Shown here: piece after piece, positions 1 through 34,105 of the stretch
Layout: each line of letters begins with the position of its first letter
How positions within the stretch are numbered: position 1 is the first letter of the stretch
Origin: an uncultured Selenomonadaceae bacterium
Lineage (GTDB): Bacteria > Bacillota > Negativicutes > Selenomonadales > Selenomonadaceae
Assembly (NCBI GenBank): GCA_905234505.1
Contig: CAJOIA010000006.1
Coordinates: forward strand, 1 to 34,105
Direction of reading: 5' to 3'
DNA: 34,105 nt
Program-made: the position numbers and the translations under genes
Notes under the pieces: model-generated
Seen by the model: only the letters and a program-made list of their open reading frames with translations
What the model was told of the DNA's origin: nothing
Database searches by the model: none

Positions 1-422
1 TCGCCGCCGGATAAAGTTCCTGCCATTTGCAATTTGCGTTCTTCAAGACGTGGGAATCTGCCGAATACCATTTTCAAATCCTGCGCGATACCGTCTTTGT
101 CGTCACGAATAAACGCGCCGAGTTCCAGATTTTCCATAACAGTCATTTCGGCAAAAATCTTGCGTCCTTCGGGAACTTGCGAAATTCCTTCGCGCACAAT
201 TTTATTCGCGGGCATACCGGCAATATCCTTGCCAAGAAATTTAATCGTTCCGGTTTTTGGTTTGAGCAAGCCGCTAATCGTGCGGAGCGTGGTTGATTTA
301 CCCGCACCATTCGCGCCAATCAGCGTCACAATTTCGCCTTCGTTGACGGTTAAGCTGACGCCCTTAATAGCGTGAATCGCGCCGTAATAAACATTTATAT
401 CGTTAATATCGAGCATTGACAT
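1..422 (-). CDS. livF: Branched-chain amino-acid ABC transporter ATP-binding protein LivF (3' end outside window)
   Basis: Cytoplasmic ATPase of a Liv-type importer for leucine, isoleucine and valine, pairing with LivG on the LivH/LivM permease. The translation opens MSMLDINDINVYYGAIHAIKG and shows Walker A GANGAGKST, then VPEGRKIFAEMTVMENLELGAF, typical of LivF, and it reaches the LSGG signature at the window edge; Walker B and the C-terminus lie outside. The start is the ATG at 422-420, with AAGGAG seven bases upstream; a second ATG at 416 is less well spaced. It follows bioB by 12 nt and its ribosome binding site overlaps the bioB 3' end, so it is the last visible gene of the operon. Family assignment is firm. 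Confidence 0.93.
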   Translation of the reverse strand, partial: MSMLDINDINVYYGAIHAIKGVSLTVNEGEIVTLIGANGAGKSTTLRTISGLLKPKTGTIKFLGKDIAGMPANKIVREGISQVPEGRKIFAEMTVMENLELGAFIRDDKDGIAQDLKMVFGRFPRLEERKLQMAGTLSGG

Positions 423-434
423 AGCAAAACTCCT

Positions 435-1403
435 TCACTGATTGGTCAATCCCAGTTTTTTCAAAAGTTCCATATCGCCTTGAATGGTCGTGCCGCTCGT
501 TGTGAGCATATTTCCGGTAATGGAAGCCGACGCGCCATTTAGTAGAGCGCCCGCGCCAAAATCCGGCAAAAGTTTTCTGCCGGCGGCAAGTCGAATATTC
601 GCAGTCGGATTTATAAATCTGAAGATGGCGATTGTGCGTAAAATCTCCTCGGCTTCAAGTTGTTTTTGATTTTCAAGCGGCGTACCTTTAACCGGCATCA
701 ACGCGTTAATCGGGATAGATTGAATATTTAATGCGGCAAGTTCCAGCGCCATATCAATTCGGTCTTGCCAAGTTTCGCCCATACCGATAATCCCGCCCGA
801 GCATACGCAAAATCCAGCCGCCTGCGCGAGTTTGATTGTATTAATGCGGTCGTCATAAGTGTGGCTGGTGCAAATTTGCGGAAAAAATCTGCGCGAAGTT
901 TCAATGTTGTGGTGGTAACTAGTGACGCCGGTTGTGCGCAAGCGTTTAAATTGTTCGGCTGTTAAAATTCCGTGCGACGCGCATAAATCAATTTTAAGAT
1001 TTTCGCGCAGGAGTTTATAAGCGTCAATCGCCTTGTCAAAATCTTTGCCAGTTAAGGCGCGCCCGCTGGTTACAATTGAAAATCTGTTGACGCCGGCTTT
1101 TTCATTCATACGTGCCACGGCGAGAATTTTTTCAGCGGACATAAATTCATATTCAGCGACGCCGGTGTGGTGGGCTGCGGATTGCGCGCAGTATTTGCAA
1201 TTTTCGCCGCAGCGTCCGCTTTTGCCGTTAATAATTGTGCAAAGGTCGATGTGGTTGCCGCAAAATTTTTTTTGGATAATGTGAGCGCCGTGTTGAATTT
1301 TTTCAAGCGGCTCATTTAATAAAAAATCGAGATTATCAGCGGCGGTTAATCTTTCGCCGGCGATAATTTTTTCTGCAACGTCAATTACATTTTTTATATT
1401 CAT
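435..1403 (-). CDS. bioB: Biotin synthase BioB
   Basis: Radical-SAM enzyme that inserts sulfur into dethiobiotin to form biotin. At 322 residues it has the usual length. The radical-SAM cluster motif CGENCKYC gives Cys65, Cys69 and Cys72, followed by AQSAAHHTGV typical of BioB. Later family motifs include the ICTSHTYDDR region, GGIIGMGE and the INALMPVKGTPLE segment. The ATG start is preceded by AGGAG. No other biotin gene is visible; instead the gene lies between livG and livF and just downstream of a structured repeat, so it is probably co-transcribed with the amino-acid transporter. No BirA operator is apparent. The function call is secure; the link between biotin and branched-chain amino-acid uptake is only contextual. 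Confidence 0.95.
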   Translation of the reverse strand: MNIKNVIDVAEKIIAGERLTAADNLDFLLNEPLEKIQHGAHIIQKKFCGNHIDLCTIINGKSGRCGENCKYCAQSAAHHTGVAEYEFMSAEKILAVARMNEKAGVNRFSIVTSGRALTGKDFDKAIDAYKLLRENLKIDLCASHGILTAEQFKRLRTTGVTSYHHNIETSRRFFPQICTSHTYDDRINTIKLAQAAGFCVCSGGIIGMGETWQDRIDMALELAALNIQSIPINALMPVKGTPLENQKQLEAEEILRTIAIFRFINPTANIRLAAGRKLLPDFGAGALLNGASASITGNMLTTSGTTIQGDMELLKKLGLTNQ

Positions 1404-1430
1404 CGTTAAGTCTCCTAATTACAACAGAGA

Positions 1431-1517
1431 CGCCAACAGGATGTCGGCGCGAGCTTTTTTCTTTGCTACTTTCTTGCAAATGCAATGAGTAAGAGCATTT
1501 GCTCTCCAAAAGAAAGT
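1431..1517 (-). repeat. Copy G of the 3'-UTR hairpin repeat family (operon-internal, no T-run)
   Basis: Lies between livG and bioB, with its right end 5 nt from the livG stop. H3 is an outer stem ACTTTCTT (1468-1475) / AAGAAAGT (1510-1517) enclosing a perfect inner stem GCAAATGC (1476-1483) / GCATTTGC (1495-1502). H1 is CGCC-A-AC (1431-1437), loop AGGAT, GT-C-GGCG (1443-1449); on the transcript the loop reads ATCCT, as in the other copies. H2 is missing and there is no T-run, consistent with transcription continuing into bioB. The flank TTTTTTCTTTG...AAAAGAAAGTTGATA closely resembles copy A after rpsT. Confidence 0.7.
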
Positions 1518-1522
1518 TGATA

Positions 1523-2305
1523 CTAGTTCATTGCTTCCGTTCCGAGATACGCACGAATAACTTCAGGGTTGTTCTGAATTTCAGTGGGCGTACCTTCGGC
1601 AATTATCATTCCATATTCCAACACGTAAATTCTTTCGCAAATTCCCATAACCAAGCTCATATCGTGCTCAATCAGCAAAACAGTTAAGCCGAATTGTTTT
1701 CTAATCCAGCGTATCATTTCCATAAGCTCGTGAGTTTCCTGAGGATTCATACCCGCCGCCGGTTCGTCCAGCAATAAAAGTTTCGGTTTAGCCGCCAATG
1801 CCCGCGCTATTTCCAATCGCCTCTGCGCGCCGTACGGTAAATTTTTTGCAACTTCATAGGCGTGTTCCTCAAGCTTAAAAATCTTCAACAACTTCAAACT
1901 TTCCGCCGTAATTTCATCTTCCTCAGTAAAATATCTGCCCATTCGCAAAACTGTTTCAATCAAGCCATATTTTACGTGGCAATGATACGCAATTTTAACA
2001 TTGTCAAGCACGCTGAGCTCACTGAACAGCCGGATATTTTGAAAAGTTCGAGCAATCCCGCGCTGTGTAATTTCGTAGGGCTTCTGTCCAACAATCGATT
2101 CACCATCCAATTTAATATCGCCCGTCGTTGGTACGTACACGCCGGTTATTAAATTAAAAATCGTAGTTTTGCCCGCGCCGTTCGGTCCGATTAAACCAAT
2201 CAGCTCGCCCCTGTTTATGTAAAAATTAAAATCTGCAACCGCCTTCAAGCCGCCGAATACTTCAGAAACATCTTCCGCCTTCAGCAACGGTTTATTTTCT
2301 GCCAT
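1523..2305 (-). CDS. livG: Branched-chain amino-acid ABC transporter ATP-binding protein LivG
   Basis: Second cytoplasmic ATPase of the Liv importer. At 260 residues it has full family length. Walker A is GPNGAGKT (about residues 40-47); the signature region YGAQRRLEIARALA replaces the common LSGGQ and is typical of LivG; Walker B is LLLLDEPAAGMN, followed by the switch histidine in LLIEHDMSLVMGICERIYVLEYG. The ATG start is preceded by AAGGGAG at about eight nt. The upstream acetyltransferase stops 3 nt before this start, so the two are translationally coupled. A hairpin repeat and bioB follow. No anomaly in the protein itself. Confidence 0.96.
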   Translation of the reverse strand: MAENKPLLKAEDVSEVFGGLKAVADFNFYINRGELIGLIGPNGAGKTTIFNLITGVYVPTTGDIKLDGESIVGQKPYEITQRGIARTFQNIRLFSELSVLDNVKIAYHCHVKYGLIETVLRMGRYFTEEDEITAESLKLLKIFKLEEHAYEVAKNLPYGAQRRLEIARALAAKPKLLLLDEPAAGMNPQETHELMEMIRWIRKQFGLTVLLIEHDMSLVMGICERIYVLEYGMIIAEGTPTEIQNNPEVIRAYLGTEAMN

Positions 2306-2308
2306 AAA

Positions 2309-3239
2309 TTAAACTCCCTTGTCGTGCATCGAAACAAATTCTTCGACGCGATTAAAATATTTAAAGTTCTCATAGATTTTATCAATATCCCAGTCCCACC
2401 AGCGGATTCTTAACAACGATTCAATTATTTTATCGGAAAATCTATATTTGATAATTCGCGCAGGATTGCCGCCAACAATCGCATATGGCGGAACATTTTT
2501 AACCACAACGCTATCCGACGCAATAATCGCACCGTCGCCAATAATAAGCGGCTTTTCAGGATTTGTATTCTTTAAAATACTGCCGCGCCCAATCCAAACA
2601 TCGCTGCCAATGTCAATCCTGTAAAAAATTTGAGGCAGTAAAAATTCTCGCGGATAATTCCAATCAAAATGAGTCAAGCCATATGAACCAACATTGTGGT
2701 GATTGTGATCGTAATTCAGCCCAAATTCAAAAATAATTTTCCAGGCAATAGACGAAAAATGCCCAACAGACAAAATGCCCGCCCCTTCAAAAATTGCATC
2801 TTCGTTGATGTAGCTTTTTTTGCCAATGATAACACGCGACGGACTATTTTTAAATCGATAAATGCGCGGATATATTGCAAAAGTAAGATCTCCAAAAGCT
2901 TGAGTCTGCTCAAAAACGCCATAAGCAACACCCTCATTCAACAGACGCTGAAGATCTAAATTAGGAATCTTGAAAGCACGCCCGTCAATAATATTTTTAC
3001 GTGCAACGCCGAGTTTTTCAGCCAATTTCATTCTGTGATAAAAATTATTTGTAGACGAAACTATTGCTAATTGAAAACCAATATCACCCCCCGTTTTTGT
3101 TGTGGAAATTAATCTTATTATCTTCAATTACAGCATAACCTACAATTTCCAAATTTCCAATTCGATCTTCCAAATCGTAATATTGTCGCAACGCAGGATA
3201 CAAATCATCTGTACCGAAAATCAATGCTTTAACTGCCAT
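2309..3239 (-). pseudogene. PglD/CatB-like hexapeptide-repeat O-acetyltransferase, apparent frameshift at a G6 run
   Basis: Probable sugar O-acetyltransferase. The C-terminal two thirds (from about position 2850 down) is a left-handed beta-helix with hexapeptide repeats and the trimeric CatB-type features IGSDVWIGRGSILK, IGDGAIIASDSVVVKNVPPYAIVGGNPARIIKYRF. The N-terminal part resembles a PglD-like nucleotide-sugar domain (MAVKALIFGTDDLYPALRQ, then LAIVSSTNNFY, KNIIDGRAF). The two parts are in different frames: the ATG at 3239, 2 nt after the livM stop and behind AGGCGG, reads into a TGA at the six-G run (plus-strand C at 3087-3092). The downstream frame (an ATG at 3127 has no ribosome binding site) carries the rest. 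One G fewer restores a single protein of about 309 residues. It could be a pseudogene, a phase-variable gene or a sequencing error. Confidence 0.8.
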
Positions 3240-3241
3240 AA

Positions 3242-4198
3242 TTAAGCCGCCTTTCTTGAAATTTTGTCTAAAATTTTTTTAACCGGCGCAAAGTTTGTAA
3301 TTTCCATGTAGCCGAATAAACCTTGCGGGCGGTAGAACATCAGCAGGATTAATGCCAGCGCGTAAATTATCATTCTGGCTTCCGGAAATGAGGCAAGCGC
3401 CGCTGAAATAAAAGTTACAACGAACGCACCCGCGATTGAGCCGGTGATTGAGCCCATTCCGCCCAATACTACCATTATCAAATAATTGAATGACGCTAAA
3501 AATGTAAATGAGTTCGGGCTGATTAAATAAAATTGGTGAGCGAATAATCCGCCCGCAATTCCGGCAAACGCCGCGCCGATTGTAAACGCCATAACTTTAT
3601 ATTTCGTGGTATTAACGCCCATAGCCTCCGCCGCAATTTCATTTTCGCGAATTGCTATGCAAGCCCGCCCGTGCGAACTGTTTACAAAATTTTTTATGAA
3701 GAACAAAGTTATCAACATTGCGAAATAAACCCAAGCAAAATTTGTCAAGTGCGGAATACCTTTAAAACCAGCCGCGCCGCCGACGTACTCAATATTCATG
3801 ATAACAATCCTGATAATTTCGCCCAAGCCCAAAGTTGCAATTGCAAGATAATCGCCGCGCAATCTCAGCGTCGGTAAACCAATTAAAAATCCTAAAATTC
3901 CTGCGCAAATTGCGCCCAAAATTAACGCTACGATAAACGGCAAATGAAAATTCGTCGTTGCCACAACTCCAACGTACGAACCAACCGCCATAAATCCCGC
4001 GTGACCGATTGAAAATTGTCCTGTGTAGCCGTTGATTAAATTCAAACTCACCGCCATTATCACATTTACGCAAATTAAAATTATGTTCAGCTGCCAAAAC
4101 GCGCCGATCATTCCGCCGCTTATCATTCCTTGTATCACGCCGAAAATTGCCAGCCCGATTATCAGCATTGTTAAATCTCTTCGTCTAACTGAATTCAA
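3242..4198 (-). CDS. livM: Branched-chain amino-acid ABC transporter permease LivM
   Basis: Inner-membrane permease subunit of the Liv importer, 318 residues with about eight to ten hydrophobic segments. Family hallmarks are LNLINGYTGQFSIGHAGFMAVGSYVG near residues 52-77, FLIGLPTLRLRGDYLAIATLGLGEIIRI, the cytoplasmic EAA-type loop RACIAIRENEIAAEAMGVNTTKYKVMAFTIGAAFAGIAGGLFA, and GGMGSITGSIAGA. The start is a TTG at 4198 with AAGGAG nine nt upstream; no better ATG is available before the first membrane segment. It lies 60 nt downstream of livH, separated by a strong hairpin, and is followed 2 nt later by the acetyltransferase start. Confidence 0.95.
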   Translation of the reverse strand: MNSVRRRDLTMLIIGLAIFGVIQGMISGGMIGAFWQLNIILICVNVIMAVSLNLINGYTGQFSIGHAGFMAVGSYVGVVATTNFHLPFIVALILGAICAGILGFLIGLPTLRLRGDYLAIATLGLGEIIRIVIMNIEYVGGAAGFKGIPHLTNFAWVYFAMLITLFFIKNFVNSSHGRACIAIRENEIAAEAMGVNTTKYKVMAFTIGAAFAGIAGGLFAHQFYLISPNSFTFLASFNYLIMVVLGGMGSITGSIAGAFVVTFISAALASFPEARMIIYALALILLMFYRPQGLFGYMEITNFAPVKKILDKISRKAA

Positions 4199-4223
4199 TT
4201 AAGAGAACTCCTTTCAGTAGTTT

Positions 4224-4263
4224 TTTAGTGACAAGTGCAAAATTCATATCACTTATCACTAAA
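4224..4263 (-). other. Intercistronic hairpin between livH and livM
   Basis: TTTAGTGA (4224-4231), mismatch C, AAGTG (4233-4237), a 12-nt loop, CACTT (4250-4254), mismatch A, TCACTAAA (4256-4263): 13 base pairs with one mismatch. The stem includes the livH stop codon (4259-4261). On the transcribed strand it is followed by A-rich, not T-rich, sequence, so it is not a normal terminator. It may be an mRNA stability or processing element that sets the relative amounts of the two permeases; that role is inferred. Confidence 0.6.
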
Positions 4264-5146
4264 CTTTTTCGTTGGTATTTTTGCCGAATAAGCCCGCAGG
4301 TTTCACCAACAGAACCAAAATTAAAATTGCAAAAGCCGCCGCGTCTCTGAAGGTTGACGATAAAAAGCCGGCGACAAGTGCTTCAATCACGCCCAAAATT
4401 ATTCCGCCAACTACCGCGCCTGGCAAAATTCCAATTCCGCCCAAAACTGCCGCCACAAATGCTTTTAAGCCTGGCATTATTCCCATAAGCGGGTCGATTG
4501 TATTGTAATAGACGCCGACCAAAACGCCCGCCGCCGCAGCTAAACTTGAGCCAATAAAAAATGTCATTGAAATTACTCTGTCCGAATCAATTCCCATTAA
4601 TTGTGCCGTTTCTGTGTCGAAACTTGCCGCTCGCATTGCCTTGCCCAATTTTGTTTTTTGTACAATGTACGTTAAAAGCGCCATTAAAATTATCGTTATC
4701 GCGAAAATTAAAACTTGTTGCCCGTTGATTATGAATCCGCCCGCGTTGAATGAAATATTTCCGATAACGTCGGGGAAAGTTCGCGGCGTCGGAGTTACAA
4801 AATACATTCCGGTATATTCCAGGAAAAATGATACGCCAATTGCCGTGATTAAAATTGAAATGCGTGGTGCGTGGCGAAGCGGTTTATAAGCTAATTTTTC
4901 GACCACCATACCAAGACAGCCGGTAACGAGCATTGAAATTAAAAGTGCGGGCAAAATTGGTAAGCCCGCCTCAGTTACGCCGAAAAATCCCAAATACGCA
5001 CCAACCATATAAATATCGCCGTGTGCAAAATTAATCAGCTTGATAATTCCATAAATCATTGTGTACCCCAGCGCGATTAGCGCGTAAATGCTACCCAAAC
5101 TGATGCCGTTAATCAGCTGCTGAATCAGTTGGTGAAAAAAATCCAT
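4259..5146 (-). CDS. livH: Branched-chain amino-acid ABC transporter permease LivH
   Basis: Membrane permease subunit forming the transmembrane pore with LivM. About 295 residues from the ATG at 5146, which has GGGAGG eight nt upstream (plus-strand CCTCCC at 5154-5159); an in-frame TTG at 5161 sits before that site and is unlikely. Motifs are LINGISLGSIYALIALGYTMIYGIIKLINFAHGDIYMVGAY at the N-terminus, the EAA loop KAMRAASFDTETAQLMGIDSDRVI and GGIGILPGAVVGGIILG near the C-terminus. It is the first gene of the operon, divergent from the binding-protein gene at 5299. No LivJ/LivK-type binding protein gene is visible in the window. Confidence 0.95.
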   Translation of the reverse strand: MDFFHQLIQQLINGISLGSIYALIALGYTMIYGIIKLINFAHGDIYMVGAYLGFFGVTEAGLPILPALLISMLVTGCLGMVVEKLAYKPLRHAPRISILITAIGVSFFLEYTGMYFVTPTPRTFPDVIGNISFNAGGFIINGQQVLIFAITIILMALLTYIVQKTKLGKAMRAASFDTETAQLMGIDSDRVISMTFFIGSSLAAAAGVLVGVYYNTIDPLMGIMPGLKAFVAAVLGGIGILPGAVVGGIILGVIEALVAGFLSSTFRDAAAFAILILVLLVKPAGLFGKNTNEKV

Positions 5147-5177
5147 AAAAAAACCTCCCAAAAAAATTCTCGGGGAG

Positions 5178-5206
5178 ATTTTAACTTTTTATTTAATCAA
5201 TGTCAC
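5178..5206 (-). promoter_or_regulatory. Predicted sigma-A promoter of the liv operon
   Basis: On the minus strand, -35 GTGACA (plus 5201-5206) and -10 TAAAAT (plus 5178-5183) are separated by 17 nt, each 5/6 to consensus. It lies 32 nt upstream of the livH ATG, leaving a short leader containing GGGAGG. Confidence 0.6.
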
Positions 5207-5298
5207 GCTTTATTTTTGCAGGAATAATTAATTGGCGCGCCGAATATTACCGCGATATTTTACAAATAATTTTCATAAACGAAAGGGCGTTGTGGACA

Positions 5299-6099
5299 GT
5301 GAAGAAAATTTTTTTGATGGCACTATTACTTGTGTCAATGGTTTTAGCTGGTTGCGGCGGCGATTCTGGCAGTTCATCGGGTTCTGATGAAAACAAAAAA
5401 ATTGTGATTGGACTAGACGATGAATATCCGCCGATGGGTTTCAGGGATGAAAATAATCAGATTGTCGGCTTTGACGTAGATTTGGCGAAAGAGGCGGCTA
5501 AACGGCTTGGCAGCGAAGTTGAATTTAAAGCTATCGATTGGAACAGCAAAGAGGCTGAATTGAAATCCGGAAGAATTGATATTCTTTGGAATGGTTTAGA
5601 CATTACGCCCGAACGTCAAGAAAATATGCTTTTCAGTGATCCTTACATGGATAATCGCCAAATTGTTTTTGTTCGCGCAGGTGAAAATTTCGGTATTCAA
5701 AGCGAAAATGATTTAGCTGATAAAAATGTTGGTACTCAATCTGGCTCGACTGCTGAAGCTTACATAATGGGTAATGATTCGCTTTTGGGCAGCTTGAATG
5801 AATTTAAAACTTATGGCGATTATATCAGCGCATTTATGGATTTGGAAAATGGCAGAATTGACGTGCTCGTTTGCGATGAAATTGTTGGGCTTTATAATAT
5901 ATCTAAGCAGGAAGGCAAATTTGAAGCGCTCAACGTGACCGTTGGACCTACCAGCGAATTTGGAATTGCCTTTGCTAAAGAAAATACTGAGCTGCGCGTC
6001 AAGGTGCAAAAAGTTTTTGACGAAATGGTTACTGACGGCACAGCGGCGAAAATTTCCGAGCAATGGTTTGGGACAAATTTAATTAAAGCTAAGAATTAA
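5299..6099 (+). CDS. Polar amino-acid ABC transporter substrate-binding lipoprotein
   Basis: Periplasmic-type solute-binding protein (SBP family 3; glutamine, cystine or similar polar amino acids) anchored as a lipoprotein. The GTG at 5299 gives VKKIFLMALLLVSMVLAGC, a compact lipoprotein signal with lipobox LAGC, followed by a Gly/Ser linker and IVIGLDDEYPPMGFRDENNQIVGFDVDLAKEAAKRLG, the standard SBP_bac_3 opening. DILWNGLDITPERQENMLFSDPYM, VGTQSGSTAEAYI and GIAFAKEN also fit. The frame is open upstream (TTG at 5290 and earlier) but such starts would place a charged extension before the signal peptide. A GAAAGGG lies 11 nt upstream. 266 residues. The permease follows after 3 nt. Confidence 0.92.
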   Translation: MKKIFLMALLLVSMVLAGCGGDSGSSSGSDENKKIVIGLDDEYPPMGFRDENNQIVGFDVDLAKEAAKRLGSEVEFKAIDWNSKEAELKSGRIDILWNGLDITPERQENMLFSDPYMDNRQIVFVRAGENFGIQSENDLADKNVGTQSGSTAEAYIMGNDSLLGSLNEFKTYGDYISAFMDLENGRIDVLVCDEIVGLYNISKQEGKFEALNVTVGPTSEFGIAFAKENTELRVKVQKVFDEMVTDGTAAKISEQWFGTNLIKAKN

Positions 6100-6102
6100 T
6101 CA

Positions 6103-6747
6103 ATGGAAAAATTTTTAAATATGACGCTCCTGATTTTGCAAGGGGCAGAAGTCACACTAACAATTTTTTTGACAACATTAATACTGAGTTTGCCAATAGG
6201 CGGCTTGGCGGCACTTGGGCGCATTTCAACTTTCGCGCCGCTAAGATATTTAATGGAATTCTACGTCTGGATAATGCGCGGCACTCCCTTAATGTTACAG
6301 CTGCTATTTGTGTATTTCGCGTTGCCTATGGTCGGAATTAGACTTCCGGATTTTGCGGCGGCGCTGGTTGCGTTTACCTTTAACTATGCGGCTTATTTCG
6401 CTGAAATTTTTCGCGCAGGCATTCAAGCAATACCGAAGGGACAATATGAAGCAGCCAAAGCGTTGGGTTTAAAACATTGGCAGATGATGCGCTATGTAAT
6501 TTTCCCGCAAGTTCTGCGCGTAGTTTTGCCGCCAATTTCAAACGAAACAATAAATTTAGTCAAAGATACATCGCTGATTTATATTTTGGCAATGAATGAT
6601 TTATTGCGAGTGGCGCGAACGATTGTTCAACGCGAATTTGATATGACGCCGTTTGTAATAGCTGGAGCGTTTTATTTGATAATGACGGCGCTTTTAACTT
6701 GGATATTCAAGAAACTTGAACAGCGTTATGGTTCTTATGAAACTTAA
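6103..6747 (+). CDS. Polar amino-acid ABC transporter permease (HisM/GlnP type)
   Basis: Integral membrane permease of the His/Glu/Gln/Arg family, 214 residues with about five membrane helices. Diagnostic segments are WIMRGTPLMLQLLFVYFALP, YAAYFAEIFRAGIQAIPKGQYEAAKALGLKHWQMMRYVIFPQVLRVVLPP (EAA loop that contacts the ATPase) and NETINLVKDTSLIYILAMNDLLR. The start ATG lies 3 nt after the binding-protein stop with only a weak ribosome binding site, suggesting coupling. The matching ATPase (GlnQ-like) is not next to it: the next gene is a cell-wall amidase. The pair therefore must use an ATPase encoded elsewhere. Confidence 0.93.
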   Translation: MEKFLNMTLLILQGAEVTLTIFLTTLILSLPIGGLAALGRISTFAPLRYLMEFYVWIMRGTPLMLQLLFVYFALPMVGIRLPDFAAALVAFTFNYAAYFAEIFRAGIQAIPKGQYEAAKALGLKHWQMMRYVIFPQVLRVVLPPISNETINLVKDTSLIYILAMNDLLRVARTIVQREFDMTPFVIAGAFYLIMTALLTWIFKKLEQRYGSYET

Positions 6748-6766
6748 TTTGATGAGGGGGCTTTGT

Positions 6767-8044
6767 GTGGTTAGGAAGATATTGGCGAGTCTCCTCATTT
6801 TTTTGTTAATGACTTCGATAGGTGAGGCGGCTGATTTGACGAACAAAACTGAAGTAAAAAATTTGCGGTACAGCTTAACGCCTGGCAAAGTGCGAATTGT
6901 AGTTGATATGAGCAGGCAAGTTGAATATACCGAAACTTATTTAGAATATCCTTCGCGGCTGATTGTTTCTTTCAAAAATACTTGGATTGACGTTAAAAAA
7001 ATGAAGAAAGACATTGAGATAAATTCTTCGGCGGCGAGCAGGATCAAAGTCGCGCAGTACGACCCGACGACTGTCCGCGTAGTTATTGAAACAGTTGCCG
7101 CTACAAATTTATTCTGGCTGAGCGGCGGACCGAGCGGGCAAAGATTTGTTATCGATTTAACAGATCCAAATTTCGTACCAGAGCCTGAGCCCGAAACTAA
7201 AAAGTCTGAAACTAAAAAGTCTGAAACTAAAAAGTCTGAAACTAAAAAAACCGATACCAAGAAAACAGACGATAAAGAAATTGACGAACCTTTTACCAAC
7301 AAAATTGAAAATGAAACGCCAAATACTTACAAAGAAGACGACCGCAAACCGAGCAAACAAGAAGATAAAAAATCCGACAACAAAGATAATAAGTCCGATG
7401 AAAAAATTTCCAGCGGCGATAAAAATTTGAGCGAGCTTGACAAAGATTTGGAAAATATAACTGGCTTGAAGGGCAAAATTATTTGCATAGACGCGGGGCA
7501 CGGTGGCGGCGATTCTGGCGCTATTGGACCAACCGGCGTCACTGAAAAATCTGTTACGCTTAGAATTGCGCTTGAGCTTGAGAAACTTTTGAAAGACGAA
7601 GGCGCAAAGGTTGTAATGACGCGGCGTACTGATAAGCAAGTTTCGTCTAAAGGCGATAAAGCTTCCGCTATTGAAGAATTGCAGGCGCGTTGCACTGTGG
7701 CGAATCAGGCTAAGGCTGACATTTTCATTTCAATTCACGCTGATAGTTTTACAAATCCAACGGCGCGCGGTACCACTGGATATTATTTCGCGCAGAGCAC
7801 CGGCAATAAATCTTACAAGTTGGCTGATGCTATTAGGAAGGCTCTTTGTGAACAACTGCGGACGCCAAGTCGCGGCACTAAAACTTGTACTTTTTACGTC
7901 GTGCGTCATACCGATATGCCCGCTACGCTGATTGAGCTTGCCTTTATTTCAAATGTTGACGAAGAAAAACTTTTAAATTCTGAAGAAGGCGTCAAGAAAG
8001 CGGCGCAAGGAATTTTAGACGGCATTGAAGATTATTTTGGATAA
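6767..8044 (+). CDS. N-acetylmuramoyl-L-alanine amidase with AMIN domain
   Basis: Secreted peptidoglycan hydrolase that cleaves the MurNAc-L-Ala bond, AmiC-like. The GTG at 6767 (behind GAGGGGG) gives VVRKILASLLIFLLMTSIGEAA, a signal peptide. Residues about 25-125 form an AMIN domain (VKNLRYSLTPGKVRIVVDMS ... RFVIDLTDP), which targets septal or envelope sites. Residues about 130-225 are a charged Lys/Asp/Ser linker with SETKK repeats. The C-terminal Amidase_3 domain starts at KIICIDAGHGGGDSGA (zinc His), continues with EKSVTLRIALEL (zinc Glu), ISIHADSF (zinc His) and TLIELAFISN (catalytic Glu). 425 residues; the permease stops 19 nt upstream and trpS starts 12 nt downstream. Confidence 0.93.
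   Translation: MVRKILASLLIFLLMTSIGEAADLTNKTEVKNLRYSLTPGKVRIVVDMSRQVEYTETYLEYPSRLIVSFKNTWIDVKKMKKDIEINSSAASRIKVAQYDPTTVRVVIETVAATNLFWLSGGPSGQRFVIDLTDPNFVPEPEPETKKSETKKSETKKSETKKTDTKKTDDKEIDEPFTNKIENETPNTYKEDDRKPSKQEDKKSDNKDNKSDEKISSGDKNLSELDKDLENITGLKGKIICIDAGHGGGDSGAIGPTGVTEKSVTLRIALELEKLLKDEGAKVVMTRRTDKQVSSKGDKASAIEELQARCTVANQAKADIFISIHADSFTNPTARGTTGYYFAQSTGNKSYKLADAIRKALCEQLRTPSRGTKTCTFYVVRHTDMPATLIELAFISNVDEEKLLNSEEGVKKAAQGILDGIEDYFG
7193..7252 (+). repeat. 15-bp tandem repeat in the amidase linker (about 4 units)
   Basis: Unit GAAACTAAAAAGTCT starts at 7193, 7208, 7223 and, diverged, at 7238, encoding ETKKS steps. Because 15 is a multiple of three, unit gain or loss changes linker length without a frameshift. 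Confidence 0.85.
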
Positions 8045-9079
<1,035 letters not shown>

Positions 9080-9097
9080 AAATTCATTCATCGGAAT

Positions 9098-9125
9098 AAA
9101 AAAAGCCGCCCAAGGACGGGCGGCT
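9098..9125 (-). terminator. Intrinsic terminator of rpsT (H1 of copy A)
   Basis: Eight-bp GC-rich stem with loop GTCCTT followed on the minus strand by seven T (plus A at 9098-9104). It points away from rpsT; no T-run follows in the trpS direction, so trpS has no obvious terminator of its own here. Confidence 0.85.
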
Positions 9126-9205
9126 ATGCGGCGCGCTAGTTGTCGTGATGCAACTACCCGCGCCGCGTTTTTCTTTGTAACTTTCTTTTACTATAAAAGA
9201 AAGTT
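9098..9205 (-). repeat. Copy A of the 3'-UTR hairpin repeat family (rpsT 3' end)
   Basis: In rpsT sense, H3 is a perfect 12-bp stem TAAAAGAAAGTT / AACTTTCTTTTA (9194-9205 and 9179-9190) with a 3-nt loop, 4 nt after the rpsT stop. H2 pairs GCGGCGCG (9128-9135) with CGCGCCGC (9159-9166), with inner stem TAGTTG / CAACTA. H1 is AGCCGCCC / GGGCGGCT (9104-9125), loop GTCCTT, followed by T7. Same order as the other copies with different stem sequences. Confidence 0.75.
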
Positions 9206-9209
9206 GATA

Positions 9210-9476
9210 TCACGCGGAGATGGCATTAATTTTCGAGGCGAGCCTAGATTTTTTACGGGCTGCCGCATTTTTATGAATTGTATTATTTGCCGCCGCTTGG
9301 TCAATTGCTTTTTGAGCAGCCGGAAGAAGTTTTTTGGCTTCGGCAGCGTCATTTTTAGCAATAGCAGCAATAACGAGCTTTTGCGCTTTTTTCATACGCA
9401 CTTTTTCGGCGACGTTGCGTTCATGGCGTTTTGCGTCAAGCTTAACGCTTTTTTTTGAGGATTTAATATTTGGCAA
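9210..9476 (-). CDS. rpsT: 30S ribosomal protein S20
   Basis: Small basic 16S rRNA-binding ribosomal protein, 88 residues (family about 87). The sequence PNIKSSKKSVKLDAKRHERN and the C-terminal TIHKNAAARKKSRLASKINA are characteristic. The family N-terminus MPNIKS fixes the start as TTG at 9476-9474, eight nt after AAAGGAG; a longer reading frame upstream (to 9545) runs through the promoter and is not used. Monocistronic, with its own promoter and terminator. The weak TTG start on a ribosomal protein gene is notable, since S20 genes in other bacteria are known to use weak start codons in autoregulation. Confidence 0.95.
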   Translation of the reverse strand: MPNIKSSKKSVKLDAKRHERNVAEKVRMKKAQKLVIAAIAKNDAAEAKKLLPAAQKAIDQAAANNTIHKNAAARKKSRLASKINAISA

Positions 9477-9516
9477 ATCAGACACTCCTTTCCTCAGTTT
9501 TAATTCAACGCAAAGA

Positions 9517-9545
9517 AGTTTAGCACAGTAGCAAACAAATTGCAA
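9517..9545 (-). promoter_or_regulatory. Predicted sigma-A promoter of rpsT
   Basis: Minus strand -35 TTGCAA (9540-9545), 17-nt spacer, -10 TAAACT (9517-9522). Transcription would start about 35 nt before the TTG start codon. Confidence 0.6.
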
Positions 9546-9561
9546 GAAAAAAATGTTTAAG

Positions 9562-9589
9562 TTGAAAAAAGCAAAGTTCGATATATTAT
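9562..9589 (+). promoter_or_regulatory. Possible promoter upstream of flgE
   Basis: TTGAAA (9562-9567), 16-nt spacer, TATTAT (9584-9589). It would give a leader of about 160 nt. No clear sigma-28 (FliA) consensus was seen, so the class of promoter is uncertain. Confidence 0.35.
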
Positions 9590-9635
9590 GCGTAAGCTTA
9601 ACAAAAATCTTATGAATGGAACTAAAAAAATTCTA

Positions 9636-9703
9636 GGTCAGACGTTAAAATTCGTCGAAGGGAATTCGCACTTTTGACATGGAGCGTCATAGGAAATCTG
9701 ACC
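9636..9703 (+). other. Possible structured leader upstream of flgE
   Basis: A 7-bp outer stem GGTCAGA (9636-9642) / TCTGACC (9697-9703) encloses two small hairpins: CGAA-GGGAA-TTCG (9657-9669) and TGAC-N7-GTCA (about 9675-9689). It lies about 50 nt before the flgE start. No known c-di-GMP riboswitch core was recognised. Confidence 0.35.
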
Positions 9704-9754
9704 CGTCGGCGGTTGAAATTTCGTCGAACAAAAAGTAAAGAAAGGTGATTTATT

Positions 9755-12046
9755 ATGATGCGTTCCCTGTTTTCTGGAGTTTCCGGATTAAAATCTCATC
9801 AAACGCGAATGGACGTTATTGGTAACAACATTGCAAACATTAACACAATCGGTTTCAAATCCAGCCGCGTGACTTTTTCTGATATGCTTTCGCAAACATC
9901 TTCGGGCGCTTCTGCTCCGAGTACAAATCTTGGCGGTATCAATCCTAAGCAAATTGGTCTTGGCGCTAATGTTGCCAGTGTTGATATGGTCTTTACAGAT
10001 GGCTCGGCTCAGGCTACCGGTAAAAATACAGACGTTACTATAAACGGCAATGGACTTTTTGTTTTAATGAACGGCGATAATTATTACTATTCTCGCGACG
10101 GCGCGTTTGAATTTGATACAAATGGCAATTACGTTTTGCCTGGCAGCGGTCTTTATGTTCAAGGCTGGAATGCTACTGAAGGTTTATTGAATACTAATGC
10201 TGTTCCAGAAAATATTGTTGTTCGTAGCGGGCAAACCATGGGCGGCACTCAAACTACTAATGTTGATTATTCCGGCAACGTCAATTCTGCCTCGCCAATG
10301 GTTACAGGCATTAGCTATACTGCGGGAGGCGGCACTGCAGATCCTACTTCAGTTTTGGAATTTAGAACTGTTTCTGAAATTCGAGTTATGGATGCTCTTT
10401 ATATGACTTACGACGAACGCGTTATGACCGCAACAATTACCGCCAAAGCCGATGGCTCAACTGAAACTATTGACCTTAGCACCATTACTGACTCTACAAC
10501 AAATGAAGCTTGGGCGCCCACGCATAATACTCGCTATGCAAACAGCGGTTCGGGGGCAAATGTCACCATTAACGATACAAAGTACACCATTCAACGCATC
10601 GATTATACTCTTGACGAAAATGTTAAAACTCTTACTGACGATACTTATGTTACTTTCACTTTATCAAATGGCTCAACCGTTACCTTGACGGCGTCGGCTA
10701 CTGAAAACGGTTTTACACCTGGTTCAACTTTCCAACTCGGCAGTTCTTTTTCAGATATAGCAACCGGTGACGCGGCAATTTTAACGGGCGTTTCAACCGA
10801 TATTGTTAACGCCAATCTGGAAGAAACCATTACTAAAATTGAAGTAAGAGACAGCCTGAATCAATCGCACGTTTACCCAAATTCTATCAGCTATAACGCG
10901 GGTAATACCGTTAAAGTGCAATATACCAATGGCGACCTAGAAACGATAACTTCAGGCACGTACAGCGTTAATGAGACTATTTTTGACTCGGTTAATGTTG
11001 ACGGCGTTAATGTCATTGCGGCGACTTTAACCTTGAGCGACGGCTCTACTCAAAAGGTTACCAGTGGTTTTTATCAGCGCAATCACAGTATACCCATTAC
11101 AACCATTGCGACAATTTATGACTCTGAAGGTAATTCTCATGCCGTGCCTGTTCTCATTGATAAAGACGCTTCAAGTTATGATCAAAATATTACTTCCGAC
11201 GCTTTGACTATGGCGCGGGTTGTTGACGAAGAAGGCAACAATATTAACTATACAACTTTGGACGTTGAAACTGATGATGAAGGCAATTTAACAAATTATG
11301 TTGTCACAATGAGCGATGGCACTACAGAAACAGTTGACCCCGACCAAGTGTCTTGGGATAATCGCTGGCGTGTATATATGGCTCCGACTGAAGGCAAAGC
11401 GGGTCCCACGTATAAATTTTCATTCAGCGAAACAGACGGCTCGACGATTAGCGGATATTTGAATGTTGTTATGGACGAAGCAAGCGGCAATCCGGCTGAT
11501 GGCGCTCCTACTTATGTTTATTATAATGAAGATGGTACTTACAATGCCTCCGCTACTCAAGGTTCGTCGCTTTATACCGTTTATTCAAATGGTAATGGCG
11601 CTTCACCAACAACTTCTTCATTCACTTTTGATAATACTACTCAATACGCGGGCAATACTACTGTTTATGCAACTTCCGACGGTAATGCTTATGGCATTTT
11701 AACCAGCATTGAAATTGACGCTGCAGGTATTATTACCGGCTCTTATTCAAATGGTATTCTTCGCACTGAAGCCCAAATTGCAGTCGCGCAGTTTGTCAAT
11801 TCCGCCGGTTTGACTAAGGTTGGTACCAGCCTCTATCAACAATCGAATAACTCCGGTACTGCGAATATTAAAACTGTTGACGCGCTTGGTCTTTCATTGA
11901 CGCCATCGTCTTTGGAAATGTCCAACGTTGAACTTGCCTCTGAACTCGCTGATATGATCGTTACTCAGCGCGGTTTCCAATCCAATTCAAAAATTATGAC
12001 CGTTGCCGATGAAATGCTTGAGACTATTATTAATACTAAGAGATAA
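9755..12046 (+). CDS. flgE: Flagellar hook protein FlgE
   Basis: Extracellular subunit of the flagellar hook. The N-terminus MMRSLFSGVSGLKSHQTRMDVIGNNIANINTIGFKSSRVTFSDML is the conserved D0 rod/hook signature, and the C-terminus VELASELADMIVTQRGFQSNSKIMTVADEMLETIINTK is the matching D0 helix. FVLMNGDNYYYSRDGAFEFDTNGNYV is the FlgE/F/G core. At 763 residues it is much longer than the roughly 400 residues of enteric FlgE; the extra length is a Thr/Ser/Gly-rich central region (about 180-680), presumably enlarged surface domains. AGGTGA lies six nt before the ATG at 9755. No other flagellar gene is adjacent. Confidence 0.95.
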   Translation: MMRSLFSGVSGLKSHQTRMDVIGNNIANINTIGFKSSRVTFSDMLSQTSSGASAPSTNLGGINPKQIGLGANVASVDMVFTDGSAQATGKNTDVTINGNGLFVLMNGDNYYYSRDGAFEFDTNGNYVLPGSGLYVQGWNATEGLLNTNAVPENIVVRSGQTMGGTQTTNVDYSGNVNSASPMVTGISYTAGGGTADPTSVLEFRTVSEIRVMDALYMTYDERVMTATITAKADGSTETIDLSTITDSTTNEAWAPTHNTRYANSGSGANVTINDTKYTIQRIDYTLDENVKTLTDDTYVTFTLSNGSTVTLTASATENGFTPGSTFQLGSSFSDIATGDAAILTGVSTDIVNANLEETITKIEVRDSLNQSHVYPNSISYNAGNTVKVQYTNGDLETITSGTYSVNETIFDSVNVDGVNVIAATLTLSDGSTQKVTSGFYQRNHSIPITTIATIYDSEGNSHAVPVLIDKDASSYDQNITSDALTMARVVDEEGNNINYTTLDVETDDEGNLTNYVVTMSDGTTETVDPDQVSWDNRWRVYMAPTEGKAGPTYKFSFSETDGSTISGYLNVVMDEASGNPADGAPTYVYYNEDGTYNASATQGSSLYTVYSNGNGASPTTSSFTFDNTTQYAGNTTVYATSDGNAYGILTSIEIDAAGIITGSYSNGILRTEAQIAVAQFVNSAGLTKVGTSLYQQSNNSGTANIKTVDALGLSLTPSSLEMSNVELASELADMIVTQRGFQSNSKIMTVADEMLETIINTKR

Positions 12047-12060
12047 TAAATAAAAACGCA

Positions 12061-12176
12061 TTTCTTTCTTTTACACCAAAGAAAGAAACGCTAAAGCAAA
12101 GAAAGAAAACTCCCGCGCAAGAGTCGCATCACGCGACTCGGCGCGGCAATGGCGCTCATCCGTGAGCGCCTTTTTT
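12061..12176 (+). repeat. Copy B of the 3'-UTR hairpin repeat family (flgE 3' end)
   Basis: H3 is a perfect 11-bp stem TTTCTTTCTTT (12061-12071) / AAAGAAAGAAA (12078-12088), starting 14 nt after the flgE stop. H2 is CCGCGC (12113-12118), inner stem GAGTCGC / GCGACTC (12121-12127, 12133-12139), GCGCGG (12141-12146). H1 is GGCGCTC / GAGCGCC with loop ATCCGT and T6. The inner H2 stem has the same position as in copies C, D and F but a completely different paired sequence. Confidence 0.8.
12151..12176 (+). terminator. Intrinsic terminator of flgE (H1 of copy B)
   Basis: GGCGCTC (12151-12157), loop ATCCGT, GAGCGCC (12164-12170), then six T. The T-run overlaps the stop codon of the convergent HAD gene (12175-12177). 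Confidence 0.9.
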
Positions 12177-12981
12177 ATGCGTCTATTATTCCAATTTTAA
12201 CCAAATAGCGATATATGCCGCTGTCTTCATTTGATTCTGTCACTGCATTTGCAATTTCCTTAATCTTGTCCGGCGCGTTTTCCATCGCTACACTCTGCGG
12301 TATGTACTGCAACATTTCAACATCATTGTAATTGTCGCCAAATGCTACCGCCTCGTCAACCGTCAAACCGTAATGTTTTAATAATATTTCAATACCCGTC
12401 GCCTTTGAGACGCTTTTGTCCATTATCTCCAACAAATGCGGCGCTGACCTCACCACATTCAAATTTGCAAATGTCTGTAATTCGCGCTCCATTTCCTTGC
12501 AAATTGGCGGCTCGCACATTATTAAAATTTTGTTCGGTAAAATTCCTGCGCGAATCAATTCGTCAAAATCTGCAATTTCCGCCTGCGCCTGCGTTATGTC
12601 TATTTCACGCTGCACTCGCTTATCTATCGCCCGCACATACCATTTCCGCCCGGTGTAATAATTTACGCTTATATCTGACCAGCGCGCGCTCATTTCCGCT
12701 AAAATGTTTTTAGTGTCGGACAGCGGCATTTTTTTGTCGTACAAAATTTCTTCAGCTTCAGTCAAAACCAATGCGCCGCTATAACTTATCACCGGTATTC
12801 GCGGCAAACCAATCCCATCAGTTATCGGGTAAATAGCCTCCGGCATTCGCGCAGAAACCAATGCGAATTTTAAACCTTTAGCCAAAATATTTTTAGCCGC
12901 CCGTGCTGTCAGATCTGTAACGCGTTTATCGTCCGTCAAAAATGTCCCGTCAATATCCGATAAAATAATTTTCACCGACAT
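12175..12981 (-). CDS. Cof-type HAD-superfamily phosphatase
   Basis: Cytoplasmic Mg-dependent phosphatase of the Cof/YidA group, likely acting on sugar phosphates or flavin phosphates; substrate cannot be read from sequence. Motif I is LSDIDGTFLTDD (nucleophile and acid Asp near residues 8-10), motif II LVSARMPEAI, a cap domain through about residues 85-190, and the C-terminal motifs KATGIEILLKHYGL and AVAFGDNYNDVEML. The ATG at 12981 has AAGGTG six nt upstream; an in-frame GTG at 12990 overlaps that site. 268 residues. It is 13 nt downstream of the phosphatase gene and likely co-transcribed with it. Confidence 0.92.
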   Translation of the reverse strand: MSVKIILSDIDGTFLTDDKRVTDLTARAAKNILAKGLKFALVSARMPEAIYPITDGIGLPRIPVISYSGALVLTEAEEILYDKKMPLSDTKNILAEMSARWSDISVNYYTGRKWYVRAIDKRVQREIDITQAQAEIADFDELIRAGILPNKILIMCEPPICKEMERELQTFANLNVVRSAPHLLEIMDKSVSKATGIEILLKHYGLTVDEAVAFGDNYNDVEMLQYIPQSVAMENAPDKIKEIANAVTESNEDSGIYRYLVKIGIIDA

Positions 12982-12994
12982 AAATAGCACCTTC

Positions 12995-13693
12995 TTAACT
13001 ACTTTGCCAAATCTCGCCGCTCAAAATATCAATGCAAGAAATGCGCCCGCGCGGTAAAAACGAGCCAGTATCCATCAGAGTAATTTTATTAGGCAAACGA
13101 ATCGGCACATATGGGTCGCGGTCTTCAATCCCTTCAATTTCGCCAAGATAAGGCGTCGGCGTATGCCCGCAAATCACTTCAGCGTCGCCGTAGTAGCCGT
13201 TGTAAAATTCTTCGCGTATCCATAGCAAAGAATCCATTTCCTGCTCTTCTATCGCCACTCCAGGCTTTAAACCGGCATGTACAAAAATATATTCCTTGCC
13301 GTCAATGAACATCTGATAATACAGCGGGCGATTGTTAATAAAATTCAGCGCCTGTTTTAAAAATGCCGGATCTGTTTTAATCCATTCGTCCATTTCCGCT
13401 TTAGTGCGATTGCCGCCGTTCGGTATCCAAATTGCCGATTCAAAAGTTCTTTTCAAATAAAAAGTCAACATCATTTGTTCGTGATTGCCGCGCAACGCCA
13501 CAACATTTTTAAGTTCGCTCATTTTCATTGCCCATTGCAGGCAGTGCAGATTTTCATTGCCGCGATCAATGTAATCGCCCAAAAGTACCATAAAATCTTG
13601 TTCGGGGTCGAATTTAATTTTGTTGAAAACAGAAGATAGCCTGTCGAAGCGCCCGTGAATATCGCCCATTGCGAAAATCCGATTATACGTCAT
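12995..13693 (-). CDS. Calcineurin-type metallophosphoesterase (serine/threonine phosphatase-like)
   Basis: Di-metal phosphoesterase of the PrpA/ApaH-like group, 232 residues. Metal-binding motifs in order are GDIHGRFDRL (near residue 10), LLGDYIDRGNENL, LRGNHEQMM, FVHAGLKPG and ICGHTPTPY, a complete set. Known relatives dephosphorylate phosphoproteins or cleave dinucleoside polyphosphates; which applies here is open. The ATG at 13693 is preceded by nine T and then by GAGGTGAT, which lies in the 3' arm of a hairpin. Downstream of the two tRNA-Val genes; followed by the HAD gene. Confidence 0.9.
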   Translation of the reverse strand: MTYNRIFAMGDIHGRFDRLSSVFNKIKFDPEQDFMVLLGDYIDRGNENLHCLQWAMKMSELKNVVALRGNHEQMMLTFYLKRTFESAIWIPNGGNRTKAEMDEWIKTDPAFLKQALNFINNRPLYYQMFIDGKEYIFVHAGLKPGVAIEEQEMDSLLWIREEFYNGYYGDAEVICGHTPTPYLGEIEGIEDRDPYVPIRLPNKITLMDTGSFLPRGRISCIDILSGEIWQSS

Positions 13694-13733
13694 AAAAAAA
13701 AATCACCTCAACTTTCTAAAAGTTTTGGTGATT
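13694..13733 (-). terminator. Terminator hairpin after the tRNAs that contains the phosphatase ribosome binding site
   Basis: Stem AATCACC (13701-13707) / GGTGATT (13727-13733), a 2x2 internal loop, then AACTTT / AAAGTT (13710-13715, 13719-13724) with a 3-nt loop; nine T follow on the minus strand directly before the ATG. The GAGGTGAT ribosome binding site is in the 3' arm. A TATAAT (13731-13736) overlaps the 5' arm and could start a shorter transcript lacking it. Confidence 0.7.
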
Positions 13734-13736
13734 ATA
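13731..13736 (-). promoter_or_regulatory. Possible -10 element for the phosphatase gene
   Basis: Perfect TATAAT on the minus strand; the -35 region (TTACTA, 16-nt spacing) is poor. A start about 7 nt downstream would begin inside the hairpin. Confidence 0.4.
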
Positions 13737-13773
13737 ACACATTTGTTTGAGTTAGTAACGATAAAATTTTCAG

Positions 13774-13846
13774 TGCTCATTGAGGGACTCGAACCCCCGA
13801 CCCCTTCCATGTGACGGAAATGCTCTACCAACTGGGCTAAATGAGC
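13774..13846 (-). tRNA. tRNA-Val (anticodon CAC)
   Basis: 73 nt. Acceptor GCTCATT pairs perfectly with AATGAGC; D loop AGTTGGTA; anticodon stem TTTCC / GGAAG with loop GTCACAT, so the anticodon is CAC (reads GUG); T arm GGGGG-TTCGAGT-CCCTC. A C12-A23 mismatch in the D stem and G at position 32 are slightly unusual. CCA is not encoded: CTG follows the discriminator base. It lies 9 nt downstream of the other tRNA-Val. Confidence 0.9.
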
Positions 13847-13855
13847 AAAAAAAAT

Positions 13856-13932
13856 TGGTGGGGCTGACAGAACTCGAATCTGTGACCTCCTCGATGTCAA
13901 CGAGGCACTCTAACCAACTGAGCTACAACCCC
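13856..13932 (-). tRNA. tRNA-Val (anticodon GAC), CCA encoded
   Basis: Acceptor GGGGTTG / CAGCCCC; D arm GCTCAGTTGGTTAGAGT; anticodon stem CCTCG / CGAGG with loop TTGACAT, anticodon GAC (reads GUC, GUU); T arm ACAGA-TTCGAGT-TCTGT; discriminator A then encoded CCA (13856-13858). First gene of a two-tRNA unit under a consensus promoter. Confidence 0.95.
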
Positions 13933-13953
13933 ACAGTGTTTCAAACAAGGCGT

Positions 13954-13982
13954 ATTATAGCCGCTAATCTTAAAATTGTCAA
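13954..13982 (-). promoter_or_regulatory. Consensus sigma-A promoter of the tRNA-Val unit
   Basis: Minus strand TTGACA (13977-13982), 17-nt spacer, TATAAT (13954-13959): a full consensus promoter about 21 nt upstream of the mature tRNA 5' end. Confidence 0.88.
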
Positions 13983-13996
13983 GAAAAATTTTCGAT

Positions 13997-14025
13997 TTGT
14001 AATTTCTTATCATTTGAATTATACT
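13997..14025 (+). promoter_or_regulatory. Predicted promoter of the HD-GYP gene
   Basis: TTGTAA (13997-14002), 17-nt spacer, TATACT (14020-14025), about 30 nt before the TTG start; divergent from the tRNA promoter. Confidence 0.6.
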
Positions 14026-14055
14026 GTAAAATACTTTTAAAGGAGGTCTGCTATT

Positions 14056-15111
14056 TTGAAAGACATTGATGTAGCAGCACTAAAACCAGGGATGACACTT
14101 GCCAAGACCGTCATTAATCCAGATTTTGTTGTGCTGCTTTTGGCAAATACCGTTATTAACGACAAACATATAGCGATATTAAAAAATATGAAAATACCCC
14201 GCGTTTGCGTGAAGGACGAATTTGATATGAGCAAACTTTATCAGCAAGTTATCGCGCTGAAAAATAAAGATTCGTCGTTCAATCGCAGTTTTGAGAAACT
14301 TAACAAGATGGCGAAGAAAATTTTTGACGAAGTGAGAACTGGCGGAGAAATAAAATCGCCGACAATACTTTTAGTCGCTCGGATTTTACCGATGGCTGAT
14401 GAAGCTGGTTCGATTAATTATCTGTTCAATTTGGGACACATGAATAATACTTTGGCGCAGCATTGCCTGCGCGTGGCGATTTTTGCTGGGATTATGGCTA
14501 AGTGGATGGAAATTGAGTGGGCTGATATTCGGACGATTGTCACGGCGGCTTTTCTTCATGACATTGGGAAATTTAAATTTCCGCCGACATTTCTTCATCG
14601 AACAGTTGATGATTTTCAAGGTACAGAATTGCAACTTTATAAAACTCATTGCCAAATAGGGCGCAATATGGTTCGAGATTACAAATTTGAAGAGCCGATA
14701 CCCACTGCAGTATATCAGCACCACGAATTTATGAACGGCTCGGGCTTTCCTAGCGGGATTCGCGGCAAGGATACTCACCTTTTTGCAAAAATAATCGCCG
14801 CTGCTGATGCTTATGACGCGTTAATTTCTGAGCGACCTGGTCACGTTAAGAAGACGCCATTTGACGCGATTAATCTTTTTGCCAAGAGTCAATTTTCAAG
14901 GCTTGATCCGCACGTTTGCGTTCCATTTGTGACGCGCATTAAAGATCATTTAATTGGTTCGCACATTACTTTGAAAGACGGCAGGAAAGGCACGGTTATT
15001 TTTTATCCGAAAGATTTTGCGTCATTGCCGGTAGTGCGACTGGAAGATGGCACGCAGATAAATTTGAATCAGCAGCGAGAAATTTCAATTGTCCAATATA
15101 GCATTACTTGA
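14056..15111 (+). CDS. HD-GYP domain protein, probable cyclic-di-GMP phosphodiesterase
   Basis: Cytoplasmic protein of 351 residues predicted to hydrolyse cyclic di-GMP. Residues 1-130 are an N-terminal region (ALKPGMTLAKTVINPDFVVLL, as in DUF3391-like N-termini). The HD-GYP domain shows HCLRVAIFAGIMAK, the metal motif HDIGKFKFP, HCQIGRNMV, HHEFMNGSGFPSGIRG (GYP box with Phe instead of Tyr) and AKIIAAADAYDALIS. A C-terminal stretch of about 50 residues (LIGSHITLKDGRKGTVIFYPK) resembles a small beta domain. TTG start at 14056 with AGGAGG nine nt upstream. The 3' end overlaps the convergent TtcA-like gene by 27 nt. Flagellar flgE nearby is compatible with a motility role, but that is inference. 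Confidence 0.9.
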   Translation: MKDIDVAALKPGMTLAKTVINPDFVVLLLANTVINDKHIAILKNMKIPRVCVKDEFDMSKLYQQVIALKNKDSSFNRSFEKLNKMAKKIFDEVRTGGEIKSPTILLVARILPMADEAGSINYLFNLGHMNNTLAQHCLRVAIFAGIMAKWMEIEWADIRTIVTAAFLHDIGKFKFPPTFLHRTVDDFQGTELQLYKTHCQIGRNMVRDYKFEEPIPTAVYQHHEFMNGSGFPSGIRGKDTHLFAKIIAAADAYDALISERPGHVKKTPFDAINLFAKSQFSRLDPHVCVPFVTRIKDHLIGSHITLKDGRKGTVIFYPKDFASLPVVRLEDGTQINLNQQREISIVQYSIT

Positions 15112-15882
15112 GACGTAGGAGAAATAAGTTTTGCGCATATCGGCTAAAGATTTGGGCGCGCTCCACAATTCGCCAATGGAACTTTCGCGCATAGCGGCGG
15201 CGAGGTGATTAAATAGATCTGGGAAATCCTTGCTGAGGTTGGCGATTAAATTTTTAACAGTTTGGCGATTAGTTTTGCCGTCGATAGGGCAGGGCGACTT
15301 CACCACATTAAAATTATTTTTAGCTACGAAACTTTCGATTTGAAATTCGCGCAGATAAACGAGCGGGCGGATCACAGTGATATTGGAGCGGCTAAGAAAA
15401 GTTTTGGGGGTGAAAGTAGTAAGTTGACCGGAAGACAGCAGACTCATAAAAAAAGTTTCGACGGCGTCGTCAAGGTGGTGGGCGTAGGCGACTTTATTGG
15501 CGCCAATTTTGTTAGCAATGCGATTAATGGCGGCGCGGCGGAAGTATGCGCAAGTGAAACACGGGCTTTTATCACTGCGCGAGAGGATGGCGCTGTTGAT
15601 ATCGACATTGTGAATTTCATGGGGAATATTTAAAATCGCGCAGAAATTTTTTAGTTCGTCGCATTGAAAATTATCATTGAACATGGGGTTAATGGTAACA
15701 GCGGCTAAATTGAAATTTATTTTGATACGCTGTTTGAGGGTAGCGAGGGCGTAAGATAAAAGTAAACTATCTTTACCGCCGGATAGACCGATTAAAATTT
15801 TATCATTGTTTTGAATCATATCAAATTCGACGATGGCGCGCATAAGCTTACTAAAAATTAATTTTGGGAGAATTAATTGCAT
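15085..15882 (-). CDS. TtcA-like tRNA 2-thiocytidine synthetase (PP-loop ATPase)
   Basis: Adenylating tRNA-thiolation enzyme of the TtcA/TilS N-type PP-loop superfamily. SGGKDSLLLSYAL is the PP-loop (about residues 33-45), PCFTC supplies two cysteines, HHLDDAVETFFMSLL and VIRPLVYLRE are typical of TtcA, and SPCPIDG supplies the third cysteine, fitting a 4Fe-4S-dependent TtcA. The start is the ATG at 15882 with AAAGGAA upstream; a longer frame reaching 16008 would run through the adjacent repeat and is rejected. 265 residues. The 3' end overlaps the HD-GYP gene. Confidence 0.88.
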   Translation of the reverse strand: MQLILPKLIFSKLMRAIVEFDMIQNNDKILIGLSGGKDSLLLSYALATLKQRIKINFNLAAVTINPMFNDNFQCDELKNFCAILNIPHEIHNVDINSAILSRSDKSPCFTCAYFRRAAINRIANKIGANKVAYAHHLDDAVETFFMSLLSSGQLTTFTPKTFLSRSNITVIRPLVYLREFQIESFVAKNNFNVVKSPCPIDGKTNRQTVKNLIANLSKDFPDLFNHLAAAMRESSIGELWSAPKSLADMRKTYFSYVSSNAILDN

Positions 15883-15911
15883 AAAAATATTCCTTTCTAT
15901 GAAATAAGAGA

Positions 15912-16078
15912 GAGCGCGCAGGGACGCGCGCTCCCGCGCCATTTTCAAGGATTGAAAATTTGCGCGGCTGTATATTATTTTTTTAATCACTCTTGTCTGA
16001 TCTCTCACGATCGATCCTACTTTTGTTTTTCTTTCTTTGCTTGGCGTTTCTTGCTTTTTACAAAAAGAAAGAAATGCC
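15912..16078 (-). repeat. Copy C of the hairpin repeat family (between divergent genes)
   Basis: H3 spans 16043-16078, with GGC / GCC clamps, pyrimidine/purine arms and a mid stem CTTTTT / AAAAAG. H2 is CCGCGC (15934-15939), ATTTTC / GAAAAT, GCGCGG (15962-15967). H1 is GAGCGCGC / GCGCGCTC (15912-15933) with sense loop GTCCCT; the T-run is reduced to a mixed TCTCTC tract. Unlike other copies it has no gene ending at its H3 side: it sits between the TtcA-like start and the CBS protein start, about 29 nt from the former. The linker between H2 and H3 matches copies D and F in part. Confidence 0.75.
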
Positions 16079-16136
16079 GATATACCGTCAGATATTAATT
16101 TTATAGTGGCAAAAATTTTTTAGGAGGTCTCAATTC

Positions 16137-17450
16137 TTGGACGTAGTTCCTATATTACTGCAATTTTTATTAGTGGCATTTTTAATTGCAATGAATGGAT
16201 TTTTTGTAGCGGCGGAATTTTGTTGCGTGAAGATGCGCCCGTCAAGACTTGAAACATTAATTCAAGAAGGCAATAAGCGCGCGGTTTATGCTAAAAAATT
16301 AACCGACGAACTCGACGAAGCTTTATCCGTTACGCAACTTGGAATAACCTTAGCGTCATTGGGCTTAGGCTGGGTAGGTGAGCCTTTCGTGGCAGAATTA
16401 ATTGCGCCAATAACACATTCGCTAGGTTTAGGCGCGACGCTTGAGCATACAATTTCATTTGCATTGGCTTTTTCATTAATAACTTCCGCGCATATAATTT
16501 TAGGCGAATTGACGCCAAAGTCAATGGCAATCGCAAGCACTGAAAATATTTTGCTGAATATCGCCTTGCCAATGTTAATTTTCTGGAAAGTCATGTATCC
16601 ATTTGTGATAATGCTGAACGTCACGGCAACTTTCGTATCAAAACATTTGGGACTAAATCATTCAGGCGAAGGTGAAGTTGCTCACAATCCTGAAGAAATT
16701 CGTCTTTTAATGGAAGAGAGCCACAAACAAGGATTAGTTGACGATACCGAAGTTGATTTTGTCGATAATGTTTTTGACTTCACGGAATTGAGTGCTCGCG
16801 AGATAATGGTTCCGCGCACCGATATGGTTTGCCTTTATGCTAATAAAACTTATGAGGAAAATCTACAGATAATGCTGGACGAACAAATGACGCGCTATCC
16901 GATTTGCAACGAGGATAAAGATCATATCATTGGTTTTTTGCATGTCAAAGATTTAATTACGTGGCGGCTTAGTGGAAATAAGCAGCTTAAGCCGAATTTG
17001 ACGAAACTTGCGCGTAAAGTTTTTGTCGTGCCGGAAAGTATGGATGTTAGCGTCTTGCTGAAGATGATGCAGAAAAATCGCTCGCAATTGGCAATAGTTG
17101 TTGACGAATACGGCGGTACTTCTGGAATGGTGACGATTGAAGATATTGTTGAAAAACTTGTTGGCGATATTCAAGATGAATTTGACGAAGAGCGCCCCAA
17201 ATCCGAAAAGCGCGAAGATAATTTGTATTCGATTGACGCGAAAATGTTGCTTGAGGATTTAGAAGATGAATTTGATATTGAAATTCGAGATGAAGATGTT
17301 GACACGGTTGGCGGCTGGCTCAGTGATAAAATTGGAGGCGAGCCGCGCGTTGGTCAAAGTGCGTCGTACGAGGGCAATACTTTTTACGTTGAAGAAGTTG
17401 ACGGCGTGCGAATTACCCGAGTATTGCTTAGATTGAATAAAAAATTTTAA
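16137..17450 (+). CDS. CorC/HlyC-type CNNM and CBS-pair membrane protein
   Basis: Inner-membrane protein of 437 residues, likely involved in magnesium or other ion homeostasis (family members are often mislabelled hemolysins). The CNNM/DUF21 domain covers about residues 1-190: FLIAMNGFFVAAEFCCVKMRPSRLE, VTQLGITLASLGLGWVGEP, IILGELTPKSMAI. A CBS pair covers about 205-325 (REIMVPRTDMVCLYANKTYEE, TRYPICNEDKDHIIGFLHVKDLI, LAIVVDEYGGTSGMVTIEDIVEKLVGDIQDEFDEE). The CorC_HlyC domain closes the protein (VDTVGGWLSDKIGGEPRVG). TTG start, AGGAGG nine nt upstream, a leader layout very like that of the HD-GYP gene. Confidence 0.93.
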   Translation: MDVVPILLQFLLVAFLIAMNGFFVAAEFCCVKMRPSRLETLIQEGNKRAVYAKKLTDELDEALSVTQLGITLASLGLGWVGEPFVAELIAPITHSLGLGATLEHTISFALAFSLITSAHIILGELTPKSMAIASTENILLNIALPMLIFWKVMYPFVIMLNVTATFVSKHLGLNHSGEGEVAHNPEEIRLLMEESHKQGLVDDTEVDFVDNVFDFTELSAREIMVPRTDMVCLYANKTYEENLQIMLDEQMTRYPICNEDKDHIIGFLHVKDLITWRLSGNKQLKPNLTKLARKVFVVPESMDVSVLLKMMQKNRSQLAIVVDEYGGTSGMVTIEDIVEKLVGDIQDEFDEERPKSEKREDNLYSIDAKMLLEDLEDEFDIEIRDEDVDTVGGWLSDKIGGEPRVGQSASYEGNTFYVEEVDGVRITRVLLRLNKKF

Positions 17451-17481
17451 ATAGGTCGGCATTTTTAGAGGATAATTTTAG

Positions 17482-18519
17482 ATGTGGCTTATTAATTTTT
17501 TTCGCGAAAATAACAGCGAAATTATCGGCGTGCATTTCGACGAAGATAAGATATTTTTGGCGCGGTTGACTGATACGCTTGAAACTGCCGAAATTAATTT
17601 TGAGCTGGATGTTGACAGCAACGCCACTGCAATTGAACAACTTGCTAAGAAAATTTCTGAGGTTTGCCAAAAACGCGGCTGGAAAACTGCGCGAATGGGT
17701 CTTTGCCTGCGCGAAGGCGAAGCGGCGACTTTCCAAACAGAATTTAAAAATGTGCCGTCAGATGAAATTGCCGAAGCTGTAAAAATTTGGGCAATGGCGC
17801 ACGTTGGAAATAAAGCGCGGTATACTTCAATAAAATTCGGCGACGAAATCTGGATGGAAGCTCTGCCTGAATCAAGCGTCGAAGAATATATTTCGGCGTG
17901 GCAAAAATTTTCAATGAAATTGTGTGCTTTAACAGAATTGCCGAGCGCGGAAATCGATTCAGAGCGCGCAGTAACGCCCTTTAATCGCGCGGTGTTCGCG
18001 GCGGAAATTATTCGTGAAAAGCAAACGCCAAACATTTTGACACCGCAATTCAGCGTTTGGAATTTCAAAAAAATCTCAAAAGCAGTGGCAGCAATATTTT
18101 TAGCGGTGATTGTAGGAATTTCGGCGAAAGTTAGCCACGATTATTTTTCGGCACTCGCGCAGCTTGAATCGGCGCAGGAATATTTAAATTCTCAAAGCGA
18201 AATTTTAACGCTCAAAGAAAATCTCGACGCGAATATTGCTGAAATGAAACGCTTAAACAATTTGAGCACTGTGCAAAATGTTAACGCAGAAAAATTTAAT
18301 CTGCTGCTGAAAATCGGCAAAGTTACCAATGAAAATATTCACCTGCAAAAAATTAGAATGTCCGGCAATTTCTTGGAGATTGAAGGCTCTGCTGAAACGC
18401 CGGACGTTATTAAAAATTATTTGAGCCGCTTAAAATCTTCCATAATGAAAAATGTTAAGCTGGAAAATTCACAGATTGAAGACGCTGAAATTAATTTTTC
18501 AGTGCGAATTAATTTGTAA
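17482..18519 (+). CDS. PilM/PilN-like bitopic membrane protein
   Basis: Not firmly assignable to a named gene. It has 345 residues: an N-terminal cytoplasmic part (1-190) that resembles a reduced PilM/actin-like domain (EIIGVHFDEDKIFLARL; FKNVPSDEIAEAVKIWAM as in the PilM region where the protein contacts its partner), one membrane helix (about 200-215, AVAAIFLAVIVGIS), a coiled-coil (about 220-265) and a PilN-like ferredoxin fold (ENIHLQKIRMSGNFLEIEGSAETPDVIKNYLSRLKSS). Such PilM-PilN arrangements belong to type IV pilus, competence or type II secretion inner-membrane platforms, but no other pilus gene is here. ATG start with AGAGGA upstream, 31 nt after the CBS protein. The end overlaps the convergent gene by 11 nt. 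Confidence 0.6.
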   Translation: MWLINFFRENNSEIIGVHFDEDKIFLARLTDTLETAEINFELDVDSNATAIEQLAKKISEVCQKRGWKTARMGLCLREGEAATFQTEFKNVPSDEIAEAVKIWAMAHVGNKARYTSIKFGDEIWMEALPESSVEEYISAWQKFSMKLCALTELPSAEIDSERAVTPFNRAVFAAEIIREKQTPNILTPQFSVWNFKKISKAVAAIFLAVIVGISAKVSHDYFSALAQLESAQEYLNSQSEILTLKENLDANIAEMKRLNNLSTVQNVNAEKFNLLLKIGKVTNENIHLQKIRMSGNFLEIEGSAETPDVIKNYLSRLKSSIMKNVKLENSQIEDAEINFSVRINL

Positions 18520-19411
18520 CGGTCATAGTTTTAAAAAAATCTTCGAGAATATCATAATTGACTTCAGCCTTGCGCGCGGCAGATGGCGGAGTCAAATTTT
18601 TTTTGTCGTCAATCGCATAATTCAGCAGAAAATGAAATTCGCTGTAACGCATAATCGAATCCATCAACAGCTTGTCTTCGTTAGTAACGTCAACGGTACC
18701 GGCAGCAGCTTCGTCCAAAATATTTTTCGCGTAAGCTTTGACAAGCGGCGTTAGATCCAGCGCGATTGAAACAGTTTCATTAGTCTGCCGGTCAATTGTC
18801 CAAGTGCAAATCAAATCTGTTGCGCTAAGAGCGGCTGTCGCATTGTGCAAAAATTTTTTCTGCGCGATAACTTCCTCCATTGAAAGCGAGGTTGTATCTT
18901 GTTCGTCGTCATATTCGCGCAGAGTTTCAGCCAATTTTGCGCCGTTCAATTTCACGTTAAAAATTTTCTGCGTATTGGTTTCGCCGATAATCTCAACAGT
19001 TTTAATATTTTGTTTCAAGCTGTTAATATCAAAATTCGGCGTAGAAAATTTCTGCCACTTACTGCCGCGTTGGACGTACAAAATCAGATTGTTGCCGACC
19101 TGTTCTGCATAGAAAGGCAATTGATTAGCCGCCGCGCGGTTTGTCTCGGGGTTAATATATTCAAACGTCATATTGCCGCTCATTCTCAAATCGTCGCGCA
19201 GAACGCCTTGAGCGCTAATATCAACGTGAAAATTCGTGCCAAAAAGCAAAATGCTTTGATTAAAAAGGCGGGCATCTTGAGGCGCGTTTAAAACGGTTTC
19301 TTCAAAAATTTTCTGCGCGAGAGGAATTTCTTCAGCCAATGCATTTGAGCCGAAAATTAAAATTCCACCGCTAAAAATAGCCGCTAAACTTTTTTTCAAT
19401 CTAAAATTCAA
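18509..19411 (-). CDS. Secreted protein of unknown function (LolA/DUF6612-like fold possible)
   Basis: 300 residues, not recognised at family level with certainty. The N-terminus MNFRLKKSLAAIFSGGILIFGSNALA is a signal peptide cleaved at ALA-EE. The rest is beta-rich with the pattern DISAQGVLRDDLRMSGNMTFEYINP, QVGNNLILYVQRGSKWQKFSTPNF and WTIDRQTNETVSIALDLTPL, reminiscent of LolA-like or DUF6612-type envelope proteins in which a small-molecule or lipid-binding sheet is followed by a helical tail. TTG start at 19411 with GAGGAGG seven nt upstream. It is 12 nt after the FtsA-like gene, so the two are an operon, suggesting an envelope task linked to that protein. Confidence 0.7.
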   Translation of the reverse strand: MNFRLKKSLAAIFSGGILIFGSNALAEEIPLAQKIFEETVLNAPQDARLFNQSILLFGTNFHVDISAQGVLRDDLRMSGNMTFEYINPETNRAAANQLPFYAEQVGNNLILYVQRGSKWQKFSTPNFDINSLKQNIKTVEIIGETNTQKIFNVKLNGAKLAETLREYDDEQDTTSLSMEEVIAQKKFLHNATAALSATDLICTWTIDRQTNETVSIALDLTPLVKAYAKNILDEAAAGTVDVTNEDKLLMDSIMRYSEFHFLLNYAIDDKKNLTPPSAARKAEVNYDILEDFFKTMTVTN

Positions 19412-19423
19412 TCCAAGTCCTCC

Positions 19424-21790
19424 TCAATCATTGCGGATAAAATCTTGAATGGTAAGCTGCCGCCGCAATTTTGGCTCGCGATTAACCTGATTGGTCGGCA
19501 TATCTGAAAGTTTCGCCGGAATTTCAATGCTATTCGCCGAAGAAATAACAGTACCGTCGGGCGACTTCAAAATAACTTCAAGTGTATCACCATTTTTCAT
19601 AGGCTCGGCAAAATCCGCGTGGACGCCATTAACTTTTATTTCAAAACTCATGCGGCTGTCAGTGGGCGGCGGTTTAAAATCCACAGCCAAAAGCGCATCG
19701 CTCACCGTCGCAACTTGTTTAGCTGATTTTCTGTAGCTTATGCGCGCGCCGTCAATAATCAGCGTGTTCATATTCGCGGCGCGGTTATTCACGGTCAAGT
19801 CAATATTTGAAATGGTCGGCACTTCGTATTCTTCACCGCTATAAAAAATTTTTATCGAAGAATTAATGCCCGACAAATTCAAAATATCGGAAACGCGCGG
19901 CGTATCATTTGCGTAATATTCAATACTGTCGCCGTCGTGAACCGGCAAAGTAGTTTTGGCGTCCATATCGTTCATTAGAATTTTCGGCGTGCAGGTGTAC
20001 CGCAAATCGCGCCCATTCAGCTGATAATGCAGTTTAAAACCTGTTGGCGAATATCCGGCAATTCTCAATACCTCGCCGATTGTGCTGGCTTGTGAAAGTT
20101 TAATATCGTCGCCATCCTTCAAAATTTGGTCGGGTAAAGCCGCCTCGCCATTGATAATAACCTTAGCGGTGATTTTAAAATTATCGCCATTAATCTTCAC
20201 GTTGAAACTTGGAATTTCCGGCATAATGTCAGCAATTTTCAAAGTGGGAGGCTCGCCGTTAGTGCCGCGCTCAATTTGAATTTTGCATTTATCTTCAAGC
20301 GGCGTCTCAAGGTCAGCGTCTTTGCCGTTCATTTTAAGAGTCGCAACCGTCCCCATACTGCCAGGGAAAAATTTTCGCTCGCCTTCAATGGTAAGCATGA
20401 GCGCCAAACCTGGCTTGCCATTAAATTTTCTAAGCTGAATGCCGGCATTTAAAAGCGCGTCGCGAATCGTCAGCTTTTGAAAATGAAACAGCGCGTATTC
20501 ATCGCCATTAATATAAACAGTCAAAAAATGCAAATTATTAATCGAGGCGATTTTCAAAATACCCAGCGGCGTTACGGCATCGGGCATACACAGTTCTTTT
20601 GGAATACTTGTAATGCCGTCGACAAAATCGGGCTTACGGACGCCAACGCGCAATTCCGGCATATCTAGGGCAAGGGCAACGTACTTTTGAAGATGGGGCG
20701 TCAATGAGCCGCCGCCCACCAACATAACAGCTTGCGGAGCCTCATTGCCGTTAAGTTCCAAAATCGTCTGCGCAATTTCCGCCGCCAAACGCATAATGCT
20801 ATCATTAACCGCGTTGATAATTTCTTCCGCTGTCAATTCGTGCGTGCTGCCTAAAATATCAGTGAACGTTGCATTTTCGCCGTTAGCCGCCTTGCGCTTA
20901 ATTTCTTCGGCGATATTAAAATCCAGCAAGAATTTTTGACTGAGCGCCTCTGTAATTTCGTCGCCTGCAATTGGCACCATACCGTAGGCAATGACAGAGC
21001 CGTTTTTCGTTATGGCAATATCGGAAGTGCCCGCGCCGATATCCACCAAAACCAAATTTAAATGGCGCATTGTCGGCGGAATTAAAACATTAATAGCGGC
21101 GATTGGCTCCAATGTCAGGGCGCGCATTTCCAAGCCGCAATAGCTCAGCGCAACTTGCATTGAATCAATAACTTGACGCGGCAGGAAAGTTGCAATAACT
21201 TTCGCTTTTGCAGTTTTACCGCGTTGACCGATTAAACTTTTTAACTGAATCCCGTCGAGTTCGTAACTGATAACGCTGAAACCGACGCAATAATAACTTG
21301 TCTGTTTGGGAATGGCTTGAGAATCGGCAAGTTTCGACTGCGCGAGCTGAACTCCGGCAAATTCCAAATTGTTTTGAATTTCCAGCGTAATTGCGCCGTG
21401 AATTTCCATCTCAGCTTCAGCAGTCATTGTATACAGCGCACGCCCCGCGGCGGCTACGGCAACACTTGTTAAATCTTCACCAATTTCTTCAGCAAGTTCA
21501 TTTCTTACCTGCTCGATAACTTCAGCAACTTTCGGCACGTCGTGAATTTGACCGTCAAGCATTGCGCGGGTTTTATGTTCTTCGCGGCGCGTGGCAATTA
21601 TTTTCAAAGATCCACTTGGCTCTTTTTCGGCAACAATCCCAATCACGCTACGAGTTCCAATATCCAGCGCAAAAATTTTTTCGTTGTTTTCAATTTTGGC
21701 ACGAGTCGATTTAGTTTGAGCGGCAGTTTTTTTTGTGCGACCGCGTTTTGATTTATCAGCAACAGTACTCTTAGTTTTTTTTACGGGCAT
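19424..21790 (-). CDS. Oversized FtsA-domain protein with a basic N-tail and extra C-terminal half
   Basis: 788 residues against about 420 for ordinary FtsA. Residues 1-35 are a Lys/Thr/Arg-rich tail. Residues 38-420 form an actin-like ATPase of the FtsA/PilM group: FALDIGTRSVIGIVAEK (phosphate-1), a SHS2-like insert with GRALYTMTAEAEMEIHG, LVDIGAGTSDIAI (phosphate-2), IAGDEITEALSQ and VMLVGGGSLTPHL (adenosine motif). Residues about 422-788 have no homolog I can name; they read as consecutive beta-rich units with an INGD or NGRD turn (VYINGDEYALFHFQKLTIRD, KINGDNFKITAKVI, YQLNGRDLRY). No FtsA membrane-targeting amphipathic helix is obvious at the end. ATG start with GAGGTGA upstream. Similar long FtsA-domain proteins are known in Negativicutes; their role is not established. 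Confidence 0.8.
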   Translation of the reverse strand: MPVKKTKSTVADKSKRGRTKKTAAQTKSTRAKIENNEKIFALDIGTRSVIGIVAEKEPSGSLKIIATRREEHKTRAMLDGQIHDVPKVAEVIEQVRNELAEEIGEDLTSVAVAAAGRALYTMTAEAEMEIHGAITLEIQNNLEFAGVQLAQSKLADSQAIPKQTSYYCVGFSVISYELDGIQLKSLIGQRGKTAKAKVIATFLPRQVIDSMQVALSYCGLEMRALTLEPIAAINVLIPPTMRHLNLVLVDIGAGTSDIAITKNGSVIAYGMVPIAGDEITEALSQKFLLDFNIAEEIKRKAANGENATFTDILGSTHELTAEEIINAVNDSIMRLAAEIAQTILELNGNEAPQAVMLVGGGSLTPHLQKYVALALDMPELRVGVRKPDFVDGITSIPKELCMPDAVTPLGILKIASINNLHFLTVYINGDEYALFHFQKLTIRDALLNAGIQLRKFNGKPGLALMLTIEGERKFFPGSMGTVATLKMNGKDADLETPLEDKCKIQIERGTNGEPPTLKIADIMPEIPSFNVKINGDNFKITAKVIINGEAALPDQILKDGDDIKLSQASTIGEVLRIAGYSPTGFKLHYQLNGRDLRYTCTPKILMNDMDAKTTLPVHDGDSIEYYANDTPRVSDILNLSGINSSIKIFYSGEEYEVPTISNIDLTVNNRAANMNTLIIDGARISYRKSAKQVATVSDALLAVDFKPPPTDSRMSFEIKVNGVHADFAEPMKNGDTLEVILKSPDGTVISSANSIEIPAKLSDMPTNQVNREPKLRRQLTIQDFIRND

Positions 21791-21806
21791 TAAAATTCAC
21801 CTCGCT

Positions 21807-21854
21807 TTAAAGGTTATTCAGTTTATTTCGCGAATTATTCAAAATAACCTTTAA
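21807..21854. promoter_or_regulatory. 12-bp perfect inverted repeat in the divergent FtsA-like / FakA-like region
   Basis: TTAAAGGTTATT (21807-21818) and AATAACCTTTAA (21843-21854), spacer 24 nt. It fills most of the 97 nt between two divergent genes, so it could be an operator read in both directions or a hairpin in either leader. No regulator was identified. Confidence 0.55.
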
Positions 21855-21887
21855 TAGATTTAGCAAATTTGAGAAGGCGGTGCTAAT

Positions 21888-23126
21888 ATGACTGGCAATA
21901 GGGAGGTAATTACCGGCGGAGATTTTAAGCGCATGGTTTCCGGCGCGTACAGTGAATTTCTGCTCGAATACGAAAATATAAATGCACAACCTGGCGCGGG
22001 AACTTTACCAGGCACACACATTTTAAGGACAATGGGCGCAGCAGTTATGCCGCTTGCTGATGCTAAAGACGATAGCATAGGCGGCTTAAGTCGGCGAGTT
22101 GCAACGGCAGCTGTTTTCGGCGCGCGTGGCAATGCCGGCGTGGTTTTGGCGCAAATGTTTCGCGGCATTGGTACTGGCTTAATGGGTAAATATGACGCGA
22201 CCGGCTCGGAATTTGGCAAAGCTTTTCAATATGGTATTTTATATGCTCAACGCGTTTTGCCTGATAAAACTGAAAATCCTTTCATTACGGTTGCCAAGGC
22301 TGTTGCTAAAGGCGCTTATCGCGCAGTGCGTGGCGGTATGCCTATTGCCGAAATTTTGAGTAAAGCGATTAAATCTGGCGAAAAAATTATTTCAGAATCC
22401 GGCACGAATAACGCCAGCGCCAGCATTATGATTAGTTTTCTCAAGGGCTGTTTAAAAGGCTTGGACGGCAATTTCGTTTCGCCAACTGTAAGCTTATCAT
22501 TGGGGCTCGGCTCTCATAAAAATATGCCCGACCCGCGAAATGATCTAGTTCGTCCTTACTGCATTAGGCTTAGAATTAAAAGCTCCAATAGTAATATTCC
22601 GGAGCTTGAACGCCAAATGAAAGATATTAGTAGCTTTTCAATAGTTGAACGAATGAGCGGCGGACTCGATATTCACCTGCACACAGACCACGTCGGCAAG
22701 GCTATCGACCAAGCGCTTGGTTGGGGGCAACTCAAAGACGTTAAAATTACCAATATGAGCGAAAGTCACGTGTTGCCGATAAATGACGCGTTAATGAAAG
22801 TGGCAGCCCTTGCTGTTGCCAAAGACGCTGAAGAAGCTCAAAAATTGCAAGACTCAGGCGCCTCAATTTTAGTTTCTGGCTCTGAAGAATCTTCGCCCTC
22901 CACTGCAGAAATTGTCGGCGCTGCACATTCCGACCTGGCCTCAAGTTATGTTTTAGTTTCGTCCAGTCCAGATTATCGCCTAGTCTTTAAACAGGCTAAA
23001 AAACTTTTGGGTAATCGTGTAGAATTGGTTTTAACTGAATCCTTTGAAAATGCCATTGCCGCATTAAAAAAATTCTCTAAAACCCGCTCAGCTCTAGAGA
23101 ATGCTAATATTATGAATCAAATTTAA
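21888..23126 (+). CDS. Degenerate DAK2/FakA-like protein
   Basis: 412 residues, shorter than FakA/YloV (about 550). GARGNAGVVLAQMFRGI (78-94), NPFITVAKAVAKGAYRAVRGG and GTNNASASIMISFLKGCLKGLDG match the DhaL/DAK2-type helical domain of the fatty acid kinase component FakA, and the C-terminal part (FSIVERMSGGLDIHLHTDHVGKAIDQALGWGQLKDVKITNM) matches the region following it. However, the loop that in FakA reads VPDGDTGTNM and binds Mg-ATP is here AQPGAGTLPGTHI (33-45): the metal-binding aspartates are missing. Catalysis therefore looks doubtful; a regulatory or binding role is possible. Start ATG behind GAAGGCGG. Copy D of the hairpin repeat begins 3 nt after its stop. Confidence 0.8.
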   Translation: MTGNREVITGGDFKRMVSGAYSEFLLEYENINAQPGAGTLPGTHILRTMGAAVMPLADAKDDSIGGLSRRVATAAVFGARGNAGVVLAQMFRGIGTGLMGKYDATGSEFGKAFQYGILYAQRVLPDKTENPFITVAKAVAKGAYRAVRGGMPIAEILSKAIKSGEKIISESGTNNASASIMISFLKGCLKGLDGNFVSPTVSLSLGLGSHKNMPDPRNDLVRPYCIRLRIKSSNSNIPELERQMKDISSFSIVERMSGGLDIHLHTDHVGKAIDQALGWGQLKDVKITNMSESHVLPINDALMKVAALAVAKDAEEAQKLQDSGASILVSGSEESSPSTAEIVGAAHSDLASSYVLVSSSPDYRLVFKQAKKLLGNRVELVLTESFENAIAALKKFSKTRSALENANIMNQI

Positions 23127-23129
23127 TTC

Positions 23130-23302
23130 GGCATTTCTTTCTTTTTGTAAAAATAAAGAAACGCCAAGCAAAGAAAGAAAAACGAATTTTTAATCAATAG
23201 TTTAAGTTTTTACGAGAGCGATTAAAAAAATAATATACAGCCGCGCAAATTTTCAATCCTGAAAATGGCGCGGGAGCGCTCATCCTTGAGCGCTCTTTTT
23301 TT
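23130..23302 (+). repeat. Copy D of the 3'-UTR hairpin repeat family (best-preserved copy)
   Basis: H3 (23130-23165) has GGC / GCC clamps, TTTCTTT / AAAGAAA and TTTTT / AAAAA stems separated by single mismatches. A 75-nt AT-rich linker follows. H2 is CCGCGC (23241-23246), ATTTTC / GAAAAT, GCGCGG (23268-23273). H1 directly follows: GAGCGCTC, loop ATCCTT, GAGCGCTC, T7. It begins 3 nt after the FakA-like stop and ends 6 nt before the convergent purA stop. Confidence 0.85.
23274..23302 (+). terminator. Intrinsic terminator of the FakA-like gene (H1 of copy D)
   Basis: Perfect 8-bp stem GAGCGCTC (23274-23281 and 23288-23295), loop ATCCTT, then seven T. Confidence 0.92.
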
Positions 23303-23307
23303 GTCAT

Positions 23308-24594
23308 CTAGAATATGTTTTCAACTACAATTGTTTGATCTCTATTCGGTCCCACTGATACTATTCCTAATTTAATGCCTGTAACTTCCGCAAGCCGCTC
23401 TAAATATTTCTTAGCATTAGCAGGCAATTTCCCATATTCGCGAATCCCACTAATTTCACTCTTCCAACCTGAAAAACTCTCGTAAATCGGTTCAACCTGC
23501 GCGTATGTCTTTAAACTTGCTGGTACTTCATTAATAATTTCGCCGTTCAACTTATAACCCACGCACAATTTAATTTCCTCAAAACTGTCAAGAATGTCAA
23601 GCCGCGTCACCGCCATATAATCCATCCCAGAAATCTGCCCGGCATATTTCACAATGCAGGCGTCTAACCAACCTGTCCTGCGCGCTCGCCCCGTCACTGT
23701 ACCATATTCATGACCTACACTGCGCAGCTTTTCGCCAATTTCATTCAACTGCTCAGTCGGAAATGGACCTTCACCCACGCGCGTACAATAAGCCTTAACA
23801 ACACCTACAACAGCGTCAATTTTCTTAGGAGCAACGCCTGCCCCAACGCATACCCCGCCAGATACCGGATGACTCGCCGTTACATATGGATAAGTCCCAT
23901 AGTCAATATCCAACATCGTTGCTTGCGCACCCTCAAATAAAATCTTCTTGCCCGCGTCCATTTGCTCATTCAACAAAGTTATCGTATCACAAACATACGG
24001 CTTCAAACGCTCCGCATAACTCTCATATTCGCGCAGAACTTTTTCATAGTCAAGCGGCGCCTGATTGTAAATTTTTTCCAAAATCAAATTCTTCTGTGCA
24101 AGTACATCTTTCAATCGCGCGGCAAATTCTTCTTTGTCAATAAAATCACAAACGCGAATGCCAATCCGATCATCACGGTCAATATAACACGGCGAAATCC
24201 CGCGCCCAGTCGTCCCAATTTTTTTTGCACCGCGATTTTCTTCAGATAAATTGTCAAATAGTTTATGGTACGGCAAAACAACATGAGCGCGATTGGAAAT
24301 TTTAATGTTTGAAACATCCACGCCGCGCGCCTTCAAAGCATCCATCTCTTCAATTATGCACTGAGGATCTAAAACAACGCCATTGCCAATCACACAAAGT
24401 TTATCGCTGTACAAAATCCCCGACGGTATCAGGCGTAATTTATATTCTTCGCCATTCAAAGAAATTGTATGCCCAGCATTGGAACCACCGCCAAATCTAG
24501 CGATAACGTCAGCCTGTTCCGCTAAATGATCAACAATTTTGCCTTTGCCTTCGTCTCCCCATAAACTGCCAAGTATAACCGCAACTTTCGCCAT
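23308..24594 (-). CDS. purA: Adenylosuccinate synthetase PurA
   Basis: Purine biosynthesis enzyme that joins IMP and aspartate with GTP to make adenylosuccinate. From the ATG at 24594 it has 428 residues, the family length. GSLWGDEGKGKIVDHLA is the P-loop (usual GxQWGDEGKGK has Gln where this has Leu), FGGGSNAGHTI follows, then GRGISPCYIDRDDRIGIRV, LFEGAQATMLDIDYGTYPYVTASHP, TRVGEGPFPTE, TGRARRTGWLDA and SVGPNRDQTI. GAGGTG lies about eight nt before this ATG; an upstream in-frame extension to 24657 crosses the promoter. Convergent with the FakA-like gene. Confidence 0.97.
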   Translation of the reverse strand: MAKVAVILGSLWGDEGKGKIVDHLAEQADVIARFGGGSNAGHTISLNGEEYKLRLIPSGILYSDKLCVIGNGVVLDPQCIIEEMDALKARGVDVSNIKISNRAHVVLPYHKLFDNLSEENRGAKKIGTTGRGISPCYIDRDDRIGIRVCDFIDKEEFAARLKDVLAQKNLILEKIYNQAPLDYEKVLREYESYAERLKPYVCDTITLLNEQMDAGKKILFEGAQATMLDIDYGTYPYVTASHPVSGGVCVGAGVAPKKIDAVVGVVKAYCTRVGEGPFPTEQLNEIGEKLRSVGHEYGTVTGRARRTGWLDACIVKYAGQISGMDYMAVTRLDILDSFEEIKLCVGYKLNGEIINEVPASLKTYAQVEPIYESFSGWKSEISGIREYGKLPANAKKYLERLAEVTGIKLGIVSVGPNRDQTIVVENIF

Positions 24595-24628
24595 AATATT
24601 AACACCTCTCAAATTAAAATTCACGCTG

Positions 24629-24657
24629 ATAATAACGCGCGACGCCTTTCTTGTCAA
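24629..24657 (-). promoter_or_regulatory. Predicted sigma-A promoter of purA
   Basis: Minus strand TTGACA (24652-24657), 17-nt spacer, TATTAT (24629-24634), about 35 nt before the purA ATG. No purine riboswitch or PurR-type box was recognised. Confidence 0.75.
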
Positions 24658-24693
24658 TTAAAAAGCCGCGCTTTATGTATTCACCTTCACAAA

Positions 24694-24722
24694 TTGACAG
24701 AAATTTTTCAGTTAACTATAAT
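24694..24722 (+). promoter_or_regulatory. Consensus sigma-A promoter of the AGCS symporter gene
   Basis: TTGACA (24694-24699), 17-nt spacer, TATAAT (24717-24722): full consensus, 32 nt before the ATG. The -35 boxes of this and the purA promoter are about 37 nt apart, back to back. Confidence 0.85.
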
Positions 24723-24754
24723 TAACTCTGCAAATTTTTTAGGGAGGTATATTA

Positions 24755-26173
24755 ATGGATTTATCGCAGCTATTAAACGATGTGAATGACTTTGTCTGGG
24801 GACCAATAATGTTAGCGTTATTGGTCGGCACGGGCATTTTTTTAACAGTGCGTTTAAAATTTTTACCTTGGATAAATTTAATATATGCAGTGAAAATGAT
24901 ATTGCAGCCTAAAAAACAACATGCAGGAGACCTTTCGCCGTTTCAATCGTTAATGGTGGCGTTATCGGCAACAGTCGGCACAGGCAATATTGTGGGCGTG
25001 GCGACGGCAATGGTACTCGGCGGACCTGGCGCTATTATCTGGATGTGGATTAGCGCGGCGTTCGGTTTATCTACCAAGTACGGTGAATCAGTTTTAGCGG
25101 TTAAATATCGCGAAAAAAATTCAGTAGGCGAAATGGCGGGCGGACCTATGTACGCCATGAAAAACGGTATCGGCGGAACTTTCGGGCGCGTTATGGCGGC
25201 GGCATTTGCATTTTTCGCAGTTTGCGCGTCATTCGGTATCGGCAATATGACGCAGGCTAATTCAATCAGCTCAGCTTTTCAATCTAGTTTGGGCATTGAA
25301 ACTTGGCAAACTGGAATTGTGCTGGTGATTTGCTCGCTGATTGTTTTATTGCGCGGCGTTCAATCTATCGGCAAAGTTTCAAGCTTTATAGTACCTAGCA
25401 TGGCATTTTTTTATTTGCTGTTCACCGTGATAATTATTATTAAAAATTACGCGAACATTCCTGAGGGACTTGCGCTGATGTTCAAGATGGCATTTTCTAC
25501 TGAAGCAGTTGCAGGAGGCGTAGGTGGTTCAATAGTTGCCACGATGTTAACAGCGATGCGTTGGGGCGTGGCGCGCGGTGTTTTTTCAAATGAAGCAGGA
25601 TTAGGTTCTGCGCCAATTGCTGCTGCTGCGGCTCGTACTGATCATGCGTCGCGTCAAGGCTATGTTAATATGACGGGCACATTTTTTGACACAATGATAA
25701 TTTGTATGTTAACGGGCTTGGTTATAGCGAGTTCTGGGGTTTTGGGTACGGTTGACACTGAGAGCGGCAAATTAGTATCAGGTGCGCCGCTAACGATTTT
25801 AGCATTTAGCACAGTTTACGGCGAAGGCGCCAAATACATTGTATCGATAGCGCTTGCATTTTTTGCTTATTCGACGATTTTGGGTTGGGAGTATTACGGT
25901 GAGAAGTCATTGGAGTATCTTGTTAGCAATCGCAAGGTGATTTATTTGTACCGCACTATTTTTAGTTGTATCACATTTATTGGGGCGACGCAGACGTTGG
26001 ACGTTGTATGGAATTTTTCCGATACAATGAATGGCTTAATGGCGATACCGAATTTGTTATGTTTGCTGATATTGAATAACAAAATAGCCGAAGAATGTTT
26101 TCATTATCAGAAAGAAATAGTTGAAAAAGAAAAGCGAGGCATAGAAGTGGACTATCATTTGAACCGCCAATGA
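24755..26173 (+). CDS. Sodium/proton-coupled alanine or glycine symporter (AGCS family)
   Basis: Inner-membrane amino-acid carrier of 472 residues with about ten to eleven helices. Family hallmarks are GPIMLALLVGTGIFLTVRLKF, LSATVGTGNIVGVATAMVLGGPGAIIWMWISAAFGLSTKYGESVLAVKYRE, GGPMYAMKNG, TAMRWGVARGVFSNEAGLGSAPIAAAAARTDHASRQG and the ILGWEYYGEKSLEYL end region. These proteins import alanine, glycine or glutamine with sodium; which substrate cannot be told here. ATG start with GGGAGG seven nt upstream. Single gene with a strong promoter; convergent with the ROK kinase. Confidence 0.94.
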   Translation: MDLSQLLNDVNDFVWGPIMLALLVGTGIFLTVRLKFLPWINLIYAVKMILQPKKQHAGDLSPFQSLMVALSATVGTGNIVGVATAMVLGGPGAIIWMWISAAFGLSTKYGESVLAVKYREKNSVGEMAGGPMYAMKNGIGGTFGRVMAAAFAFFAVCASFGIGNMTQANSISSAFQSSLGIETWQTGIVLVICSLIVLLRGVQSIGKVSSFIVPSMAFFYLLFTVIIIIKNYANIPEGLALMFKMAFSTEAVAGGVGGSIVATMLTAMRWGVARGVFSNEAGLGSAPIAAAAARTDHASRQGYVNMTGTFFDTMIICMLTGLVIASSGVLGTVDTESGKLVSGAPLTILAFSTVYGEGAKYIVSIALAFFAYSTILGWEYYGEKSLEYLVSNRKVIYLYRTIFSCITFIGATQTLDVVWNFSDTMNGLMAIPNLLCLLILNNKIAEECFHYQKEIVEKEKRGIEVDYHLNRQ

Positions 26174-26204
26174 TAGTGGTTAGTGGTTGGTGATTAGTGG
26201 TTAG
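26174..26204. repeat. Short tandem 7-mer repeat after the symporter gene
   Basis: TAGTGGT occurs at 26174, 26181 and 26195 with a diverged TGGTGAT unit between, directly after the TGA stop. No function assigned. Confidence 0.6.
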
Positions 26205-26218
26205 AATTAAAATTTAAA

Positions 26219-26310
26219 GAGCGCGAGGAGCATGCTTTGCTAATGCAAACCACGCAGGATGAGCGCTCCCGCGCCATTTTCAAGATTTTACAAAAAAAGA
26301 AAGAAATGCC
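26219..26310 (-). repeat. Copy E of the hairpin repeat family (deleted and interrupted)
   Basis: A shortened copy 11 nt from the ROK kinase stop. H1 arms GAGCGC (26219-26224) and GCGCTC (26263-26268) are held apart by an inserted 31-nt module (26228-26258). H2 is cut after CCGCGCCATTTTCAAGAT and joins directly to the H3 right arm (CAAAAAAAGAAAGAAATGCC, ending 26310); the linker and H3 left arm are gone. The T-run is a weak TTTAAATT. Confidence 0.75.
26228..26258. repeat. 31-nt nested module, copy in element E
   Basis: Same length as and identical at 26 of 31 positions to the module at 28837-28867. Core GCTTTGCT...GCAAACC forms a small hairpin (TTTGC / GCAAA). Placed in the H1 loop here. Confidence 0.75.
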
Positions 26311-26321
26311 GATATTAAACT

Positions 26322-27185
26322 TTAAATTGATAAAAACCTAAAAAGAGCGCCGATTAAATTTGCGTCATTGCGGAATTTGCAGGGAACAATTTCGACGTGC
26401 GGCAAGTCAAAAGGACATTTTTCATAAACTTTTTCAAGATTCGCACGAATGGCGTCGATAAAACTTTCCTGCGCGCTGATACCTCCGCCAATTGCAATTT
26501 TTTCGGGGTCGACTATAACTTGAATATTAAAAATCTGATTAGCAACGTGACGCGTGAATTTGTCGAGGCAATTAAGCGCGTCATTTTCATTTTCAGCAAC
26601 CGCTTGGAAGAAAAATTCGCCACTCATATTTTCGGTTGACAAATTTTTAATCTGCGCATATTCTTTCAGCAAATCGGGGACGTTGCCTAATTCGTGAAAA
26701 ATTTTGTCGCCAACCACGCTAAAGCAAACCTCACCGGCTAAATTGTGTTTGCCCTTGTGCAATTCGTGATTTTTTATAAAAGCGCCGCCAATCGACGTAC
26801 CAAAAATCATGACAAATCCATCAGCAACATCAGCCAGCGCGCCAATTTTCGCCTCTGCATACGCCGCGCATTTAGCATCGTTTTCAATCGTAACTTTCGC
26901 GCCAGTGATTTTCTGTAATTCCTCAACCACATTGCAACCGTCATTGTATCGAAGCGCGCCGCTCGTTATGCAAATTCCCTTGTCCGCGTCGATAATTCCA
27001 GGCAAAGACATTGCAATTCCTTCGACTTCATTTGAATTATATAAATCGGCAAGGGCTTTGAAAAAATCTGCGCGACCAGTCATAGGCGTAGGAATTTTCT
27101 CAGCGCGTTTTAAAATTTCAGCGCGTTCATTCATCACGGCGGATTTAATAAACGTCCCGCCCACATCGATAACCAAAATCTTCAT
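26322..27185 (-). CDS. ROK-family sugar kinase
   Basis: Cytoplasmic kinase of 287 residues, ATP-dependent phosphorylation of a hexose or amino sugar. The N-terminal ATP motif is LVIDVGGTFIKSAVM, then GIAMSLPGIIDADKGICI, IENDAKCAAYAEAKIGA (catalytic Asp), FVMIFGTSIGGAFIKN and IAIGGGIS. The region after LAGEV, where many ROK kinases carry the zinc motif with three cysteines, reads CFSVVGDKIFHELGN and has no such cluster, so this is a zinc-less member like some beta-glucoside kinases. ATG start with GGAGG eight nt upstream. Only 25 nt separate it from the divergent ChrA start. Confidence 0.9.
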   Translation of the reverse strand: MKILVIDVGGTFIKSAVMNERAEILKRAEKIPTPMTGRADFFKALADLYNSNEVEGIAMSLPGIIDADKGICITSGALRYNDGCNVVEELQKITGAKVTIENDAKCAAYAEAKIGALADVADGFVMIFGTSIGGAFIKNHELHKGKHNLAGEVCFSVVGDKIFHELGNVPDLLKEYAQIKNLSTENMSGEFFFQAVAENENDALNCLDKFTRHVANQIFNIQVIVDPEKIAIGGGISAQESFIDAIRANLEKVYEKCPFDLPHVEIVPCKFRNDANLIGALFRFLSI

Positions 27186-27193
27186 ATTATCAA

Positions 27194-27203
27194 CCTCCAG
27201 AGG
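27194..27203. promoter_or_regulatory. Shared inverted ribosome-binding sequence between divergent genes
   Basis: CCTC-CA-GAGG: read on the minus strand it gives GGAGG for the ROK gene and on the plus strand AGAGGTG for ChrA. The 25-nt gap leaves no room for a promoter, so promoters must lie inside the coding regions. Confidence 0.6.
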
Positions 27204-27210
27204 TGTTTTT

Positions 27211-27774
27211 ATGGAAATTAAAATTGACGCAAATTTTTATTGGAAACTTTTTAAATCAACGTTCATTGTCAGCGCATTTACTGTTGGCGGCGGCTATGTC
27301 ATTATTCCGCTTTTAAAGGCTAAGTACGTTGACGAATATCATTGGATTAGCGACGAAGAAACGCTGAATATGGTGGCAATAGCTCAATCGACGCCTGGGA
27401 TTATGGCAGTTAATACCGCGATTATGCTCGGTTACAGAATGGCTGGCGTTCTCGGCGCGCTTACCGGTATGTTCGCAACGGTTTTGCCGCCGCTGATTAT
27501 TATTACCATCGTTGCAACTTTTTATGACTTAATCGCGCATAATGAAACCGTGCAATTAGTTTTGAAAGGTATGCAATGCGGCGCAACGGCTCTGCTCTTG
27601 AATGTGGCAATTGACCTGCTAAAAAAACAATGCGAAAAAAAATTAATTCTGCCGCTCGTGATAATTTTGGCAACTTTCGTAGCAAATGTTTTCTTAGACG
27701 CCAATATAATGGCGCTGGTGGCAATTGACGGCGTAATTGGATTTTTTCTCCTGCGCGATAAAAAATACAGCTGA
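27211..27774 (+). CDS. Half-size ChrA-type chromate transporter domain protein
   Basis: Integral membrane protein of 187 residues with a single CHR domain and about six hydrophobic segments. FKSTFIVSAFTVGGGYVIIPLLKAKYVDEYHWISDEETLNMVAIAQSTPGIMAVNTAIMLGYRMAG is the CHR signature (GGGYVIIPLL, SxPGxxAVN). The family includes chromate exporters but the physiological substrate of short-chain members is often unknown. Short-chain ChrA proteins are usually encoded as adjacent pairs; no partner is visible here. The ATG at 27211 has AGAGGTG upstream; the frame is open far upstream only as the antisense of the ROK gene. Its TGA directly abuts the whiA stop. Confidence 0.88.
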   Translation: MEIKIDANFYWKLFKSTFIVSAFTVGGGYVIIPLLKAKYVDEYHWISDEETLNMVAIAQSTPGIMAVNTAIMLGYRMAGVLGALTGMFATVLPPLIIITIVATFYDLIAHNETVQLVLKGMQCGATALLLNVAIDLLKKQCEKKLILPLVIILATFVANVFLDANIMALVAIDGVIGFFLLRDKKYS

Positions 27775-28656
27775 TTATTTCTGTCGAATTTCCTCCGCCA
27801 ATTTATGAATCAACTTGAAACGATAACTTAAACCAGGTCGCGTAATAAAAACTTTTTTAGCCAATTCAGCAACAGTACATTCCGGATTTTGAAGGCGCAA
27901 TTCCATAGTCTGCTTAAGTACTTCGTCAACCTCAACATTATTTTCAATGAGCAAGCGAATATCGGCAATTTGTTTTTGCGCGGTATCTATCGCCTTGTTA
28001 AGATTTGCCAATTCGCAATTTGTAATGCGGTTAATATTGGCGCGGACTTCTTTAAGATTTCGCGCAGCGTCAAAACGTTCAATCGCCTCATTAATGCCGA
28101 GCATCCACATAAAATCTAAAATAGAATCAGCGTCGCGCAGGTAAACAACAAAATCTTCACGTCGGACGCGCGCCACAGCCGCTAAATCAAGCTGTTTAAA
28201 AATTTTCTTAAGCAACTTAGCCGCTGATTCGCTGCCCGAAACAATTTCCAAATAATATTGAGATTCAGGGCGATTGACAGTACCGCCCGCCAAGAATGCG
28301 CCGCGCATATAAGCAATTTGCAACGCGTAACTGCGGGAAATTTCGCGTGAATTAACCGAGTTGAAAAAATCTTCAGCGTCGCTCGTTAAAAAGATACGCA
28401 CGAAATACCGCATAGATTTTATAAGATTCGTATTGCGAACAGCGGCAATTTCTTTTTTTGCGTCGGGATAGATTTTCTTGATTAAATTTATAACCTTCCG
28501 AACGACCGCCGCGTTGAGGCTTGAAAATTCAATGCGGCCTTCAATAGCATTACCGCCGATTTTAAAAATCGCCGCCAATTCTGCGCGCATACATTCTAAA
28601 TCGTTATCGAATTTCAGCGCTAATTCTTGTTTTACATTTTGAGCGTAAGATGGCAT
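27775..28656 (-). CDS. whiA: WhiA-type sporulation/cell-division regulator
   Basis: Probable DNA-binding protein of the WhiA family, 293 residues. It begins SYAQNVKQELALKF, contains the LAGLIDADG-like fold segment YMRGAFLAGGTVNRPESQYYLEIV, the family motif INRITNCELANLNKAIDTAQKQIADI and a C-terminal helix-turn-helix (LRLQNPECTVAELAKKVFITRPGLSYRFKLIHKLAEEI). ATG start with GGAGG seven nt upstream. The common partners rapZ and yvcK are not upstream; the gene stands alone behind copy F of the hairpin repeat. Confidence 0.93.
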   Translation of the reverse strand: MPSYAQNVKQELALKFDNDLECMRAELAAIFKIGGNAIEGRIEFSSLNAAVVRKVINLIKKIYPDAKKEIAAVRNTNLIKSMRYFVRIFLTSDAEDFFNSVNSREISRSYALQIAYMRGAFLAGGTVNRPESQYYLEIVSGSESAAKLLKKIFKQLDLAAVARVRREDFVVYLRDADSILDFMWMLGINEAIERFDAARNLKEVRANINRITNCELANLNKAIDTAQKQIADIRLLIENNVEVDEVLKQTMELRLQNPECTVAELAKKVFITRPGLSYRFKLIHKLAEEIRQK

Positions 28657-28696
28657 TTTATCGCCTCCGGCGTTATTGTACTATATTACCGCAAAT

Positions 28697-28725
28697 AAAA
28701 AAAGAGCGCTCAAGGATGAGCGCTC
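28697..28725 (-). terminator. Intrinsic terminator of the right-end operon (H1 of copy F)
   Basis: Minus-strand 8-bp stem GAGCGCTC, loop ATCCTT, then seven T. It separates the NlpC/P60 operon from whiA. Confidence 0.9.
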
Positions 28726-28836
28726 CCGCGCCATTTTCAGGATTGAAAATCTGCGCGGCTACCTACCTATTTCTTTATCACTCTCGTCTTAACTCGCACG
28801 ACCGATCCTATTTTGTTTTTCTTTCTTTGTACTAAA

Positions 28837-28867
28837 GAGCACGCTTTGCTTTCGCAAACCGCGCAGG
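28837..28867. repeat. 31-nt nested module, copy in element F
   Basis: Counterpart of 26228-26258, but located in the linker beside H3, not in the H1 loop. Five substitutions, no length change. Confidence 0.75.
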
Positions 28868-28880
28868 CGTTTCTTTATTT

Positions 28881-30128
28881 TTACAAAAAGAAAGAAATGG
28901 CAATACCGGTTAAGCAGTCGATTGTGGGGACACCTGCTGCATTTTCGTAGCTCAAATCTGAAACTAAAACTTTTCGCACGTAAATTTTATAACCCTCGCT
29001 GAAATAACTACTTGCCGCGTGGATCATAATGGTTTCGCCATTTTCGTCATTACCGAGTTTCATCATAACGTGACCAGGTTTAAAGAACAACGCACCAGTT
29101 GGAGCTCTATTTGCAATGTCAACGCGTTCGTCGTGTGTAACGTTATTAAATACCGCGAAAATCGGCATAGCGCCTTCCTGTTTATCGGCGTCGCGCGGAA
29201 TATTAATGCCCATACTTCGATAAACATCGCCGACAAAAGCCGAGCAGTCAACGCTATTGTCTAAGCCGCCCCAGCCGTACACGTCGCCCAAAAATTTGAA
29301 ACCTTGCCGCACGAAATTATTTTCCGTGCAATCCAGCCAGCCTAAATTTACATTGCCATCATTTGGAATTTTCGCCGTAACTTCGCGCAGTTCGCCATTA
29401 ACGCTAACCGGCAAATATGCAGTCCAAGCATTATCTTTAAAAGTATCGTCAACCAGCGGAATAACCGCGCCCATTTGAAAGCGCACAACTTTTCCAGCTA
29501 TGTTGACGAATTTTTTATTGTTAACGACCACAACAAAATTTTCAGGTTGGACGTATCTAAGCCAAGTGACTTTGTCAGTGAAGGCGAGCTGATTTTTATC
29601 AATCCAGCCAAAATAATTCCGCGACTGCGCGAAAACAAATTTGCCATCCTTGCTCGTCCATAAAACCGCAACGGGTTCAGCCGGATCTAAGGCTGTCCCT
29701 TGCGCGGGGTCGTATCTATCGCCACTGAAAGCTTGCGGCAAAAGTCTAATGTTAACGCGCTCCAATGTCACGGCGTAAAGCACCTTAACATCGGTTAGAG
29801 CATTTAAATTTCGATTTGCCATAACAGCCTCAGTGCCGTTCAATTTTACGTCGTCAGTTAATTTTAAAATTTGCGCCTTTAAATTCTTAGCTTTGATTTT
29901 TTCGGGATAATTCGCCAAATCCGCAGAATATTTATCGCGTTCAAGCATTTGCTCATTAAGCTCGGAAATTTTTTCAGACGTCAAAATAATTTCGTCGCCG
30001 TTCGCGTTTCTGTCAAGCCAATATTCAGGCGTTGAGCGCGCGTCGGTGATTTCAATCTGCGCGAATGCAGTCTTATTGCCAATAAAAAAAAGCACTACCA
30101 AAAGTGCTGTGAATAATATGCTTTTCAA
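28881..30128 (-). CDS. Secreted SH3-like / NlpC-P60 cell-wall peptidase
   Basis: 415 residues. MKSILFTALLVVLFFIGNKTAFA is a signal peptide. Residues about 35-130 are a helical N-terminal region, 130-270 carry SH3b-like units (VNIRLLPQAFSG, FAQSRNYFGWIDKNQLAF), and the NlpC/P60 domain shows FLGDVYGWGGLDNSVDCSAFVGDVYRSMGINIPRDADKQ (catalytic Cys), KPGHVMMKLG (His) and MIHAASSYFSEG (third residue). It should cut gamma-D-Glu-diamino acid links or a related peptidoglycan bond. TTG start behind GGAGGCGAT. The last nine residues (GIAISFFL and stop) are encoded by repeat copy F, so the native C-terminus appears replaced. 19 nt downstream of the Sel1 gene. Confidence 0.9.
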   Translation of the reverse strand: MKSILFTALLVVLFFIGNKTAFAQIEITDARSTPEYWLDRNANGDEIILTSEKISELNEQMLERDKYSADLANYPEKIKAKNLKAQILKLTDDVKLNGTEAVMANRNLNALTDVKVLYAVTLERVNIRLLPQAFSGDRYDPAQGTALDPAEPVAVLWTSKDGKFVFAQSRNYFGWIDKNQLAFTDKVTWLRYVQPENFVVVVNNKKFVNIAGKVVRFQMGAVIPLVDDTFKDNAWTAYLPVSVNGELREVTAKIPNDGNVNLGWLDCTENNFVRQGFKFLGDVYGWGGLDNSVDCSAFVGDVYRSMGINIPRDADKQEGAMPIFAVFNNVTHDERVDIANRAPTGALFFKPGHVMMKLGNDENGETIMIHAASSYFSEGYKIYVRKVLVSDLSYENAAGVPTIDCLTGIAISFFL

Positions 30129-30147
30129 TTTTTAAATCGCCTCCAGT

Positions 30148-30942
30148 TTATATTGAATTCACATAAAGCTTGCAACCAACATTTTCATTTTTTTTAATCA
30201 GGGAATCCACTTCACGAATTTTTTGCTTGGCTTCTGGAATACCAATTGCTTGCGCCCGCTTGTACCAACGAATTGCCTTGCGATACTTCATATTTTCTTC
30301 AAACAAATCACCCATATACATCAGCGCATAATCATAACCTTTGTCTATAGCTTTTTTAAGCCAATGATAAGACTCGGAAATGAAATCATTGCCATAAATC
30401 AACATTCGCCCAAGATTAGCCATAGCCTCAACATGCCCAAGTTTAGCCGCTTGCTTGTAATAATCCTCCGCCTCGATAAAATTCTCATTGTCAAAATACA
30501 AATCACCAAGAGCATTCATTGCCTCAATATCGCCACGTTCAACAGCCTTTTTATAAAATTCAATCGCCTTGTCAACTTCGCCGACTTTAGCATAAGTGAA
30601 AGCAAGATTCCTGAGCGGCAATGTACTATCCTTGTCAATTTCCACAGCTTTGACGTACCATTCAAGTGCAAGTTTATTTTCGTCGCGCTGTTCATAAATG
30701 TAGCCGATATTATTAATTGCGGTAGGATTTCCGAGCGCGGCAGCTTTCTTAAACCAATTCAGCGCCTCGTCCACGTCCCTTGTGACAACTTCGCCTTCAA
30801 GGTAAATATTACCAACAGCTGTCATTGCTTGCGTTAAACCGCCTTCAGCTGCCTTTAGATAATATTCAAGCGCGACAGTTTGATCTGCCGTTAACCTCGC
30901 GAGATTTAAAAAGTATTCCGGTGAATTATTTTGCTGTGACAT
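30148..30942 (-). CDS. Sel1/TPR-repeat protein
   Basis: 264 residues made almost entirely of about six to seven Sel1-like helical repeats of 36 residues or so (for example AVGNIYLEGEVVTRDVDEALNWFKKAAALGNPTAINNIGYIYE and ALGDLYFDNENFIEAEDYYKQAAKLGHVEAMANLGRML). No signal peptide, so cytoplasmic. Such repeats are protein-binding scaffolds; no partner can be read from sequence. ATG start with AAGGAA upstream. It lies between trpD (10 nt upstream) and the NlpC/P60 gene (19 nt downstream), in the same transcription unit. Confidence 0.88.
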   Translation of the reverse strand: MSQQNNSPEYFLNLARLTADQTVALEYYLKAAEGGLTQAMTAVGNIYLEGEVVTRDVDEALNWFKKAAALGNPTAINNIGYIYEQRDENKLALEWYVKAVEIDKDSTLPLRNLAFTYAKVGEVDKAIEFYKKAVERGDIEAMNALGDLYFDNENFIEAEDYYKQAAKLGHVEAMANLGRMLIYGNDFISESYHWLKKAIDKGYDYALMYMGDLFEENMKYRKAIRWYKRAQAIGIPEAKQKIREVDSLIKKNENVGCKLYVNSI

Positions 30943-30952
30943 AATTTTTTCC

Positions 30953-31978
30953 TTAAGAATTACTCAGATTTATAAATTCATGAAGTTTGCTTTCAGCCGC
31001 GCCGCTTGAAATAATTTTGCGTGCAATTTCAAGACCTTCAGCAATAGTTTTAGCCTTTTCGCCAACATAAATAGCCGCCGCCGCATTTAAAAGTACAATG
31101 TCAGTTTTCGGACCTTGCGCGCCGGTTAAAATTTCTTTTGTAACTTTTGCATTAAATTCAGGAGTGCCACCAACAATGTCTTCTTTCTTTGCGCGCGTTA
31201 AACCAAAATCTTCTGGCTCAATGACATAGCGCCGATAACTGCCGTTCTGAAGCTCACAAATGCTTGTCGGAGCGCTTATTGAAATTTCGTCAAGTTTATC
31301 TTGCCCAAAAATAACCAGCCCGCGTCGCACGCCCAAATTGTTCAAAACCTTAGCAAGCGGATCAAGTAAATATTCATCGTAAACACCCAAAATCATTAAT
31401 TGCGGTCGCGCAGGATTCGTCAGCGGTCCAAGAATATTAAAAACTGTGCGAATACCTAATTCTTTGCGAATAGCGCCAACATATTTCATTGACGTGTGGT
31501 ATTTCTGCGCGAAGAAAAAGCAAATACCAATCTCATTGAGCAAATCGACGCACTTTTCCGGCTCAAGATTAATATTGACGCCGAGCGCTTCAAGGCAATC
31601 AGCCGCGCCAGATTTGGAGCTAGCCGCTCTGTTGCCGTGCTTTGCAACTTTAATGCCCGCCGCGCTTATTATAAAAGCCGCAGTGGTTGAAATATTAATT
31701 GAACCAGCATGGTCGCCGCCGGTGCCGACAATTTCAAGAACTTCGCCATCAATTTTGTCAGTGTCAATTTTCAAAGCATGCTCCCGCATAGCAGCCGCCG
31801 AACCGTAAATTTCATCAATTGTTTCGGCCTTAGCACTTTTTGTTGAAAGAGCCGCCAAATACGCTGCATTTTGCACTGCTGATGTCTTGCCGCTCATAAT
31901 TTCGTTCATTACCGTGTAAGCTTCTTTGTAAGTCAAATCGCCCTTGCCGACGATTTTCTTAATGGCTTCTGCTATCAA
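30953..31978 (-). CDS. trpD: Anthranilate phosphoribosyltransferase TrpD
   Basis: Second enzyme of tryptophan biosynthesis, transferring the phosphoribosyl group of PRPP to anthranilate. 341 residues, full length. [20 protein letters not shown] is the PRPP/anthranilate motif, [23 protein letters not shown] follows, then [26 protein letters not shown] and [10 protein letters not shown], the metal-binding Asp-Glu pair. TTG start at 31978 with AGGAGG seven nt upstream. No other tryptophan-pathway gene flanks it: it lies between a DUF262 protein and a Sel1 protein. A paralog or a regulatory use is possible, though the motifs look intact. Confidence 0.94.
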
Positions 31979-31989
31979 ATTATTTCCTC

Positions 31990-33753
31990 CTAAATTGCGC
32001 GCCCAAAGAAATTTTTAACTTCGTCACTGTCGCGCCCAAGAATTTTTTTGCCGGTAACCTTTTCGACGGCGTCAAGCAATAAACCTGCGCGAGCGGCGAT
32101 AAACTCATTAAATTCTTCCTCGAACAGCAAATCAATGTTGATCCAGTGTGACGCTAAATAACCGCTCAAATTCGGACGACTAACTTGATACTTGTTGATT
32201 ATTTCGGAAAGATAATCTTTCGGCGCCTTGCTGCCAATGATTTTATTTGTTTTTGAAGTTATCGGCGTTTTATTGATTATGCAGTCGAACTTCAACTTTT
32301 TATAAAGCCGTCTCTCGCAATGTTTACGCGGAAAAATATGATGAATATCAAATTCCTCAGATTTGTACAAAGCTAAATCCATTCGCATTCCGCTTATAAA
32401 ATCTCGCGCAGAATTTTTCAGAATCAGCGCCATAAAACCCTTGTAAGCCGCGCTATTCCTTGTTTGCAAATCTTTCAGTCGCATCGGATTAAAACTAAAA
32501 TTCTTAATAGTTTTGGGCGGATCGTCCGGATATTCCATCCAAGTCATAAATTCGGTCACATCGTCAACATAAACACTTTCGCCAGTGCCGCCGTATTTTT
32601 CGCCAAAAACGCCGCACCAATACCATTGACGTAATTTCTCGCGAAAAGCCGAATTATTTTTATCAGCCATCAAAGTTAGCAAAACTGACAAAGGTATCAA
32701 CTGCGCTGAATATGGCAAATTTTTACTTGAAAAGATGCGCTCCGCGTTTAAAAATTTTTCTGCCTCGATAAATCCAGCTGTTAATTCTTCAACACAAGCC
32801 ATGTATTCGGACAAATTTAAATCCAGAACATCTTTTCTTTTGCAACTTACAATTCCACCGCGTTTGTACGAAGCCAGTAATGTACACGCCGTCAAAAAAT
32901 CTGTCGAAGTTAATACATTCAGTATATCGCCCGATAAAAATTTTTCCCGACGCATATTCCAATCTTCGCGCAGGTGAAAATCATTCATTGCAAAAGTCGC
33001 CGTCACCAATTCAAAAACTGTTAACGATACCCCGCCGGTATTCACATTCTCAAAAACTTGGCAAATCGCTTCAATCGGCGTTTCCTTTTCCATTGCTATA
33101 ACCGGAATTTGATATTGCAACAACTTAGCAAGAATTTCTGCACCAAATTTCGTGTAATTGTCCTGCGCGATAGCATCGTTAATGTAAAATCTATCATAGC
33201 CGCGTTGCCATTGCCGAATTTCCGAATTACTAAAAATAATATTGAGCGGAAAAAGTTTCTGCCGATATTCATCCTCTGGCGTCCGCAAATCTAAATCAAC
33301 GCGCCTGCCAAAATTCGACGTAATAATTTTATCTTTAGGCACAGAAATAATCGCGTCAATTCGCTCAAAACTCGGATTCAACGCCTTTTCAATGTCCATA
33401 TAATAGTAGCAGTCTATTTCTTTGCCGCGCTCGTTTTTCGTCTTCACGGAATTTTTACTGTACATCGCCGCGTAAATCGCCGTCAGTCGCTGTTGCCCGT
33501 CCAAAATTAAATCTTCCGGCTCAACTTTCAAATCAGGCGCGCCTTCAATCATTCTGCATTGAAAACGAACTTTAGGATTGCCATAAGACAAAAACATCAC
33601 CGCGCCAATAGGAAACGAACTGGTTATACTCGCAATTAACGCTTTAATCCGGTTATCGTCCCAGACCCAGCCGCGTTGAAAATCCGGCAACTGAATTTTG
33701 CCCGCTTGAATGCCTTCCATCAATTTGATTATGTTAATATCGTTGGTTTTCAA
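31990..33753 (-). CDS. DUF262/DUF1524 protein, GmrSD-type nuclease/NTPase
   Basis: 587 residues. The N-terminal DUF262 domain shows the ParB/Srx-like elements [24 protein letters not shown] and [18 protein letters not shown], then [20 protein letters not shown], typical of the NTP-using half. The C-terminal DUF1524 domain carries the HNH-like motif [15 protein letters not shown]. In GmrSD and SspE the same two domains make NTP-dependent endonucleases that cut modified or phage DNA. Here the protein is single and has no methyltransferase, dnd or ssp gene beside it. TTG start with AAGGTC upstream; the previous gene stops only 3 nt before, and trpD starts 11 nt after its end. Defence function is inferred from the family. 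Confidence 0.88.
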
Positions 33754-33756
33754 ATA

Positions 33757-34105
33757 TCAGACCTTCTCTGTTAAACGCGCACTGAATTTGTCAATCATTT
33801 TCACCGGACGATAAGATTCTTTAGCCTGCCTCAAACCTTCTAAGCCCATATCTTCCTCGCGGTTTATGTAAGTCATTGCCGACCATTCCTGCGTGACGAA
33901 ATCATGATTAATAGCTGCATATGCGCCGCGAATTTCCGGATCTGCCTTTTCAACGTGAATGACTGCCGTATCAGAATTTAACTGCTCGCCGAAAGTAAAC
34001 GCAACAATTTTGCCGCCCAAAAGTATTGAGCCGCCCTTCAATTTAAATTCGCCAAAGTTGTCAAAAATCTCATTAATAGCCGCCTGTTCATAACGCAGAA
34101 AAACA
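33757..34105 (-). CDS. DUF2156-type protein (5' end outside window)
   Basis: Only the C-terminal 115 or so residues are present; the frame is open to the window edge. FLRYEQAAINEIFDNFGEFKLKGGSILLGGKIVAFTFGEQL, VIHVEKADPEIRGAYAAINHDF and INREEDMGLEGLRQAKESYRPVKM match the DUF2156 / phosphatidylglycerol lysyltransferase C-terminal fold (GNAT-like). Many members are uncharacterised; lipid aminoacylation cannot be claimed from this fragment. The TGA lies 3 nt before the DUF262 start, so both are in one operon. Confidence 0.82.
   Translation of the reverse strand, partial: VFLRYEQAAINEIFDNFGEFKLKGGSILLGGKIVAFTFGEQLNSDTAVIHVEKADPEIRGAYAAINHDFVTQEWSAMTYINREEDMGLEGLRQAKESYRPVKMIDKFSARLTEKV

Follow-up and report, generated by a model that had tools for sequence, protein, structure and literature searches.

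Triple helices encoded in bacterial genomes are known from the capacity of sequences to form them and from in vitro folding, and neither promoter nor terminator activity was seen with the E. coli motif, as far as the parts of Holder 2015 that concern the TM_ECO motif and report Hoyne and Maher 2000 and 2002 go (PMC4666352). According to the same parts, triplexes of the purine motif owe their stability to G-G-C triads and were reported not to form in RNA. The BoxC/PIT element/TM_ECO motif, an intrastrand triplex motif of class II, consists in that account of a pyrimidine block, a purine block, and a second purine block, and it is intergenic, present in many copies, and patchy among related genomes (PMC4666352). 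The element described here has the same order of blocks and is likewise intergenic, multicopy, and patchily distributed. We analyzed it in a stretch of 34,105 nucleotides from an uncultured Selenomonadaceae bacterium, hereafter the window. Our best explanation, to which we give a probability of about 0.6, is that it is a modular multicopy element of gene ends, with a terminator tail, a head capable of forming a triplex, and copies that are replaced in place by a spreading subtype.

Copies in the window and in their genome

A first-pass annotation of the window had proposed seven copies of one architecture composed of three hairpins, H3, H2, and H1. Related sequence was present at all seven places (Table 1), and copies B, C, D, E, and G contained the three hairpins in full. 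The common architecture did not extend to copy A, which lacks H2, or to copy F, in which half of H3 is missing and only the 3' arm of H2 is left. The annotation had also overlooked two features of the head: a mirror block that follows H3 and, within H3, an A.C mismatch, the latter shared by all 28 own-genome copies in our alignment. In copy E, H3 contains this mismatch and one mismatch within the arm, and the third block, read from the sequence, is the mirror image of what a perfect R arm would be.

Table 1. Element copies, parts of copy E, and neighboring genes in the window
Feature	Position	Strand	Description
Copy E, H3	23130..23165	+	Outer stem GGCA/CGCC
Copy E, H3 inner arm Y	23134-23146		TTTCTTTCTTTTT
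Copy E, H3 inner arm R	23149-23161		AAAAATAAAGAAA
Copy E, third block	23170..23182	+	AAAGAAAGAAAAA; exact parallel complement of Y
Copy E, linker	23183..23240	+	In own-genome copies only, among the BLAST matches listed
Copy E, H2	23241..23273	+	Clamp CCGCGC/GCGCGG, inner stem ATTTTC/GAAAAT
Copy E, H1	23274..23302	+	GAGCGCTC-ATCCTT-GAGCGCTC, then seven T; terminator-like
Copy A	1431..1517	-	H3, third block, and H1
Copy B	9098..9205	-	Complete; arms CTTTCTTTT/AAAAGAAAG, third block AAAGAAAAA, H2, H1 with T-run
Copy C	12058..12176	+	Complete, short type, without the long linker
Copy D	15912..16078	-	Complete, E-type; divergent genes on both sides
Copy F	26219..26310	-	Deletion derivative; 5' arm of H3 joined directly to 3' arm of H2
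Copy G	28697..28898	-	Complete, E-type; palindrome of about 30 nt between H3 and third block
Gene upstream of E	21888..23126	+	Fatty-acid-kinase-A-like; Dak2 and FakA-like domains
Gene downstream of E, convergent	23308..24657	-	Adenylosuccinate synthetase
Gene upstream of C	9755..12046	+	Flagellar rod/hook-type protein

Palindromes of about 30 nt, of two kinds, are nested in H1 of copy F, in the linker of copy G, and in the H3 loop of copy A. They were also seen at loci L054, L066, L076, L077, and L097 and are common to different species; they seem to prefer hairpin loops. Elsewhere in the window, at 7188-7262, an ORF contains four to five tandem units of a 15-nt repeat (AGTCTGAAACTAAAA and variants).

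A BLAST comparison of copy E with the genome it comes from (1,792,840 bases in 97 contigs), in which 40 of 101 initial candidates were scored, returned at least 48 pieces at no fewer than 40 or so places, copy E included. At least 39 relatives of copy E were recognized, mostly near full length (about 175 nt), and the near-full-length copies were 79 to 91% identical to it, with one at 73%. In an alignment of 28 own-genome copies, whose mean column identity was 84%, 8 of the 31 pairs of H3, H2, and H1 pooled showed double-sided changes (25 cells), a level reached in none of 500 shuffles, in a control that ignores kinship among the copies, as do all our shuffles. Four of these 8 pairs lie in H1 and three in H2, each of the latter from single sequences. 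In an alignment of 31 copies from across the genus, one of which the window supplied, H1 covaried strongly, with 18 double changes at one pair. The automatic fold of this alignment left out H2, and its inner stem was tested as specified by hand: it showed double changes in 50 cells and scored 0.59 for covariation, versus 0.19 after shuffling (0 of 500 as high), while the tally of doubly changed pairs was not significant (145 of 500 shuffles). Together, these results establish that the element is a real multicopy family and that H1 and H2 covary, in agreement with the earlier proposal that pairing is kept while the stem sequences change.

H1 has the layout of an intrinsic terminator, a GC-rich hairpin followed by a T-run. 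At least four T within 8 nt followed H1 in 30 of the 39 own-genome copies and were lacking in three; in the remaining six the scan for T-runs fell short of H1, so that the layout was found in 30 of 33 assessable copies. We infer that H1 acts as an intrinsic terminator. In the window, the stop codon of a long ORF lies no more than about 16 nt before copies A, C, E, and F, the ORF upstream of copy G terminates inside H3, and copy B adjoins a putative ORF of 111 amino acids. The annotation had placed six of the seven copies at a stop codon. Copy D, which lies between divergent genes, counts against our best explanation. Copy D precedes a PP-loop gene on the minus strand, and an element occupies the equivalent place in two relatives (G005 and G055); it could be a leader terminator. 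Across the own genome, a gene on the same strand precedes 25 of 32 scored copies, in all 25 cases at 60 nt or less, and 17 of the 32 lie between convergent genes. The orientation described earlier, always that of the gene, applies to this genome in the main, but elsewhere only as a bias close to genes: 99 copies from other genomes, 8 of them within ORFs, were divided almost evenly (46 in the same and 43 in the opposite orientation), and the bias appeared only among copies within 60 nt of a gene (34 versus 14). This evenness is a further point against our best explanation.

The mirror block and pairing within the head

In the notation used here, the 5' arm of H3 is T(b)CT(a), the 3' arm is A(a)GA(b), and the third block is A(c)GA(d). 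A third block serving as a spare Watson-Crick partner would have c = a, a direct repeat, whereas a triplex strand folded back on the purine arm would have c = b, a mirror. Of 101 distinct copies, 99 had c = b; this set omits copies retrieved with patterns fixing the run length of the third block (1,000 shuffles gave a mean of 42 and a maximum of 55). One of the two exceptions, L286, is not convincing as a real element. Where mirror and direct repeat differ (a not equal to b), 63 of 65 copies followed the mirror and 0 of 65 the direct repeat, and additional G positions obeyed the mirror rule in single copies (L183 and L271). We accordingly rejected a switch that offers the third block to the 5' arm as an alternative Watson-Crick partner, since it requires a direct repeat. 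The arrangement found in the 99 copies, Y, R, and a second R in mirror register, is that of a class II intrastrand triplex motif.

Ordinary copying does not generate mirror repeats, and we know of no form of mirror repeat that is read by proteins in duplex DNA. The mirror block is explained most readily by a triple helix. H3 is more than a hairpin, namely, the 5' part of a predicted intrastrand-triplex motif, and the triplex may form in cells. Two observations stand against this. A single mismatch to Y is present in the R arm of E-type copies, whose third block is nonetheless perfect; this breaks one triad of 13 and counts against a strict triplex in the window. In addition, the blocks of the head, as read from alignments, are A/T-rich, of the TTTCTTT type, an objection to our best explanation given the reliance of purine-motif triplexes on G-G-C triads, and their reported failure to form in RNA, stated in the relevant parts of PMC4666352.

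In many relatives with a longer H3 loop, its 3' half can pair with the nucleotides directly after the third block. A loop/flank stem of at least 4 bp, wobbles allowed, was present in 93 of 158 distinct pairs (500 shuffles: mean, 33; maximum, 44), and this set contained 68 distinct stems, the longest of 8 bp. When only Watson-Crick pairs and one head per named-genome locus were counted, 39 of 65 heads were paired (1,000 shuffles: mean, 4.0; maximum, 11). All four Watson-Crick pairs are represented at each of pairs 1, 2, and 3 of the outer stem. Outer stem and loop/flank stem together are predicted to form an H-type pseudoknot with the mirror block as its long loop; its stem is 5 bp in 56 of 91 cases, its short loop is 3 nt in 57 of 91, and in 57 of 91 neither junction has an unpaired base. 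The putative pseudoknot of these many relatives, supported by covariation, was found at named loci of Comamonadaceae, Caballeronia, Lysobacter, Pseudomonas, Methylomonas, Neisseriaceae, Haemophilus, and Bacteroidota. The H3 loop of E-type copies, of 2 nt, is not long enough for it.

The molecule that folds might instead be the opposite strand, as an antisense RNA or single-stranded DNA, in an H-type pseudoknot like that of telomerase, with T.A-T and C+.G-C triads made by its pyrimidine loop. Such pyrimidine-motif triads can form in RNA, according to the parts of PMC4666352 that treat them, and they can form in DNA as well. This rather unlikely reading draws on the non-Watson-Crick pairs of the outer stem, since A.C pairs in the gene sense, which are G.T pairs on the opposite strand, prevail by 26 to 9 among 66 distinct stems, and pair 0, counted per copy, shows 51 A.C versus 0 in the gene sense. 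The rest of the element does not share this preference: no wobble asymmetry between strands was found in H2 and H1 (70 G.T versus 54 A.C, chance stems counted in), and there is no clear one in the pseudoknot stem (5 G.T versus 4 A.C). By reasoning, a 3-nt loop spanning the 5-bp stem would also be tighter on the opposite strand.

Distribution of the head and probable turnover at occupied sites

The head pattern occurred in 42 of 57 genomes of the genus, and its backward-read control in 0 of 57. A looser pattern was found in 55 of 136 genomes of the family, which belong to 8 of its 28 genera; its controls gave 0 or 1 match per genome for the most part and up to 11 where copies were most numerous. 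A stricter pattern was found in 2 of 299 genomes sampled from the phylum. In a scan of named genomes, at least 120 stretches came from many Burkholderiales and from some Pasteurellaceae, Bacteroidota, Clostridia, and Selenomonadaceae, including Quinella. The element belongs to a large superfamily that has a patchy distribution and the head as its defining feature, and what recurs across phyla is this head and not the three-hairpin layout. Archaeal matches to the pattern are absent from the 104 listed cores with loop-flank pairing, the first five of which look spurious, and were not counted as elements. The largest numbers of pattern matches in the search, 294, 676, and 842, came from three genomes of 2.4 to 2.8 Mb in another genus of the family (G111, G112, and G113). 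Hairpins with the conserved tip AAACTCG..CTCA(A/G)ACA come after the same head in Pasteurellaceae, Bacteroidota, Comamonadaceae, and other Selenomonadaceae (loci L131, L153, L230, L240, L248, and L251); the six conserved-tip strings were not found in the literature searched.

The window is collinear with contig C9 of G005 and contig C2 of G055. An element is present at all 7 window sites in G005 and at all 5 within the reach of the contig in G055, in most cases of another subtype. At site C, among the best 11 of 30 loci, five had the element in place (own copy counted), one had it inverted, four had a plain hairpin with a T-run, and one had neither, the last three classes being assigned by eye. 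At site E, 3 of 30 loci had the element at the stop codon (own copy counted, one by eye), one had it 60 nt further, one had an antisense copy, and 25 had none within up to 260 nt; the 25 include G024, where a plain terminator was seen by eye, and G052, where the sequence spans 4 nt only.

Subtypes are common to sites within one genome rather than to one site across sister species. The long linker of copy E, for example, is common to copies D, E, and G and was in none of the BLAST matches listed from 40 other genomes, for each of which no more than 20 candidates were scored. Sister species mostly have other subtypes at the same sites, and among the matches listed the linker was seen in the own genome alone; the E subtype therefore probably took the place of older elements at sites that were already occupied. 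We based replacement on the conservation of the window sites while the subtype changes, and mobility on the sharing of subtypes by several sites within a genome. At site G, the upstream gene ends before the element in G005 and inside it in the window, and CATT is common to both at the junction, as judged by eye; in our reading, the arrival of a new copy may have altered the end of this gene.

In Paraburkholderia, the head is found at both ends of imperfect palindromes of 600 bp, which are found at no fewer than 39 to 40 places on each megaplasmid of the seven best-matching records, mostly at positions common to strains and species. These palindromes differ in this respect from the 28 aligned own-genome copies, whose ends, read from the alignment, are not inverted repeats. 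They were also seen at loci L156, L161, L168, L214, and L221 and overlap no listed feature, in records of which most of those inspected carry almost no annotation. One Paraburkholderia copy (L367, around 38049-39527) contains an insertion of about 1.48 kb, probably an insertion sequence, whose flanks overlap by 8 nt. Insertion polymorphism in Paraburkholderia was considered as a sign of mobility and discarded, because the copies lie mostly at common positions and most apparent absences look like errors of flank projection; at site car64 117428, a candidate absence, the region has been replaced in P. largidicola. No clean empty site was seen at the window sites in the sister species or in the Paraburkholderia comparisons.

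Competing explanations and related systems

In our preferred explanation, the tail hairpin H1 would terminate transcription of the preceding gene, and H2 would be a variable connecting hairpin. The head would be a pyrimidine-purine hairpin to which the third block aligns, completing an intrastrand triplex as its third strand; in many relatives the loop would pair past the third block as well, giving the H-type pseudoknot for which the E-type has no room. Copies would be replaced in place by the subtype now spreading in the genome while sites persist between sister species. The head is probably recognized by the copying machinery, and replacement may proceed through this recognition, or else the head would act as a stabilizer of the 3' end. 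A wider claim, to which we give somewhat less than even odds, is that a natural triple-helix pseudoknot, present in several bacterial phyla and maintained by three-strand mirror covariation, stands at the head of a superfamily of dispersed elements; in the genus of the window it would have been joined to terminators, and copying of the current subtype would rewrite gene ends throughout the genome. A third strand that covaries in mirror fashion across phyla would constitute evolutionary evidence of selection on a triplex fold. The family also opens two questions that can be tested: what the triplex head contributes to the terminator, and by what route a single subtype reaches dozens of gene ends in one genome while their positions remain fixed.

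Several features could also suit a primarily selfish, nonautonomous, MITE-like element in which the head, folded on single-stranded DNA, signals transposition and any terminator activity is a by-product of insertion next to genes. Pattern matches reach 465 plus 377 in one 2.4-Mb genome, a figure inflated by overlapping matches; the distribution is patchy (2 of 299 phylum genomes, and many Burkholderiales with some Pasteurellaceae and Bacteroidota among the matches listed); the overall orientation outside the own genome is even; and palindromes of about 30 nt are nested in copies. We nevertheless consider this explanation unlikely, as the sites are conserved in sister species and largely also between Paraburkholderia strains and species, and as neither an empty site, nor inverted-repeat ends in the 28 aligned copies, nor a linked transposase was seen. 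Mobilization of a REP/BIME-type element by a RAYT (Y1) transposase would likewise fit palindromic, intergenic, high-copy sequences, yet PF01797, searched for in 57 genomes of the genus (the higher-copy genus g13 lying outside this set), was found in only 7 of them, 6 above the cutoff. It was not found in the own genome or in the three genus genomes with the most pattern matches (G033, G047, and G009), and G028, with 129 matches, has a partial one; RAYT mobilization was therefore disfavored and is very improbable. The appearance of such a family by chance or composition, from AT-rich hairpins close to gene ends, is refuted by the backward-read control, which was 0 in 57 of 57 genus genomes, and by the absence of the stricter pattern from 297 of 299 phylum genomes, and we regard its probability as negligible.

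None of the Rfam 15 covariance models reached its gathering threshold on the element: the comparison gave tRNAs only in the window, with nothing at E<=1 in 22900-29200, and tRNAs and RF02421 only in 18 relatives, where RF02421 touches just the edge of a Caballeronia copy. A phage collection, searched with the low-complexity filter on, yielded no match to the element, and no description of the family was found in the literature covered, from which subscription papers were mostly absent. The first-pass annotation knew of no named family with this layout, and the Rfam comparison agrees. It had left a choice between a structured 3'-UTR RNA family and a small mobile repeat adapted to gene ends. Each of these alternatives gained support, from the many more copies (at least 39 relatives of E by BLAST, and the head pattern across the genus), the covariation of H1 and H2, the lack of an Rfam match, and the sharing of subtypes within a genome; what the proposal missed was the putative triplex/pseudoknot head.

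REP/BIME sequences are intergenic palindromic repeats, as is the element, but the element differs from them by its putative triplex/pseudoknot head and by the lack of a RAYT in the three genus genomes with the most matches. Telomerase RNA contains a pseudoknot with a major-groove triple helix. The opposite strand of the element resembles it in having a pyrimidine loop along a pyrimidine-purine stem in an H-type fold, a resemblance only, since no template or link to a reverse transcriptase is known for the element. Intrinsic (Rho-independent) terminators share with H1 the GC-rich hairpin and T-run at gene ends, and plain ones occupy the equivalent site in some relatives; in contrast to them, the element has a conserved head and H2 and occurs as a dispersed family. 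The TM_ECO consensus CCCTCNCCC..GGGNGAGGG..GGGNGAGGG was not found in the head blocks as read from the alignments. As characterized in the parts of PMC4666352 at hand, the BoxC/PIT/TM_ECO motif is G/C-rich with short loops, whereas the element is A/T-rich and mirror-covarying. Neither loop-to-flank pairing nor a terminator hairpin is described for the motif there, whereas the element is predicted to be pseudoknotted in many relatives; and neither promoter nor terminator activity was seen with the motif, whereas own-genome copies of the element have a terminator-like tail hairpin (PMC4666352). Altogether, the systems that the element most resembles are the class II triplex motifs of the BoxC/PIT kind and plain intrinsic terminators.
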